NCBI GenBank assembly: GCA_009838965.1
Contig: VXQP01000037.1
Span: 1 to 61,248 of the forward strand
Direction: 5' to 3'
DNA: 61,248 nt
From: Chloroflexota bacterium
GTDB taxonomy: Bacteria > Chloroflexota > Dehalococcoidia > Lucifugimonadales > Australimonadaceae
In this document: piece by piece, positions 1 to 61,248 of the stretch
How the letters are laid out: the number at the start of each line of letters is the position of its first letter
How positions within the stretch are numbered: position 1 is the first letter of the stretch
Position numbers and translations under genes: made by a program
Notes under the pieces: generated by a model
What the model was told of the DNA's origin: nothing
What the model saw: the letters and a program-made list of their open reading frames with translations, nothing else
The model's database searches: none

Positions 1-155
1 GTCTCGCTGCGAACGACCATCGCCTCGTAGTCGCCGGCAATGGCGCAGAGCTCGTCCTCGCTGAGGCCCTTGCGGACGTCCACCTGGTGCCCGGCCGCCT
101 TCAGGCGGGCGATCCCGAGTTCGTCTATCGGGTCGGCTACAAGGACCCTGGCCAT
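1..155 (-). CDS. serA: D-3-phosphoglycerate dehydrogenase, N-terminal part (cut by window edge)
   Basis: Only the first 51 codons are inside the window. They read MARVLVADPIDELGIARL and continue to a VVRSET motif, the usual opening of D-2-hydroxyacid dehydrogenases of the SerA type, which oxidise 3-phosphoglycerate in the first step of serine synthesis. The ATG is at 153-155. The gene begins 16 bases after the stop of the class V aminotransferase upstream on the same strand, so the two probably form an operon for serine metabolism. The NAD-binding and ACT domains would lie outside the window, so the exact substrate cannot be confirmed here. Confidence 0.8.
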   Translation of the reverse strand, partial: MARVLVADPIDELGIARLKAAGHQVDVRKGLSEDELCAIAGDYEAMVVRSE

Positions 156-171
156 GCCAGCCTCCGCCGGG

Positions 172-1287
172 TCACGCCTGCCCCACCGCCGACGCCTGGC
201 GCCCGAGCTTCGGCAGAGCGTCCTTCAGCGCGCCGAACACGTCGTCGATGTCTTCCTGGTTCACGTAGCCCATGTGCCCGATGCGGAACACGCGCCCCGT
301 GAGCAGGCCGCGGCCCTCCGCCGCGATGATGTCGTACTCGTCGCGCAGCATCGCGAGCAGCGCCTCGTCGGTGATGCCCTCGGGCACCCACGCGGCGGTC
401 ACCGTGTTGGAGGCGAACCGTTCGTCCTTGGCAACGAGGCCGATGCCCATCGCCTTGAGGCCGTCGCGCGTGTACTGGGCTATCTCCTGGTGGAAGTCGT
501 AGACAGCCTGCATGTCGCCGCGGGCGAGCATCTGCTGCACGGCGTAGTCGAGGCCGAACAGGAGCGAGATGGCGGGCGTCCACGGCGTCTGTCCTGACTT
601 CAGCGACTTCTCTGCCTCGGCGAGGCTGAAGTAGAACTTCGGCATCTTCGACGTCTCGGCGGCCTGCCACGCGCGCTCGCTGAAGCTGATCATGGCGAGG
701 CCCGGCGGGCACATCCAGCCCTTCTGCGAACCGGCGACCACCACGTCGAGGCCCCACTCGTCCACCGGGAGCTTGATGGAACCGAGCGACGAGATGGCGT
801 CGACGAGGATCATCTTGTCGAACTCGCCCTTCACGATGCCCGCGATGGTCTCGAGGTCGTTCGTGATGCCGGTGGAGGTCTCGTTGTGCGTGATGAGCAC
901 CGTCGTCACGTCCGGGTCGTCCTTCAGCGCCTGCCGAATCTGCTCCGGGATGGCGACGTCGCCGTCCGGGAACTTGAGCTCGTTGACGCTCGCGCCGTAG
1001 GCCGAGGCGATCTTGAGGAAACGGTCGCCGAAGTTGCCGATGGTGACGCCGAGGACGCGCTCGCCGGGCGAGAGCGTGTTGACGACGGCGGCCTCCATCG
1101 CTCCGGTGCCGGAGGACGTGAGGACGTACAGGTCGTTCTCGGTCTGGAAGGCGCGCTTGAGATTGGCCGTCGTGCGGCGGAGCATGTCGGCGAACTCAAC
1201 GCCGCGGTGGTCGATCATCTCCTTGCTCATCGCCTCGTAGACGTCCGGCGGGACGGGCGTGGGGCCGGGCAGTCGCAGGTTGGCCAT
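172..1287 (-). CDS. Class V aminotransferase (alanine/serine-glyoxylate or phosphoserine type)
   Basis: A 371-residue PLP enzyme of the class V (fold type I) family that groups alanine-glyoxylate, serine-pyruvate and archaeal-type phosphoserine aminotransferases. The start is ATG at 1285-1287, preceded by a strong AAGAGGAGG ribosome site; upstream codons are repeat DNA and were excluded. The N-terminus LRLPGPTPVPPDV is typical, TSSGTGAME (58-66) is the phosphate-binding loop, and K189 in AGSQKGW is the expected PLP lysine. Serial position just ahead of serA suggests it transaminates 3-phosphohydroxypyruvate or a close analogue, supplying serine. Glyoxylate as amino acceptor is an alternative the sequence cannot exclude. 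Confidence 0.88.
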   Translation of the reverse strand: MANLRLPGPTPVPPDVYEAMSKEMIDHRGVEFADMLRRTTANLKRAFQTENDLYVLTSSGTGAMEAAVVNTLSPGERVLGVTIGNFGDRFLKIASAYGASVNELKFPDGDVAIPEQIRQALKDDPDVTTVLITHNETSTGITNDLETIAGIVKGEFDKMILVDAISSLGSIKLPVDEWGLDVVVAGSQKGWMCPPGLAMISFSERAWQAAETSKMPKFYFSLAEAEKSLKSGQTPWTPAISLLFGLDYAVQQMLARGDMQAVYDFHQEIAQYTRDGLKAMGIGLVAKDERFASNTVTAAWVPEGITDEALLAMLRDEYDIIAAEGRGLLTGRVFRIGHMGYVNQEDIDDVFGALKDALPKLGRQASAVGQA

Positions 1288-1531
1288 CGGTGCCTCCTCT
1301 TGGTGCGTCCTCTTCCGTCGTTCCTGCGGAGGCAGGAACCTCGTTCCTTGCGAACGGACAGCGTGGGCGCGGGGCTGCGTAGAGAGCGGCGGTCCGAACC
1401 CGAACCGCCACCTGCGATTATAGGCGTTCGCCCCTCGCTGCGACAAGCGTCTGTGCGCCGTTTCACAAACGCTGACTTACTCGTCATTCCCGCGAAGGCG
1501 GGAATCCAGCGTGCCCGCCAGGGCACCCGCC
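1288..1531. repeat. Intergenic region carrying two dispersed palindromic repeats
   Basis: No gene is seen here. Positions 1319-1343 hold a copy of a palindrome with arms GTTCCTGC/GCAGGAAC, and 1485-1509 hold a different palindrome with arms ATTCCCGC/GCGGGAAT around GAAG. Both recur in the window (2125, 12023, 12874 for the first; 39584 for the second). They resemble REP-type elements found in intergenic DNA of many bacteria. A degenerate half copy, cgttccttgcgaacg, lies at 1343-1357. Confidence 0.75.
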
Positions 1532-2047
1532 TTACCCCTCCAGCGTCCCCTCCGACTTGTACTCCTGGCCGAGCTTCACGTACTCGTCAGCGTTGAACTT
1601 CACGAGCTCGTAGTGCTTGTCGGTGAGCGGGCCGAGCACCTTCGCGGGTATCCCCGCGGCGATGGAGTTATCCGGCACGTTGCGCCCCTCCAGCAGCACT
1701 GCGCCCGCCGCGATGATGCACCACGAGCCCACGGACGACTTGTCATTGAGCGTGCAGTTGTTGCCAAGCAGGCAGTGGTCGCCGACCGTCTCCGCATGAC
1801 AGATGACCGCGTGTCCGAGCGTCACGTAATCGCCGATGGTGAGGTCGCCGTCGGCGTGGCAGATGGAGCCATCCTGGATGTTGGTGCCTTCGCCGATCGT
1901 CATGACGCCGCGGTCGGAGCGAAGCACGACGCCGGGCCAGATGGAAGCGTACGGGCCGATGCGGACGTCGCCGACGACGTAGGCGAACTCGCTGACGAAA
2001 GCGGTGGGGTGGACCTGCGGGCTCTTCCCGCCGAGGCTGCGCAGCAT
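1532..2047 (-). CDS. Gamma-class carbonic anhydrase-like hexapeptide-repeat protein
   Basis: A 171-residue left-handed beta-helix protein. Most of its length is hexapeptide repeats of the form [IV]G.[YG].., and the histidine-bearing segments ICHADG, LGHAVICHAE match the metal-binding triad region of the gamma carbonic anhydrase / PaaY / YrdA family. Such proteins trimerise, bind zinc or iron between subunits and in several cases hydrate CO2; many family members are uncharacterised. Start is ATG at 2045-2047. It stands alone on the minus strand, back to back with the acyl-CoA mutase operon. Enzymatic activity is inference; fold assignment is strong. Confidence 0.85.
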   Translation of the reverse strand: MLRSLGGKSPQVHPTAFVSEFAYVVGDVRIGPYASIWPGVVLRSDRGVMTIGEGTNIQDGSICHADGDLTIGDYVTLGHAVICHAETVGDHCLLGNNCTLNDKSSVGSWCIIAAGAVLLEGRNVPDNSIAAGIPAKVLGPLTDKHYELVKFNADEYVKLGQEYKSEGTLEG

Positions 2048-2124
2048 GGGAGCTCCTTCCGGCTACGCCCGCCCTCGGACAGGCGCGTGCGCCCATCATA
2101 CGCGACCACGGCACGACCCCCGTC

Positions 2125-2208
2125 GTTCCTGCGAAGGCAGGAACCTCGCAGCCCACCTCTCCCCCGGGGAGAGGTCGACGCGCTTGCGCGGCGGGTGAGG
2201 GGTGCGCT
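2125..2208. repeat. Composite dispersed repeat ahead of hcmA
   Basis: Contains a GTTCCTGC/GCAGGAAC palindrome at 2125-2144 followed by a second element with CTCTCCCCC/GGGGAGAG and a GCGCTTGCGC core that ends in GGGTGAGGGG. The second element recurs in inverted or variant form at about 12752-12837 and 42326-42388. The repeat directly abuts the promoter of the acyl-CoA mutase operon. Confidence 0.7.
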
Positions 2209-2222
2209 CCTGCACGCTATCG

Positions 2223-2228
2223 TATAAT
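2223..2228 (+). promoter_or_regulatory. -10 element of the hcmA operon
   Basis: A perfect TATAAT lies only 8 bases before the hcmA ATG at 2237. The predicted transcription start is therefore at or just before the start codon, and no ribosome site fits in between, which suggests a leaderless or almost leaderless mRNA. No convincing -35 box is seen; the upstream DNA is repeat sequence. Confidence 0.55.
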
Positions 2229-2236
2229 CCTCGCCC

Positions 2237-3943
2237 ATGACCCTCTACGACCGGAAAGCCACGAAGAAGGCGCAGGAAGCGGAACTCGCGTGGGAGCACG
2301 ACGAGTTGCGCAGGACGCTGGAGCGCGCGCCTGAGTCGCAGGAGCGCTTCCTCACCGTCTCAGGGCGTGAGATCGACCGCATCTACACCCCCGCCGACGC
2401 GCCCGACCTCGACTACGCAACCGACATCGGCTTCCCCGGCGCATACCCGTTCACGCGCGGCGTCTACCCCACGATGTACCGCGCCCGCCAGTGGACGCGC
2501 CGCCAGATAGCCGGCTTCGGCACGGCGAAGTCCACGAACGAGCGCTACAAGTACCTGCTCGCCCATGGGCAGACCGGCCTCTCCACCGACTTCGACCACC
2601 CCACCCTCACCGGCTACGACTCGCTGCACCCGCTCTCGGAGGGTGAGGTCGGCAGGCTCGGCGTCGCGATAGATACCGCGCGCGACATGTCCGACCTGTT
2701 CGACGGCATCCCCATCGACAAGGTGAGCATCTCCCTCACCATCAACCACCCCGCCATCGTGCTGCTGTCGTTCCTGCTGGCGCACGCCGAGAAGGTCGGC
2801 GTGCCATGGGAGACGCTCCGCGGCACCGTGCAGAACGACTCGCTCAAGGAGTTCCACGGGCAGAAGACGTTCGCCCTGCCGCCGCGCGGCGCGTACCGCA
2901 TGACGATGGACGTGGTCGAGTTCTGCACTCACAACGTGCCGAACTGGAACACGATCTCCATCTCCGGCTACCACACCCGCGAGGCAGGCTCGACGGCGGG
3001 CCAGGAGGTCGGCTTCACGCTCGCGCAGGGCATGGCCTACGTCGAGGGCGGGCTGCAGCGCGGCCTTTCGCCCGACGAGTTCGGCCCGCGCCTCTCCTAT
3101 TTCTTCGGCGTCCACATGGACTTCTTCGAGGAGGTCGCGAAGCTCCGCGCGGCGCGGCGGCTTTGGGCGCGCATCATGAAGGAGCGCTACGGCGCGACCG
3201 ACCCGCGCGCGATGCTCTGCCGCTTCCACTCCCAGACGCTCGGCTCGACGCTCATACGCGAGGGCGCGCTCAACAACCTGATACGCGGCACGACGCAAGC
3301 GATGGCCGCCGTCCTCGGCGGCACGCAGTCGCTCCACGTCAGCGGCTACGACGAGGCGCACGACATCCCCTCTGAGGACGCGATGCGGATGTCGCTCAAC
3401 ACGCAGCGCATCATCGGCAACGAGACCGGCGTCGCGAACACCATCGACCCGCTCGGCGGCTCGTTCTTCATCGAGAAGCTCACGAACGAGATCGAGGAGG
3501 AGGCGCTCGCCTACATCCGCACGATCGAGGACATGGGCGGCGGCGAAGGCGTGCTCGCCGGCATGTTCGCCGCCATCGAGAACGGCTACATCGAGCGCGA
3601 GATCTCCGAGGCCGCGTTCGACTACCAGGAGCGCATCGAGGAGCACGCCTACAAGGTGCTCGGCCTCAACGAGCACGAGGAGGACTCCGTCCCCCCGCCC
3701 GAGCTCTACGAGCACGACGACGACGAGGAGGAGCGCCAGATAGAGCGGCTCGAAGCCGTCATCCACGAGCGCGACTCCGCCCGCACCGAAGCGGCGCTCG
3801 AGGCGCTGCGACAGGCCGCGCGCGGCACGGAGAACACGATGCCCTTCATCCTCGACGCCTCCCGCGCCGACGCCACCGAGGGCGAGATCATGGGTGCCCT
3901 CCGTGACGTCTTCGGCGACCACGAAGACCCGGGCATCTTCTAG
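2237..3943 (+). CDS. hcmA: 2-hydroxyisobutyryl-CoA mutase, large (catalytic) subunit
   Basis: A 568-residue acyl-CoA mutase TIM barrel without its own B12 domain, the size of stand-alone large subunits. It would usually be labelled methylmalonyl-CoA mutase, but the substrate-pocket residues differ. The methylmalonyl enzyme of Propionibacterium has Tyr89, Ala116 and Arg207; here the aligned residues are Ile91 (RRQIAGF), Asp118 (GLSTDFD) and Gln209 (EFHGQKT). Ile and Asp at these places are the known hallmarks of 2-hydroxyisobutyryl-CoA mutase, and Gln instead of Arg rules out a carboxylate substrate. The enzyme interconverts 2-hydroxyisobutyryl-CoA and 3-hydroxybutyryl-CoA with adenosylcobalamin. 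The B12-binding subunit follows after two bases. Function is strongly supported by residues but not tested. Confidence 0.88.
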   Translation: MTLYDRKATKKAQEAELAWEHDELRRTLERAPESQERFLTVSGREIDRIYTPADAPDLDYATDIGFPGAYPFTRGVYPTMYRARQWTRRQIAGFGTAKSTNERYKYLLAHGQTGLSTDFDHPTLTGYDSLHPLSEGEVGRLGVAIDTARDMSDLFDGIPIDKVSISLTINHPAIVLLSFLLAHAEKVGVPWETLRGTVQNDSLKEFHGQKTFALPPRGAYRMTMDVVEFCTHNVPNWNTISISGYHTREAGSTAGQEVGFTLAQGMAYVEGGLQRGLSPDEFGPRLSYFFGVHMDFFEEVAKLRAARRLWARIMKERYGATDPRAMLCRFHSQTLGSTLIREGALNNLIRGTTQAMAAVLGGTQSLHVSGYDEAHDIPSEDAMRMSLNTQRIIGNETGVANTIDPLGGSFFIEKLTNEIEEEALAYIRTIEDMGGGEGVLAGMFAAIENGYIEREISEAAFDYQERIEEHAYKVLGLNEHEEDSVPPPELYEHDDDEEERQIERLEAVIHERDSARTEAALEALRQAARGTENTMPFILDASRADATEGEIMGALRDVFGDHEDPGIF

Positions 3944-3945
3944 CC

Positions 3946-4359
3946 ATGACGACCTCCAAACCCACGAAAGTCATCCTCGCGAAACTCGGCTTGGACGGCC
4001 ACGACCGCGGCATCAAGGTCATCGCCAAGGCGCTGGAGAAGGCGGGCATGGACGTGGTCTACATGGGCATGCGCGTCACGCCCGAGCAGGTCGTCGACCG
4101 CGCGCAGCAGGAGGACGCCGACGTCATCGGCATATCGCTCCTCTCCGGCGCGCACAAGCCGCTCATGACGCGGCTCATGAAGGTGGTCGACGAGCGCGAG
4201 ATGCGCGGCGAGACGCTCATCCTCCTCGGCGGCACCGTCCCCGACGGCGACCGCGAGGCCCTCGAGGAGATCGGCATCGACGGCGTCTTCCCCGTAGGCT
4301 CCAGCCTGCGCGACATCGAGGCGTTCATCAAGGAGCGCCTCGCCGACGGAGCGGAGTAG
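3946..4359 (+). CDS. hcmB: 2-hydroxyisobutyryl-CoA mutase, small B12-binding subunit
   Basis: A 137-residue cobalamin-binding domain. The DGHDRG motif at 17-22 supplies His19, the lower axial cobalt ligand in base-off/His-on B12 enzymes, and SLLSGAH and GGTVPDGD match the loops that cradle the nucleotide tail. Length equals that of separate small subunits of acyl-CoA mutases. It begins two bases after hcmA and is followed two bases later by the CoA ligase, so translation of the three is probably coupled. On its own the domain does not reveal substrate; that comes from hcmA. Confidence 0.9.
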   Translation: MTTSKPTKVILAKLGLDGHDRGIKVIAKALEKAGMDVVYMGMRVTPEQVVDRAQQEDADVIGISLLSGAHKPLMTRLMKVVDEREMRGETLILLGGTVPDGDREALEEIGIDGVFPVGSSLRDIEAFIKERLADGAE

Positions 4360-4361
4360 TC

Positions 4362-5759
4362 ATGACGCTCGAGTGGCCCCCGGTCTACGACCCCTCCTAC
4401 GTGCCGCCGCCGGACCAGGAGTACTGGGACCCCGCGCTCGAGACGATGCCGGTCGAGGAGCGCGAAACGCTCATCGTGGCGAAACTCCAGCTGCAGGCTG
4501 CGTGGGCGTACGAGCGCTCGCCGTTCTACAAGAAGCGCTGGGCCGAGGCCGGGTTCCACCCCGACCAGTTGAAGACGCTGGACGACGTGCAGCGCATCCC
4601 CATCATCACGAAGGAAGACCTGCGCCAGGACCTGCTCGACAACCCGCCGTTCGGCAGCAACATCTGCGACGATTGGCAGAACATCCTGCGCATCCACGGC
4701 TCCTCCGGCACCACCGGCATCCCTACCGTGATCGCCATCAGCAGGGGCGACTGGGAGCGCATCGGCGAGGCGCACGCCCGCGTCGAGTGGGGCGCGGGGG
4801 TGCGGCCCAGCGACACGGTGTTCATGGCCGCGCCGTTCAGCCTCTACATGGGCGCGTGGGGCATGCTCGTCGGCGCGGAGCGGATGGGCGCGAAGTGCTT
4901 CCCGTTCGGCGCCGGCGCGCCGGGACAGACGCGTATGGCCGTGCGCTGGTGCCTCGCCGCGAAACCGTCCGTCTTCTACGGCACGCCGTCGTTCTGCCTC
5001 TACCTCGCCGAGACCGCCCGCGAGGAGGGCGTCGACCCGAAGGAGTTCGGCTTCCGCACGCTCTTCTTCTCCGGCGAGCCGGGCGCCTCCATCCCCGCGA
5101 CGCGCAGGACACTGGAGCAGGCATACGGCAACCCGGTCATCGTCGACAGCGGCTCGACCGGTGAGATGTCGCCGTGGATGAGCAACGGCGGCTGCCGCTG
5201 GGCCAGCGGGATGCACCTCTGGCAGGACATGGTCTTTACCCAACTCATCGACCCAACCTCCCTCGAAGTCACGCCGTACGGCGGCGAGGGCGTGCCCGTG
5301 TACACCCACCTGGAGCGCACCTCCCAGCCCCTGATCCGCTTCTGGTCCGGCGACCTCGCCAGTTGGACGGACGAGCCGTGCGCGTGCGGCCGCACCTACC
5401 CCTCCATGCCGCGCGGCATCTACGGCCGCGTCGACGACATGGTGGTCGTGCGCGGCGAGAACGTGTACCCGAGCGCGGTCGAGAACGTCGTGCGCGCCAT
5501 CCCCGGCCTCACCGGCGAGTTCCGCATGGTCGTCTCCCGCGAGCGGCAGATGGACGAGCTGACCGTCCTCGCCGAGTACACGCCGGAGGCCGCTGCCGCC
5601 GAGGCCGGCATCGACGCCGTCAAGCGCCAGCTCCAGTCCGACCTCGGCGCGACGCTCGGCATCCGCTCGAACGTCGAACTCAAGGCCCCCGGCCAACTGG
5701 AGCGCACCCAGTTCAAGGCCCGCCGCGTCATCGACGAGCGTGACCTTTACAAGGAGTAG
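4362..5759 (+). CDS. PaaK-like acyl-CoA ligase, probable 2-hydroxyisobutyrate-CoA ligase
   Basis: A 465-residue AMP-forming ligase of the phenylacetate-CoA ligase group. The ATP-binding P-loop HGSSGTTGIPT lies at 112-122, a STGEMS motif follows in the middle, and the C-terminal domain begins around GRVDDMVVVRGENVYP. The start ATG at 4362 was chosen because it lies two bases after hcmB and gives the family's usual N-terminus. In known 2-hydroxyisobutyrate degraders the mutase genes sit beside a ligase of this class that makes 2-hydroxyisobutyryl-CoA, so the same job is inferred. Phenylacetate or another short acid remains possible from sequence alone. Confidence 0.8.
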   Translation: MTLEWPPVYDPSYVPPPDQEYWDPALETMPVEERETLIVAKLQLQAAWAYERSPFYKKRWAEAGFHPDQLKTLDDVQRIPIITKEDLRQDLLDNPPFGSNICDDWQNILRIHGSSGTTGIPTVIAISRGDWERIGEAHARVEWGAGVRPSDTVFMAAPFSLYMGAWGMLVGAERMGAKCFPFGAGAPGQTRMAVRWCLAAKPSVFYGTPSFCLYLAETAREEGVDPKEFGFRTLFFSGEPGASIPATRRTLEQAYGNPVIVDSGSTGEMSPWMSNGGCRWASGMHLWQDMVFTQLIDPTSLEVTPYGGEGVPVYTHLERTSQPLIRFWSGDLASWTDEPCACGRTYPSMPRGIYGRVDDMVVVRGENVYPSAVENVVRAIPGLTGEFRMVVSRERQMDELTVLAEYTPEAAAAEAGIDAVKRQLQSDLGATLGIRSNVELKAPGQLERTQFKARRVIDERDLYKE

Positions 5760-5823
5760 CGCTCTGCTTGGTAGGGGAATTGCATCGAGTCTGACTCTGG
5801 TGCCTCTCAGGAGGAAGACCCCC

Positions 5824-6891
5824 TTGCGGTACCTACTGCCCCTGCTTCTGCTGCTGACGGCCTGCTCGTCTGCGCCCTCGGCCACACCGACGCTCGCGTT
5901 ACCCGCGGCGACACCCACGCTCGCGTTACCGACGGCGACGCCCACGCTCGCGCCGCTGCCCTCGTGCGACCCCGACATCCCCTACGACGTGTTGACCGAG
6001 CAGACGTTCACCTACAAGGAGCATGGAGAAGTCGCCACCACGACCGAAACGAGATTCGCCGGCGGGGGTGATCACCACACCGTCTGGTATGACGAAGAAG
6101 GCAACGTTACGTACCAGGAGCTCTGGAAGGACGGCGTGGAGTGGTCTAAGTTCGACGACCAGGACTGGGGTGAGGTCACCGGTGGCATAGGCGATCGAGC
6201 GGGGAACCAATGCGGCCCCGTCCCGCATGAGAGCGGCTACTTCGCCAAAGGCCAGTGGCTCTACCGGTACATGGGCGACACGATACTGGACGGCGAGACG
6301 GTCAGGCGCCTGGAAAGCGTCCAGCCGTTCGAGGAGGCCGGTCAGAAGATACAACTGTGGGTCAACCTGCAGGGCTACATCGTGCGCTCCGAGGCAGAGA
6401 TTGACCAGTTCGGTGCAGTAGGCAGTGCTGTCTCGACCACCACTGGCTTCGGCGAGCCCAACGACCTGCCTGACCCGGCTATCGAGCGCTTCACGCCTAC
6501 GTCCGGCATGTGGGGCACCAGAAGGGTTGAGGTGACGCCGAGAGGCCCCGATCCCACTCCCACCGCCACTCCCGTGCCGACCCCCGCCACAGGCCCATGC
6601 GACTGCGATGGGGATATCCCGGTCGATGCTATCTACGAGACAGTTGGGGAGCGGTACGCTGAGCAGGTGTTCCGGTCTATCGATACCTTGGAGTTGACTT
6701 TGGTCTCAGCCGAGTGGGGTATCGACAAGGGCGAGTACGAGATGATCGTGCGCATCTGCGAATTAGATGATGGAAGGCGCCATGGGATCAGGTGGACAAC
6801 GACAGGCACCTGGGACGCGGATTGCAGTGTCTACCCGGGAGGCGGTCAAGGCGAGGGGGATGACAGCATCTGTGGCGAAGGTGAAGGGTAA
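5824..6891 (+). CDS. Putative lipoprotein with Pro/Thr-rich repeat linker
   Basis: A predicted 355-residue exported lipoprotein of unknown function. The TTG at 5824 is preferred because AGGAGG lies at 5809-5814 and the product then begins MRYLLPLLLLLTACSS, a clean signal peptide with a lipobox (LTAC). Next comes a linker of repeats TPTLALPAA/TPTLALPTA/TPTLAPLP encoded by 27-base direct repeats, then a domain of about 200 residues rich in W, Y and D, a second Pro-Thr linker, and a small C-terminal domain with paired cysteines (CDCDGD). An upstream ATG would overlap the ligase and break the signal peptide. No catalytic motif was recognised. Confidence 0.75.
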   Translation: MRYLLPLLLLLTACSSAPSATPTLALPAATPTLALPTATPTLAPLPSCDPDIPYDVLTEQTFTYKEHGEVATTTETRFAGGGDHHTVWYDEEGNVTYQELWKDGVEWSKFDDQDWGEVTGGIGDRAGNQCGPVPHESGYFAKGQWLYRYMGDTILDGETVRRLESVQPFEEAGQKIQLWVNLQGYIVRSEAEIDQFGAVGSAVSTTTGFGEPNDLPDPAIERFTPTSGMWGTRRVEVTPRGPDPTPTATPVPTPATGPCDCDGDIPVDAIYETVGERYAEQVFRSIDTLELTLVSAEWGIDKGEYEMIVRICELDDGRRHGIRWTTTGTWDADCSVYPGGGQGEGDDSICGEGEG

Positions 6892-7001
6892 GATTCTCAT
6901 CCGCCCCCGCCCCCTTTCCGAGCTCAACATGACGCGCAGCGGCAAGCCGTGCAGGACAGGAGCGCCGCACAGTATCCTTGAGAGCCCAAGGAGAACAACT
7001 G

Positions 7002-8003
7002 ATGGCTGACGGCAGGATACTTTCGGGGATGCGCCCGTCCGGCAGGCTGCACCTCGGCAACTACTTCGGGGCGCTGGAGAACTGGGTGCGCCTCCAGGAC
7101 CAGTACGAGTGCTTCTACATGGTGGCGGACGTCCACGCCCTCACCACGCTCTCAGGCGGGGACGAGGTGGGCACCATCACCAACGACACGCAGGAGATGG
7201 TGCTCGACTGGCTCGCCGCCGGGCTGGACCCGGAGCGCGCCGTCATCTTCGTGCAGTCGCACGTGCCGGAGCACCTCGTGCTCCACGGGCTGCTGAGCAT
7301 GTGCACGCCGCTCGGCTGGCTGCTGCGCGTCCCGACGTTCAAGGAGCGCCTGCGCCAGATGGGCGAGGACGAGGAGCACGTGCCGTTCGGGCTCGTGGGC
7401 TATCCGGTGCTGCAGACGGCGGACATCATCATCTACAAGGCGGACAAGGTGCCGGTGGGGATAGACCAGGCGTCGCACATCGAGATCTCCCGGGAGATCT
7501 CGCGCCGCTTCAACCGGCTCTACGGCGAGACGTTCCCGGAGCCGCAGGCCCTGCTCACCGACCTGCCGATGATCGTCGGCACCGACGGTTCGAACAAGAT
7601 GAGCAAGAGCCTGGACAACCACATCGAGCTCGCGGCGGCGGACGAGGAGACGACACAGCGCACGATGACGATGGTCACCGACCCGCAGCGAGCGCGCCGC
7701 TCGGACCCCGGCAGGCCGGAGGTCTGCAACGTGTTCGCCCTGCAGAAGGTCTTCAACCCCGACAAGACGGACGAGATACACCGGCTCTGCACGACGGCGG
7801 GCATCGGCTGCGTGGACGACAAGCGCGACCTCGCGGAGGGCATCAACCGCTACCTGCGCGAGTTCCGCGAGCGTCGCCGCGAGCTGTCCGAGCACCCGGA
7901 GCGGGTGCGGGAGATACTGCACGAGGGGGCGAAGCGCGCGCAGGCGGTCGCGAACGCGACGGTGGAGGAAGTCTACGTCCGCATGGGGCTGCGACAGGCA
8001 TGA
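7002..8003 (+). CDS. trpS: Tryptophanyl-tRNA synthetase
   Basis: A 333-residue class I aminoacyl-tRNA synthetase that charges tRNA-Trp. The HIGH-equivalent signature PSGRLHLGNY sits at 12-21 and the KMSKS loop (NKMSKSLDN) near 198-206, with the family's typical compact length. ATG at 7002 is preceded by AAGGAG at 6988-6993; the upstream in-frame codons are not conserved sequence. The stop overlaps the start of the next gene in an ATGA, so the two are probably co-translated. Confidence 0.96.
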   Translation: MADGRILSGMRPSGRLHLGNYFGALENWVRLQDQYECFYMVADVHALTTLSGGDEVGTITNDTQEMVLDWLAAGLDPERAVIFVQSHVPEHLVLHGLLSMCTPLGWLLRVPTFKERLRQMGEDEEHVPFGLVGYPVLQTADIIIYKADKVPVGIDQASHIEISREISRRFNRLYGETFPEPQALLTDLPMIVGTDGSNKMSKSLDNHIELAAADEETTQRTMTMVTDPQRARRSDPGRPEVCNVFALQKVFNPDKTDEIHRLCTTAGIGCVDDKRDLAEGINRYLREFRERRRELSEHPERVREILHEGAKRAQAVANATVEEVYVRMGLRQA

Positions 8004-8854
8004 CGGAGCGCCCTGCCCTGCCGGTCGCATCGGACGGAAGCGATGCGCTGCAGGTGGCGGTACGCGTCGCGCAGGCGGCGGGCGCGGAGATCGAGCGGCG
8101 TCTCCCCGACACGATAGGCGCCGGCGCGAAGGAGCGGCTCGGGCTCACCACCAAGGGCGGCTGGAACGACCGCGTCACCGAGGTCGACAAGGCGGCTGAG
8201 GACGCCGCGCTCGCGGTCCTGACCACCGCGTTCCCTCATCACGAGATCGTCGGCGAGGAGTCGGGCGCACACGGCGGCGATTCCCCGTACCGCTGGTACG
8301 TCGACCCCATCGACGGCACGCGGAACTTCGCGAGCGGGCTTCCCCACATCTGCGTAAGCGTCGGGCTCTGGGCGTACGGCGAGCCGACCGTCGGCGTATT
8401 GCTCGACCCCATCCGCAGGGAGACCTTCACCGCGGCCACAGGACGTGGTACGGCGATCAACGGGGCGCCGGTGACGGTGTCGGACGAGAGCCGCATGGAA
8501 GAGGCGCTGCTGGGATTCGACATCGGCTACAAGGGACCGGAGGGCAAGCTGCTGCTGGCGGCGGTCGCGGAGCTCTGGCCGGGGTTCCAGTCGGTGCGCA
8601 TGATGGGTTCCGCCGCGCTGGGGATAACGTATGCGGGCTGCGGACGGCTGGAGCTGTACGCGCACCACTACGTACAACCGTGGGACATCGCCGCCGCGAT
8701 CGTCGTGGTCCGGGAGGCGGGCGGCATCGCAACCGAGCTCAACGGCGGGCCCTTGACGCCGGAGAGCAGGAGCATCGCCGCGGGCGCACCGCGCATCCAC
8801 GAGCAGTTCCTGGAGGCGACCGCCGGCTCGTTATGGCGCGCAAGCGCCTCCTGA
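8000..8854 (+). CDS. Inositol-monophosphatase family phosphatase
   Basis: A 284-residue magnesium-dependent, lithium-sensitive-type sugar or inositol phosphatase. Metal-binding motifs are all present: GEESG near 86-90, DPIDGTRNF near 102-110 and WDIAA near 231-235. It overlaps trpS by four bases (ATGA). Family members hydrolyse inositol-1-phosphate, fructose-1,6-bisphosphate, histidinol phosphate or PAP; the sequence seen here does not single out one substrate, so only the family is claimed. Confidence 0.88.
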   Translation: MTERPALPVASDGSDALQVAVRVAQAAGAEIERRLPDTIGAGAKERLGLTTKGGWNDRVTEVDKAAEDAALAVLTTAFPHHEIVGEESGAHGGDSPYRWYVDPIDGTRNFASGLPHICVSVGLWAYGEPTVGVLLDPIRRETFTAATGRGTAINGAPVTVSDESRMEEALLGFDIGYKGPEGKLLLAAVAELWPGFQSVRMMGSAALGITYAGCGRLELYAHHYVQPWDIAAAIVVVREAGGIATELNGGPLTPESRSIAAGAPRIHEQFLEATAGSLWRASAS

Positions 8855-8896
8855 TTCTTGAGACATACCGGATTCCGATTTGTAGAATGCATGACT

Positions 8897-9901
8897 ATGC
8901 GTTCCGTGTATACAGCGCGAGTGCAGCAGGTCAGGAATTTCACCTACAGGTTCCCTGCCCCGCCGGTGTTCCGCACCGTAGCGGAGATGCTGCTCCGCAC
9001 TACCAGGAACTTCGTCCTGAACGAAGGTTCCCACATGGCCGCGGGGGTGGCCTACTACGCGATCTTCTCGCTCTTCCCGCTCATGCTCGCAACCATCGCG
9101 GTTACCGAGTACTTCATCCACTCTGCAGACCTCCAGGAGGATGTGATCCATTTCATCGACCGGCAGTTGCCCGGCCAGGATCACGACTATGTCGAAGACC
9201 ACCTGGAAGACCTCCAGGCGGCGAGAAGCGCGCTTGGGGCAGTGGCGCTGGTGGGTCTCATATGGGCGGGGAGAGCCGTCTTCGGGGCAGTCCGCCGCGT
9301 GGTCAACCGCGCCTGGAAGATCGCCGAGCCGCCGCACTTCCTCATAGACCAGATCGCACAGATCGCAGCCTCTATGGGCGCCGTACTGCTGTTCATCTCG
9401 GCGGCTGTCGCCGGGTCGGTGGGACGGGCGGTTGCATCCGAGACCGACCTGCTGCCCGTGTCGATCCCGTGGGGGCTGTTCTTCAGCTACCTCCCGTTCA
9501 TCGTGAGCATGGGTTTGTTCATACTGGTGTACCGGATGCTTCCGGACACGGAGGTGCGCTGGCGTGACGCGATAGTCCCGGGCGTCGTCGCCGCGGTTGC
9601 CCTGGAGATCACGAAACTCCTGTTCTCCTACTACCTGTCGAACCTCTCCCGGCTGGACCTGGTCTACGGCAGCATCGCCACCGTCGTGGTCACCATGGTC
9701 TTCCTCTACGTGGTCTCAGTGATCCTAGTGTGGTGCGCGGAGTTCTCGAGTGAGATCAGGCGCACCGACGAGGCCCAGATGCTCAACCTGCGCAGGGGAC
9801 TGCGCCCGGTGCCGGGGGGACTGGCTTCCGTGGTGCACCGGCCGAGCAGACGTCACAGAGAGCTGGACGAGGACACACCGCACGGGCAGATCTTCGCCTG
9901 A
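8897..9901 (+). CDS. YihY/BrkB-family inner membrane protein
   Basis: A polytopic membrane protein of about 334 residues matching the YihY/virulence factor BrkB family (once called RNase BN). The conserved block VLNEGSHMAAGVAYYAIFSLFPLML is split here as GSHMAAGVAYYAIFSL and a following hydrophobic stretch, with further membrane helices to the C-terminus and the family's late VYGSIATVV segment. ATG at 8897 is chosen because a TAGAAT -10 box at 8883-8888 would start transcription at the codon; ATG at 8891 is an alternative. The family's molecular function is not settled. Confidence 0.85.
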   Translation: MRSVYTARVQQVRNFTYRFPAPPVFRTVAEMLLRTTRNFVLNEGSHMAAGVAYYAIFSLFPLMLATIAVTEYFIHSADLQEDVIHFIDRQLPGQDHDYVEDHLEDLQAARSALGAVALVGLIWAGRAVFGAVRRVVNRAWKIAEPPHFLIDQIAQIAASMGAVLLFISAAVAGSVGRAVASETDLLPVSIPWGLFFSYLPFIVSMGLFILVYRMLPDTEVRWRDAIVPGVVAAVALEITKLLFSYYLSNLSRLDLVYGSIATVVVTMVFLYVVSVILVWCAEFSSEIRRTDEAQMLNLRRGLRPVPGGLASVVHRPSRRHRELDEDTPHGQIFA

Positions 9902-9914
9902 CCGGCAGGCCTCG

Positions 9915-11183
9915 TTACGCGGTCTCGTCGAGCAGGTTGATAACGACGCCGCTGGGGAGCTTCGGGTAGAAGTAGGTGCTCTTCCGCGGCAGCCGTATCC
10001 CCGCGCCGACCACCGCCCGGAAGACGTCCGCCGGCAGGCCCTTCACGAAGAAGGCGACCTGGCCCTCGCCGCGCTCCACCATCGCCATCGCCTCCGCGCC
10101 GTCGTGGACGTACTCCACGTGCTCCGGGAAGGCGTCGCCGAACACGGGGCGGAACAGCATCTCCTGCAACACGAACGCCTCAACGGAACGCACCTGCGTC
10201 TCCGGCGGAGCCTCGGGGTCCGGTTCGGGGATGATGTCGTTTGCAGGCGTGAGCAACTGTGGAGGCTGCCCCTGCCGAACGACGCCCAGCACGGCCTGCC
10301 CCTGCCCCAGTGTCGCGACCACGGCGTCGAGAAGTCCTGATTCGCCGGGAGGCGTCCCGGACGGGCGCGACACGAAGTAGAACGAGAGCAACTGGTCCAG
10401 CTTCGCCATCTGCGCGGGCGATGCGCTATGGACGACGCGGTAGTACGGCCGGATGAGAAGTCCGGGGTCGTCGAAAGCAACGAGTCCGGTGAGCACGAAC
10501 TCCACCCCGTCCTGCACCTCGTCACGGTAGACGAGCGCCGTCTCGTAGCGATGGTGTCCGTCCGCGACGTACAGCTTCTCATCCGCGAGCGTACCGGAAA
10601 CCGCGTCCACGGCGGATGGGTCCTGCAACACCCAGAGTGCGTACCGCTCGTCACCCGCGGCAAATTCGGCATCGGGAGGGGCGGCAGCAGCCTCCGCGAG
10701 CGTCCGGGCTATCGTGTTGGTCTCATCCCGGTAGAGCATGAGGATGGGGCTGAAGTTGGCGTGGGCGGCGCGCATGAGGGCAAGCCTGTCCTCCTTCGGG
10801 CCGGCTGCTGTGTTCTCATGCGGGAGCACGCCTGAGCCCAGCTCCTCCAGCCGCAGCGCGCCGAACAGGCAGTGACGTTCACGCTCCGCGCCGCCTGCGG
10901 AGAACCGCTGGCGCAACAGGTAGTAGGCCGGAGCGTCGTCGCGGGCGAGCACCCCGCCGCTCAGCATCGACCGAAGGGCAGCGGCTGCGTTGTCGTAGCG
11001 ATCGGACGGCGGAGGGCCATCCAGCTCCGCGAGCTCCATCCGCACCATGTTGTGAGGGCTGCGGCCGAGCAAGTCACGCTCGGCAGCCGGAGATATCACG
11101 TCATAGGGCGGGCAGATGAGGTCGTCGAGCGGACCTGCCGCCTCGGAGTAACGGACGGCTCTGAACGGTCGGAAATCTACCAA
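9915..11183 (-). CDS. DUF1015 family protein
   Basis: A 422-residue cytosolic protein of the DUF1015 family. Diagnostic motifs are LICPPYDVIS near the N-terminus, PHNMVRMEL, and DGHHRYETA in the middle. The TTG at 11181-11183 is chosen since the conserved N-terminus VDFRPFRAVRY begins there and GGGAGAG lies just upstream. The family's biochemical role is not established here; the DGHHR motif recalls ParB/sulfiredoxin-like kinases, which is only a suggestion. It is divergently transcribed from the DsbA-family selenoprotein candidate, sharing a 115-base promoter region. Confidence 0.85.
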   Translation of the reverse strand: MVDFRPFRAVRYSEAAGPLDDLICPPYDVISPAAERDLLGRSPHNMVRMELAELDGPPPSDRYDNAAAALRSMLSGGVLARDDAPAYYLLRQRFSAGGAERERHCLFGALRLEELGSGVLPHENTAAGPKEDRLALMRAAHANFSPILMLYRDETNTIARTLAEAAAAPPDAEFAAGDERYALWVLQDPSAVDAVSGTLADEKLYVADGHHRYETALVYRDEVQDGVEFVLTGLVAFDDPGLLIRPYYRVVHSASPAQMAKLDQLLSFYFVSRPSGTPPGESGLLDAVVATLGQGQAVLGVVRQGQPPQLLTPANDIIPEPDPEAPPETQVRSVEAFVLQEMLFRPVFGDAFPEHVEYVHDGAEAMAMVERGEGQVAFFVKGLPADVFRAVVGAGIRLPRKSTYFYPKLPSGVVINLLDETA

Positions 11184-11219
11184 GGCACTCTCCCTGTCGC
11201 GGTCGTGCGGTTCCCTCAA

Positions 11220-11256
11220 AGTATAGCGGGCAGAGACTTGCCGGAAGGGGTACAAT
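11220..11256. promoter_or_regulatory. Divergent promoter region between DUF1015 gene and selenoprotein candidate
   Basis: On the minus strand TATACT (11225-11220) is a good -10 box for the DUF1015 gene. On the plus strand TACAAT at 11251-11256 can serve the DsbA-family gene, whose ATG is at 11299 behind CCGGAGG. No strong -35 is visible for either direction. Confidence 0.4.
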
Positions 11257-11298
11257 CCCGGCGATCGCAGTGGGACACCAAACGCACCGGAGGCGCTT

Positions 11299-11940
11299 AT
11301 GGCCACGCAGAAGGCAGACGTTTACTACGACTTCCGTTGACCGTTCGTTTTCAATGCAGCCGTGTGGCTGGATAAAGTGACCGAAGCGATGGGCGGCGAG
11401 GCGCCGCTCGAGGTGACGTGGAAGCCGTTCTCGCTCGCGCAGGTCAACCAGAAGACAGGCGACCCTGACTACAGGGCGTGGAGCGAGCCGGACGAGAGCC
11501 TCGACCAGAGCCTCTGGGGGCTGCGCGCCGGACAGGCCGCGCGGCGCCAGGGCGAGGACGCGCTCAGGGCGTTCCTCCCGCTGCTGCTCAGCGCACGGCA
11601 CCAGGACCGCGTAGAACTGAACGACATGGCCGTGCTGCAGCGGCTCGCCGGCGAAGCAGGTCTCGACGTTGACCGGTTCACCGCCGACCTGGACGACCGC
11701 TCGACGCTGGACGAGATCGCCGACAGCCATACCCACGCCGTTGAGGAGCTGGGTGTCTTCGGAACGCCGACGTTCGTGTTCGAGGGCGGCGGTTCCGCAT
11801 TCCTGAAGCTGATCAGGCCGCAAGAGAACGAGCAGGCGCTGAGCGCCTTCAATTCGCTCCTGGGGCTGATGCGGGACGAGGTATTCGTCGGCGAAGTGAA
11901 GCGTCCGCAGCCCCCGTGGCCCAAGGGTGTCTTTGACTAA
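11299..11940 (+). CDS. DsbA-family oxidoreductase with in-frame UGA (candidate selenoprotein)
   Basis: Reading from ATG 11299 (behind CCGGAGG at 11287-11293) gives MATQKADVYYDFR, then TGA at 11338-11340, then PFVFNAAVWLDKV in the same frame on to a stop at 11938-11940, 213 residues with the UGA as residue 14. In DsbA/FrnE/hydroxychromene-isomerase relatives the motif after the first beta strand is DF.CP...., so the UGA falls exactly on the catalytic cysteine. The remainder shows the family's helical insertion and the cis-proline segment GVFGTPTFVF near 152-161. A hairpin 16 bases after the UGA fits a bacterial SECIS. The alternative is a point nonsense mutation, with translation of only the part from GTG 11362; that product would lack the active site. 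Confidence 0.75.
11357..11370 (+). promoter_or_regulatory. SECIS-like hairpin downstream of the UGA codon
   Basis: CAGCC GTGT GGCTG forms a perfect five-pair stem with a GUGU tetraloop. It starts 16 bases after the UGA and its loop G is 22 bases after it, close to the spacing of the E. coli fdhF element, whose apical loop also carries G and U that SelB recognises. A weaker lower stem (UUUUC with GAUAAA) may extend it. Assignment is by structure and spacing only. Confidence 0.6.
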
Positions 11941-12748
11941 CGAGCCGGGTGGACACCCCCATCCTAACCTTCCCCCATCAAGGGGGAAGGGACCAAGCGG
12001 GGCGCCCGAACAGCAAGACGAGGTTCCTGCCTCCGCAGGAACGACAAGGGCAAGTGCCGCGCTCGAAAGGACGCTTGGCGTGCGTTTCAACGAGCGCGGA
12101 CTGCTGCACGAGGCGCTCGTGCATCGCTCGTTCCTGAACGAGCAGGACGACCCGTCGCTCGCGAGCTACGACAGGTTGGAGTATCTCGGCGACGCGTTCC
12201 TCGGCTGGGTCGCAGCCGCCGAGCTCTACCGGCTCTACCCGCATTACGACGAGGGAGAGTTGACGCGCGCCCGCGCATCGCTCGTACGTGGCGAAACGCT
12301 CGCGGATATCGCGCGCGGTCTGGGGCTGGGGGCGCACCTGCTGCTCGGTCAGGGCGAGGAAGCGAGCGGGGGACGCGACCGCGACCGCAACCTCGCGGCG
12401 GCGCTGGAGGCCTTGGTCGGCGCAACGCTCCTCGACCAGGGCGAGGAGGCAGCCCGTTCGCTCGTCCTCCACTGGCTCAAGCCCCGGATCCAGGCGATGG
12501 GGGATACCGGAGCCGAGCGGGATGCCAAGAGCGCGTTACAGGAGTTCCTCCAGGGGCAGGGGCTCCCCCTGCCCGTCTACGAGACGGTCTCCGACTCCGG
12601 CGAACCGCACGATAAGGAGTTCGTTGTGCGCGCGCTGGTGGACGGTCGCTCGATGGGAAGGGGCGCGGGACGCAGGAGGGCGGACGCTGAGCAGGCCGCG
12701 GCGCGTGAGGCGCTGACCACACTGCGTGGTTCAACAGGCTCACCATGA
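11927..12748 (+). CDS. rnc: Ribonuclease III with repeat-derived N-terminal extension
   Basis: Double-strand-specific endoribonuclease that processes rRNA precursors and structured RNAs. The nuclease domain begins at ALERTLGVRF and contains the signature YDRLEYLGDAFLGW; a double-stranded-RNA-binding domain follows from DAKSALQEFLQ to the end. No ATG, GTG or TTG lies between the conserved domain and GTG 11927/TTG 11933, so about 45 residues encoded by two dispersed palindromic repeats (peptides NLPPSRGKG and VPASAGTT) appear to be translated. A GTG inside the first helix is the only internal alternative and would trim the domain. The start overlaps the preceding gene by 14 bases. Confidence 0.9.
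   Translation: MSLTNEPGGHPHPNLPPSRGKGPSGAPEQQDEVPASAGTTRASAALERTLGVRFNERGLLHEALVHRSFLNEQDDPSLASYDRLEYLGDAFLGWVAAAELYRLYPHYDEGELTRARASLVRGETLADIARGLGLGAHLLLGQGEEASGGRDRDRNLAAALEALVGATLLDQGEEAARSLVLHWLKPRIQAMGDTGAERDAKSALQEFLQGQGLPLPVYETVSDSGEPHDKEFVVRALVDGRSMGRGAGRRRADAEQAAAREALTTLRGSTGSP
11955..12042. repeat. Two dispersed palindromic repeats inside the rnc reading frame
   Basis: Positions 11968-11989 carry CCTTCCCCC and its mirror GGGGGAAGG around ATCAA, preceded by CACCCCCATCC. Positions 12023-12042 carry the GTTCCTGC/GCAGGAAC palindrome around CTCC. The first is shared with the exonuclease/DinG gene at 33964-33984, the second with intergenic copies at 1319, 2125 and 12874. Confidence 0.8.
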
Positions 12749-13037
12749 GCGGGTGGCCCCTCACCCGCCGCGCTATCGCGCGGCGACCCGTTCGACAAGC
12801 TCAGGGCAGGCTCTCTCCCAGAGGGCGAGGTGGGACAATGCACCCTGCCACCACTCCACCACCGGGCTGCGGGGTTCCTGCCTCCGCAGGAACGACGGGC
12901 GGGGTGCTCCGCCCGAAATGACCAAGTCCGCCCCCAGTCCGCGTCTTGTGAGCGGATTCCCGCCATTGATACCATGCAGCCTGCAAGTGGGAGGGCTGCC
13001 GCAGAGCAACTACCCGGACAAGGAATGATTCGCCCAC
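12749..13037. repeat. Intergenic repeat cluster between rnc and ftsY
   Basis: No gene is seen. Positions 12752-12837 hold a composite element with CCCCTCACCCGCCGCG, a GCGCTATCGCGC-type core, the fragment TTCGACAAGCTCAGGGC and CTCTCCCAGAGGG. Positions 12874-12893 carry another GTTCCTGC/GCAGGAAC palindrome. The rest looks unstructured until the GTG of ftsY. Confidence 0.65.
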
Positions 13038-14003
13038 GTGGTTTTCAACTTCCTCCGCCGTAAGGACAAGACGACACACGCTCTGGCCAGGACGCGGAAG
13101 GGCTGGGGAGGAGGGCTGGCCGCGTTGTTCCAGGGCGCGACGCTCTCGGACGACCGCCTCTGGGAAGACTTGGAAGACGCACTCATATCCGCGGACGTGG
13201 GCGTCGACACCTCGCTGGGAGTTGTGAACACCGTTCGCCAGCGCGTCAGGGAAGAAGGCGTAGACGACCCGGACGAAGTCATCGAACTATTCAAGGAGGA
13301 GATCGCTTTCCTCCTCGACCCCGAGGACAAGAGTTTCTGGGACTGGTACGACCAGGAGAACCTCGCCGCCAAGCCGTTCGTACTCATGATCGTTGGCGTG
13401 AACGGCGCGGGGAAGACCACGAGCATCGCCAAGATGGCGGCCCACTACCAGCGCATGGGGAAGTCGGTCCTCATCGGCGCAGGCGATACGTTCCGGGCTG
13501 CGGCGATAGACCAGCTCAAGGTCTGGGGAGACCGGCTGCAAGCCGACGTCGTCGCGCACCAGCCGGGCTCCGACCCCGGCGCCGTAGCCTTCGACGCGTA
13601 CGAGGCTGCGACGGCACGGGGAGCCGACGTTCTCCTGTTCGACACCGCGGGCAGACTGCACACGAAAGCGCCGCTCATGGATGAGTTGCGGAAGGTACGC
13701 CGCGTGTTCGAGAGCCGCGCCTCCGGAGCGCCGCAACAGACGCTGCTCGTGCTGGACGCGACGACGGGACACAACGGCGTGGAGCAGGCCCGTCTCTTCC
13801 AGGAAGCCGTCGGCGTGGACGGCGTCTTCCTCGCCAAACTCGACGGCACGGCCAAGGGCGGCGTGACGGTCGCCATCGCACAGCAGCTGCGCCTGCCCGT
13901 GGTGTTCATCGGCACCGGCGAGGGCACGGACGACCTGGCGCTGTTCGACACGGACGATTTCGTTGACGCGCTCTTCGGCGACGAACCACAGAGGGCCGAC
14001 TGA
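13038..14003 (+). CDS. ftsY: Signal recognition particle receptor FtsY
   Basis: A 321-residue SRP-type GTPase that docks ribosome-SRP complexes at the membrane. The GTG at 13038 opens with MVFNFLRRKDK, a basic amphipathic start suited to membrane contact, followed by the N domain. The G domain has the P-loop GVNGAGKTT near 118-126, DTFRAAA, DTAGRLHTK, and the TKLDG-equivalent AKLDGTAKGG. The protein lacks the long acidic A domain of E. coli FtsY, as is usual outside proteobacteria. The stop overlaps the next ATG (ATGA). Confidence 0.95.
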   Translation: MVFNFLRRKDKTTHALARTRKGWGGGLAALFQGATLSDDRLWEDLEDALISADVGVDTSLGVVNTVRQRVREEGVDDPDEVIELFKEEIAFLLDPEDKSFWDWYDQENLAAKPFVLMIVGVNGAGKTTSIAKMAAHYQRMGKSVLIGAGDTFRAAAIDQLKVWGDRLQADVVAHQPGSDPGAVAFDAYEAATARGADVLLFDTAGRLHTKAPLMDELRKVRRVFESRASGAPQQTLLVLDATTGHNGVEQARLFQEAVGVDGVFLAKLDGTAKGGVTVAIAQQLRLPVVFIGTGEGTDDLALFDTDDFVDALFGDEPQRAD

Positions 14004-17000
14004 TGGGCATCTTCGATGCAGCCCTGTGGTTCCTTACCCTGGAGGCGTTCTCCTTCGCCGCGTTCCCCATCGCCTTCCGGGCGTTCTCGCGCATGCCGGA
14101 CCGGGGCTATGCCTTCTCCAAGCCGCTGGGGCTGCTGAGCGTGGGCTTCGTAGCGGGGCTCATCGGCATGAGCCGCACCATCCCCGTCTCCAATCTGTCC
14201 GTGCTGGCAGCATTCGCGGTCGTCGTTGCCATAGCGGTACTCGCGGTCCGCCGCTGGCGCCGCGAGATATGGGCGTTCCTGTGGAACAACCGGACCATCG
14301 TGCTCATGACCGAGGGGCTGTTCCTCCTCGCGTTCGCAGCCATGACGCTTTACCGGGCGATGGTCCCGGACATCAGCACCACCGAACAACCGATGGACCT
14401 CATGTTCCTGAGCTCCACGGTCGCCAGTTCTTACTACCCCCCCATGGACGCATGGTTCGCAGGCGAACCGGTCTCCTACTACTACCTGGGCTACCTGCTC
14501 ATCGGCTCCGTAGCGTTGCTCACGAACACGATAACGCCCATCGCCTACACGCTGGGCCTCGCCACCTACGCCGCCATAGCAGCGGTCGCGGCATTCGGGC
14601 TGACGTTCAACCTCGTACGGCTCTCACGAGGGTCGCTCGCGGCGGGAGCATCCGCAGGGGCCGGGTCCGTCTTCCTGCTGTTGATAGCAAGCAACGTCCT
14701 GGGCGTGCTCGAACTCGCATGGGCATCCAATGCGGGGACCGCGTCTTTCTGGGCGTGGATAACGCCCAACGCAGACTGGTACAGGGATGCTCAGGCGTCC
14801 GCTTCCTGGCGCCCCGAAGAGTTCTGGTGGTGGTGGCGCGTGTCGCGCGCGGTGCCGAACGCGATAACGGAGTTCCCCGCGTTCAGCTTCCTGCTGGGAG
14901 ACATGCACCCGCACGTCATGTCCATCGGGTTCGTTCTCCTAGTCATAGGGATCGCCATCCAACTGTATCTGCGGCCGGGGATCATCCAGCGCGACATGCT
15001 CTGGCGACACTTCCCGCTCATCCTCGTGACCTCTGTGAGCGTCGGAGGAATGGCGGCGATCAACCTCTGGGACCTGCCGCTGGGCCTGACGCTGGTCGGA
15101 GGCGCGGTGCTGCTGAACGCGGCGCGGAACGAACGGCGCATCCAGTTCGGGCGCTCGCTGGCATTCACCGACCGTTTCCTCATCATCGGGACCGCCGCCG
15201 GCCCGCGTGCGGAAGAGGACGTGAACACCGCGTGGCTGTATGCAAAGCAGGGCAACAAGTGGCGCCTCGTTCACGGGATACAAGCGCGAGGGTTGGGTAT
15301 CGATTCGGACTTCGGGGCATCGGTGGCGGCGCACGGCGACATGGTCGCTGTCGGCGCCCCGAGGGCGAACCTAGAAGGCCTCGTCGAGCTCTACGCCTTC
15401 GTCGACGAGCGCTGGACGCACGCCGCGACGCTCAGACCCGAGGACGCAGAAGGTGTAGTGGGGTTCGGTCAGTCCGTGGCGATGTACGGCGATACGGTCG
15501 TGGTCGCCTCACTGGAAGCAGTCTACGTGTATACCGGTGAAGAGCGGGACTGGACGCTCACGGCAAGACTCTACCCTTCCGCGGACGACGGCCTGCCTAC
15601 CCAGGTGGCGCTGGAGAACAACCTGCTGGCCGTGGGGATCCTGAGCTTCGACGGCTGGCTGGTGGACGTCTATAAACGAGCGAACGGCGAGTGGGGACAC
15701 TCGTCGGCTATACACCCCTCGTTCACCGACACGAACCGTTTCGGAAGGAGCATCGCGCTCGATGCCGGACGCCTGGCGGTAGGCGGCGATGCGGTTGTAA
15801 CGATATTCAGCGAGGCGCAGCGCGGCTGGGTGCCCCTGGCAACACTCGGATGCCCCGCTCCTTCCGCCCGGGAATCGTTCGGCTCCGCAGTTGCATTGCA
15901 GGACTACTACCTCGTCGTGGGGGCGCCGGGCAGCAAGGGGCCCGCACCGAACGCAGGCTGCGCGTTCATCTTCGAAGAGACGTCACGCGGCTGGCGCTTC
16001 CAGGCCGAGCTGACCGCAGACGACACGAGTATCGACACGGCGCTCGGGAGTGCGGTCGCCATACGGAACGACACGGTCGTGCTCGGGGCGCCCGGCGGAG
16101 GACAGGGCAGTATCTACACCTTCAACCGGGTCCTCGACACGTGGACGCACGAGAAGAAGATCACAGGGCGATGGCGCCTTGGGCGCGCCCTGCTTACGAC
16201 AGCCCTGTTCGTGGCGGGCTCTCTGCTCGCGGCGTTCCCATTCCTGTTCAACTTCGAGAGTTCGGCAAAGGGCATCAGTCCCGTGCAAGAGGTGATGACC
16301 CGGCCTGCGCATCTCGTGCTGGTGTGGGGCGTCCTGGGCGTCCTGACCGTTCCCTTTTTCATCGTGGTGATGCGGCATGTCTTCCGGCACGGGAACTGGA
16401 GCCTGCTGCGCTTCAGCATCCCCATGCTCATAGCGTTCTCGCCGGTGCTGCTCTGGATGCAGCCGCTGTACGGCATCCCCATCGTAGGCATCGCAGCGGT
16501 GCTCTTCGGGTTCCACCAGATGGGCATCAAGCAGCCACGCGCGGACGAGGCGCTCTTCGCCTTCAACCCGCGTGTCACTCTCATCGCCGGCAGCATCGCG
16601 ATAATCCTGGGCATCCTGTGGGACGGCATCGTGAACGGCGAGCGGGGCATCGAAGGCGAACTGCTCGCCGTGGACCGGCTCATACCGGTCATCCCCCTGT
16701 CCATCATCGTGGGCCTTGCCCTGTACGGCGCGTGGACGCTGGCGCACCGGGACAGCGAAACGATGCGCCTCTCAGTTGACCGCGAGCGCGCGGCGCAGTG
16801 GAACCCGGCGGTCCCCGGCCTCTTCCTGTTCGCTATCGCGGCCATGCTCGTCATGGGAGCGGAGCTGTTCCACGTGGTGGACATCTTCGGGGGAGACCTG
16901 CGGCGGATGAACACCATCTTCAAGCTGTACTACCAGGCGTGGCTGATCCTCGCCGTGCTGGGCGGCTTCTCTCTCTGGTTCCTAACCATCAGATGGAACA

Positions 17001-17599
17001 TGAAGCTGACCATCGGCCGGGTGAGCGGATACGCGGGGCTGGGGTTGCTCGTGATCATCTTCGTAGCAGTCTCCTACTATCCGGCGGCAGCGGTGGCCAC
17101 ACGCATCACGGAGCAGGACAGGTTCACCCTGAACGGGACCGCGTACGTGGAGGTGTATTCCCCAGCCGACTACAACACGATCGCGTGGGTACGCGAGAAC
17201 ACCCCGGGCGACGCCGTCGTGCTCGAAGGCTCCCTCGTGCCGTGCCCGGAGAACCCGGACGGCTGCAACGACTGGAAGCCTGAGCTTACGCGGATAGCGT
17301 CCGCTACCGGACGGCCCACCATCCTCGGTTGGGAGTGGCACGAGCGCCAGTGGCGCAGCAACGAAAGCGCCGATTTCGAGCAGCGCCAGCAGGACGTCCG
17401 CACTATCTACGAGACGGAACAGGCGGAGACCGCCGCTCTGCTCCTCGACAAGTACGGGGTAGACTACGTAGTAGTAGGACCCAGAGAACGCGCAATCTAC
17501 GGTGAGTCGGGCATCCCGAAGTTCTCAACGCTGGGTTCCAGCGTGTTTGCAGACGGAGGCATCACCGTGTACCGCATCGACGCAGAGGGGGCGGCGTAA
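14003..17599 (+). CDS. YYY-domain (DUF2298) membrane protein with inserted FG-GAP-like propeller
   Basis: A very large (1198 residues) polytopic membrane protein. The N-terminal helices and SYYYLGY motif near 156-162 identify the Chlor_Arch_YYY/DUF2298 family, thought to act in envelope glycan assembly in Chloroflexi and archaea. The region after NLWDLPLGL is interrupted at about residue 379 by some 340 soluble residues of repeats such as FGASVAAHGDMVAVGAP, FGQSVAMYGDTVVVAS and FGSAVALQDYYLVVGAP, a beta-propeller pattern of FG-GAP/integrin-alpha type. Membrane helices resume near residue 722. The C-terminus is a soluble domain. Both halves are in one open frame. It overlaps ftsY and is followed directly by the TIGR03663 gene. 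Confidence 0.85.
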   Translation: MGIFDAALWFLTLEAFSFAAFPIAFRAFSRMPDRGYAFSKPLGLLSVGFVAGLIGMSRTIPVSNLSVLAAFAVVVAIAVLAVRRWRREIWAFLWNNRTIVLMTEGLFLLAFAAMTLYRAMVPDISTTEQPMDLMFLSSTVASSYYPPMDAWFAGEPVSYYYLGYLLIGSVALLTNTITPIAYTLGLATYAAIAAVAAFGLTFNLVRLSRGSLAAGASAGAGSVFLLLIASNVLGVLELAWASNAGTASFWAWITPNADWYRDAQASASWRPEEFWWWWRVSRAVPNAITEFPAFSFLLGDMHPHVMSIGFVLLVIGIAIQLYLRPGIIQRDMLWRHFPLILVTSVSVGGMAAINLWDLPLGLTLVGGAVLLNAARNERRIQFGRSLAFTDRFLIIGTAAGPRAEEDVNTAWLYAKQGNKWRLVHGIQARGLGIDSDFGASVAAHGDMVAVGAPRANLEGLVELYAFVDERWTHAATLRPEDAEGVVGFGQSVAMYGDTVVVASLEAVYVYTGEERDWTLTARLYPSADDGLPTQVALENNLLAVGILSFDGWLVDVYKRANGEWGHSSAIHPSFTDTNRFGRSIALDAGRLAVGGDAVVTIFSEAQRGWVPLATLGCPAPSARESFGSAVALQDYYLVVGAPGSKGPAPNAGCAFIFEETSRGWRFQAELTADDTSIDTALGSAVAIRNDTVVLGAPGGGQGSIYTFNRVLDTWTHEKKITGRWRLGRALLTTALFVAGSLLAAFPFLFNFESSAKGISPVQEVMTRPAHLVLVWGVLGVLTVPFFIVVMRHVFRHGNWSLLRFSIPMLIAFSPVLLWMQPLYGIPIVGIAAVLFGFHQMGIKQPRADEALFAFNPRVTLIAGSIAIILGILWDGIVNGERGIEGELLAVDRLIPVIPLSIIVGLALYGAWTLAHRDSETMRLSVDRERAAQWNPAVPGLFLFAIAAMLVMGAELFHVVDIFGGDLRRMNTIFKLYYQAWLILAVLGGFSLWFLTIRWNMKLTIGRVSGYAGLGLLVIIFVAVSYYPAAAVATRITEQDRFTLNGTAYVEVYSPADYNTIAWVRENTPGDAVVLEGSLVPCPENPDGCNDWKPELTRIASATGRPTILGWEWHERQWRSNESADFEQRQQDVRTIYETEQAETAALLLDKYGVDYVVVGPRERAIYGESGIPKFSTLGSSVFADGGITVYRIDAEGAA

Positions 17600-20020
17600 G
17601 TGCAAGCCGTGCGAGGCGCCCGATCGAGCATCGGGGCCATCAGAAGAGTGCCGTCACAGGCCCGCAGACACATCTCCGGTATCCGCCCACCCCAGACCTG
17701 GGAAGGATGGGCGATACTCGCGCTGCTGGTCGTCGCGCTCGTAACGCGGCTCTGGGACCTGGGAGGGCGCGCGCTCCACTACGATGAGATCCTCCACGCC
17801 TGGTACTCGTGGCTCTACGCCGAAGGCGGAGGCTACGCCCACAACCCGCTGACGCACGGCCCGCTGCTCTACCACGTCGGCGCGGCAACCTACAAGACGA
17901 TCGGCTCAGGTGAGTTCGCTGCCCGGCTGGCGCCCGCGCTGTTCGGCGCCGTGCTCGTGGTGATGCCATGGCTCTTCCGCAAAGAGCTGGGGCGCTACGG
18001 GGCGCTCACGGCTTCCCTCTTTCTGCTGGCCTCTCCAACCGTCCTCTACTTCGCCCGCTTCATGCGCAACGACATCTACATGGCCGTCTGGGCGGTTGCG
18101 CTGCTGGCAGTGGCGCTCCGCTACATGGAGCGACCGCGACCGTGGATGCTCTTCGCGTGGGCAGTGCTCTGGGCACTGACGTTCGCGTCGAAGGAGAGCG
18201 CGTTCTTCCTGGTGGGGATGTTCGGACTCCTCCTGCTGGCTCGGTCAGCGCCTGCACTGGTGAAGTGGGTGCGGAACCTGCGCCCGCTCTCCCAGGCAGG
18301 CCCGGCTGCAGACCTGCTCATCGTGATGGGAACGCTGACCCTGCCGATGTGGGGCCCCATCGTAGGGCTGGTGCAGGACGCGTTCGGCTTCATCCTGGTG
18401 AACCCGGACGGCAACCACCCGCTGGTGCAGAGCGGCGAACTCTTCCGCGCCGACGAACCTACCGGCGCACCCGTCGGCGGCGCGAAGTACATAGCAGGGT
18501 TCATCGTTCTGGCGCTGGCAGCCATATCCGTCACGATCGGCATGACATGGAACAGGCGGCGATGGCCGCTCCTGCTCGGGACGTTCGCCGTCGTCTGGTT
18601 GCTGCTGTTCACCAGCCTCTTCTCGAACTGGCAGGGGTTCTTCACCGGCATCTGGGGCTCGCTGGGTTACTGGATAGCCCAGCAGGGCGTCGAGCGCGCA
18701 AACCAGCCGTGGTACTACTACATGATCGGCCTCTCGGTGTACGAGTTCGCCCTAGTCATCCCCACGCTCATCGGCAGCGTCTACCTGCTGGCGCGGCGCC
18801 GGAACACGTTCGATGTAGCGATAGTGGGATGGGCGTGGCTCTCTTTCGCCGTCTACTCATACGCCGGGGAGCGCATGCCCTGGCTGCTGACGGGGATCGC
18901 CGTGCCCTGCGCGTTCGTCGCGGGCCGGGTGGCCGGGATGCTGGCCGAACACGCCGCGACGTCCGGCCGCACCAGGACCACCATCGCCACTGCCTACGTC
19001 GGCAGCATCGCACTGGGCGCAGTCGTGCCGTTCCTGGCGATACGCCTGATCCTCGCCGACGAACCCATCCGGCTGGAAGGCCTGCTCGCCGGGATCGGCG
19101 GCGTCATCGTCGCAGTCGCGCTCATCTCAGCATTCCGCCCCGGCAGGCGGACCGAAGCGTCCACTCCGCTCGGTCCTGCAGATCCAGAGGCAACGACCGC
19201 GCCGCTGTTTCAGATGCAGGAGAGCCGCGCTGAGCGGAGAAGAGCCGCCCGAGGCGAGCGGCGCAGGCTGGGTGCAGCCATCCTGGGAGCATTGACGGCG
19301 ATACCCCGAGCAGTCATGCGGTTGACAGGACGCGTCTTACACGCGATCGCATCGCCTTTCAGGGGGATCTCGCCGCAACTGTCGCTTCTGGCCCTGGGCT
19401 TCCTCACCACAGCGTTGCTCATGACGGCGTTCATCTCGGCCCGGGCAAGCTACTCCTATGAAGGGTTCGAACGCCCGCGCGAACTGCTCGTCTACTCGCA
19501 GACCGGGCAGGAGACGCCCTACGCCGTCGAGTGCATCGAGCGCTTCGCAGCGAGCGCCGGACTCGGACGAGGGAATATCCGGATACTCGCCGACGAGCAC
19601 GACAACTTCGCGTGGCAGTGGCGCTGGTACCTGCGCGACTACCCCTGGATCACCTACCGGGCGTTGAACACCGACCCGGTGACCGAACCGCCCGACGACC
19701 ACCTGGTGATGATGAGCATCTGGTCGGAGGACGCCAACAAAGAGCACCTCGAGAACTACACGCGACTGGGCGAACTGCACACGCTCTGGTGGTACCCCAA
19801 TTACGCCTACGACAACCTCACGCCCGCCGACGTGTTCAACGGCGCGACCTCCAGCGAAGGCTGGCAGCTGGTCGTGGACTACCAGTTGCAGCGCGAGGTC
19901 GGGTCCGATATGCAGTACGCGCGGGGCGCCATCTACGTGCGGAACGACCTCACACAGCACACGCAGGGGTGCGAGGCGTTCATGAACGTCCAGGACCGCG
20001 ACGACATGGCGACAGCATGA
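17600..20020 (+). CDS. TIGR03663-family glycosyltransferase-like membrane protein
   Basis: An 806-residue membrane protein resembling the PMT/ArnT (GT-C fold) glycosyltransferases. The N-terminal DLGGRALHYDEILHAWYSW contains the acidic DE pair expected in the first external loop (written here as ALHYDEILHAW), and the region LYHVGAATYK follows. About ten hydrophobic segments precede a soluble C-terminal domain. TIGR03663 members are known to occur almost only in genomes with the YYY family and often next to it, as here. GTG at 17600 directly follows the YYY stop. The role in glycan or lipid-linked sugar transfer is inferred from fold and context. Confidence 0.8.
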   Translation: MQAVRGARSSIGAIRRVPSQARRHISGIRPPQTWEGWAILALLVVALVTRLWDLGGRALHYDEILHAWYSWLYAEGGGYAHNPLTHGPLLYHVGAATYKTIGSGEFAARLAPALFGAVLVVMPWLFRKELGRYGALTASLFLLASPTVLYFARFMRNDIYMAVWAVALLAVALRYMERPRPWMLFAWAVLWALTFASKESAFFLVGMFGLLLLARSAPALVKWVRNLRPLSQAGPAADLLIVMGTLTLPMWGPIVGLVQDAFGFILVNPDGNHPLVQSGELFRADEPTGAPVGGAKYIAGFIVLALAAISVTIGMTWNRRRWPLLLGTFAVVWLLLFTSLFSNWQGFFTGIWGSLGYWIAQQGVERANQPWYYYMIGLSVYEFALVIPTLIGSVYLLARRRNTFDVAIVGWAWLSFAVYSYAGERMPWLLTGIAVPCAFVAGRVAGMLAEHAATSGRTRTTIATAYVGSIALGAVVPFLAIRLILADEPIRLEGLLAGIGGVIVAVALISAFRPGRRTEASTPLGPADPEATTAPLFQMQESRAERRRAARGERRRLGAAILGALTAIPRAVMRLTGRVLHAIASPFRGISPQLSLLALGFLTTALLMTAFISARASYSYEGFERPRELLVYSQTGQETPYAVECIERFAASAGLGRGNIRILADEHDNFAWQWRWYLRDYPWITYRALNTDPVTEPPDDHLVMMSIWSEDANKEHLENYTRLGELHTLWWYPNYAYDNLTPADVFNGATSSEGWQLVVDYQLQREVGSDMQYARGAIYVRNDLTQHTQGCEAFMNVQDRDDMATA

Positions 20021-21126
20021 GCCCTCCCTCCGCAGAGCGCACGGGCAGGCGGGCCATGTCGCGGAGGACGCGCGTCCTGCTGGGCCTCGCCCCCACCGCG
20101 GGGTTCCTCGCGGTGCTCTTCGTCCTGTTCGTGCGCAGCGACTACCGGAAGTGGGTGGACGCCCTCTCGGAAGCGAACTACGCGTGGCTGGCACCAGCCC
20201 TCGTAGCCTATTTCGCATCGTTCTACCTCCGGGCGTTCCGGTGGCGGTACCTGCTCAGTCCATTCACCGAGACCACTACGGCCCGCCTGTACCCGGTGGT
20301 CATCGTCGGGTACATGGCGAACAACCTCCTCCCGTTGCGAGCGGGTGAGTTCGTCCGCAGTTACTACCTCTCCCGCCGTGAGCCGGTCAGCGGTGCAACG
20401 GCGCTGGCGACGATCGTCGTCGAGCGGGTGTTCGACGGCCTGCTCATGCTGCTGCTCCTGTCCGCCGCTATCCTCTTCCTGCCGTTCTCCGGGCTGCCGG
20501 AGGGTGTGCGGGATGCCGTCGACATCCCCGTATGGGCGGCAGCGGCGGTCATGGTCGTGCCGTTCGTCGGCGGGTTCACGGTCATCATCCTGGCGGCGCT
20601 CCATCCGCAGCGGTTCCTGGCCATGAGCAACCGACTCGCACGGCGGCTGCCCGCGCCGGTGCGTTTCCGTGCGCTCATCAGCGCGTTCGCCAAGCGCTTC
20701 ATCGATGGATTCGAAGGGCTGCACAGGCCCGGCCGTCTTGCCCGGGTGGCTGTGCTGACGGTGCCCGTGTGGGTTGCGGAAGGCGTCACGTACTACTCCA
20801 TCGCGCTGGGGTTCGACCTGGACTCGCACCTCGGCAGCCAATGGCTGCTGGCCGGTTCCATGCTGCTCATCATCTCCCTTGCGAACCTCGCCATATCGGT
20901 CCCGCTGTCGCAGGGAGGCGTCGGCCCGTTCGAGATCTTCGCGGCGCTGGCTCTCGTCGTGCTCGGCGTGGGGTCCGTCCACGCATCTGCCTACGCTATC
21001 GTGTTGCACGCGGCCCTGCTGCTCCCCGTGATCGCCGTCGGGCTGCTCTACCTGGCGGTACGCAGCATCCCCCTGGGCGACCTGCTGCAGAACCGCACCG
21101 AATCGACAGCGAGAGGACGATCGTGA
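20017..21126 (+). CDS. Flippase-like LPG-synthase-TM family protein
   Basis: A 369-residue membrane protein of the lysylphosphatidylglycerol-synthase transmembrane (UPF0104/AglD-like) family. Conserved segments include FYLRAFRWRYLL near the N-terminus, NNLLPLRAGEF, TIVVERVFDGL and a late SQGGVGPFE motif. Six to eight hydrophobic helices are evident. These proteins are often found with polyprenol-linked sugar enzymes and may translocate lipid-linked glycans. The ATG overlaps the previous stop by four bases, so it belongs to the ftsY-YYY-TIGR03663 chain. Confidence 0.82.
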   Translation: MSPPSAERTGRRAMSRRTRVLLGLAPTAGFLAVLFVLFVRSDYRKWVDALSEANYAWLAPALVAYFASFYLRAFRWRYLLSPFTETTTARLYPVVIVGYMANNLLPLRAGEFVRSYYLSRREPVSGATALATIVVERVFDGLLMLLLLSAAILFLPFSGLPEGVRDAVDIPVWAAAAVMVVPFVGGFTVIILAALHPQRFLAMSNRLARRLPAPVRFRALISAFAKRFIDGFEGLHRPGRLARVAVLTVPVWVAEGVTYYSIALGFDLDSHLGSQWLLAGSMLLIISLANLAISVPLSQGGVGPFEIFAALALVVLGVGSVHASAYAIVLHAALLLPVIAVGLLYLAVRSIPLGDLLQNRTESTARGRS

Positions 21127-22451
21127 AAGCAGGCATCATCGGCGGAGGCGCGGCGGGACTCGCGGCGGCTTACGAACTGGGACTCCGGGGACACCACGCG
21201 GAGGTGTTCGAGGGCGCGCCGTTCCTCGGCGGGCAGGCGTCCACATTCCCGGTCAACGGCGTTCCGCTGGAGCGCGGCTATCACCATCTCTTCCGCAGCG
21301 ACGCCGCCATGATCGACCTCATGGGCGAGCTCGGGCTGTCGCACCGGCTGAAGTGGATCGACTCCAACGTGGGCTACTACGCGCAGGGGCGGCTGTGGAA
21401 ATTCACCTCCCCCTTCGACTTGCTGCGCTTCCGCCCCATCCCGTTCGCCGACCGCATCCGCCTCGGCCTGGTCACGCTCGGCCTGCAGCGCCGCAAGGAG
21501 TGGGCGTCGCTCGAACAGACAACGGCAACGGAGTGGATGCGCAAGAACGCGGGCAACCGGGCATACGACGCCATCTTCGAGCCCATGCTGCGCGGCAAGT
21601 TCGGGCGCTACCACGACCAGATCACGATGGCGTGGCTGTGGAACAAGTTCGCGCTCCGCACGGCATCGCGCGGCAAGGGGCTGACCGGCAAGTTCAAGGA
21701 GCAGCTCGCCTACCCCACCGGCTCGTTCGGCGAGATATTCGACGTGCTCGGCGAGCGCGTGCGGGAGCAGGGCGGCGAGGTGCACATCTCGTCCGGCGTG
21801 CGCCGCGTCATCGTGGAGGACGGACGCGCACGAGGGCTGGAGGTGAGCGTCGACGGCGGAGAGCCGGAGCGCCGCGAGTACGACCAGGTGCTCTCCACGA
21901 CACCGTCGTACATCTTCCCCCGGCTGGTGGACCTTCCCGAAGAGTACCTCGGCAGGCTCACCGACAAGGTCTACCTCGCCGCAGTGCTGGTCATCCTCGT
22001 GATGAACCGCTCGCTGAGCCCGCACTACTGGACGTACGTGGGCGACCGCTCGCTGCCGTTCCTCGGCATCATCGAGCATACGAACTTCATCCCGCCGGAG
22101 CACTACGGCGGCGTACATATCGCGTACCTGACGAACTACCTGGAGCGCGACGACCCGCTCTACAAGATGACGCCGGAGGAGCTGTACCAGGAGTACGTGC
22201 CGCACCTGCAGAAGATCAACCCGGAGTTCGACGAGTCGTGGGTGGTCGAGTACCACCACCACAAGGTCGACGCCGCGCAGCCCATCGTGACGCAGGGCTA
22301 CTCCGACCGCATCCCGGACCACCGCACGCCGATACCCGGCCTCTACCTCGCGAACACGACGCAGATCTACCCGGAGGACCGGGGCACGAACTACTCCGTG
22401 CGGATGGGGCGTCAGGTCGCGGCGCTCATGGACGAGGACTCGCGGGGGTAG
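21123..22451 (+). CDS. FAD-dependent oxidoreductase (amine oxidase/protoporphyrinogen-oxidase fold)
   Basis: A 442-residue flavoprotein. The N-terminal GIIGGGAAGLAAAYELG is a full dinucleotide-binding motif, followed by FLGGQASTF as in the amine-oxidase and UDP-galactopyranose-mutase-like group, and a C-terminal FAD-contact segment YPEDRGTNYSVRMGRQ. GTG 21123 overlaps the flippase-like gene by four bases. Context with polyprenol-linked glycan genes suggests it acts on a lipid or sugar intermediate rather than on porphyrins or amines, but the substrate is unknown. Confidence 0.82.
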   Translation: MKAGIIGGGAAGLAAAYELGLRGHHAEVFEGAPFLGGQASTFPVNGVPLERGYHHLFRSDAAMIDLMGELGLSHRLKWIDSNVGYYAQGRLWKFTSPFDLLRFRPIPFADRIRLGLVTLGLQRRKEWASLEQTTATEWMRKNAGNRAYDAIFEPMLRGKFGRYHDQITMAWLWNKFALRTASRGKGLTGKFKEQLAYPTGSFGEIFDVLGERVREQGGEVHISSGVRRVIVEDGRARGLEVSVDGGEPERREYDQVLSTTPSYIFPRLVDLPEEYLGRLTDKVYLAAVLVILVMNRSLSPHYWTYVGDRSLPFLGIIEHTNFIPPEHYGGVHIAYLTNYLERDDPLYKMTPEELYQEYVPHLQKINPEFDESWVVEYHHHKVDAAQPIVTQGYSDRIPDHRTPIPGLYLANTTQIYPEDRGTNYSVRMGRQVAALMDEDSRG

Positions 22452-22463
22452 CGAACGCTACCC
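22446..22463. terminator. Bidirectional hairpin between convergent genes
   Basis: GGGTAGCG AA CGCTACCC is a perfect 8-base inverted repeat that overlaps the stop codon of the FAD oxidoreductase and reaches the stop of the convergent MFS gene, so it could end transcription in both directions. There is no clear T tract. Confidence 0.5.
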
Positions 22464-23783
22464 GCCCCCGCTCTCCGCGGGTTTCACCGGCGGCGTGGCG
22501 AAGTACATAGCCGCAGTCATCACCATGAAGATGACGGTGAAGACCACGAACGGCACCGTGTAGGAGCCCGTCCAGTCGAACAGCAGTCCCGTGAGGACCG
22601 GACCGGTGGGACTGGCGATGCGGAACGGCGCGCCGAACCCCCGGATCGCCCCCAGGTGGTCGCGCCCGAAGTAGTCGGCCCACAGCAGGTTCTCGATGAT
22701 GTTGCCCGCGCCGATGGCGACCCCGAAGAGTACGGCGAACAGCACCGCCAGCGGGTAGTTGTCCGCCACGAGCAGCACGACCATCGAGAGCGCCAGCAGC
22801 CCGCTCATGATCATTGCCCCGTACCGGATATGCAGGTGCTCGAACACGAACCCCCACGGCAGGCCCGTGAGCGCGGAGGTCGCGGCGAAGATGGAGAGCG
22901 TGCTCACCGCGAGACCCTGCGCCAGCCCCCTGTCCTCGAAGTTCACCACCATGTGCAGATTGATGGAGCCGAGCGCGAACCGCTCCACGATGACGAAGAA
23001 GAGCAGCAGCCAGAACGCGCGCGTCCGCTTCGCCTCCGCGAGCGTGAACGACACGTCCCGCACCTGTCGCGAGAGCCGTCCGAGCGAGCCTCGTCCTCCC
23101 CTGCCGCTGTTCATCTCCGCCAGCTCTTCAGGGGTCATGTTCTCCAGCGTCATGCCCAGGTCCTCGGGACGACGCCGCAGGTAGAGGAGCGCGGGAAGGA
23201 TGATGAGGATGGCGGTGACGCCAGCCAGCGAGAGGAAGGCCATCCGCCAGCCCGCCACCGCCATGATGGCGAATATCGCCATCGGCATGATCGACTGCCC
23301 CGCGCGCTGCCCCATGCCGCGGATCGCTATCGTCCGTCCACGCCTTCGGATGAACCAGTTGGAGAGCGCGACGCCGGTGCCGACCTGTATGCCCGCAAGC
23401 GCGGAGCCCCTGCCCGCGCCGAACGCCAGCCAGAAGTGCCACGGCTCATGCATCCAGGAGAGGCCGACCATGGCGAGGGCGATGATGATGCCCGCGGCGA
23501 CGACTACCATCCGCGCGCCGTAGCGGTCGAGCAGCCGTCCCGTGAGGAACTGCATGACCGACCCTGTGGCGCTTCCCAGGGTGAATGCCAGCGAGATGGT
23601 CGCCCGGTCCCAGCCGAGCTCCTCCTCGATGGACGAGAAGAAGACACCGAGCACCGGGCCGAACATCGGCGCCATGCCGAACGCCGCGACGGTCGATGCC
23701 CACACGATCGCCCACCCGTAGTAGACGCGCTTGAACGGCCAGAGCCGGGGGACCCGGGGGGATGCTGCGGCGGGGGATTCCAT
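22458..23783 (-). CDS. MFS transporter, OFA-like
   Basis: A 441-residue secondary transporter with about twelve hydrophobic helices. The N-terminal VYYGWAIVWAS segment and the following GPVLGVFF are characteristic of the oxalate:formate antiporter/monocarboxylate branch of the major facilitator superfamily. A long hydrophilic loop with an acidic MTPEELAEM stretch separates the two halves. It stands alone, so the substrate (probably an organic acid) is a guess. A second family member lies at 41046-42323. Confidence 0.85.
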   Translation of the reverse strand: MESPAAASPRVPRLWPFKRVYYGWAIVWASTVAAFGMAPMFGPVLGVFFSSIEEELGWDRATISLAFTLGSATGSVMQFLTGRLLDRYGARMVVVAAGIIIALAMVGLSWMHEPWHFWLAFGAGRGSALAGIQVGTGVALSNWFIRRRGRTIAIRGMGQRAGQSIMPMAIFAIMAVAGWRMAFLSLAGVTAILIILPALLYLRRRPEDLGMTLENMTPEELAEMNSGRGGRGSLGRLSRQVRDVSFTLAEAKRTRAFWLLLFFVIVERFALGSINLHMVVNFEDRGLAQGLAVSTLSIFAATSALTGLPWGFVFEHLHIRYGAMIMSGLLALSMVVLLVADNYPLAVLFAVLFGVAIGAGNIIENLLWADYFGRDHLGAIRGFGAPFRIASPTGPVLTGLLFDWTGSYTVPFVVFTVIFMVMTAAMYFATPPVKPAESGGG

Positions 23784-23849
23784 GGCGGGATGCGCGCATC
23801 ATACGCCCTGACATGGCAGACCATGCCCAGGCCTGCCTCGTATACTTGA

Positions 23850-26589
<2,740 letters not shown>

Positions 26590-26590
26590 C

Positions 26591-28477
26591 GTGCGACTGT
26601 CCGTCCGCATCGCTCTTGCCGCCCTGCTTCTCGTCGCGCCCGCCTGCACGGACGCAGCGCCGACGCCAACGCGCACGCCGTGGCCCACCGCGACGCCCAT
26701 ACCCCTTGCAACGGCCACGCCAACCCCAACCCCCATCCCGGCGTCCACTCCGTTCGCTGAAGTTCCCGACGCTCCCGAACGCGACGACTTCGCGCTCGCG
26801 CAACGGTTCTCCGGCGTGGCGGCGGCTCCCCTGCCCGTCGAGACGCTCTACGCGAACGAAGAGGTCGGTTTCACACGACGGTTCATCGGCTTCGACCTCA
26901 TCGCCAACACCACGTTCGAGTTCGACGCGACAGTAAGGCTCGTGACTCCCAACGCCGTGTGGTATTTCCGGACGGACGCCGAGGTGGACACCGAAGCGCT
27001 GGCCGCTGCGGCGGATGAGTTCGAGCGTCACATCCTGCCGGGCGTGCTCGACCTCGTTCTGCCGGGGGACGCGCTCCCCGGCAGGATCGCCGTCGTCCAC
27101 GGCTCGCTGCCCGGCGTGGGGGGCTACTTCAACGGCGGCGACGTATTCCCCCGTGCCGTACGCGCGCACAGCAACGAGCGCGTGGCGCTGTACCTGAACG
27201 ACGAAGCGCCCCTTGACAGCGACTTCTACCCGGCGGTGCTGGCACACGAGCTGCAGCACCTCGTGCACTGGTCCGCCGACCCCACCGAGTCCGCGTGGGT
27301 GCAGGAAGGCTTCTCGGAACTCGCGGCGCGAACGCTCGGGTACGACAGCATCCCCTTCCTCTTCTACCGCGGCAACCCGGAGGTCTCCATCCGCGACTGG
27401 CCCCCGCTCGACGAGGACCCCCTGCCCAACTATGCAGGTGCCGCGCTCTTTTCGTCCTACCTCCTGGACCGCCTGGGCGCGGACGGCATCGCGGCCATCA
27501 CGGCGCAGCAAGCGGACGGCGAGGACAGCGTGCAGGCAGTGCTCGACGTTGCTTTCCCTGGAACTGACTTCGAGGCGCTCTTCGCCGACTGGCTCGCGGC
27601 GAACGTGTCCGGCGGCTCCACCCCACCCTACGGCTACGCCGAAGCATCGCCCACCGTCCAGGCGACACGCACGCTCACGGGACCGGGGAGCGTCGATGGC
27701 GAGGTCACGCAGATGGGTGCGTGGCTGCTCGATATCGACGCGAGCGCTCCACTCGACGTGGTGTTCACCGGCGAGGGAGCAACGCCGCTCCTGCCCGTGG
27801 ACCCGTACGGTGGCGAGTCGTGCTGGTGGGGCAACGCGGGCGACTCGCTCCACGCCAGTCTCACCCGTGAGATCGACCTCAGGGGTGTGGATGACGCCAT
27901 GCTCTCATTCCGGGCGTGGTGGGAGATCGAGAAGCACTGGGACCGCGGCTACGTCTCGGTGTCGACCGACGATGGCGCATCGTGGAGCGTCCTGAACGCC
28001 ACGAGCAGCACGGCGTACGACCCCTTCCTCGTTGCGTTCGGGCCGTCCTACACCGGCTCGTCGCGGGGTTGGCGGCTCGAGACCGCCGACCTCACGCCGT
28101 TCGCAGGACACGAGGCGCTGCTGCGCTTCGACTACCTCACCGACGACTCGACCCACGACAGCGGCTGGTGCATCGACGATATCGCCATCGACGATATCGA
28201 CCTGTTCGACGACGCCGAGACGGGCGGTGATTGGCAGGCCGAAGGCTTCGTGCGCATCGGCAGCGCAGGTGTCGAGCAGCGGTTCGCCATACGCCTCGTC
28301 GAGGGCACCGGGGACGCGGCGACCGTGACCCCGCTGTCCGTCAGCAGGGACAGCGTCGTGTCGTTCCGCGTCGACCGCCCTGCTACGATGGTCGTCACCG
28401 GGTTCGCTGACAAGACCTCCGAGCCCGCGCGGTTCGAGGTGCGCGCCGTGGAGTCCACGAACGGGAACAGCGGGTGA
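26591..28477 (+). CDS. Lipoprotein with HEXXH metallopeptidase domain and immune-inhibitor-A-like module
   Basis: A 628-residue exported lipoprotein. GTG 26591 starts a signal peptide ending in the lipobox VAPAC, followed by a Pro-Thr linker. Around 218-226 the sequence AHELQHLVHW with a downstream WVQEGFSEL gives a HEXXH zinc site plus a glutamate helix, the gluzincin-like arrangement of M6/M30-type secreted peptidases. The region near 400-560, with RAWWEIEKHWDRGYVSVS and WCIDDIAIDD, resembles the C-terminal beta-sandwich of immune inhibitor A peptidases. Likely a cell-surface protease; substrate unknown. The next gene overlaps by four bases. Confidence 0.75.
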   Translation: MRLSVRIALAALLLVAPACTDAAPTPTRTPWPTATPIPLATATPTPTPIPASTPFAEVPDAPERDDFALAQRFSGVAAAPLPVETLYANEEVGFTRRFIGFDLIANTTFEFDATVRLVTPNAVWYFRTDAEVDTEALAAAADEFERHILPGVLDLVLPGDALPGRIAVVHGSLPGVGGYFNGGDVFPRAVRAHSNERVALYLNDEAPLDSDFYPAVLAHELQHLVHWSADPTESAWVQEGFSELAARTLGYDSIPFLFYRGNPEVSIRDWPPLDEDPLPNYAGAALFSSYLLDRLGADGIAAITAQQADGEDSVQAVLDVAFPGTDFEALFADWLAANVSGGSTPPYGYAEASPTVQATRTLTGPGSVDGEVTQMGAWLLDIDASAPLDVVFTGEGATPLLPVDPYGGESCWWGNAGDSLHASLTREIDLRGVDDAMLSFRAWWEIEKHWDRGYVSVSTDDGASWSVLNATSSTAYDPFLVAFGPSYTGSSRGWRLETADLTPFAGHEALLRFDYLTDDSTHDSGWCIDDIAIDDIDLFDDAETGGDWQAEGFVRIGSAGVEQRFAIRLVEGTGDAATVTPLSVSRDSVVSFRVDRPATMVVTGFADKTSEPARFEVRAVESTNGNSG

Positions 28478-29001
28478 TCCCGCGAACCACCTCCGGCCGG
28501 TGGCTCGCCGGTGCGGCAGTCGTCGTCGCGCTGCTGGTGGTGTCCAGCCTCGTTGTGGCCGTGTTGAACCGCGACCGCGAACCCGACCTCCTCCCTGACG
28601 GAACGCCGGGGCGCACCGTGCAGGACTATCTCCTCGTGGTGCAGGACGAGGGCATACGCGCCGCCACCCCGCTGCTGAGCGAGGAAACACGCGAGCGCTG
28701 CGACTGGGACAACCCCTCGAAGGGGACCTTCTACGCCCCCATGGGTTACTTCCCCTCGGACTCGTTCAGCATAAGGCTGCTGGGTGAGGAAGAGGACGGC
28801 AACGAGGCCACCGTCACGGTCGAGGTCACCGAGGTGGACACACCCGGCGACATCCCGTTCTTCGGAGGTTCGGTCTCCGAGTACGAAACGACGTACACTC
28901 TCACCCGCGAACAGGGAGAGTGGCGGCTGCACTACCCGGGATGGTGTCCACCCAGGGGCACGCCTACCCCGCCGGCCTCTGTCTCGACAGCGGAGCCATA
29001 G
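28474..29001 (+). CDS. Small single-pass membrane protein of unknown function
   Basis: A 175-residue protein whose N-terminus (WLAGAAVVVALLVVSSLVVA) is one membrane helix or uncleaved signal anchor, followed by an external domain with a short cysteine pair and a WRLHYPGWC C-terminal motif. The extracellular part resembles small NTF2-like or lipoprotein domains by length only. GTG 28474 overlaps the peptidase stop by four bases, so the two are probably made together; it may assist or restrain the peptidase, which is inference. Confidence 0.7.
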   Translation: MIPRTTSGRWLAGAAVVVALLVVSSLVVAVLNRDREPDLLPDGTPGRTVQDYLLVVQDEGIRAATPLLSEETRERCDWDNPSKGTFYAPMGYFPSDSFSIRLLGEEEDGNEATVTVEVTEVDTPGDIPFFGGSVSEYETTYTLTREQGEWRLHYPGWCPPRGTPTPPASVSTAEP

Positions 29002-29003
29002 CC

Positions 29004-30788
29004 ATGTTGTTCTCGGACTTCGACTTCCTCATCATCCCCATCGTCGCGATGGTGCTCCTTCTCGGGGGAGCGGCCAGCATCATCGCGCTCGCACTCCGGT
29101 CGCGGAGCGACGGCGGCGATCCCGGCATCGGGACGACGCGCCGCATCTTCCTGTATGGACTCGCGTTCGCCGCGCTCATCACCGCGGCGAGCGGTCTTGC
29201 CCTGCTCACCGGCGCCCTGCTCACCGCGATCTCAGGCGACGTCATCGCCGGTGAAGGCGCGAGCGCCCTCGCATTCGGCATCGCCGCCGGAGGCGTCGGC
29301 TTCGCGGTCTGGGCCCTGCTCTGGCGAGCGGCGCAACGCTCGGTGGAGCGTCATCCGGCAGAGGCGGGAGCGCTCGGACGCAAGGTCTACGTCTACCTCG
29401 TCCTCGGCGCGGCCGCGATAACCATCGCCTTCTCTCTCACGCTGTTCATCGGCGACCTGATCGACGGTATCGGCGCGGACCTCGCCGACCTCGCCGTCCC
29501 GCTCGTCTGGGCCGGCGTGTGGGCGTTCCACTGGCGCATCGAGTCAGCGGAGGGGCAGCGCTCGCAGGCGGCGGCAACCGCGCGGCGGATCTACGTCTAC
29601 ACCCTGTCGGTCTACGGCCTCATACTCCTTGCCGCCGGAGCCGCCATCCTTGGCGGCGCGTTGCTGAACGCCGGGTACCACACCGCGTTCAACGGCGACA
29701 ACAACCCCGACGGCCTGCCGGAAGCCTGGAGCTTCGCCATCGTCGGCATTGTGCTATGGGGCTCGCACTGGCTCTGGTTCGCACGCGGCGACGCCTCCGG
29801 CCTCCGGCAGGCGGTGCTCTACGTGCTGGGCGTCTTCGGGGGCACCGCGGCGGCCACGGGCGCGCTCTCCACGCTGCTCGTCATCTTCATCAGGTGGCCA
29901 TTGGACCCGGAGCGCGGAAGGTCGGCCCTGGAGCACTTCGACCCGGTGCCGGAGACGCTCGTGGTGCTGGTGGTCACCGCCGGTGTTGCCGCTTACCACC
30001 GGCGGGCCGCGCTCTCCGAGGCCGCAGCAGCGCCAGGGCAAGGCGTCCGGGCCCAACGGGCCTACCGCTATCTCTCCGCCGCCATCGGCCTCGGCACCCT
30101 CTGGGTTGCGCTCACGCTGCTCATCGCCGTCGCTGTGGGGCTCGCCGTACCGAGCGCACAGGGCTCGTTCGCCGGCGAGCGCTGGTGGGGCATGCCGCTC
30201 TCCATCGGCATCACGCTCCTCATCGTCGGCGCGGGACTGTGGGGCTGGCACTGGCCGCGACTGCAGAGCGCAGCACACCCCCACGCGGACGACCGTGCGT
30301 CCCTCTCACGCCGCGCCTACCTCTTCACCGTGTTCGGCGTCTCGGTGGCGGCCGGGCTCATCTCGCTCATCACTCTGCTCTACGGCGTGCTGGAAGCGGC
30401 CCTGAACAACGACCTCTCCACCGCCGTGCTGGACGGAGGCAAGTGGGCGCTGGGCGTGGCGGTGACCGCTGCGGCGGTGAGCGTCTACCACTGGCTGGTC
30501 CTGCGCGAGGACGCAGCGGCAGCGCCCGCCGCTGAGCCGACGACGCCCGAAGCACCGCCCAAGCGCGTCACGGCGCTCGTGAGCGCGGAGGGCGGCTCGT
30601 TGATCGAGGCGCTGGAGGGCGCGCTCGGCACGAGCATCGAGCGCCGCATCCGCTCGGACGCCGCAGGCGTGCCGTCGTTCTCGGACGACGAGGCGTCGGC
30701 TATCGCAGAGCGCATCCGCGAAGCGCCGGGGGAAGAGGTTGTGCTCGTGGTGGACGACGAGGGCGTCCGCATCGTGCCCCTGGGATGA
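29004..30788 (+). CDS. Polytopic membrane protein made of six DUF5671-like repeats
   Basis: A 594-residue membrane protein. After an N-terminal helix, six copies of a unit of about 80 residues can be read, each opening with a basic-aromatic motif such as TRRIFLYGLAF, GRKVYVYLVLG, ARRIYVYTLSV, RQAVLYVLGVF, QRAYRYLSAAI and SRRAYLFTVFG, followed by two hydrophobic helices and a tryptophan-rich W.FHW/WHWP end. This matches the DUF5671 pattern. The last 100 residues are soluble and acidic. The start at 29004 lies two bases after the previous gene. Function unknown. Confidence 0.78.
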   Translation: MLFSDFDFLIIPIVAMVLLLGGAASIIALALRSRSDGGDPGIGTTRRIFLYGLAFAALITAASGLALLTGALLTAISGDVIAGEGASALAFGIAAGGVGFAVWALLWRAAQRSVERHPAEAGALGRKVYVYLVLGAAAITIAFSLTLFIGDLIDGIGADLADLAVPLVWAGVWAFHWRIESAEGQRSQAAATARRIYVYTLSVYGLILLAAGAAILGGALLNAGYHTAFNGDNNPDGLPEAWSFAIVGIVLWGSHWLWFARGDASGLRQAVLYVLGVFGGTAAATGALSTLLVIFIRWPLDPERGRSALEHFDPVPETLVVLVVTAGVAAYHRRAALSEAAAAPGQGVRAQRAYRYLSAAIGLGTLWVALTLLIAVAVGLAVPSAQGSFAGERWWGMPLSIGITLLIVGAGLWGWHWPRLQSAAHPHADDRASLSRRAYLFTVFGVSVAAGLISLITLLYGVLEAALNNDLSTAVLDGGKWALGVAVTAAAVSVYHWLVLREDAAAAPAAEPTTPEAPPKRVTALVSAEGGSLIEALEGALGTSIERRIRSDAAGVPSFSDDEASAIAERIREAPGEEVVLVVDDEGVRIVPLG

Positions 30789-30821
30789 GGGTGAACCGGC
30801 GCGGGGTGATACCCTTCCCGC

Positions 30822-32048
30822 ATGGCCCTCGTACCGCTCGACGCCGCGCTCACCCCTGACGACCTTGCACTGCTGCGCCGCCTCGGCGATGCTGCCGCGA
30901 ACGAGGGCGTCGAGCTGTGGCTGGTCGGCGGGCCGGTGCGTGACGCCCTGCTGGGGCGTCCCGTGCTCGACCTCGACCTCACGTCGGAAGCGCCCGCCGC
31001 CGAGTTGGGACCACGACTCGCGGAACGTGTCGGCGGAACGTGCGGCGCGCGGTCGGCGTTCGGGACGGTCAAGCTCCGGCTGGGCGGCAGAACGCTCGAC
31101 CTCGCCACCGCCCGCGCCGAGGTCTATCCCTACCCTGCCTCGCTGCCGGTGATCGTGGCGCAGGCGAATATGGCGGACGACCTCGCCCGGCGCGACTTCG
31201 GCATCAACGCGATGGCTGCGTCGCTGGACCCGCGACGCTTCGGCGAACTACTCGATACGCAGGGAGGCGTGGCCGACCTCGAAGACGGCGTCGTGCGCGT
31301 GCTGCATCGCGCCTCGTTCCGCGACGACCCCACGCGGGTGTTCCGCGCGGCCCGCTACGTCTCACGGCTGGGATTCCGGATGGACGGCGCAACGCGCAGG
31401 CAGTTCCGTAGCAATCTGCGATACATGGACGCCGTCTCCGCGGCGCGGGTCCGACGCGAGATCGAGCGCCTGCTGACGGAGCAGGACGCGTCCCGCGCCG
31501 TACTCATGGCAGTACGGCTGGGCGTGCTGCCCGCGGTCGAGTCCGGCCTCGCCGCGCCGGAGGTCCGCGCAGCGCTGAAGCGTGCCGACGCCCGCGGCCT
31601 GCGCGGGCTCGCGCTGCTTGGAGCGCTCACCTGGCCTCTGCCCGCCGAACGCGCCGATGCCTTCCGCGAGCGCATCGGAGTGACCAAGCGGCAGGCGCAG
31701 GTGATGCGCGCCGTTGTACGCCTGCGAGAGTCGGAACAGAGGCTGAGCGAGGCGCAGCGTCCCAGCCGGGTATCGCGCGTCGTGGGTGTTGCACCCCGCG
31801 AGGCGGTGGAGGCCGCATCAGCCGCAGCCGCCAGCACGGCGGCGCGCCGCAACCTCGCGCGCTATCTCGACGTCTCGCGCCGCCGATCCCCGCTGGACGG
31901 CCACGACCTGCTCGCGCTCGGCGTGCCGCCCGGCCCCGCCGTCGGCGGAATGCTCACCACGCTCCGCAACGCCGTGCTGGACGGCGTCGTGCGCGCCCGG
32001 ACGCAGGCGGAACGCTTCGTGCAAGAGCGGCTTGCCGCTCAGAAGTAG
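30822..32048 (+). CDS. CCA tRNA nucleotidyltransferase / poly(A) polymerase family
   Basis: A 408-residue class II nucleotidyltransferase. The head domain has LVGGPVRDALLGRPVLDLDL, including the G-G-x-V-R-D and the catalytic D.D pair, and the RRDFGINAMA motif near 125; the neck region RDDPTRVFRAARYVSRLGF follows, then a helical body. Such enzymes add or repair the CCA end of tRNAs; some are poly(A) polymerases. Both tRNAs in this window encode their own CCA, so a repair role is plausible. Confidence 0.9.
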   Translation: MALVPLDAALTPDDLALLRRLGDAAANEGVELWLVGGPVRDALLGRPVLDLDLTSEAPAAELGPRLAERVGGTCGARSAFGTVKLRLGGRTLDLATARAEVYPYPASLPVIVAQANMADDLARRDFGINAMAASLDPRRFGELLDTQGGVADLEDGVVRVLHRASFRDDPTRVFRAARYVSRLGFRMDGATRRQFRSNLRYMDAVSAARVRREIERLLTEQDASRAVLMAVRLGVLPAVESGLAAPEVRAALKRADARGLRGLALLGALTWPLPAERADAFRERIGVTKRQAQVMRAVVRLRESEQRLSEAQRPSRVSRVVGVAPREAVEAASAAAASTAARRNLARYLDVSRRRSPLDGHDLLALGVPPGPAVGGMLTTLRNAVLDGVVRARTQAERFVQERLAAQK

Positions 32049-32054
32049 CGCAGC

Positions 32055-32732
32055 ATGACGTCCATCGGCGAACTCAACGAGCGGTCGCTGCACCGGGCCT
32101 TGAAGGAGCGCTACGCCGTCGCCGGGAGCGAGACCGAGCGCGTCATCGACGGCTTCGTGACGGACGTGGTCGCCGGTGGCCGCATCGTCGAGATACAGAC
32201 CGGCAGCTTCGGGCCGCTCAGGAACAAGCTGCTGCGCCTGCTCGACACGCATCCGGTCACGCTGGTGCATCCCGTGGCCAGGGACCGCTACCTCGTAAAG
32301 GTGGGAGACGACCCTGCCCTGCCGCCGACGCGGCGCAGGTCGCCGAAGCACGGCTCGGTCTTCGACGTCTTCTCCGCGCTGGTCAGCATCCCGTCGCTGC
32401 TGGCGCACCCCAACCTCACGTTGGAGGTCGTGATGACCGTCGAGGAAGAGGTCCGCGCCCCGCGCAAGCGACGACACTGGCGCCGCGACTGGAGCCGCGT
32501 CGACCGCAGGCTCGTGGACGTCGTCGAGACGCACACCATCACGTCGACGGCCGACCTGTTCGCCCTGGTCGACGCCCGCCTTCCCGAAACGTTCACGACG
32601 ACCGACATTGCAGCGGCGATGCAGTCGACGCGGAACCTCGCTCAGAAGGCGGCGTTCTGCTTCCGCGAAGGCGGCGTCATCGAGATCTGCGGCAAGGACG
32701 GCAACGCACTCGTCTACAGGCGCGTCACCTGA
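32055..32732 (+). CDS. Nuclease-fold-like protein with C-terminal winged-helix-like region
   Basis: A 225-residue protein of unknown function. The stretch RVIDGFVTDVVAGGRIVEIQTGSF (cited in parts: VIDGFVTDV and RIVEIQTGSF) has the order Asp, hydrophobic strand, Glu-x-Gln seen in PD-(D/E)XK enzymes, with Gln replacing the usual Lys. A basic KRRHWRRDW segment follows, and the final 70 residues (TADLFALVDARLPETFTTTDIA) look like a helix-turn-helix. It begins six bases after the CCA enzyme gene. DNA or RNA processing is a guess from fold only. Confidence 0.6.
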   Translation: MTSIGELNERSLHRALKERYAVAGSETERVIDGFVTDVVAGGRIVEIQTGSFGPLRNKLLRLLDTHPVTLVHPVARDRYLVKVGDDPALPPTRRRSPKHGSVFDVFSALVSIPSLLAHPNLTLEVVMTVEEEVRAPRKRRHWRRDWSRVDRRLVDVVETHTITSTADLFALVDARLPETFTTTDIAAAMQSTRNLAQKAAFCFREGGVIEICGKDGNALVYRRVT

Positions 32733-32751
32733 TCGTCATTCCGAGCGAAGC

Positions 32752-33429
32752 CTACGCGTACTCGTCGTAGATGCTCTCGAACTTGCCGAGCTTGAAGCGC
32801 GCCATGTTGCGACAGACGGCGCGCACGCGCTCCTGCTCCTCGTCCGTGACCGCGAGCTGGGCTATCGCGTTCGCCGCGCGTTCCGTGTGTTCGATGTCCG
32901 CGCCCTTGTGCACGACGAAGAATTCCATCGCCTCCTCCGGTATCCCGTAGGAGCGCAGGTGGTTGTCGAACTCGGTCGAGTAGCGCTGCACCATCGTCTC
33001 GTTGGAGAGGGCGTTGGCGCGCATCTGGGCCGGAGTCGCGAGGTACATGTCGTGCAGGCAGGCGGCGGTGTGCGCGAGGCAGCCGTAGGCGGGCAGCGCG
33101 TTCTCGAAGTCGTCGTCGTTCAGGCCGAGCGCGAACCCGAACTTCTTGCACATGTCCGGGTGCGTCAGCTCCTCGTTCAGCCCGCCCGCGTAGACGCGGA
33201 AGAGGTCGTTGCGGGGCGCGGCCTGCACCGCGAGCAGCGCGAAGCCCTTGAGGATGGCCATGTTGTGCCGGTAGTGCTGGATGGCGAACCCCTGCATCCG
33301 GCGCTTCGTGAGCGTGCCCGCGCGCAGGTCGGCGAAGTAGCGGCTCTCCAGCAGTCGCTCGACGCCAGGCTCGATGATGTCGCTGATCACCTCGTCGACG
33401 AATCGCTGCGCGGGAGCGTCGGTGCTCAT
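32752..33429 (-). CDS. Heme-oxygenase-like iron protein (TenA/PqqC/CADD type)
   Basis: A 225-residue all-helical protein of the TenA/PqqC-like superfamily that includes iron-containing heme-oxygenase-like oxidases. Candidate metal ligands are E86/E87 and H90 (NEELTHP), E144 (SNETM), H174, D178 and H181 (VHKGADIEH), an arrangement like the dimetal site of Chlamydia CADD. Such enzymes perform unusual oxidations, including p-aminobenzoate synthesis and C-C or N-O chemistry. AGGAGG lies seven bases upstream of ATG 33427-33429. No pathway partner is adjacent, so the reaction cannot be named. Confidence 0.78.
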   Translation of the reverse strand: MSTDAPAQRFVDEVISDIIEPGVERLLESRYFADLRAGTLTKRRMQGFAIQHYRHNMAILKGFALLAVQAAPRNDLFRVYAGGLNEELTHPDMCKKFGFALGLNDDDFENALPAYGCLAHTAACLHDMYLATPAQMRANALSNETMVQRYSTEFDNHLRSYGIPEEAMEFFVVHKGADIEHTERAANAIAQLAVTDEEQERVRAVCRNMARFKLGKFESIYDEYA

Positions 33430-33553
33430 GGCCTGCCTCCTGGCTGTAGGGCGTTCGCCCGCATTGTGCTGGCGCGCACGCGAGGGGTCAACACGCGCAC
33501 AGGCGACACTCACCCCTTGCGCCCTGAGTGAGCGCTCTCGTACCGTTCAGCGG

Positions 33554-36352
33554 ATGACCGAGTCCACCTACCGCATGCGGCTGCTCAGCGTGCACCCGCT
33601 CGACGCGCCGGTCGTCGCGCTCGCAGCCAACATGGAGACGGAACGCGCAGGACGCGGGCGGCTCACCGCCGTCGGAGCGGTGAAGTGCCACGGCATCCGC
33701 GAGCTCGACACCTTCCACGCCGCCGACGCCAGCGCGATGGTCGCGCTCGCCGAGTTCGCGAGCGGCGCACCCATCGTGGCGCACGGACTCGCGGATGCGC
33801 TCGGAGAGGACGCGGCGTCCGCGATGAGCGCGGGCGTGTGGGACGTGCGCGAGTTCGCCGAACTGCTCACGCCCGCGAGCGCCGACGACTCGCTCGTTCA
33901 GCTTGCGGCGCGTCTCGGCGTGGCTGCGCCCGCTCACCCCCATCCGCGCATCGGAGATGCGCACCTTCCCCCGTCAAGGGGGAAGGGATCAGAGCAGCCC
34001 GCCGTCGACGACGCGCGGCTGACCTACGCCGTCTACCTCGCGCTCGTGAAGCGCGCGCAGGGGCTCGGGGCCGGGCTGCTGCGACGCCTCGCCGACCTGC
34101 TTGCGCGGGCGCACAGCCCGCTCGCCGACCTCGTGTTCGCGCTCGCAGAGTCGCCCGCCGCAACCGACGCCGGGCCTATCGGCGGCATCGACCCGCAGGA
34201 GATCGCGCGGCGGCTGGAGCGTCCCCGCAGCCTCGGCATGCCGAAGCCCACGAAACCGGTGACGCCGGACGAGGTGCGCCGCCTGCTCGCGAACGACGGC
34301 CCGTTCGCGCAGCGCTTCCGCCGCTACGAGGCGCGCGGCGAGCAGGCGGAGATGGCGGAGGCCGTCGCGCGGGCGTTCGGTTCGTCGAATGCTGACGCTG
34401 AGCCGCACCACCTGCTCGTGGAGGGCGGCACCGGCATCGGCAAGTCGGTCGCCTACCTGCTGCCCGCCGTGCTCTTCGCGCTGCGCAACAACGTGCGCGT
34501 CGTTGTCTCCACCAACACCATCAACCTGCAGGAGCAGCTGATCGGGAAGGACATCCCGGACCTGCTGGACGTGCTGCGCGGCGTGCCGGGGCTTGACGTC
34601 GCCAACTTCCGGTACGCCCAGTTCAAGGGCAAGGCGAACTACCTCTGCCTGCGGCGCTGGGAGGCGGCGGCGAACGGCGACACGGCATCGCCCGACGACA
34701 CCCGCACGATGGCGAAGACGCTCGCATGGCTCCGCGAGACGCGCACCGGCGACCGCGCCGAGCTGCGGCTCTCCGGTCCGGAGCTGGCGTCGTGGGACCG
34801 CATGAGCGCGAGCGGGTTCGCCGTCTGCAACGGCGCGCGGGAGGGGGCGTGTTTCTACCGCCACGCCCGCGACGAGGCCGCGTCCGCTCACCTGCTCGTC
34901 GTCAATCACTCGCTGCTGCTCTCCAACCTCCAGGTCGGCGGCTCGCTGCTGCCCGACTACGACTACCTCATCGTCGACGAGGCGCACAACCTCGAGGCCG
35001 AGGCGACGCGCCAGTTCGGCTTCCGCGTCTCGCAGGCGACGGTCGAGAACCTCGTCGAGCGGCTCGGCACCATCATCCACGGCTTCGGGACGGTCGTGCG
35101 CGCGAGCGCTATCGAGGAGTCGCGCAAGGAGAGCGCCGAGCTCCGGCAGAACGAGGCGCAGATGCCGCTTTACAAGGTGCGCGACGAGTGGGCGCAGCTG
35201 ACGGCGGGACTCGCGCAGTTCACGGCGGAGCAACGCGAGTCCGACGAGGGAGAGATACGCATCACGACGGCAGAGCGCGCGCAGCCCGCGTGGTCGGCGC
35301 TCGATATCGCGTGGGACGGCTTCGAGCGCAGCGCCGCCGAGGCGAGCGAGCGCGCCGACGCCCTGCTGCGCGAGATGGAGAGCCTGCCGCCGGAGACCGC
35401 GCCCGTGCTGGAGCCGTTGAAAGGCGAACTCAACGAGTGGCTCGTCGACCAGGCCGAGGCGCGCCAGAAGATACGCAGCTTCGTCTCCGAGCCGGACGCC
35501 GACACCGTCTACTGGGTGGGGCGCGGCGACAACCTCTCGCTGAACGGCGCCCCGCTGGACGTTGCGCCGCGCCTGCACGAGGAGCTGTTCGCGCCGAACC
35601 CGACCGTCGTCCTCACGAGCGCAACGCTCACCGTCGCGGGAGGCTTCGCGCACGTCCGCACGCGGCTCGGCGTCGAGGAGCCCGGCGAGGTCTGTCTCGG
35701 TTCGCCGTTCGACTACCGGAACGCCGCCCTGCTCTGCCTGCCGACCGACGTGCCGGAGCCGAACGACCCGCGCTACACCGACGCCGTCGCGAGCGTGCTG
35801 GAGCGCCTCGCGCACGTCGCCGAGGGCCGGACGATGGCGCTGTTCACGTCGCACGCCGCTGTGCGCGCAACCGCCTCGCGGCTCCGCCGGGTGCTGCCAA
35901 AGCGGGGCATCGGCGTGCTCGCGCAGGGCGTCGACGGCACGCCCCAGCAGCTGCTCGCACGCTTCCGCGCCCAGCGCAGCGCCGTCCTCCTCGGCACCGC
36001 GTCGTTCTGGGAGGGCGTCGACGTCGGCAACGAGACGCTGAAGGTGCTCGTCGTGGCACGGCTGCCGTTCAACGTGCCGACGGAGCCGATCTTCGCGGCG
36101 CGCTCCAACCAGTACGAGCGGCCGTTCATGCAGTACGCGGTGCCGCAGGCCGTCCTCCGCTTCCGCCAGGGGTTCGGACGCCTCATCCGCAGCAAGGGCG
36201 ACCGCGGCGCCGCAGTCGTGCTGGACAGCCGCATCACGTCCAAGGCGTACGGGCGCATGTTCCTGAACTCGATGCCGCCCGCCACCATCGTCAAGGGACG
36301 CTTCGACGAGCTCGCTCCGGCGGTGGGCCGCTGGCTGGCGCTGGAATCGTGA
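33554..36352 (+). CDS. DinG/XPD-like helicase with degenerate exonuclease domain
   Basis: A 932-residue fusion. Residues 1-120 resemble a DnaQ-type exonuclease (VAHGLADAL, DSLVQLAARLGV) but the first acidic motif reads ANMETE, so the catalytic Asp is missing. The helicase has Walker A GGTGIGKS near 292-299, DEAHNLE near 475, and late motifs GTASFWEGVD and QGFGRLIRS. Iron-sulfur-domain cysteines C365, C425 and C433 are visible; the fourth expected one is not. Between the two domains, near residues 128-146, a dispersed repeat is translated in frame (peptide HLPPSRGKG). The ATG at 33554 follows no strong ribosome site. The DNA glycosylase gene overlaps its stop by four bases. Confidence 0.85.
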   Translation: MTESTYRMRLLSVHPLDAPVVALAANMETERAGRGRLTAVGAVKCHGIRELDTFHAADASAMVALAEFASGAPIVAHGLADALGEDAASAMSAGVWDVREFAELLTPASADDSLVQLAARLGVAAPAHPHPRIGDAHLPPSRGKGSEQPAVDDARLTYAVYLALVKRAQGLGAGLLRRLADLLARAHSPLADLVFALAESPAATDAGPIGGIDPQEIARRLERPRSLGMPKPTKPVTPDEVRRLLANDGPFAQRFRRYEARGEQAEMAEAVARAFGSSNADAEPHHLLVEGGTGIGKSVAYLLPAVLFALRNNVRVVVSTNTINLQEQLIGKDIPDLLDVLRGVPGLDVANFRYAQFKGKANYLCLRRWEAAANGDTASPDDTRTMAKTLAWLRETRTGDRAELRLSGPELASWDRMSASGFAVCNGAREGACFYRHARDEAASAHLLVVNHSLLLSNLQVGGSLLPDYDYLIVDEAHNLEAEATRQFGFRVSQATVENLVERLGTIIHGFGTVVRASAIEESRKESAELRQNEAQMPLYKVRDEWAQLTAGLAQFTAEQRESDEGEIRITTAERAQPAWSALDIAWDGFERSAAEASERADALLREMESLPPETAPVLEPLKGELNEWLVDQAEARQKIRSFVSEPDADTVYWVGRGDNLSLNGAPLDVAPRLHEELFAPNPTVVLTSATLTVAGGFAHVRTRLGVEEPGEVCLGSPFDYRNAALLCLPTDVPEPNDPRYTDAVASVLERLAHVAEGRTMALFTSHAAVRATASRLRRVLPKRGIGVLAQGVDGTPQQLLARFRAQRSAVLLGTASFWEGVDVGNETLKVLVVARLPFNVPTEPIFAARSNQYERPFMQYAVPQAVLRFRQGFGRLIRSKGDRGAAVVLDSRITSKAYGRMFLNSMPPATIVKGRFDELAPAVGRWLALES
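33940..33992. repeat. Dispersed palindromic repeat inside the helicase gene
   Basis: CACCCCCATCC is followed by a small hairpin (GCGCATC/GATGCGC) and then CTTCCCCC GTCAA GGGGGAAG. The same element without the extra hairpin lies in rnc at 11955-11993. Here it keeps the reading frame open and sits between two domains. Confidence 0.8.
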
Positions 36353-37230
36353 CCGCGACAGTCACGATGCGCGTCGAGGAGCCGCTCGACCTGCAGAGCT
36401 CGCTCACGTCCGGCCAGTGCTTCCGCTGGCGCGTCGATGCCGATGGACGCTGGACCGGCGTGCTGAGCGGCAACATCGTGCGCCTCGAACGAGCACGCGT
36501 CGGCCTGCGCGTCGCGAGCGCCCCCGCCCCACCGGACGAGACCGCGCACGCCCTGCAGACCTACTTCCGCATCGGCGACGACCTCCGCGCCGTACAACGG
36601 CGCATCGCGTGGGACAACAACGTACGCGCGGGCATCGACGAGTATCCCGGCATGCGCATCCTCCGGCAGGAGCCGTGGGAGACGCTCGCCGCGTTCATCC
36701 TGTCGTCCACGTCCAACATGGTCCGCATCAGCCGAACGGTCGAGCTGCTCGCAACGACGTTCGGCGAGCGCCTGACGCTCGATGACGCGGTGCGCCACGC
36801 GTTCCCGGACGCGGCACGGCTCGCGGAGGCAGGCGAGGCGCGGTTGCGCGAGCTCGGCTGCGGCTTCCGCGCGCCGTACCTGGCGCAGGCGGCGGAGGCG
36901 GTCGCGGAGGGACGGCTGGCCCTCGATGCGCTGCGCGAGGCGTCCTACGACGACGCGCTGGCCGCACTCACGGCGCTGCACGGCGTCGGCGAGAAGATTG
37001 CGGACTGCGCGATGCTCTTCTCGCTGGAAAAGCCGCAGGCATTCCCGGCCGACCGCTGGGTGCTGAAGGTGCTGCGCGAGTGGTACGGCCTGCCCGCGAA
37101 CGCGAAGTACGCGACGGCGCGCGAGTGGGCGTGGCAACGTTTCGGCGCGGACGCGGGCTACGCCAACCAGTACCTCTTCTGGCGCATCCGCCAGTCCACG
37201 CGCCCGCTCCGCTCCATCGGGTCGCTATGA
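36349..37230 (+). CDS. ogg: 8-oxoguanine DNA glycosylase, OGG1 type
   Basis: A 293-residue base-excision repair enzyme that removes 8-oxoguanine and cuts the strand by beta elimination. The N-terminal domain opens with SSLTSGQCFRW as in OGG1; the helix-hairpin-helix LHGVGEKIADCAML carries the Schiff-base lysine K216, and the catalytic Asp is D235 in FPADRW. The motif order and length match the eukaryote-like OGG1 branch rather than Fpg. GTG 36349 overlaps the helicase stop, pointing to a repair operon. Confidence 0.9.
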   Translation: MTATVTMRVEEPLDLQSSLTSGQCFRWRVDADGRWTGVLSGNIVRLERARVGLRVASAPAPPDETAHALQTYFRIGDDLRAVQRRIAWDNNVRAGIDEYPGMRILRQEPWETLAAFILSSTSNMVRISRTVELLATTFGERLTLDDAVRHAFPDAARLAEAGEARLRELGCGFRAPYLAQAAEAVAEGRLALDALREASYDDALAALTALHGVGEKIADCAMLFSLEKPQAFPADRWVLKVLREWYGLPANAKYATAREWAWQRFGADAGYANQYLFWRIRQSTRPLRSIGSL

Positions 37231-37235
37231 GTCCC

Positions 37236-37285
37236 GTCGTTCCTACGGAGGCCCGCGCTTTAGCGCGCAACCTCGCAGCCTGTGC
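37236..37285. repeat. Decayed copy of the GTTCCTGC repeat
   Basis: GTCGTTCCTACGGAGGC starts like the other copies, but the right arm is replaced by GCGCTTTAGCGC before the common ending CAACCTCGCAGCC. It lies just after the glycosylase gene. Confidence 0.5.
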
Positions 37286-37332
37286 GGCACGTGACGGCGG
37301 GGTGTGAACGGGTCGGATGGTAGACTCACCGC

Positions 37333-37491
37333 ATGATGGAGAAAGACGTTCCCCGGAAATCAATCGAAGAGAAGCTGCGCGCCATCAGGGAAGCGTACCA
37401 GCACGATCATCCCACTGCCGACATCGACGTCATGCTCCGCGAGATCGAAGAAGGGCGGATGCTCTGTGACCGCGACAACCACATCCCTTGA
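37333..37491 (+). CDS. Small acidic/basic protein of 52 residues, unknown
   Basis: A short reading frame MMEKDVPRKSIEEKLR... ending CDRDNHIP. Codon positions favour G/C at the third base like the neighbouring genes, and it ends 26 bases inside the next gene, a common arrangement here. The segment TADIDVMLREIEEGR is amphipathic and looks like antitoxin or small regulator helices, but no partner toxin is adjacent. It could also be a chance frame. Confidence 0.45.
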   Translation: MMEKDVPRKSIEEKLRAIREAYQHDHPTADIDVMLREIEEGRMLCDRDNHIP

Positions 37492-38221
37492 CCTTACCGG
37501 CAAGGTCACCCTCGTCACCGGCGGCAGCCGCGGCATCGGACGACAGCTCGCCCTCGCGATGGCACGCCACGGCGCAACCGTCGTCGTCACCGCGCGCAAC
37601 CTCGATTCCTCCCCCGGACGCAGCGGCGACACGCTGCGCGGGACCGTCGAGGCGGTCGAGGCCGCGGGCGGCACGGCGCTCGCCATCCCCGCCACGATCA
37701 CCGACCCTGCGGACGCCGCGCGCCTCGTCGAGCAGACCATCGAGCGCGCAGGACGGCTGGACGTGCTCCTCAACAACGCCGGCGTCTACCCGGACGCGCT
37801 CGTCGCCGAGACGTCCGACGAGGAGTGGCACGACGCGATGGACGTGAACCTGAACGCCGTCTTCTACCTGACGCGCGCGGCGCTGCCCGTGATGGCGCGA
37901 CAGGGCGGCGGGCGCATCGTGAACGTGTCGAGCGAGCTGGCGTGGGCGTGGATGGCACGGCGCATCGCCTACTCGGCGACGAAGGCCGCCCTCAATGCCT
38001 TCTCGCAGGCGCTTGCCGTCGAGGTACGCGCCCAGAACATCGAGGTCATCGCCTGGACGCCCGGCCACGTCCTGACCGACATGAGCTGGCCCCGCGCGAA
38101 GCAGGGCGTCGAGACGGTCGAGCCGTCGTTCCTCTGGATGCTCGCCCAGCCGCCGATGGCGCTCACCGGCCTCATCCTCCGCAAGGACGAGTTCGGCAAG
38201 TCCTGGGGCGAGGGCGTGTGA
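37466..38221 (+). CDS. Short-chain dehydrogenase/reductase
   Basis: A 251-residue Rossmann-fold oxidoreductase. The cofactor motif TGGSRGIGR, the NNAGVYPD loop, Ser in VNVSSELAW and YSATK give the classical SDR pattern and catalytic Ser-Tyr-Lys set. The serine-arginine after the glycine motif hints at NADP(H). Its last 81 bases are repeated with about 85% identity at 39493-39573, on the far side of the neighbouring hydrolase gene. Substrate unknown. Confidence 0.88.
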   Translation: MTATTTSLDLTGKVTLVTGGSRGIGRQLALAMARHGATVVVTARNLDSSPGRSGDTLRGTVEAVEAAGGTALAIPATITDPADAARLVEQTIERAGRLDVLLNNAGVYPDALVAETSDEEWHDAMDVNLNAVFYLTRAALPVMARQGGGRIVNVSSELAWAWMARRIAYSATKAALNAFSQALAVEVRAQNIEVIAWTPGHVLTDMSWPRAKQGVETVEPSFLWMLAQPPMALTGLILRKDEFGKSWGEGV

Positions 38222-38247
38222 CAGTGCGTACACCGCCGCACGGATGG

Positions 38248-39423
38248 TCAGGCGGCGATCCGGACGATGTTGTACATGTGGCGGTAGAGACGGGCCGCCT
38301 GTCCGAGGGTCGTCAGCAGGCCGCCTTCGCCCGGGGTCGTGTGGTCGAAGGCCACGAACTCGGTGTAGTGGACGTTGCCCCGCTCCCGGGTCGCTTCCAC
38401 CAAACGGCGGGACTCAGCCACCGGCACCATCAGATCGTTGCGGTCGTGCATCACGAGCAGACGCGCCCGCACGTCGTCGATGTGATTGGAGGGCGAGAGC
38501 CTTGCCAGTTCCTCGCGGAAGTCCGCCGGCAGCATCGCGTAGAGCGCCTCCGCCTCGCGAGGCTCGACGCCGTCCATCAAACGGGCGAGCGTGAGGGCTG
38601 ATGATGACAGGGCGTCCCACTCAGCCGGCGTCGCGGGTTGGCCTTCGAGGTAGTGGCGGGTAAGGATATCGGCGTGCGATGGGTCGTCCAGTGTCTGAAT
38701 GAGCTCGGTGGCCAGCACTCGCTGCGTCAGCGGGTGCGGTTCCCACGCGGTGCGTTCACCCCCGTAGAGCACGCTGCGGGAAGCGGCCTGCAGCACCAGC
38801 GACTCGGCGTCGAAGTAGGGACCGAAAGCGTTGACGAAGCTCACGCGGTCGCGGATGTCGCGATCGGCTGCAGCCACCAACGCGAAAGATGCGCCGATGC
38901 AGAACCCGCCCAGCCCCACGCGCTCCGGGTCCACGTAGTCCTGCCCGGCCAGGTACCGGAACGCCCTCACCAGTTTCTGCGGCTCGGATGGGTGGACGTC
39001 GGCGTGAAGTCCGATGTTGGGAGACCAGTGCAACATCGCCACGTAGCCCGCACGCGCCAGGGCATTGCCCAGGTTGACAACCCTCGGGTCGTCGAGTCCC
39101 GTCGGCCCACCCCCAAGGGAGAGCACCACTGCCGCGCGGGGCTTGCCGTCGGGCAGGCGGTAGACGTCCGCAACCTCGTCCCCGCCGGCCGAGCCATAGA
39201 TTGTCTCGTAGCGGACCGGCTCACCGGTGAACCACGACTGGGGCTTCACGGGCACGTCCAACGTCTGCGTGACGAACAGCGCCGTGTGGAATGCAGTCCG
39301 TCCCTGGGGTGTGAGGACGATGAACAGCAACAGCAGCAGCGCGACTGCCGTCAGAACCCAACATGCCCGGACCGCGACCCCGCGGAGCGGAGACCGCAGG
39401 CGGCCGCCAGTGCGCTGCATCAC
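38248..39423 (-). CDS. Membrane-anchored alpha/beta hydrolase (dienelactone-hydrolase-like)
   Basis: A 391-residue protein with one N-terminal membrane helix (VLTAVALLLLLFIVL) and an alpha/beta-hydrolase domain facing outward. The nucleophile elbow reads GGFCIGAS with Cys175, as in dienelactone hydrolases, and a later LVMHDRNDLMVP and FVAFDHTTPGE supply the acid and His. GTG 39423 or the adjacent ATG can start it. It is convergent with the SDR and flanked by the duplicated SDR end, so it may have arrived by insertion. Confidence 0.78.
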   Translation of the reverse strand: MMQRTGGRLRSPLRGVAVRACWVLTAVALLLLLFIVLTPQGRTAFHTALFVTQTLDVPVKPQSWFTGEPVRYETIYGSAGGDEVADVYRLPDGKPRAAVVLSLGGGPTGLDDPRVVNLGNALARAGYVAMLHWSPNIGLHADVHPSEPQKLVRAFRYLAGQDYVDPERVGLGGFCIGASFALVAAADRDIRDRVSFVNAFGPYFDAESLVLQAASRSVLYGGERTAWEPHPLTQRVLATELIQTLDDPSHADILTRHYLEGQPATPAEWDALSSSALTLARLMDGVEPREAEALYAMLPADFREELARLSPSNHIDDVRARLLVMHDRNDLMVPVAESRRLVEATRERGNVHYTEFVAFDHTTPGEGGLLTTLGQAARLYRHMYNIVRIAA

Positions 39424-39492
39424 GTCGCTCCCGGTTATCCGCGTCTACAGAGTGATGAGCGAAATGTATACCTCGGGACGATACCGGTCATC

Positions 39493-39573
39493 CTCGCTCA
39501 GCCGCCGGTGGCGCTCACTGGCCTGCTCCTTCGCAAGGACGAGTTCGGCAGGTCCTCGGGCGGGGGCATGTGA
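39493..39573 (+). pseudogene. Remnant of an SDR gene 3' end
   Basis: The frame LAQPPVALTGLLLRKDEF continues to GRSSGGGM and a TGA, matching the last 26 codons of the SDR at 38141-38221 (LAQPPMALTGLILRKDEF, then GKSWGEGV). Both copies are 81 bases. Nothing upstream matches the rest of an SDR. Confidence 0.8.
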
Positions 39574-39583
39574 CACCGGCCGT

Positions 39584-39608
39584 CATTCCCGCGAAGGCGG
39601 GAATCCAG
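39584..39608. repeat. Dispersed palindromic repeat (ATTCCCGC type)
   Basis: Same 25-base element as at 1485-1509: arms ATTCCCGC and GCGGGAAT around GAAG, followed by CCAG. Confidence 0.85.
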
Positions 39609-39642
39609 AGACGACACTCCCACAGTTATCGTACTCGACTGG

Positions 39643-40551
39643 CTAAAACGGATCCTTCGGTGCCAGCCCCAGACGATTCAGTCTTGATGTGATTCCGCCG
39701 GGCTGGCGTCCTAGCCGAGCAGCCATCGCCTCGATGCTCATTCCAGCATTGTGAAGCCGTTTGAGTTCTTCCTCGTCTTCATCTGTCCAGGGCGTGTAGG
39801 CCCGTTGATGTGTCAGCCGTATTTTATCCATGAATGACTGGTTTGATGCTGTAGGCGGTCTAGAGATCGAATCATTGACAACATCGCCGTGCGAACGATA
39901 GCAATACCGGATACCGTCCTCTATACGCGACAAATATGTGCGGTTCCGCTGTAATGTTGCTTCGTCTATATCATTGTCTATTGCATAGAGCTCAAAAGCA
40001 ATACGCACGGCTATCATCGCGTCTTCCATTGCACCATGTCCTTCGGTGCTTCGCCCTTGAACTCCCATTTCATCGGCCACAGCATCCAAGGAGGAATCTT
40101 TCCAGGGAAACAGTTCCTCAAACCGACGCTTCGTGCAGAGATGCTTATTGAAACCCAAGTGTGCTATTCCCGAAGATCTGAACTCATCCGAAAGAAAACT
40201 CCCGTCAAATTCTAAATTGTAGGCGATGATTGGAGAATCTCCGATGAAACTTCGGAAATCTTGTGCGATATCTTTGAAGGAAGGACAACCCTCCATAGAC
40301 TCACGCTTTATCCGGTTTACTTTAAATGCTCCTCTGGATATTCCTCGCCCGGGATTTAACATATAGTATCTATGGGATGGAGTATCTGCGGCAACGTCTA
40401 TATTCTCGAATTTTATACGTAGCGCTCCTATCTCAGCTATACGATGAATGCCCTCCTTATCTCGGATACGAGAACCGTCTGAATCATCGTACAACAGTCC
40501 GGTTGTTTCCAAGTCCAACACGACTGCCTCGCTGAAGCCCTTGAAGATCAT
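39643..40551 (-). CDS. DnaQ-family 3'-5' exonuclease with C-terminal SANT/Myb-like domain
   Basis: A 302-residue protein. The DEDDh exonuclease core is intact: D13 and E15 in LDLETTG, D116 in NLEFDGSF, H172 and D177 in GHGAMEDA. The last 60 residues (YTPWTDEDEEELKRLHNAG and a following TSRLNRLGL) form a Myb/SANT-like or trihelix DNA-binding module, seen in restriction- or mobile-element-linked proteins. Base composition is clearly lower in GC than the neighbours and codon use is relaxed (many AT-ending codons), a sign of transfer. A GAGGAGGG ribosome site precedes ATG 40549-40551. Exonuclease activity is well supported; biological role is not. Confidence 0.85.
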   Translation of the reverse strand: MIFKGFSEAVVLDLETTGLLYDDSDGSRIRDKEGIHRIAEIGALRIKFENIDVAADTPSHRYYMLNPGRGISRGAFKVNRIKRESMEGCPSFKDIAQDFRSFIGDSPIIAYNLEFDGSFLSDEFRSSGIAHLGFNKHLCTKRRFEELFPWKDSSLDAVADEMGVQGRSTEGHGAMEDAMIAVRIAFELYAIDNDIDEATLQRNRTYLSRIEDGIRYCYRSHGDVVNDSISRPPTASNQSFMDKIRLTHQRAYTPWTDEDEEELKRLHNAGMSIEAMAARLGRQPGGITSRLNRLGLAPKDPF

Positions 40552-41045
40552 GAGCCCTCCTCTTTGGCAATCCGCCTAAGCTTGCGTAGAATTTCATCGT
40601 GTCAAGCAGACTGACAACTGCGCAATGCCCCGATGTCAGAACTATTGGTAATCCGTCCGCTTGCAATTCTGTTGCGCAACGGTATGAGGCTGTGCCTACG
40701 CAGCCACCGCCACCAGTATCCCGTCCCACACACGTCCATCAAGCTCCCCTGCCCACCTCCTCCTGGTGACGCGCCTGGCAGGGTCCCCACTGTGACACGC
40801 GCCCATTGCGCCAACGATGCCGTGCTTCCTACCATATTTCCGTGAGCGTACCTCCCTCCCCCGCGCTCAGGCAGCCCCCCGTGGAAGGGCTGTCGGGAAC
40901 TGTCGGATTGTGTCGTATACCTGTCGGTTTCTGTCGGATCCGGTGTGGTGCGAACGCAGGGTTCGGACGGGTGGAACAGCAGCCCCAGGAGTTGAGACCG
41001 GCAGAAATCGACAGTTCGCGAAAAACCGGGCCCACCGGCGCGCTC
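40552..41045. other. Long gene-free region with phased TGTCGG repeats
   Basis: No convincing gene on either strand across about 490 bases. Five direct copies of TGTCGG or TGTCGT begin at 40891, 40901, 40911, 40922 and 40932, spaced 10, 10, 11 and 10 bases, and an inverted CGACA lies at 41009-41013. The region separates the low-GC exonuclease gene (which starts at 40551 and reads away) from the end of the MFS gene. Confidence 0.6.
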
Positions 41046-42323
41046 TCAGCCGTCGGTGAGGCGGGGCCTGCGCGCGAGGAGGATGAGCGTTCCGCCCACC
41101 GCGCTCAACACGGCGCTGATCGTGAACACGAGTATGTAGCTGCCCGTCAGGTCGTGCGACCACGCCGCCGCCAGCGGGCCCATCGAATTGCTGAACATGT
41201 GCACCGGCGACACCATCCCCCGTATCCCCCCTATGGAGGCCCGCCCGAAGTAGTCCGCCCAGATGATGTTCATCACCGTGAAGAGGATGCCCGTCGCCGT
41301 GCCGAACAGCAGCCCGAACGCGTACGACAGCAGCGCGTTGTCCGTGAACAGGAACAGCGCGATGCTCGCCGCCATGAAGTAGTAGCTCACCGCCATCAGC
41401 CGTTGGACCGGCACCCGCTCGGCGGCCAGCCCCGCCGCGATGGAGACCGGCATCGAGATCAGCGGCGAGAGCGACAGCGAGATGACCGCCGCCTCGCTGG
41501 AAACGCCAACGTCGGTGAGGTAGGAGTACCAGTGGAAGTGGATGCTCGTGGTCACGAAGCTCTGGATGCTCACCGCGGCCGCGATGAGGTAGAACGCCGC
41601 CGAGCGCAGCGCCATCCGGCGGTCGAACGCAACCTCGACGGGCGGCGCGCGCCTTCCGGACCCGCGCCCCGCGTCGCGGATGTCCACGCCGTCCGGCAGC
41701 ATCCCGTGGTCCTCGGGCTGCCGTCGCAGGAACAGCAGCGCAGGCATCAGCGACGACGCCCAGACCGTGACGCCCATCGCCACCCACGCCGTCCGCCACG
41801 AGCCGGTGACGAGGATACGCTCCACCATGACGGGGAACGCGATCTGCCCCAGCCGCTGGCCGAGGTTCGCGAGCGCCCCCGCCCTGCCCCGCATGACGAT
41901 GAACCACTTGGGGATGACAACGCCGATGACCATGAAGAACGTGGAGGCGATGACCGTCCGCCCGAGTATCTGGAGCGCGAAGTGGTGCCACAGCTCCTGC
42001 ACCGCTCCCATCAGCACGAACGTCAGCCCCATGAGCGCGATGGCCACGGTCATGATGATGCGCGAGCCGTACCGGTCCATCAGCGGCCCGACGATCAGCG
42101 AAGCAAGCCCGCCCATGAACGAGCCGATCGACATCGGCAGCGTGTAGATCGCGCGGCTCCAGCCGAACTCGTCCGTCATCGGCCCCTGGAAGACGCCGAG
42201 CACCGGGTTCGTCTCGACGCCCCCCGCGAACGATATGACCGAGAGGACGATGACGATGGTCCAGCCGTAGAACCAGCGCTTGCGCCGCCGTGTCGGAGGC
42301 CGGTACCCCTCAGTCTCCTGCAT
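41046..42323 (-). CDS. MFS transporter, OFA-like
   Basis: A 425-residue transporter with about twelve helices. RWFYGWTIVIVL opens the first helix as in the oxalate:formate antiporter family, followed by NPVLGVFQGPMTDEFGWSR. It is the last gene of a minus-strand set that includes a quinone oxidoreductase, a dienelactone hydrolase and RidA, with a repeat in between, so uptake of an organic acid for that pathway is a reasonable guess. Confidence 0.85.
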   Translation of the reverse strand: MQETEGYRPPTRRRKRWFYGWTIVIVLSVISFAGGVETNPVLGVFQGPMTDEFGWSRAIYTLPMSIGSFMGGLASLIVGPLMDRYGSRIIMTVAIALMGLTFVLMGAVQELWHHFALQILGRTVIASTFFMVIGVVIPKWFIVMRGRAGALANLGQRLGQIAFPVMVERILVTGSWRTAWVAMGVTVWASSLMPALLFLRRQPEDHGMLPDGVDIRDAGRGSGRRAPPVEVAFDRRMALRSAAFYLIAAAVSIQSFVTTSIHFHWYSYLTDVGVSSEAAVISLSLSPLISMPVSIAAGLAAERVPVQRLMAVSYYFMAASIALFLFTDNALLSYAFGLLFGTATGILFTVMNIIWADYFGRASIGGIRGMVSPVHMFSNSMGPLAAAWSHDLTGSYILVFTISAVLSAVGGTLILLARRPRLTDG

Positions 42324-42325
42324 AA

Positions 42326-42388
42326 CCCCGTCTCCCTCTCCCCGTGGGAGAGGGCGCGCGCCACAGCGCGGGTGAGGGTGCTTGGCCC
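42326..42388. repeat. Dispersed repeat, CTCTCCC type
   Basis: CCCTCTCCCCGTGGGAGAGGG is a hairpin (arms CCCTCTCCC and GGGAGAGGG), followed by GCGCGCGCCACAGCGCGGG and TGAGGGTGC. Variants lie at 2150-2208 and 12752-12837. It separates the MFS and oxidoreductase genes. Confidence 0.65.
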
Positions 42389-42407
42389 GGGGCGGCGGTT
42401 GGGCCCA

Positions 42408-43409
42408 TCAGGGCACGACGATGACGAACTTGCCGAAGTGCTCCGACTTCTCCATCTCCTCGTGCGCGGTGGCGGCCTCTGCCAGTGGAACACTGGCCTG
42501 GATGGCCGTGCCTATCTGACCCTTGTCGGCGGCATCGACGATGCGCCGCAACTCGTCCGTCGAGCCCATGAACGTGCCGAACAGCCGCAGTTGCTTGCTG
42601 AACAGCTGCCCCAGGTGTATCTGCGCCTGGTAGCCCGCCGTAACGCCGCAGATGCCGTACCTGCCGCCGCGCGCCAGCGACGAGTAGGCGTCCTCGAAGA
42701 ACGCCGCACCGGTGCTGTCCACCACGAGGTCGACGCCGCGCCCGCCGGTCAGCTCCTTCGTCCGCTGCGCGAGGTTCTCCACCTTGTAGTTGATGGCGTA
42801 GTCCGCGCCCAGCTCCTTGGACTTGCGCACCTTCTCGCCCGTGCTCGTGGCCGCGATGCACGTCGCTCCGACGACGCCCTTGATGAGCTGGATGGCCGCG
42901 GTGCCGACGCCGCTGGACGACGAGAGCACCAGCGCCGTCTCGTTCGCTTGGAGCCGTCCCTCACGCACGACGATGCCCCACGTAGGCAGGTAGATGGTCG
43001 GCAGCGCCGCCGCGTCCTCGAAGGAGAGCGAGTCCGGTATCGGCACGACGTTCTCCACCGGGACCGCAACGTATTCGGCGTTCGAGCCCTGCCGGTTCGT
43101 GCCGATCATCGAGGGGGGGCTCGTGCCGCAGAGCGGATTCACGACAACACGCTGCCCGACGCTGACGCTGTCCACCCCTTCGCCCAGTGCGGCGATCTCG
43201 CCGGCGCAGTCGCCGCCCAGGATGCGCGGCATGTCCTCCGGCGCAACCTTCGTGCCGCGCAGTCCGGCTCGGGTGTAGAGGTCCAGCCGGTTCAGCGCCG
43301 ATGCACGCACGCGAACGAGCACCTCGCCCGGCCCGGCCTCGGGCTCCGGCATGTCGCCGTACTGGATGACGGAGGGCCCTCCGTGGTTCCGTATGAATGC
43401 CGCTTTCAC
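42408..43409 (-). CDS. Zinc-binding-dehydrogenase-family quinone oxidoreductase
   Basis: A 333-residue medium-chain dehydrogenase/reductase. The N-terminal GroES-like domain (PEAGPGEVLVRVRASALNRLD, cited as GPGEVLVRV and ALNRLD) lacks the structural-zinc cysteines of alcohol dehydrogenases, and the NADPH-binding SSSSGVGTAAIQL follows, which fits quinone oxidoreductase or enoyl reductase activity. GTG at 43407-43409 has AGGGGGAG upstream. The dienelactone hydrolase gene ends 15 bases before it on the same strand. Confidence 0.85.
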   Translation of the reverse strand: MKAAFIRNHGGPSVIQYGDMPEPEAGPGEVLVRVRASALNRLDLYTRAGLRGTKVAPEDMPRILGGDCAGEIAALGEGVDSVSVGQRVVVNPLCGTSPPSMIGTNRQGSNAEYVAVPVENVVPIPDSLSFEDAAALPTIYLPTWGIVVREGRLQANETALVLSSSSGVGTAAIQLIKGVVGATCIAATSTGEKVRKSKELGADYAINYKVENLAQRTKELTGGRGVDLVVDSTGAAFFEDAYSSLARGGRYGICGVTAGYQAQIHLGQLFSKQLRLFGTFMGSTDELRRIVDAADKGQIGTAIQASVPLAEAATAHEEMEKSEHFGKFVIVVP

Positions 43410-43424
43410 CGCTTGGTTCTCCCC

Positions 43425-44180
43425 CTAGCTCAGGTGCCTGGCGTAGAAGTCGAACACCTTGTCCCAGCCGTCCTTGGCCTGCTCCGGACGGTGCGACGTG
43501 CCGCTCCAGTTGAAGAACGCGTGCCCCGCGCCGTCGTAGCGGTGGAACTCGTACTCCTTCCCGTGCTTCTGCAGCTCCGCCTCTATGGCGTTCACCTGCT
43601 CGATGTCCGGGTTGCCGTCGTCGTTCCCGAACAGCCCCAGAACGGGACAGCCCATGCTGGGAGTCATGTCGATGACCGGCGTCGGCTGGTTCTCGTTGAT
43701 GCGGTCGGGCGTCGGGATGACGTTGCCGCCCCAGCAGTCGACGGCCGCGTCCAGCTCCAGGTTGCAGCCCGCCATGTAGGCGACGCGCCCGCCGGAGCAG
43801 AAGCCGATGACACCAACCTTGCCCGTCGCGTCGTCGCGCGCACGGATGTAGTCCAGCGCGCCCTGCAGGTCGCCGAGCACGAACGCATCGCGCTGCCCGC
43901 CGTCGTCGCGGATGCGGGCCGACATCTCGGCAGGCGTGCCGGGGCCCATGCGGTGGTGCAGGTTCGGGCAGACCGCCAGGTAGCCGTGGTGGGCGAACCG
44001 GCGCGTCACCTCGATGCACCACTCGTCCCATCCGGGCATGTGGTGCGCCACGAGCACCGTCGCGAACGGGCCGGGGCCTTCCGGCCTGGCCACGTAGGCA
44101 TCTATCTCGTCGCCGTTGTGTCCGGTGATCTGGATCGTCTCTGTCGTCATTCCCGGGTGCAGGACCGTTACTGCTGCCAT
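43425..44180 (-). CDS. Dienelactone hydrolase family protein
   Basis: A 251-residue alpha/beta hydrolase. VIGFCSGGRVA carries the Cys128 nucleophile typical of dienelactone hydrolases, which open lactones made in halo- or hydroxy-aromatic ring cleavage. HHMPGWDEW and the late DGAGHAFFN segment (His) match the family. ATG 44178-44180 is used; ATG at 44150 would drop ten residues. Its position between RidA and a quinone oxidoreductase suggests an aromatic or furan catabolic set. Confidence 0.86.
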   Translation of the reverse strand: MAAVTVLHPGMTTETIQITGHNGDEIDAYVARPEGPGPFATVLVAHHMPGWDEWCIEVTRRFAHHGYLAVCPNLHHRMGPGTPAEMSARIRDDGGQRDAFVLGDLQGALDYIRARDDATGKVGVIGFCSGGRVAYMAGCNLELDAAVDCWGGNVIPTPDRINENQPTPVIDMTPSMGCPVLGLFGNDDGNPDIEQVNAIEAELQKHGKEYEFHRYDGAGHAFFNWSGTSHRPEQAKDGWDKVFDFYARHLS

Positions 44181-44255
44181 GCTGTTCCCTCCTCTGTTTC
44201 GCTCGTGCGTATCCTACTGCAAGCAGGCCTGCTCCACGCAGGCTACCCAGCGCGG

Positions 44256-44645
44256 TTATTCCACGTAGGCGACTGCCTCTATCTCGATGATGAACTCCGG
44301 CCTCGCGAGGCGGGAGATGATCAGGAGCGTGCTCGTCGGCGGCTTCTCGGGGCGGTACTTCGAGCGCGCCTCCCGCACCGCTTCCACGTGCTCCTCGCCC
44401 ACGACGTACACCGTCGTCTTGACGATGTCTTCGAACTTCCCACCGACCGACTCGCACGCGAGGCGCAGGTTCTTCATCACCTGCCCGACCTGCGCGGCGG
44501 GGTCGCCGATGCCCACCACGTCGCCGTTCTCGTCCGACGCGGTCTGACCCGCGATGAAGACCCACGGGCCGACCTTCACAACGTGCGTGTAGCGTCCGCC
44601 GTTCGGGGACATGCCTTCCGGTTGCAGATGTTCCACATTTGCCAT
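44256..44645 (-). CDS. RidA/YjgF/UK114-family protein
   Basis: A 129-residue trimeric-fold protein. VGPWVFIAGQTASDENG and the C-terminal EFIIEIEAVAYVE are family signatures; members hydrolyse reactive enamine/imine intermediates or act as lyases in catabolic operons. The canonical catalytic Arg around position 105 appears replaced by a SRLARPEFIIE context with Arg, so imine deaminase activity is plausible. It leads the minus-strand catabolic set. Confidence 0.85.
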   Translation of the reverse strand: MANVEHLQPEGMSPNGGRYTHVVKVGPWVFIAGQTASDENGDVVGIGDPAAQVGQVMKNLRLACESVGGKFEDIVKTTVYVVGEEHVEAVREARSKYRPEKPPTSTLLIISRLARPEFIIEIEAVAYVE

Positions 44646-44732
44646 TCGCTGCCTTCCTCTCTGCGTTGTTGCGTGACCATCTTCACTCTGACTGCAGGGA
44701 GCACCGAGTCAGGCGAACGCGGCCCTGCCCTG

Positions 44733-47039
44733 CTATATCCGGATGCCGAGCTCCCGCAGAGCAGCCTCTGCGCCGGAGGAAAGCGCCAGCCCTTCCACGA
44801 CGCCCCGTGCGCAAGCATAACTCAGCGCGCTGAGCAGCTCGGCGGATGGCGCTTCTCCCTCCGTACGGCGCGCTGCAGTCTCGGCGAGCGTCTCGTAAGA
44901 GCGGTCCAGGCTCCAGTAGAAGGAGAGCAGGCGTGCCGCTTCCCACTCGGAGCGTGGCGGTGGAACGTCGCTCAGATCGGTGAGCGCGTTCACGACCTTC
45001 GTGTAGCGCAGGATGCCGGTGCGCTCGTTCTCCGGCGAGCCGTAGAAGCGGCGGTAGCGCAGCGCGTCGATGCGGCGGACGTAGTCTTCCTCGCCGTAGA
45101 CGTTGCGCGGCAGCCACTCGGCCCGCAGGTCGAGCACCTCGTTCCCCGAAGCGTCGGTCACTGCAGCGGCGACCTCCGAGCCGATGTACGGGTCATACTC
45201 GTACTTGGCGGCGTTGCGGAGCACGGCCTCCTGCAGCGCCAGCGTCACCTCGCGCGGGATCTTCCGGTAGAGCCGGCCCTCTGCCGCGTCGTTGGTGTCC
45301 GCGCCGAGGCCGCCGGTGTTGAAGGCGTAGAACTCCTGCCGCACGCCGTCCGCCTGCATCCTGCGGAGGATGTCGTACAGCAGGTTCGCGTTGTCGTCCT
45401 CCAGCCCGATGATGAACGGGTCCGAGAAGTACTCGACGTACGGCCTGCCGATGGCGCCCGCGGCCGCGCCCATCTGCACCGCCTCGCCGTACATGAGCAC
45501 ACGGACGTACTGCTCCAGGCTGAGCTTGCGCAACGGCGGGATGACGGTGTTCTCCCGCATGACGGCCTGCCAGATGATGCGGTGCATGTGCCCCATCGGG
45601 ACGTGAGCGGCTTCGGTCAGCGCGCCGCCCGTCACGCGACTGATGACCCCGGCGACGCCCTTGCGCTGCAGCAGCCTGCGCCGCGAGAGCACCATGCGCA
45701 TGTTCCGCGTGGGGTTCTGCGAGAAGTCCGGTTCGCCGGTCGCCGGGTCGGCGACGACGTTCTCCAGCGTCTCCTGCGGGTTCGGCTCGCCGGGCGCGCC
45801 GCGCACGACGTCGTAGGTCACGGGATCGTCCTCGCGCGTGAGACCGGACGGGACGGCGTAGAAGTTGTTCTCCGTGCCGTCGATGCCGTAGGCGTAGGAG
45901 ACGCGCTGCCCGTCCAGCTCCACGTCGACCGGTTCGGCGAGCGGCTGGAGCAGGATGATGTCGTCGTTCATGGGGTAGACCCCTTCCTCGGGGTCGGGCT
46001 GGAGCGAGAGGCGGGAGGCGAGCTCGCTGTTCGCCAGCTCGATCATGATGGTGAGCGTGCTCTTGCCGTGGAGAGACGGCCCGGTCGTGACGACGGCTGC
46101 GTTGTTCATGCTGCCGTCCAGCGCACGGATGCGCGCGACGCTCAATGCCGCCTGCAGAGCAAGTCCGCCGTTCATCTTCGTCTGGTGCATCGCGATGCTG
46201 AGCGGGCCCATCTTGTGCTCGCCCACGTAGTCAAAACCGAGGTGGAGCGAGAGCCCGCGCGTCGGCGCCTTGAACACGAGCCGCGTGAGGCTCTGCGCCG
46301 CTATCTCATCGCGTACGTCGGCTGGCAGGTCGAGTATCTCCAGCCACTCCGGTATCGAGAACTCCACGATGTCCGGCTCGCCCGAGCGTTCCTCTTCCGG
46401 CAGGTCGAACGTGAGCTGCCGCCACAGGTACGGCAGCTGCAGGTAGCGCGCGCCGACGACCAGTTGCCGCGCATGGAACGAGCGTCCCGGTGCGTCGCAT
46501 ACCCGGCGGTCGGACTGCACGACGGTCTCGCCCGCGTCAAGCCATTCACTGAGCCTCGCGGTGATGATCGGCAGGATGCGGCAGAAGAGCCGCTGATCGT
46601 CGTGGCCGAACTCGAGGGAGTCGCGGTTCGGCGTGAAGCCGTCCATCAGGTAGCGAGTGAGATGCGGCTGGCGAGCGACGCCGCGCTGGCTGTAGAAGGC
46701 GAACCCGCCGGAGTTCAACCGGACGACCGTCTCAGGGCCTGCGCGCCCGGCCGCCCTGCCCTCTGCGTTCGCGGCGGCAGCCTCCTCCGCGATGCTTCGC
46801 CATTCGTCGAGCGCTGCTCCGCGTTCGGAGTCGGGCAATCCACCGATCTCCCGCATGCGGGAGACGAGCCATTCGTCGCTGGGGTTGAAGAGTTCGCTGC
46901 CCGAGGCGTGGCCGCGTTTCGCGAGGGCGATGAGTTCGTCGAGTGCGGCACTGAATTCGGGCAGCACCTGGGGCGGGGTCTGGTCTGTCTGGCTCTGGGT
47001 CACGCTTCTCTCCGAAGAACGAGGCTTGCCCTCGGTCAT
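44733..47039 (-). CDS. Divergent PEP-carboxykinase-superfamily protein
   Basis: A 768-residue protein. A P-loop reads GPSLHGKSTLT near 316-326 where ATP-dependent PEP carboxykinase has GLSGTGKTT; MNDDIILLQ replaces the DDEH metal site; YGIDGTENNFYAV parallels the NFEGGCYAK loop, and the later DPVTYDVVRG...ETLENVV with PTRNMRMVLS follows the enzyme's order of segments. A GRSFHARQLVV block upstream corresponds to the substrate-side arginine region. The N-terminal 130 and C-terminal 200 residues have no clear match. It is larger than PEP carboxykinase and several metal and substrate residues are changed, so it may be a related kinase rather than the classic enzyme. Confidence 0.65.
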   Translation of the reverse strand: MTEGKPRSSERSVTQSQTDQTPPQVLPEFSAALDELIALAKRGHASGSELFNPSDEWLVSRMREIGGLPDSERGAALDEWRSIAEEAAAANAEGRAAGRAGPETVVRLNSGGFAFYSQRGVARQPHLTRYLMDGFTPNRDSLEFGHDDQRLFCRILPIITARLSEWLDAGETVVQSDRRVCDAPGRSFHARQLVVGARYLQLPYLWRQLTFDLPEEERSGEPDIVEFSIPEWLEILDLPADVRDEIAAQSLTRLVFKAPTRGLSLHLGFDYVGEHKMGPLSIAMHQTKMNGGLALQAALSVARIRALDGSMNNAAVVTTGPSLHGKSTLTIMIELANSELASRLSLQPDPEEGVYPMNDDIILLQPLAEPVDVELDGQRVSYAYGIDGTENNFYAVPSGLTREDDPVTYDVVRGAPGEPNPQETLENVVADPATGEPDFSQNPTRNMRMVLSRRRLLQRKGVAGVISRVTGGALTEAAHVPMGHMHRIIWQAVMRENTVIPPLRKLSLEQYVRVLMYGEAVQMGAAAGAIGRPYVEYFSDPFIIGLEDDNANLLYDILRRMQADGVRQEFYAFNTGGLGADTNDAAEGRLYRKIPREVTLALQEAVLRNAAKYEYDPYIGSEVAAAVTDASGNEVLDLRAEWLPRNVYGEEDYVRRIDALRYRRFYGSPENERTGILRYTKVVNALTDLSDVPPPRSEWEAARLLSFYWSLDRSYETLAETAARRTEGEAPSAELLSALSYACARGVVEGLALSSGAEAALRELGIRI

Positions 47040-47120
47040 CCGATGTGGTGCGCCCCATACCCTACTACGTTTAAGCGTGCCGTTGCCCGTTACCCGCCAA
47101 CTCCGACACGCCGGTTAACA

Positions 47121-47150
47121 GGAGAAGCCCGGCGCTTGCCGGGCTTCTCC
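47121..47150 (-). terminator. Strong hairpin after the Rieske oxygenase gene
   Basis: A perfect 13-pair stem (GGAGAAGCCCGGC and its complement) with a GCTT loop lies 24 bases after the oxygenase stop on the minus strand. Only a short TGTT follows, so it may stop transcription with help or protect the 3' end. Confidence 0.6.
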
Positions 47151-47173
47151 GCAGGTGCACGGGTGCGATGGCG

Positions 47174-48553
47174 TTACGCGGGGCCGGCCTTCGCCTTTTC
47201 CACGGCCTCCTCCATCCGGCGATGGAGCTCGGCCGCCAGCGGGATAGCCGGGCCATAGCGGTCCGATTCCCAGACCGCGCCGCCCTTGTGGTACTGGGCA
47301 CGGGTGTTCCGCGTCAGTTCGGGAACGTCCTTCGCCCAGTCGGGGTTGAGCCACGCGTCGGCAGGCCTGCCGCCGCCGTACAGGATGGCAATCTCCCCGT
47401 CCTCGTGTGGGAGAGCGTCGATCTCCGCCTCGTCGCGGAAGACGTTCATCGGGTCGCCGCCCTCCTCGACGATGCGCATCTGCTCGTCCAGCTGGCGTCG
47501 GAGGAAGACGACGGGGATGTCCGTGCGTCCGAGGTTCTCCGCGCTGCGGTCGGTCAGCGGGCCCTGCGCCCACCAGCCGATGAAGTCCTGGTTGAGGATG
47601 CAGTCCAGGATCGGCTTGCCGTCCTCGTCGTAGATCGGCACCTCGTAGTAGGGCACCTTGTCCTGCTTGGGCGCCTCCACGCCGGGCGGTGCAGCGTAGG
47701 TGTTGTAGGAGATGTGGTAGGTGTGCTCGTCGTCTATCGGCACGCGGATCTGGAACTCGCTCCAGGGAGCGCCTGCAGCGTTCTGCTCCGTGTAGAACGG
47801 GAAGATGACGGTGGAGTGGCGGGACTTCTTGTCCTCAGCCGCGCCGAGCTCCTTGGAGAAGATGACCCCCTTCTCCATGCCGTACTGCGTGGAGTGGACG
47901 TACAGGTCCTTGATGCCGACGCCCTGCTGCATGAACCCCTTACTCATCTTCTCGAGGCGGTCGTGGTCGCCCATCTTCTCGAGGATGTACTGGAACTGGA
48001 ATCCGTGGAGCCACACGCCGTGCGTGGGGTCGCCGGTGTTCTCCTGGCACTGGAGCCAGTTCGCATTCAGAACGGCGATACCCATCTGCCGGACGGAGTT
48101 GGGCCAGACGAACAGGTCCCACGGAGGGAGCAGCGGTGCGGGCTGCGGGCCCATGTAGGCGAAGAGCAGGCCGCCCATCTCCTTCACCGGGTAGGCGGGG
48201 AGCTTGAGCCGGTCGGCGAACATATCGCGACGGGCCTCCAGGGGTGCGTCGATACATGCACCGTTGGAGTCGTACATCCAGCCGTGGTAGGGACAGCGGA
48301 GGCCGTTCTCGTCCGGGATGCCCCAGCGCAGGTCGACGGCGCGGTGCATGCAGCGCTGACCGATGAGGCCGATGTTGCCGGACTTGTCGCGGTAGCAGGT
48401 GAGGTCCTCGCCGAGCAGGCGGACGGCCTGCACGGGGTCTTCGTCGAGTTTCGCGCTGGGCAGGAACGGCACCCAGTACCGGCGCAGCAACTCGCCTCCG
48501 GGTGTGCCCGGGCCGACGCGAGCCAACCGTTCGTTCTGTTCCGTCGTCAGCAT
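47174..48553 (-). CDS. Rieske non-heme iron oxygenase, alpha subunit
   Basis: A 459-residue aromatic-ring-hydroxylating-type oxygenase. The Rieske [2Fe-2S] ligands are C68, H70, C87 and H90 (CMH...CPYH), and the catalytic iron site is in ENTGDPTHGVWLH with D175, H178 and H183. The sequence fits the phthalate/phenoxybenzoate-dioxygenase-like branch. No reductase or ferredoxin gene is adjacent, so electron donors must be elsewhere. With the nearby hydrolase, RidA and MFS genes it suggests oxidation of a dissolved aromatic or related compound. Confidence 0.9.
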   Translation of the reverse strand: MLTTEQNERLARVGPGTPGGELLRRYWVPFLPSAKLDEDPVQAVRLLGEDLTCYRDKSGNIGLIGQRCMHRAVDLRWGIPDENGLRCPYHGWMYDSNGACIDAPLEARRDMFADRLKLPAYPVKEMGGLLFAYMGPQPAPLLPPWDLFVWPNSVRQMGIAVLNANWLQCQENTGDPTHGVWLHGFQFQYILEKMGDHDRLEKMSKGFMQQGVGIKDLYVHSTQYGMEKGVIFSKELGAAEDKKSRHSTVIFPFYTEQNAAGAPWSEFQIRVPIDDEHTYHISYNTYAAPPGVEAPKQDKVPYYEVPIYDEDGKPILDCILNQDFIGWWAQGPLTDRSAENLGRTDIPVVFLRRQLDEQMRIVEEGGDPMNVFRDEAEIDALPHEDGEIAILYGGGRPADAWLNPDWAKDVPELTRNTRAQYHKGGAVWESDRYGPAIPLAAELHRRMEEAVEKAKAGPA

Positions 48554-48672
48554 CTTCTACCCTCCCTGGCGGGCTTTTCGGCGAAAGCATACCACTCCAC
48601 GCACGCAAACGCGCGCAAAGCACGCAGCAGGAAGCCGATCGATTACGCAAACAGGGGTTGCCCGGGGAGATC

Positions 48673-48749
48673 TGGTCGGGGAGCCGGGATTTGAACCCGG
48701 GGCCTCTACGTCCCGAACGTAGCGCGCTACCGGACTGCGCTACTCCCCG
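48673..48749 (-). tRNA. tRNA-Pro (anticodon CGG)
   Basis: The complement folds into a complete cloverleaf: acceptor CGGGGAG/CTCCCCG, D arm AGCGCAGTCCGGTAGCGC, anticodon stem CTACG/CGTAG with loop TTCGGGA, and T arm CCGGG TTCAAAT CCCGG. The anticodon CGG reads proline CCG. CCA is encoded at 48675-48673. Confidence 0.97.
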
Positions 48750-48757
48750 ACGTGGGA

Positions 48758-48778
48758 AGCGGCCTCACGAAGGCCGCT
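48758..48778. terminator. Hairpin between nucleotidyltransferase gene and tRNA-Pro
   Basis: AGCGGCCT CACGA AGGCCGCT is a perfect 8-pair stem 37 bases beyond the stop of the minus-strand nucleotidyltransferase gene. A T-rich run is weak; function as a terminator is inferred from position. Confidence 0.5.
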
Positions 48779-48814
48779 GTCTCGATTCTAGCACGCGAGG
48801 CTGCTACGCCGCTC

Positions 48815-49522
48815 CTATGATACCTGCGCCAGACGCTCACCGGCCTCGCGCAGGTCTTTCTGCGACTCGACGGACTTCCAGTACGCGCCGCTCTCGAATG
48901 CCGCCAGGCGGCCCTCCGACGCCAGCGCGGGGAACGTCTCCGTCTCGTGGTCGCCCACGTCCGGGAAGCGCGCGATAGCCTCCCGCGTCAGCACGTAGAC
49001 CCCCGCGTTGATCCAGTACGGCAGCGGCGGCTTCTCCCGGAAGCCGGTGACCAGCCCGCCGTCCGTCTCGACGATGCCGAACGGGCTGATCATGGGCGTC
49101 AGCAGGACGGTGGCCAGCGCATCCGCCCGCTCGTGCGTCTCCACCAGCGGGGCGAGCGGCTGGTCCGTGAGCACGTCGCCATTCGTTGCGATAACGGCGT
49201 TGTCGGCAAGCCCCGCCTCGCGGTAGCCGTTCTTGTACGCGCCGCCCCGTCCGAGCGGCGACGCCTCCGCGATGCAGCGCACGTCAAGCCCGTCGACGCG
49301 CGGCACGGAGAAGTGCTCAGCGATGACCTCATGCATGTAGCCGGTCAGCAGGAACGCGCGCTCGATCCCGTTGGCCCGCAACCACGCGAGGTGGTGCTCA
49401 ACGATGGGTCTGCCGTTGACCTCCACCATCGGCTTCGGCCTGTCCTGCGTGAGCGGCCAGAGGCGCTCGCCCTTGCCTCCGGCGAGCACCAGCGCGATCT
49501 TCGGTTGGGCTATCGTACTCAC
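48815..49522 (-). CDS. NDP-sugar nucleotidyltransferase
   Basis: A 235-residue sugar-1-phosphate nucleotidyltransferase. LVLAGGKGERLWPLTQDRPKPM is the nucleotide-binding signature (here GGKGERLWPLT and RPKPM), followed by EHHLAWL, NGDVLTD and FREKPPL. It probably makes GDP-mannose or a similar donor for the polyprenol-phosphate glycosyltransferases across the divergent promoter. GTG at 49520-49522 has a TAGACT -10 box (complement of 49531-49536) eight bases away, again compatible with a leaderless mRNA. Confidence 0.88.
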   Translation of the reverse strand: MSTIAQPKIALVLAGGKGERLWPLTQDRPKPMVEVNGRPIVEHHLAWLRANGIERAFLLTGYMHEVIAEHFSVPRVDGLDVRCIAEASPLGRGGAYKNGYREAGLADNAVIATNGDVLTDQPLAPLVETHERADALATVLLTPMISPFGIVETDGGLVTGFREKPPLPYWINAGVYVLTREAIARFPDVGDHETETFPALASEGRLAAFESGAYWKSVESQKDLREAGERLAQVS

Positions 49523-49575
49523 GCTACGTAGTCTATCGGGCTGACGAGAGACAGGTAAACGCGGCTGCAGACGCC

Positions 49576-49605
49576 TTGTCCACCGTCGCGGAGCGCTCCT
49601 ATACT
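49576..49605 (+). promoter_or_regulatory. Promoter of polyprenol-phosphate glycosyltransferase gene
   Basis: TTGTCC at 49576-49581, an 18-base spacer and TATACT at 49600-49605 form a sigma-70-type promoter; the GTG start is at 49622. Confidence 0.6.
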
Positions 49606-49621
49606 CCCGCCGGAACCTGCC

Positions 49622-50365
49622 GTGGCCGCCGCACCCGAACCCCTGCTTTCAGTCATCCTCCCGACGTACAACGAGCGCGAGAACGTGTCCGTACTCGTGC
49701 CGAGACTCCTCGACATCCTCCAGGACGTCCCCTGCGAAGTGATAGTGGTCGACGATGGGAGCCCGGACGGCACGGCAGACGCCGTGCGTGAGATGGCGGG
49801 ATCCGACGCGCGCGTGCGGCTCGTGGAGCGGTCAGGCAAGGCGGGACTTGCGAGCGCAGTATTCGCGGGAGCGGCGGAGGCACGAGGACGACTCGTCGCT
49901 GTCATGGACGCCGACCTCTCCCACGACCCCGAGCTCCTGCCGGAGATGCTCGCCCACGCCGAGGACGGCTGCGACGTGATCATCGGCTCCCGTTACGTGC
50001 GCGGCGGGTCGTTCGCCCACCAGCCGCTGGTGCGGCGGCTGATCAGCCGGGTGCTTAACACCGGCGTGCGCATCATGCTCGTACTGCCCCAGCACGACGT
50101 GCTGACGGGCTACGCGCTCTGCCGGCGCGAACTGCTCACGCATATGCCGACGCGGTACTCGTCGCGCGGGTTCAAGTGGCTGCTGGAGTTGCTTGCGGTG
50201 TACCGCGGACTGCGGGTGCACGAGTCGCCCATCGTCTTTCAGAACCGCTACGCGGGAGTTTCGAAGGCGGACGCACGGGAGGCGATTGCGCTCGCGGTGC
50301 TCTGTCTCCGGCTTGCCCCTCGCAGGTTCCGCCGGGCTCCGGCTACTTCCGCATCCGCGACCTGA
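49622..50365 (+). CDS. Polyprenol-monophosphomannose synthase-like glycosyltransferase (GT2)
   Basis: A 247-residue family 2 glycosyltransferase. SVILPTYNERENV opens the domain, VIVVDDGSPDGT binds the nucleotide, and AVMDADLSHDPELLPEM carries the D.D metal site. There is no C-terminal membrane domain, as in soluble Dpm1-type enzymes, which transfer mannose from GDP-mannose to a polyprenol phosphate. The 3' end overlaps the convergent next gene by 23 bases. Confidence 0.87.
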   Translation: MAAAPEPLLSVILPTYNERENVSVLVPRLLDILQDVPCEVIVVDDGSPDGTADAVREMAGSDARVRLVERSGKAGLASAVFAGAAEARGRLVAVMDADLSHDPELLPEMLAHAEDGCDVIIGSRYVRGGSFAHQPLVRRLISRVLNTGVRIMLVLPQHDVLTGYALCRRELLTHMPTRYSSRGFKWLLELLAVYRGLRVHESPIVFQNRYAGVSKADAREAIALAVLCLRLAPRRFRRAPATSASAT

Positions 50366-51056
50366 TGCGGAAGGTGGCGAGGAACGTGGCCGGGGCGTCG
50401 CGCCACGCCTGCACCTTGGAGCCTTCCGCGATGTGCTGCCAGCGCACGGGCACGTCCACGATGGAGCAGCCCAGCCGCTCCGCGTGACCGAGCAGATCGA
50501 GGTCGAACGCCCAGCCATTCTCACGGATGTGCGGGGCTATGGTCCGCCACGCCTCGGCACGCAACGCCTTGGCCCCGCACTGCGTGTCCGAATACGGCAG
50601 GCCGAGGAACCGACGCACCCAGAGCCGCGACGCCTTGCTGACGAACCGCCGCGAACGGGACTTGCCCTCTTCCTCGTCCTCACCGTGGAACCTGTCGCCG
50701 ATGGCGATGTCGTGCTCTTCGAGCGCATCGACCAGCTTCGCAGCCTCCGGCGCGCGCACCATGTTGTCGGCGTCGACGAACAGGATGAGCGATCCCTCCG
50801 CGAGCGCCAGCCCCTCGCGGAGCGCCCCGCCCTTCCCGAGCGGCGCGGCGAACTCGGCAAGCCGCACCTCCGGCGCGGATGCAGCAACCTCTTCCACGAC
50901 CCCTCGCGTGTCGTCGCGGCAGCCGTTCAGCACGACGACGATCTCGAAATCGCCCTCGTACCAACTGCGGAAGTGCTCGACGTACTCCTCCAGCGTAGGG
51001 CGTATGCGCTCCTGCTCGTTATAGGCAGGGATGACGATGGAGAGCAGGGCGCTCAC
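50343..51056 (-). CDS. Glycosyltransferase family 2, polyprenol-phosphate sugar synthase-like
   Basis: A 237-residue GT2 enzyme. LSIVIPAYNEQERI begins the fold, FVDADNMVRAP carries the metal-binding acidic pair and the middle block GDRFHGEDEEEG and GLPYSDTQCGAKA is like dolichyl-phosphate glucose synthases. GTG at 51054-51056 overlaps the stop of the helicase upstream by four bases, so it is co-transcribed with uvrD. With the GT2 at 49622 and the nucleotidyltransferase it gives the cell two lipid-linked sugar donors, which could feed the TIGR03663/YYY system. Confidence 0.85.
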   Translation of the reverse strand: MSALLSIVIPAYNEQERIRPTLEEYVEHFRSWYEGDFEIVVVLNGCRDDTRGVVEEVAASAPEVRLAEFAAPLGKGGALREGLALAEGSLILFVDADNMVRAPEAAKLVDALEEHDIAIGDRFHGEDEEEGKSRSRRFVSKASRLWVRRFLGLPYSDTQCGAKALRAEAWRTIAPHIRENGWAFDLDLLGHAERLGCSIVDVPVRWQHIAEGSKVQAWRDAPATFLATFRIRSRMRK

Positions 51057-53263
51057 GAGCGTTGTACTCCTTCGAGTTTGCCGTAGCTGTGGAGGATGCG
51101 CTTCACGCCCTGGTTGCCGGGGAACGCGACCGTCACCTCGTAGTCGCCGGGGCGCGGACTGCAGTCTACGACGATGCCGAGCCCGAAGACCGGGTGCGTC
51201 ACCTTCTCGCCCGTCTTGAACGGCGGCGCCTGCACCGGAGCGCCGTCCGCGCCAACAGCCGCGAGTTCGCGTTCGGGCCGACCTGTGTCGCCGTTCCCGA
51301 AGCGCTGCCCGCGCTCCGGCGCTTCGAGCAAGCCGAATGGGATGTCCTTGAGGAAGCGCGATCGACGCGACGACCCGAACGAGCCGAACATGCGCCGCCG
51401 CAGCGAGCGGAAGAGGTAGAGCCGGTCGCGCGCCCGCGTCATGCCCACGTACGCGATGCGCCGCTCCTCCTCCAGCTGGTCGGGGTCGTCGATGGAACGC
51501 ATGTGCGGCAGTACGCCGTCCTCCATGCCGGTGATGAATACGACGGGGAACTCGAGTCCCTTGATCTGGTGGAGCGTGATGAGCGTGATGTACTGCTGCT
51601 CATCCTCGTCCAGCACGTCCTGGTCCGATACGAGGGCGATGCGCTCCAGGAAAGCCGGAAGACTCTCGTCGGCAGACGCATCCGCGAACTCGGCGCTCAG
51701 CCCGCGCAGTTCCCGCAGGTTCTCCAGGCGGTCCTCTGCGTCCGGGTCGTCGGACTCCAGGATGGCCCGGCGGAGGCCGGACTGCTCCAGCACCTCGTCG
51801 ATGAGTTGCGGCAACTCCATCTCCGGTTTGAGGGCGCTCAACCCGTTCAGCAACGAGAGGAATCCGGTGAGCTGCCGCTTCTGGCGCGCGTCGAAGGGTG
51901 AGGGGTAATCATCGCTCCCCAGCATCTGCAGCCCCGTGTAGGCTGGGATCTCCCGCGAGTTCGCCCAGGCGAGCAGTTCGTCCACCGTGCGTTTGCCGAT
52001 GCCTCTTGCCGGGACGTTGATGACGCGGGTGAGGCTCACTTCGTCGAAGGGGTTCTCCAGGAGGCGGAGATAGCAGATCAGGTCTTTCACCTCGCGCCGC
52101 TGGTAGAAGCGTACGCCTCCCACGATCTTGTAGGACATGCCGTAGCGCAGGCACGCCTCTTCAAGCGCGCGGGACTGGGCGTTCACTCGATACGTCACGA
52201 CACAGTCGCGCAGCGTCACGCCCTCGTGTTCCATGAGGCGTTGCACCTCGCGGATGACTTCCTGCGCCTCCTCTTCCTCCGAGTAAGTATCGACGATGCG
52301 GATGGGAACGCCCTGTCCGTTCTCCGTGAACAGCTCCTGCTCGATGCGCTGGCTGTTCGCACGGATGACGTGCCGCGCGGCGTCCAGGATGGTGCGCGTG
52401 GAGCGGTAGTTCTGCGAGAGCGCGACGATGGTCGCGTCCGGGTAGTCCTTCTTGAACGAGAGGATGTTGCGGATGTCGGCGTTGCGCCACGAGTAGATGG
52501 ACTGGTCGGGGTCGCCCACAACCGCAAGATTACGGTGCTTGCCCGCGAGCAGGCGCGCGATCTCGTACTGCGCGGTGTTCGTGTCCTGGAACTCGTCCAC
52601 CATGAAATGGATGAACCGCTCCTGCCACCGGTCGCGCACCTCAGGTGCGCGCCGGAACAGTTCGACTGCTTTCCCGAGCAGATCGTCGAAGTCCACCCCA
52701 TGACTCCGAGCAAGCGCGGCCTGGTACGCCGCGAAGACGCGGTGGACTACCTCGTCGTAGTAGCCGTCTGATTTCGCTGCGAGAGCGTCCGGCCCGAGGA
52801 GTTGGGACTTCGCCCGGCTTATCGCCGAGAGCACTGAGCGCGGCGGGAAACGCTTCGGGTCCAGCTGCAGCTGCTCCATGGACTGCTTGATCAGGTTCAT
52901 CTGGTCTTCGTCGTCCATGATGACGTAGTCGGGCGGGATGCCGATGACCTCGCCGTCGCGGCGCAGGACCGAGGCGCAGAGCGCGTGGAACGTTCCGGCA
53001 GTGAGGCGCTGCGCGCCGTCGCCCATCAACGCGGCGAGCCTATTCCGCATCTCCCTCGCGGCGCGGTTCGTGAACGTCACCGCGGCGATGCGCCAGGGGC
53101 TGATGCCAACGTGGCGGTTGAGGTAGGCGATGCGGTGCGTGATAACGCGCGTCTTGCCGGAGCCCGGCCCCGCCACGATGAGCAGCGGCCCATCCACGCA
53201 TTGGACGGCCTGGCGTTGCGGCGGGTTCAGCCCTTCCAGCAGTGCATCGGCGCGAGCGGTCAT
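51053..53263 (-). CDS. pcrA: UvrD/PcrA-type DNA helicase
   Basis: A 736-residue superfamily 1A 3'-5' helicase acting in nucleotide excision repair, mismatch repair and replication restart. Motifs are complete: Q motif LNPPQRQAV, Walker A AGPGSGKTRVITHRIAYL (GPGSGKT), VDEFQDTN, GDPDQSIYSWR, and IKGLEFPVVFITGMEDG with the VAYVGMTRARDRL end. The C-terminal GEKVTHPVFGLGIVV block is the Tudor-like domain typical of PcrA that contacts RNA polymerase. Confidence 0.95.
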   Translation of the reverse strand: MTARADALLEGLNPPQRQAVQCVDGPLLIVAGPGSGKTRVITHRIAYLNRHVGISPWRIAAVTFTNRAAREMRNRLAALMGDGAQRLTAGTFHALCASVLRRDGEVIGIPPDYVIMDDEDQMNLIKQSMEQLQLDPKRFPPRSVLSAISRAKSQLLGPDALAAKSDGYYDEVVHRVFAAYQAALARSHGVDFDDLLGKAVELFRRAPEVRDRWQERFIHFMVDEFQDTNTAQYEIARLLAGKHRNLAVVGDPDQSIYSWRNADIRNILSFKKDYPDATIVALSQNYRSTRTILDAARHVIRANSQRIEQELFTENGQGVPIRIVDTYSEEEEAQEVIREVQRLMEHEGVTLRDCVVTYRVNAQSRALEEACLRYGMSYKIVGGVRFYQRREVKDLICYLRLLENPFDEVSLTRVINVPARGIGKRTVDELLAWANSREIPAYTGLQMLGSDDYPSPFDARQKRQLTGFLSLLNGLSALKPEMELPQLIDEVLEQSGLRRAILESDDPDAEDRLENLRELRGLSAEFADASADESLPAFLERIALVSDQDVLDEDEQQYITLITLHQIKGLEFPVVFITGMEDGVLPHMRSIDDPDQLEEERRIAYVGMTRARDRLYLFRSLRRRMFGSFGSSRRSRFLKDIPFGLLEAPERGQRFGNGDTGRPERELAAVGADGAPVQAPPFKTGEKVTHPVFGLGIVVDCSPRPGDYEVTVAFPGNQGVKRILHSYGKLEGVQRS

Positions 53264-53408
53264 GGGTTACGAAACGCCGTAGAGGGCGTGAGAGTTGTCG
53301 CTCAGTATCTTATCCATCAACGTGGGCACGGCGGCATTGTAAGCCAGCGACCCACCGCGATGCGCGTCCCGTATGACAGCGCGCGCCCGGCATGGTGACG
53401 CACGCCGC

Positions 53409-53437
53409 TTGACGCACTCCCATTCCCTCCCTACGAT
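53409..53437 (+). promoter_or_regulatory. Promoter of the iscA-like gene
   Basis: TTGACG at 53409-53414, a 17-base spacer and TACGAT at 53432-53437 make a strong vegetative-type promoter; the ATG is at 53477 with GAGGA upstream. Confidence 0.65.
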
Positions 53438-53476
53438 AGGCTGGACAGCCGACCAGCGAAGAACGAGGACACGCAG

Positions 53477-53824
53477 ATGACCACGACGCAACAGCCTCTG
53501 ACCATCACCATCACCGAGAACGGCGCGAAGCACGTGCAGCAGTTCATGGCTGCCGAGGGCGTCGATCACGGCATCCTGCGTGTCGCGGTGAAGGGCGGCG
53601 GCTGCTCCGGCCTCACCTACGTTCTCGACCTCACCAGCGAGGCGCAGGAAGGCGACAAGTTCATCGAGCAGAACGGCATCACGCTCGCCGTGGACAAGAA
53701 GAGTTACATCTTCCTCGCCGGTACGGAGCTGGACTACTCCGGCGGCCTGAACGGCAAGGGGTTCGTCTTCAACAACCCGAACGCCAAGAAGGCGTGCGGG
53801 TGCGGCACCTCGTTCTCCGTCTAG
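53477..53824 (+). CDS. Iron-sulfur cluster assembly protein, IscA/ErpA (HesB) family
   Basis: A 115-residue A-type carrier that delivers Fe-S clusters to target enzymes. The three conserved cysteines are C43 in GGGCSGLTY and C107/C109 in ACGCGTSFSV, exactly the HesB/IscA/SufA spacing. It is followed 43 bases later by ygfZ, which is also needed for Fe-S enzyme maturation, so the pair makes sense together. Confidence 0.93.
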   Translation: MTTTQQPLTITITENGAKHVQQFMAAEGVDHGILRVAVKGGGCSGLTYVLDLTSEAQEGDKFIEQNGITLAVDKKSYIFLAGTELDYSGGLNGKGFVFNNPNAKKACGCGTSFSV

Positions 53825-53867
53825 CCCCGCCGACCCCGCACTTGCCCTGCCCTGTTATGCTCGTGCC

Positions 53868-54830
53868 ATGAGCACCGACACCGCATCCCTTGCCGCGCTC
53901 ACGGAGCGCGCCGGGTTCACCGACCGCAGCGACTGTGGACGACTCTGGATCACGGGCGACGACGCGCTCGACCTCCTCAACCGCCTCACGACCAACAAGC
54001 TCGAAACGCTGCCCGGCGGCACGACGTGCTCGACCGTGCTGACGAACGGCGATGCCCGCGTGCTGGACCATCTGCGCCTCGCGGCAGTCGACGGCGGTTT
54101 GTGGTGCATCACCAGCCCCGGTAGAGCGGAGGACGTCGCCGACTGGGTCGACCTCTACACGTTCGGTGAGGACGTCACGGTCGTCGACGAGAGCAGCAGG
54201 ACCGCACAGTTCACCGTTCTCGGGCCGCTGGCTGCCGAGGCGATTGCTCGCGCAGGTTTCCCGACCCCCCCGCTCGACGGCGTGCTCGTGCAGGACGGCG
54301 CAGTGGTCGTCGCCTCGCCGTTCGGGACGCACCCGGCCTACGACGTGCTGCTACCGCTCGCCGACACTGAGCGCACGAAGGCAGCACTGTTGGCCAGCGC
54401 GCACGAGGTGGAGGCGGAAATCTTCGAGGCGTACCGCATCGCGCAGGGCATGCCCATCTACGGCGCGGAGTTCGGGGCGTTCAACAATCCGCTGGAGGCG
54501 CGGCTGCTCGGCTCCATCAGCGACGACAAGGGCTGCTACACCGGCCAGGAGGTCATCGCCCGGCTCCAGACGTACCGCAAGGTGCAGCGGCTGCTCATGT
54601 CGTTCACGTCAGACACTCCCGCCGTGCCGGGCGACGCCCTGGAAGCGGAGGACGGCTCCTCAGCGGGCGTCGTCACGTCGGCCTGTGCCGCAGGCGACGG
54701 CACGCTGGGACTGGCGCTCGTTGCGGCGAAACACGCGACCGCAGGCTCCTCGCTGCGCCTCGCAGACGGCGGCTCGATTACGCTGTCGGAGCCTGCGTAT
54801 GCGCTGGCGACGGAGCCGGTCGAGGTGTAG
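53868..54830 (+). CDS. ygfZ: Folate-binding Fe-S maturation protein YgfZ/GcvT-like
   Basis: A 320-residue member of the GcvT superfamily. The diagnostic KGCYTGQE motif at 221-228 distinguishes YgfZ/IBA57 from glycine-cleavage T protein; it uses folate to support repair or assembly of certain Fe-S enzymes such as MiaB. GAEFGAFNNPLEA upstream also matches. TATGCT at 53856-53861 lies six bases before the ATG, so this mRNA too may be leaderless. Its neighbour is the A-type carrier. Confidence 0.88.
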   Translation: MSTDTASLAALTERAGFTDRSDCGRLWITGDDALDLLNRLTTNKLETLPGGTTCSTVLTNGDARVLDHLRLAAVDGGLWCITSPGRAEDVADWVDLYTFGEDVTVVDESSRTAQFTVLGPLAAEAIARAGFPTPPLDGVLVQDGAVVVASPFGTHPAYDVLLPLADTERTKAALLASAHEVEAEIFEAYRIAQGMPIYGAEFGAFNNPLEARLLGSISDDKGCYTGQEVIARLQTYRKVQRLLMSFTSDTPAVPGDALEAEDGSSAGVVTSACAAGDGTLGLALVAAKHATAGSSLRLADGGSITLSEPAYALATEPVEV

Positions 54831-54850
54831 TACCGCCGCTGGCGAGTCGC

Positions 54851-55381
54851 TTATGCACTCCGCCTGAACCACGGGACCCCCATCCGCCCCAACGTATCGC
54901 CCTTTCCCAGCTGGTAGCGCACGACGCCCGCGACGTGGACCAGCAACAGTGCGATGAAGACCTTGGAGAGCACGTCGTGCGCCATGCGGGGCGGTACGTT
55001 CTCGATGTCGGCGGGGACGATACTGCCGGGAGCGAGCGCTACTCCGCTCAATGCCAGCATCCCGATGCCGCTCGCCAGCAGCGCGATGAGCAGTACGTAC
55101 AGCAGGACGTGCGTACCGGTGAACGCCCGCTCGTTCACCCGCGAGAGCCCGGGCGGCGGCGAAGGCCACCGGTGCACGGCGAGCGCCACGAGGCGGACGG
55201 CGGTAAGCGCGAGCGTCCCGAGGCCCATGCCCACGTGCGCGTTGTACAGCGCCTCCTGAGTCCCGCCCTCGCCGATACGGGTCATCGCCAGTCCCATCCC
55301 CAGCATCCCCAGGATCAGCAGTGCACTTGCCCAATGCGTTATCTGCGTGATGCGGTTGTAGGCCTCTGCGCTCTTACCCAT
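54851..55381 (-). CDS. Cytochrome b561-family membrane protein
   Basis: A 176-residue protein with four predicted helices. NRITQITHWASALLI places a heme-ligand histidine in the first helix, further histidines occur in LYNAHVGMGLG, LAVHRW and LLLVHVAGVV, the two-heme arrangement of bacterial b561 (CybB-like) quinone oxidoreductases. It starts nine bases after the PIG-L gene and may be in its transcript. Confidence 0.82.
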   Translation of the reverse strand: MGKSAEAYNRITQITHWASALLILGMLGMGLAMTRIGEGGTQEALYNAHVGMGLGTLALTAVRLVALAVHRWPSPPPGLSRVNERAFTGTHVLLYVLLIALLASGIGMLALSGVALAPGSIVPADIENVPPRMAHDVLSKVFIALLLVHVAGVVRYQLGKGDTLGRMGVPWFRRSA

Positions 55382-55390
55382 GCCGCGTTC

Positions 55391-56152
55391 CTACCCCAGG
55401 TAGAAGTATTTGAACGACTCGGCGTAGGGGATGCCCTTCTGTGCGCCGCGGTCCTTCAGCCAGCCCGCAAGCCGCTCGCCGAACTCCCGCTCCTCATCGG
55501 ATGGTTCGGCGCCGTTGGCGGGAGTGAACCGCATCTGGCTGGCGTGTGCCTTGAGCGCGCGGATCTTCGTCTCCACCGTGTCCGTGACGTCGAAGTAAAC
55601 GTCTGCGATGTCGTCGCGGGCGCCGAGGTAGACGTGCTCGACGATGTGCGCCTCCAACCCTTCATTGAGCGCGAGTTCCGGGAACATGTGGACGTCCCGC
55701 GCCGACGGGAACACCGCATCGAGCGTCGCGTCGCCCGTGTTCCGGTGATCAGGGTGGTTGATGTAGTGGCCTGACCACCGCACCATGGGGTTCTGCGTGA
55801 TCACCGCGCTCGGCTTGTGCGTGCGGATGAGGCGAACGATGTCCTTCCGGAGTTCCAGTGTGTTCTGCACCATGCCGTCTTCGTAGCGCAGGAACTCCAC
55901 CTTCTTCACACCGAGGATACGGCACACCTCCCGCTGCTCCTCCTCACGCAACGCCGCCAGCTCCGACGGCACTACGTCCGGGTCGGACGTGCCCTTGTCG
56001 CCGGACGTAACGAGCGCGTAGACGACCTCTTTCCCCTCCGACGTCCACCTCGCGACGCTCGCAGCGCACATGAATTCGGCGTCATCCGGGTGCGCGACAA
56101 TAACGAGTATCTTGTGCCCAGGACCTTCGTGGTCTTCCGGCCAGTCCGTCAT
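55391..56152 (-). CDS. PIG-L family deacetylase
   Basis: A 253-residue zinc hydrolase of the GlcNAc-deacetylase family. VIVAHPDDAEF near 16-26 provides the zinc ligands His-Asp-Asp, and NHPDHRNTGD near 131-140 the third ligand and catalytic region. Such enzymes remove acetyl groups from N-acetylglucosaminyl-inositol, bacillithiol/mycothiol precursors or other small amides. Its ATG overlaps the last base of fabG's stop. The exact substrate is not predicted. Confidence 0.87.
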   Translation of the reverse strand: MTDWPEDHEGPGHKILVIVAHPDDAEFMCAASVARWTSEGKEVVYALVTSGDKGTSDPDVVPSELAALREEEQREVCRILGVKKVEFLRYEDGMVQNTLELRKDIVRLIRTHKPSAVITQNPMVRWSGHYINHPDHRNTGDATLDAVFPSARDVHMFPELALNEGLEAHIVEHVYLGARDDIADVYFDVTDTVETKIRALKAHASQMRFTPANGAEPSDEEREFGERLAGWLKDRGAQKGIPYAESFKYFYLG

Positions 56153-56898
56153 TACAGCCCCAAACCTCCGTCTATGCTGAGCACCTGGCCCGTGATGTAT
56201 GCGGCGTCCGCGCTGACCAGGAACGCGACGCAGCCCGCCACGTCCTCCGGCGTGCCGAACGCTCCCAGCGGTATGCGCTCGCGTATCTGCGCCTGCAGCT
56301 CTTCCGGTATCGAATCGACCATCTGCGTCGCGATGAATCCCGGTGCGACCGCATTCACCGTGATGCCGCGGGACGCCACCTCCCGCGCAACCGTTCGCGT
56401 GAAGCCTATGAGTCCCGCCTTGGCCGCGGTGTAGTTCGCCTGCCCCGGGTTGCCTGTGATCGCCACGACTGACGACATGTTGACGATGCGTCCCGAGCGC
56501 TGGCGCAGCATCGGGCGGATGGCCGCTTTCGTGCAGAGGAACGCGCCTTTCAGGTTCGTGTCGATCACCGCATCCCAGTCGTCCTCGGAGAGGCGCATGA
56601 GCAGGTTGTCGCGCGTGATGCCGGCGTTGTTGACGAGGATGTCCAGCCCGCCGAGCGCCTCCGCCGCAGCGTCCACCAGCGCCTCGGCCTGCGCGGCGTC
56701 CGCGACGTTCCCCTGCAGTGCCACCGCGCTACCGCCTGCCGCGGCGATCTCCGCCGCGACGGCTTCCGCTTCTTCCTGGCCGGAGTTGTAGTTCAGCGCG
56801 ACGCTTGCGTCCTCCGAGGCGAGCCGCAGCGCGACGGCGCGACCGATGCCCCGGCTCGCGCCCGTGACCAGCGCGCGCTGGCCGCTAAGCCTGCTCAC
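56152..56898 (-). CDS. fabG: 3-oxoacyl-[acyl-carrier-protein] reductase
   Basis: A 248-residue SDR that reduces beta-ketoacyl-ACP in fatty acid elongation. TGASRGIGRAV binds NADPH, NNAGITRDNLLMRL is the signature FabG loop, NMSSVVAITGNPGQANYTAAKAG holds Ser-Tyr-Lys (NMSSV and YTAAK), and VAPGFIATQM follows. GTG at 56896-56898 is chosen: GGAGG lies just upstream and the conserved N-terminus starts there; it overlaps plsX by 14 bases. Confidence 0.93.
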   Translation of the reverse strand: MSRLSGQRALVTGASRGIGRAVALRLASEDASVALNYNSGQEEAEAVAAEIAAAGGSAVALQGNVADAAQAEALVDAAAEALGGLDILVNNAGITRDNLLMRLSEDDWDAVIDTNLKGAFLCTKAAIRPMLRQRSGRIVNMSSVVAITGNPGQANYTAAKAGLIGFTRTVAREVASRGITVNAVAPGFIATQMVDSIPEELQAQIRERIPLGAFGTPEDVAGCVAFLVSADAAYITGQVLSIDGGLGL

Positions 56899-57886
56899 TG
56901 CCGACCTCCGCGCGGACGAGCGCCTGCGCGAGGTCGTCACGCATCGTCCCTATCAGGTTGCGTTCGAGTGCGAAACACGCCAGCCCAACGGAGCGCGCGA
57001 TACTGCGCGCGCTCGATCGCCCATGCCCTGCGATGACAACGCCGTTCACACCGAACAGCGGTCCGCCTCCGCCCTCCGCAGCCGACGCCAGGCCCGCTAT
57101 CGCCTGCACGGCGGCATTGTCCGGTCCCAGCCGCGAGGCCAGGTAGCGCCCCGCCGCGGCGGCCAGCCCCTCCGTGTACTTCAGCAGCACGTTCCCCACG
57201 AACCCGTCGCACACGAGCACGTCCGCCTTGTCTGCGAATATCTCATGTCCCTCGACGTTGCCCACGAAGTTGAGACCGCTCGCCCTGAACAGGGGGAACG
57301 CCTCCTGCACCTGCTTGTTCCCCTTCCCATCCTCCGAGCCGACACTCAGCAGGCCCACGCGCGGCGACTCCTTGCCGTGGTAGATGCGTTCGAACGACGC
57401 CCCGAGCGCGCCGAAGCTGAGCATCTGCGCAGGTTTGCAGTCCACGTTCGCACCGAGGTCGATGATCGTCGTCTCCGGCGCGAGTCCGATGAACGGCCCG
57501 CCGAGCGTCGGACGCTCCAGTCCCGGGAACATCCCCAGCGCGAGGACGGCGGCGGCCATCGTTCCGCCCGTCGAGCCCATGCTGATAGCGGCGTGCGACT
57601 GCCCCGCCTTCACCATTCCCACCGCAACGGCGATGGACGCCCGCGGTTTGCTGAGCAGCGCGCGCGCCGGGGCCTCATCCTCGGAGACGACGCCCTCGGA
57701 CGGCACGACCTGCACCGGCAGGCCACCCGCATCGTGCTTCGCAAGCTCCGCCGTGACAGCCGCCTCGTCGCCCACGAGCGCTATCGCCGCGTCGTACTCG
57801 CGCGCCGCGATGACTGCGGCCTCCACCGGGACTGCAGGAGCGAGGTCACCGCCCATCGCGTCCAATGCGATCGTGTACTTCGCCAA
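56885..57886 (-). CDS. plsX: Phosphate acyltransferase PlsX
   Basis: A 333-residue enzyme converting acyl-ACP to acyl-phosphate for phospholipid synthesis. IALDAMGGDLAP is the N-terminal signature; SMGSTGGTMAAA, GNVEGHEIF and VCDGFVGNV follow in the family order. The start is TTG (57884-57886) behind GGAGGAAC. Operon order plsX-fabG is ancestral; fabD and acpP, usually nearby, are not here. Confidence 0.95.
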   Translation of the reverse strand: MAKYTIALDAMGGDLAPAVPVEAAVIAAREYDAAIALVGDEAAVTAELAKHDAGGLPVQVVPSEGVVSEDEAPARALLSKPRASIAVAVGMVKAGQSHAAISMGSTGGTMAAAVLALGMFPGLERPTLGGPFIGLAPETTIIDLGANVDCKPAQMLSFGALGASFERIYHGKESPRVGLLSVGSEDGKGNKQVQEAFPLFRASGLNFVGNVEGHEIFADKADVLVCDGFVGNVLLKYTEGLAAAAGRYLASRLGPDNAAVQAIAGLASAAEGGGGPLFGVNGVVIAGHGRSSARSIARSVGLACFALERNLIGTMRDDLAQALVRAEVGSEQA

Positions 57887-57905
57887 GTTCTTGTTCCTCC
57901 GCCGG

Positions 57906-58298
57906 TCAGGCGTTCAGCGCCACCGACGCATCACCTGTGATCACGTTCTCTCCGTCCTGGTTCGACACCGTCACCTCATAGGTGGCCGAGCCCCCGTCCG
58001 ACGCTTTCAGCGTTCCCGTCGCGCACACGATGTCGCCCGGGAAGACCGGCGCCCGGAAGCGCGTCTTGAGCCTCCCGCCGCGCAACCAGGTTCCGCCGAA
58101 CGAGTGCGTCATCAACTCCGACACCAGCGCCAGCACGAGCATACCGTGCGCGATGGTCCTGCCGTACGGCGTACCGCGCGCGAACTCCTCGTCCAGGTGC
58201 AGCGGGTTATGGTCGCCGCTGGCGTCCGCATACTGTACCAACTGCTCCTGCGTTATGCGGCGCTCAACCGGCTGCAGGGTCTCCGGCGTGACGCTCAT
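57906..58298 (-). CDS. MaoC-like hot-dog dehydratase
   Basis: A 130-residue hot-dog-fold protein with the MaoC/R-hydratase motif YADASGDHNPLHLDEEFA, whose Asp and His are the catalytic pair, and GRTIAHGMLVLALVSE. Members hydrate enoyl thioesters. It overlaps the preceding small hot-dog gene by four bases (ATGA); the two probably form a heterodimer like HadA/HadB or split MaoC enzymes. Confidence 0.88.
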   Translation of the reverse strand: MSVTPETLQPVERRITQEQLVQYADASGDHNPLHLDEEFARGTPYGRTIAHGMLVLALVSELMTHSFGGTWLRGGRLKTRFRAPVFPGDIVCATGTLKASDGGSATYEVTVSNQDGENVITGDASVALNA

Positions 58299-58690
58299 CC
58301 GTCCGCCTCCGGGATCGCGAGCGCCGCTCTGCCCTCCACTGCCGCTTCGCCATCAAGCGCGCCGCGCAGGTCCAGCGTCAGGAAGCGCGTCCCGCGCCGT
58401 ACGCTGTTCGCCGCGACGGTCGCCGAGCAGCGCACTGTCGCTCCCATCGCGACAGGACGGGAGAACGTCAGCTCCTGGCCTGTGTGCACCGTGCCCGCAG
58501 GCAGGCTCACGGCATCCATCGCCTCGGCCATCACCAACGCAGCCACGGCCATCGGCGGCACGAGCCCTTCCTCGGCATAGAGCGTATTGCCGTCGCCCAC
58601 GGCGCTGATGTAGGCGTCAGCCATCGGGGAGGTAATGACTATCTCCCGGTCGACCAGTGCGTGGCCGGGTTCGAGCGTGTTGAGGTCCAT
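58295..58690 (-). CDS. FAS1-like/MaoC N-terminal hot-dog subunit
   Basis: A 131-residue protein with ISAVGDGNTLYAEEGLVPPMAVAAL (cited as SAVGDGNTLY and LVPPMAVAA), the pattern of the non-catalytic hot-dog half found in two-domain (R)-enoyl hydratases. Lacking the catalytic Asp-His, it would form the partner of the following MaoC protein. ATG 58688-58690 is preceded at 58737-58732 (complement) by a TATAAT box. Confidence 0.78.
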   Translation of the reverse strand: MDLNTLEPGHALVDREIVITSPMADAYISAVGDGNTLYAEEGLVPPMAVAALVMAEAMDAVSLPAGTVHTGQELTFSRPVAMGATVRCSATVAANSVRRGTRFLTLDLRGALDGEAAVEGRAALAIPEADG

Positions 58691-58731
58691 CTCTTCGTGC
58701 TTCCCAGGCCGCGCCGGGCGCGGCGGGGGAG

Positions 58732-58737
58732 ATTATA
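58732..58737 (-). promoter_or_regulatory. -10 element for the hot-dog/plsX-fabG operon
   Basis: TATAAT on the minus strand 41 bases before the first ATG of the hot-dog gene pair. A matching -35 is not clear. Confidence 0.45.
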
Positions 58738-58765
58738 GAACCTGCACACGCCCTGCGCCTCCGCG

Positions 58766-58795
58766 TTGACGAGGCAGCGCCGTGTCCCCTACCCT
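58766..58795 (+). promoter_or_regulatory. Promoter of tRNA-Lys
   Basis: TTGACG at 58766-58771, an 18-base spacer and TACCCT at 58790-58795 end 10 bases before the mature tRNA, as expected for a stable-RNA promoter. Confidence 0.55.
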
Positions 58796-58805
58796 GAGAG
58801 GACGT

Positions 58806-58882
<77 letters not shown>

Positions 58883-59123
58883 AGAATCTCCGCTTTTACC
58901 CGTAGATAGGTAGGTTGAGCGGTCTCCTTACTCACTCCCTTACTCACTTTTCTGGAAGGCGTATTGGCTCTTGACTCCATCAGCAGGGGCCTTCTACCTC
59001 GAAGTAGACGAACGGCGTTGTGTAGAATCCTCTTCAGGAGAAGGTGCCTGACAACGACTTCCCCAACAGTCAGGCTTCTACCACGCGGTGATGCACTCGC
59101 CATCCTGCCGGTTCACCGCATGA
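58883..59123. other. Gene-free DNA downstream of tRNA-Lys
   Basis: No gene is recognised. A near-tandem TTACTCACTCCC/TTACTCACTTTT lies at about 58927-58950. Base composition is lower in GC than the chromosome to the left. Confidence 0.5.
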
Positions 59124-59261
59124 CGTTGCCTAAGACGGCTTAACGCGGAGTTCCCTGAACCCATCAAGCTAGGTCTTCGTGCGCTAGCGTGGCGCTCGGA
59201 TGATGTTGACCGCTGGCTGGAAGTGCGGGAGTACGTGGGCGCGGAGCCGATAGTGGAGTGA
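59124..59261 (+). pseudogene. AlpA/excisionase-like DNA-binding protein remnant
   Basis: One frame reads NAEFPEPIKLGLRALAW followed by RSDDVDRWLEVREYV and a stop at 59259-59261. This is the second half of an AlpA/MerR-like excisionase helix-turn-helix (FP.P.KLG.RAVAW....V..W). The first half is missing or frame-shifted; an in-frame stop lies just before at 59121. A neighbouring frame (HRMTLPKTA) may be the lost first helix. Such genes belong to integrated elements. Confidence 0.6.
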
Positions 59262-59622
59262 AGGAGACCGAAGATGCATTTAGACATGTCTGGCGGAGAG
59301 AGCTTGTCCGACGAATGAGGAAGAGTAGCTGGCGAGGCTCCTGCAAAAGCTCTTGGGGGCGAAGGCGCTGCTCCAGCTCAACGAGGTAGGGCGGCAAACC
59401 AATGTCAGAATCAGGCAGAGGAGATCTTGAGAGAAGAGCCCGAGTAGCAGCGAATGACCCTGGCAGACGTTGATCCCCCAGGGTCTGATGCACCCGGACG
59501 GAGACGGTGCTGGAGGTGGTACCTCGCCTCACTGGTTGAGGTCTCAGAGATAGTGAAGGCTACTAGACTGACGGCATCTGCACGGCACGAGACCGGCACT
59601 ACGACGTTGTATGGGCGGAGAC
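59262..59622. other. Gene-free DNA between the excisionase remnant and the small membrane protein
   Basis: Only short overlapping frames without recognisable motifs were found on either strand. Nothing structural stands out. Confidence 0.4.
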
Positions 59623-59937
59623 ATGGAGAAGCTCAAGGATATCCTGGCCAACTTGGTGCACGTAGGCGGCAAACCTGTACCGTTCATCTTCGCTGGGCTA
59701 GTAGTCGGACTCCTGAACGAGCACTTAGAAAGCTTCACAGACACCATGGCTGCCATTGCGGCCACGGTACTGGCGGCGAGTGGCATGTCCCTAATCATTC
59801 TTCCGCCGTTGCTGTGTCTGAAACGGTGGGCAGATAATCGCTACAGAGAAGATGTCAAGGTATGGCCCGCAGCTTGGATCACGGGCCTTGTGCTTCTCAC
59901 TCTCTGGGCCGTGTTTTGGATCAGATTCTCTCAGTAG
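59623..59937 (+). CDS. Small membrane protein of unknown function
   Basis: A 104-residue protein beginning MEKLKDILANLVHVGG with three hydrophobic segments (PFIFAGLVVGLL, IAATVLAASGMSLIILPPLL, WITGLVLLTLWAVFW) and a basic loop KRWADNRYRED. ATG 59623 is preferred because GGCGGAG lies five bases upstream; an ATG twelve bases earlier is possible. It lies in the putative element and resembles small phage or element membrane proteins only in size and layout. Confidence 0.55.
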   Translation: MEKLKDILANLVHVGGKPVPFIFAGLVVGLLNEHLESFTDTMAAIAATVLAASGMSLIILPPLLCLKRWADNRYREDVKVWPAAWITGLVLLTLWAVFWIRFSQ

Positions 59938-60332
59938 GTTGAAAGTGTCCACGGTTGAGGGGGAGGGTGTATAGGCGCCTGTCAGTTCAACGATACACCG
60001 AGCGCGAGACGCAGTTGGACGCTCGCGGGTCTGATATCGTCCGGGGGAGACTGGCTGCATCCTGCTTCGTCGTCGCGGTCCCGCCTCGCAGGCTAGGGCG
60101 ACATGGACGGTTCGTCCCGCGATGCTCTCCTCTGAGCGAGGATGCGTGCCATCACAATCCACCTCGCGGCGCAGGCCGCCCGGCGCTCAGGTCGCTACAC
60201 CATGCTTACGCCGGAGGGCGAGCGTTCGAAGCTCCCAAATGGGGCGGTGGGAACGACGACGTTCTGCTAGCCACCCTAATGATCCACGGGATAGTCACTC
60301 GTTGGCCAAAGTGATGCAGTGTAGGGTAGTAG
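59938..60332. other. Gene-free DNA before the coiled-coil protein
   Basis: About 395 bases without a convincing gene. A short plus-strand frame near 60141-60269 (MRAITIHLAAQAARRSGRY) has no recognisable family. Confidence 0.4.
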
Positions 60333-60338
60333 TATAAT
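60333..60338 (+). promoter_or_regulatory. -10 element of the coiled-coil protein gene
   Basis: A perfect TATAAT, six bases before the GTG start at 60345, so the predicted transcript begins at the start codon. GTGATG at 60311-60316 is a weak -35. Confidence 0.5.
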
Positions 60339-60344
60339 TCCAGG

Positions 60345-60911
60345 GTGGTTAACTACTCCGAAAATGAACAGCCCGGCACCGAACAGACTCCTAACTTGCA
60401 GGAGAGCGTCGATGTTCTCACTGCCAAGGTCGATAGCCTCTCAACAGAGATGAATGCAAAGGTCGACGGAATCAGGCAAGACCTTGGCGAAGTCAGAGGA
60501 GGGCATGCTCGCAGCGCTGTACTCCGCAACGCCGCTCTCGTCGCAGACGGGTTAGGTTGCCAGCTTATCTCCGAGGTGCCACAGGGTATCATCCTCGGGT
60601 TCAGCAGAATGGCAGCGAGCAACAGTGAACCCCCCGACGATGTGAAGAGCTTTCAGCAAGCCGACTTGGTTCTCTACGTGTCAGACGACCAAGGCCGTCC
60701 CCGCTACTTGGCGATTGAGGCCTCATTCACGGTCGCTGGCCGCGACATAGATCGTGCAGTGAGGAACGCTAGTTATTTGACGCGGTACACCGGCCTCCGA
60801 GCGGATCCGGTGGTTGCGGGCGTTGAGGTGCTTCCAGAAGCCCAAGCCCGGATTAACAAGAGAGAGGCCTCGCTATATCGCATCGAGCGCCGGGACCTTC
60901 AACCCGATTAG
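60345..60911 (+). CDS. Coiled-coil protein with possible PD-(D/E)XK-like domain
   Basis: A 188-residue protein. Residues 20-50 (DVLTAKVDSLSTEMNAKVDG in part) form a coiled coil; the C-terminal domain has ADLVLYVSDDQGRPRYLAIEAS with an Asp followed by a hydrophobic strand and Glu-Ala-Ser, then RDIDRAVRNASYLTRYTG. This resembles uncharacterised proteins built from a coiled coil plus a nuclease-like fold, but the lysine of the catalytic motif is absent. It is followed 36 bases later by the YTGPGGG repeat gene, with which it may be paired. Function unknown. Confidence 0.6.
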   Translation: MVNYSENEQPGTEQTPNLQESVDVLTAKVDSLSTEMNAKVDGIRQDLGEVRGGHARSAVLRNAALVADGLGCQLISEVPQGIILGFSRMAASNSEPPDDVKSFQQADLVLYVSDDQGRPRYLAIEASFTVAGRDIDRAVRNASYLTRYTGLRADPVVAGVEVLPEAQARINKREASLYRIERRDLQPD

Positions 60912-60947
60912 GACCCCGAGGCAAACCCTTCAACAACAGGCTATGGC

Positions 60948-61248
60948 ATGTCATCACAATCGACTGACGAACCTAAGGGATGGCCGCGAGATAGTTATAC
61001 TGGCCCGGGCGGGGGCCTCTACACTGGCCCTGGGGGTGGTGCATACACCGGCCCTGGGGGTGGTGCATACACTGGCCCTGGGGGTGGTGCATACACCGGC
61101 CCTGGCGGCGGCCTCTACACTGGCCCGGGCGGCGGCCTCTACACCGGCCCGGGCGGCGGCCTCTACACCGGCCCTGGCGGCGGCCTCTACACCGGCCCTG
61201 GCGGCGGCCTCTACACCGGCCCTGGCGGCGGCCTCTACACCGGCCCTG
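60948..61248 (+). CDS. Octapeptide-repeat protein, YTGPGGG[L/A] (runs off window)
   Basis: ATG 60948 opens MSSQSTDEPKGWPRDS and then tandem units YTGPGGGL or YTGPGGGA, each 24 bases, ten complete units and part of an eleventh before the window ends. The order of last residues is L, A, A, A, then L repeated. The DNA repeat is nearly perfect near the right edge and more varied at the left. Proteins of the same general pattern occur scattered in bacteria as uncharacterised small proteins; no function is known to me. No stop is seen. Confidence 0.7.
   Translation, partial: MSSQSTDEPKGWPRDSYTGPGGGLYTGPGGGAYTGPGGGAYTGPGGGAYTGPGGGLYTGPGGGLYTGPGGGLYTGPGGGLYTGPGGGLYTGPGGGLYTGP

Follow-up and report, generated by a model that had tools for sequence, protein, structure and literature searches.

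A predicted DsbA-fold selenoprotein with a lone selenocysteine and no cysteine, encoded upstream of rnc in a Chloroflexota genome

The window is a 61,248-nt stretch of DNA (contig VXQP01000037.1) from a 3.0-Mb, 96.6% complete Chloroflexota assembly (GCA_009838965.1), the nearest named relatives of which are SAR202-cluster/Dehalococcoidia MAGs. The following features were identified in it:

11287..11298, + strand, ribosome-binding site region, with GGAGG a few bases 5′ of the ATG
11299..11940, + strand, predicted selenoprotein gene, DsbA-fold oxidoreductase of 213 aa, TGA read as Sec (residue 14)
11338..11340, + strand, TGA codon for Sec14 in the motif DFR-U-PFV, with only TGA or Cys codons at the aligned site
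11354..11373, + strand, wider SECIS helix, with AU/AU outer pairs and a G.G mismatch
11357..11370, + strand, SECIS stem-loop core CAGCC-GTGT-GGCTG, with the loop G 21 nt after the UGA
11755..11778, + strand, cis-Pro loop GVFGTPTF, second wall of the thioredoxin-fold active site, in conserved columns
11899..11922, + strand, family-specific C-terminal motif KRPQPPWP (KxPQPPWP invariant among the aligned sequences)
11927..12748, + strand, rnc (RNase III; Pfam), the next gene downstream
13038..14003, + strand, ftsY (SRP receptor GTPase; Pfam), often the next gene after rnc

The selenoprotein frame begins at ATG 11299, meets an in-frame TGA at 11338-11340, and is then open to TAA 11938-11940. Re-reading of the sequence bore out the positions given in the original prediction for the ATG, TGA, stop, and stem-loop, together with its statement that the TGA alone breaks the frame. 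The ribosome site that it placed before the upstream ATG is present as GGAGG, and a purine-rich site also precedes the start in most relatives. The read-through protein matched Pfam PF01323 (DSBA; 3.3e−16; 60.1 bits versus a gathering score of 25.6). A profile search of NCBIfam identified no model passed by the 213-aa protein; a weak match, far below cut-off, was to another selenoprotein family, NF041057. An ordinary ORF caller placed the start at GTG 11362, where the SECIS loop also begins, and lost the active site as anticipated. The translation carries U-P-F-V at the active site and contains no Cys at all, in line with the expected lack of the second cysteine of a CXXC, and the two-residue site (CXXC or UXXC) that strictly defines DsbA and FrnE is absent. 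In silico, the tryptic peptides at the site are Sec-PFVFNAAVWLDK and its neighbor ADVYYDFR. Within the order, 31 of 32 Sec genes use TAA or TAG as their true stop.

In all, 59 genomes were sampled, comprising that of the window and relatives, and a full-length homologue was found in 34. At the order level, the aligned site was TGA in 32 of these homologues and Cys in two. Across the class and phylum, the site could be read in 78 loci, of which 58 had TGA and 20 had TGC or TGT; no other codon occurred at the aligned site among the 78. Among these loci are a sister UPWC type (L095, L096, L098-L103, and L105), the Cys forms that correspond to it, and a few loci of one genus that are near-identical; most of the 58 TGA loci are from separate species-level genomes. 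The TGA aligns with the catalytic Cys of homologues, as had been proposed. The 13 codons upstream of the TGA are conserved; between same-genus relatives, the differences in them are few and nearly all synonymous. Among relatives, the site showed no stop codon other than TGA, no frameshift, and no decay of the upstream codons. Searches of viral contigs found no relatives, while four relatives were matched on plasmids, three of them from Deinococcus. The UPWC type represents a second Sec-containing DsbA-type protein in other Dehalococcoidia, one that combines a selenol with a possible resolving Cys.

A maximum-likelihood tree required at least 8 changes of the Sec/Cys label, compared with 15 in shuffles; strong branch support forces five of the 8. 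Within Chloroflexota, the family has exchanged Sec and Cys no fewer than five times, and the Sec form predominates in the order to which the window's genome belongs. SelB fell below the model cut-off in 7 of 20 Cys-form genomes versus 3 of 56 Sec-form genomes (Fisher p = 0.0025, with genomes treated as independent). Of the three Sec genomes with SelB below the cut-off, two have assemblies of 63% and 88% completeness, while SelB-like fragments lie at contig ends in the third.

The hairpin had been described as a perfect stem-loop starting 16 bases past the TGA, and it was found there as CAGCC (11357-11361), a GTGT loop (11362-11365), and GGCTG (11366-11370). The bSECIS model calls for a loop of 3 to 9 nt with a G within the first two positions, a stem of 4 to 16 bp, a spacing of 16 to 37 nt, and an MFE of ≤−7.5 (PMC13188914). 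The window hairpin falls within all of these limits, with a 4-nt loop (GUGU, hence the G-U start), a 5-bp stem, a spacing of 21 nt, and −9.8 kcal/mol. The stability of the lone hairpin was unexceptional against shuffles (z of about −0.3 to −1.1). Since single-sequence folding was uninformative, conservation was used as evidence for the hairpin. The frequency of identical codons at positions +6 to +11 after the UGA was 0.67, compared with 0.27 when synonymous codons were shuffled within genes (z = 25); this is the maximum for the gene, with the best window off the hairpin at z = 5 and a gene median near 0.6. Two-sided base changes were identified at 5 of 8 pairs (for example, U-A to C-G, G-C to U-A, and G-C to A-U), a result matched in 2 of 500 shuffles, and the covariation score of the stem was reached in none of 500. 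The G.G mismatch of the wider helix is replaced by G-C or U-A in relatives. Synonymous constraint and covariation are the evidence that the hairpin is not a product of chance. In Cys loci the stem is not maintained, the median core stem score being 3.8 compared with 10.0 for Sec loci. Scored in a fixed register against synonymous shuffles of each gene, the stem reached p < 0.05 in 40% of the loci with Sec and in 5% of those with Cys, a modest outcome that is partly due to several relatives shifting the loop register and to the distant UPWC type having its hairpin elsewhere.

A search of the same assembly for the selenocysteine machinery recovered the complete set, namely, selA (contig C28; 524 bits), selB (contig C19; 339 bits), selD (G000:C46:37313-38233, L018; 387 bits), and a tRNA-Sec with a UCA anticodon (contig C63; 69.9 bits). 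The selD gene carries an in-frame TGA of its own, and the selenophosphate synthetase of this genome is thus probably also a selenoprotein.

AlphaFold2, run with 34 sequences, returned a model with a pLDDT of 90 and a pTM of 0.86. The top PDB match was DR2335 of Deinococcus radiodurans (7dk9 and 7dka; Z of 22.1, 2.6 Å over 194 residues, 30% identity), followed by Rv2466c, FrnE, HCCA isomerase, and kappa GST. Both the PF01323 score and the fold place the protein in the DsbA fold superfamily. The earlier "DsbA/FrnE-like" description is refined in one point: the protein lies nearer a single-Cys, DR2335-type branch than true FrnE, which has a CXXC. The protein starts directly with the first β-strand, as the upstream peptide had been expected to do, and no signal peptide was evident; these characteristics suggest a cytosolic location. 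Columns F154, G155, T156, P157, and T158 of the cis-Pro loop are invariant or near-invariant, and other conserved features include Sec14-Pro15, R104, D130, K170, and the C-terminal KxPQPPWP. The KRPQPPWP stretch is nearly invariant across the family, even though model confidence is lowest in this part of the structure.

In most sampled loci, including those of Cys-form genomes, rnc lies directly downstream, often followed by ftsY. Together with rnc and often ftsY, the selenoprotein gene belongs to a same-strand cluster that is conserved in both Sec and Cys lineages (window 11299-14003; L022-L027 and L109-L123). The GTG listed as the start of rnc (11927) lies inside the selenoprotein gene, and translation of rnc may in fact begin elsewhere. 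Adjoining ftsY, a 1,198-aa ORF (14003-17599, + strand) encodes a DUF2298 membrane protein with FG-GAP_2 repeats in mid-protein, an unusual domain insertion.

Computed support from the frame, the Sec/Cys exchange, the conservation of the SECIS, the complete machinery, and the fold leaves very little doubt that 11299-11940 encodes a DsbA-fold selenoprotein, as predicted, with Sec at TGA 11338. Were the TGA a true stop, the locus would be a pseudogene or would yield a shorter protein from GTG 11362, the very ORF that an ordinary caller reports. This is highly improbable: a start at the GTG removes the first strand and the active site, the upstream codons are conserved and differ mostly by synonymous changes in the closest relatives, TGA is kept in dozens of genera with the remaining frame open and similar, and relatives lacking TGA carry Cys there. 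The pseudogene reading was rejected on the conserved upstream codons, the open frame, and a site occupied by TGA or Cys only. Metagenome assemblies do contain single-base errors, and a TGC or TGT could be misread as TGA by sequencing or assembly, but with TGA in 58 loci, mostly of separate species-level genomes, the chance of this is negligible, and the explanation was rejected because independent assemblies repeat the TGA. An equally minute chance attaches to genome-wide reassignment of UGA (code 4 or 25) or read-through as Trp or Gly. The frame would indeed be open if TGA encoded any residue; however, the standard code leaves neighboring genes open, and where relatives have a different residue it is always Cys. 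In addition, a dedicated tRNA-Sec is encoded in the genome together with SelA, SelB, and SelD, and a conserved RNA hairpin occupies the SECIS position. Reassignment across the genome was rejected on these grounds.

The activity of the selenoprotein is a separate matter. It could act in the manner of GST-kappa/HCCA isomerase or as a nitroreductase-like enzyme (Rv2466c) rather than as a thiol oxidoreductase, given that kappa GST, HCCA isomerase, and Rv2466c are among the structural matches and that a lone nucleophile suits a transferase or a thiol-cofactor-coupled enzyme. This is considered rather unlikely, as repeated Sec/Cys exchange suggests that the residue takes part in redox or nucleophile chemistry and DR2335, the best structural match, has a single Cys. 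In HCCA isomerase and kappa GST, Ser occupies the Sec-equivalent position, which also counts against such an activity.

For the DsbA-fold selenoprotein, SelB would bind the stem-loop at 11357-11370 during translation of the mRNA and deliver Sec-tRNA(Sec) to UGA 11338, placing Sec as residue 14 at the N terminus of the first active-site helix. With no Cys available in the protein, the selenolate would act alone, being oxidized by peroxide or attacking a disulfide or other electrophile. The resulting selenenic or mixed selenenylsulfide intermediate could then be resolved by an outside thiol, either a low-molecular-weight thiol or thioredoxin. One-selenol redox chemistry resolved from outside is, on balance, the favored inference. 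More tentatively, these proteins may be a DsbA-fold family in their own right, lacking Cys and relying on one selenol, with a long history in Chloroflexota and with KRPQPPWP and the link to rnc-ftsY as hallmarks. Such a family would carry out peroxide reduction or reduction coupled to low-molecular-weight thiols, a chemistry undescribed for DsbA-family proteins.

Standard ORF calling truncates this gene, and its product passes no NCBIfam model. Dozens of related species keep the Sec-codon arrangement in the active site of this small redox enzyme. The finding links a large uncultured bacterial group (SAR202-type) to the use of selenium and contributes a selenoprotein that is widespread in SAR202/Dehalococcoidia, has a clear SECIS, and shows many natural Sec/Cys swaps. 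These swaps represent a natural experiment in which selenium has been kept or lost at an active site with one nucleophile.

Among characterized structures, DR2335 shares the full-length fold and has a single conserved Cys at the position of the window's Sec, without the second Cys of a CXXC; no function was reported for it (PMC8945050). FrnE (DR_0659), Rv2466c, and DsbA-type CXXC enzymes share the DsbA-like thioredoxin fold, helical insertion, and cis-Pro loop but have two cysteines (CPWC and the like), whereas the window protein has none. Selenoproteins of related motif have been listed before. The GOS survey named families DsbA 1, 2, and 3, the last being pfam01323 with UxxV, represented by 5 sequences from three samples (Zhang and Gladyshev 2008, PMC2398784). 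It resembles the window protein by motif, sharing the Pfam family and U-x-x-V (here U-P-F-V); the portion of the survey consulted gives no host lineage, gene neighbors, SECIS covariation, or Sec/Cys history for it. A 2026 review lists a "DsbA-like protein form 2" with DxxUP in PF01323, MDP6049977.1, an entry labeled "crotonase/enoyl-CoA hydratase" (PMC13188914); here too the likeness is by motif, with PF01323 and DxxUP (here DFRUP) common to both. DFRUPFV fits both the UxxV and the DxxUP definitions of the published motif tables. In the literature searched, no papers joining SAR202 and selenoproteins were found; two papers mention both SAR202 and selenocysteine, the latter a single time in each. 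Selenoproteins with this motif were thus already present in surveys, so that the kind is known and the member is new; what is added for the motif type is its taxonomic home, SECIS, gene neighbors, and evolutionary history.
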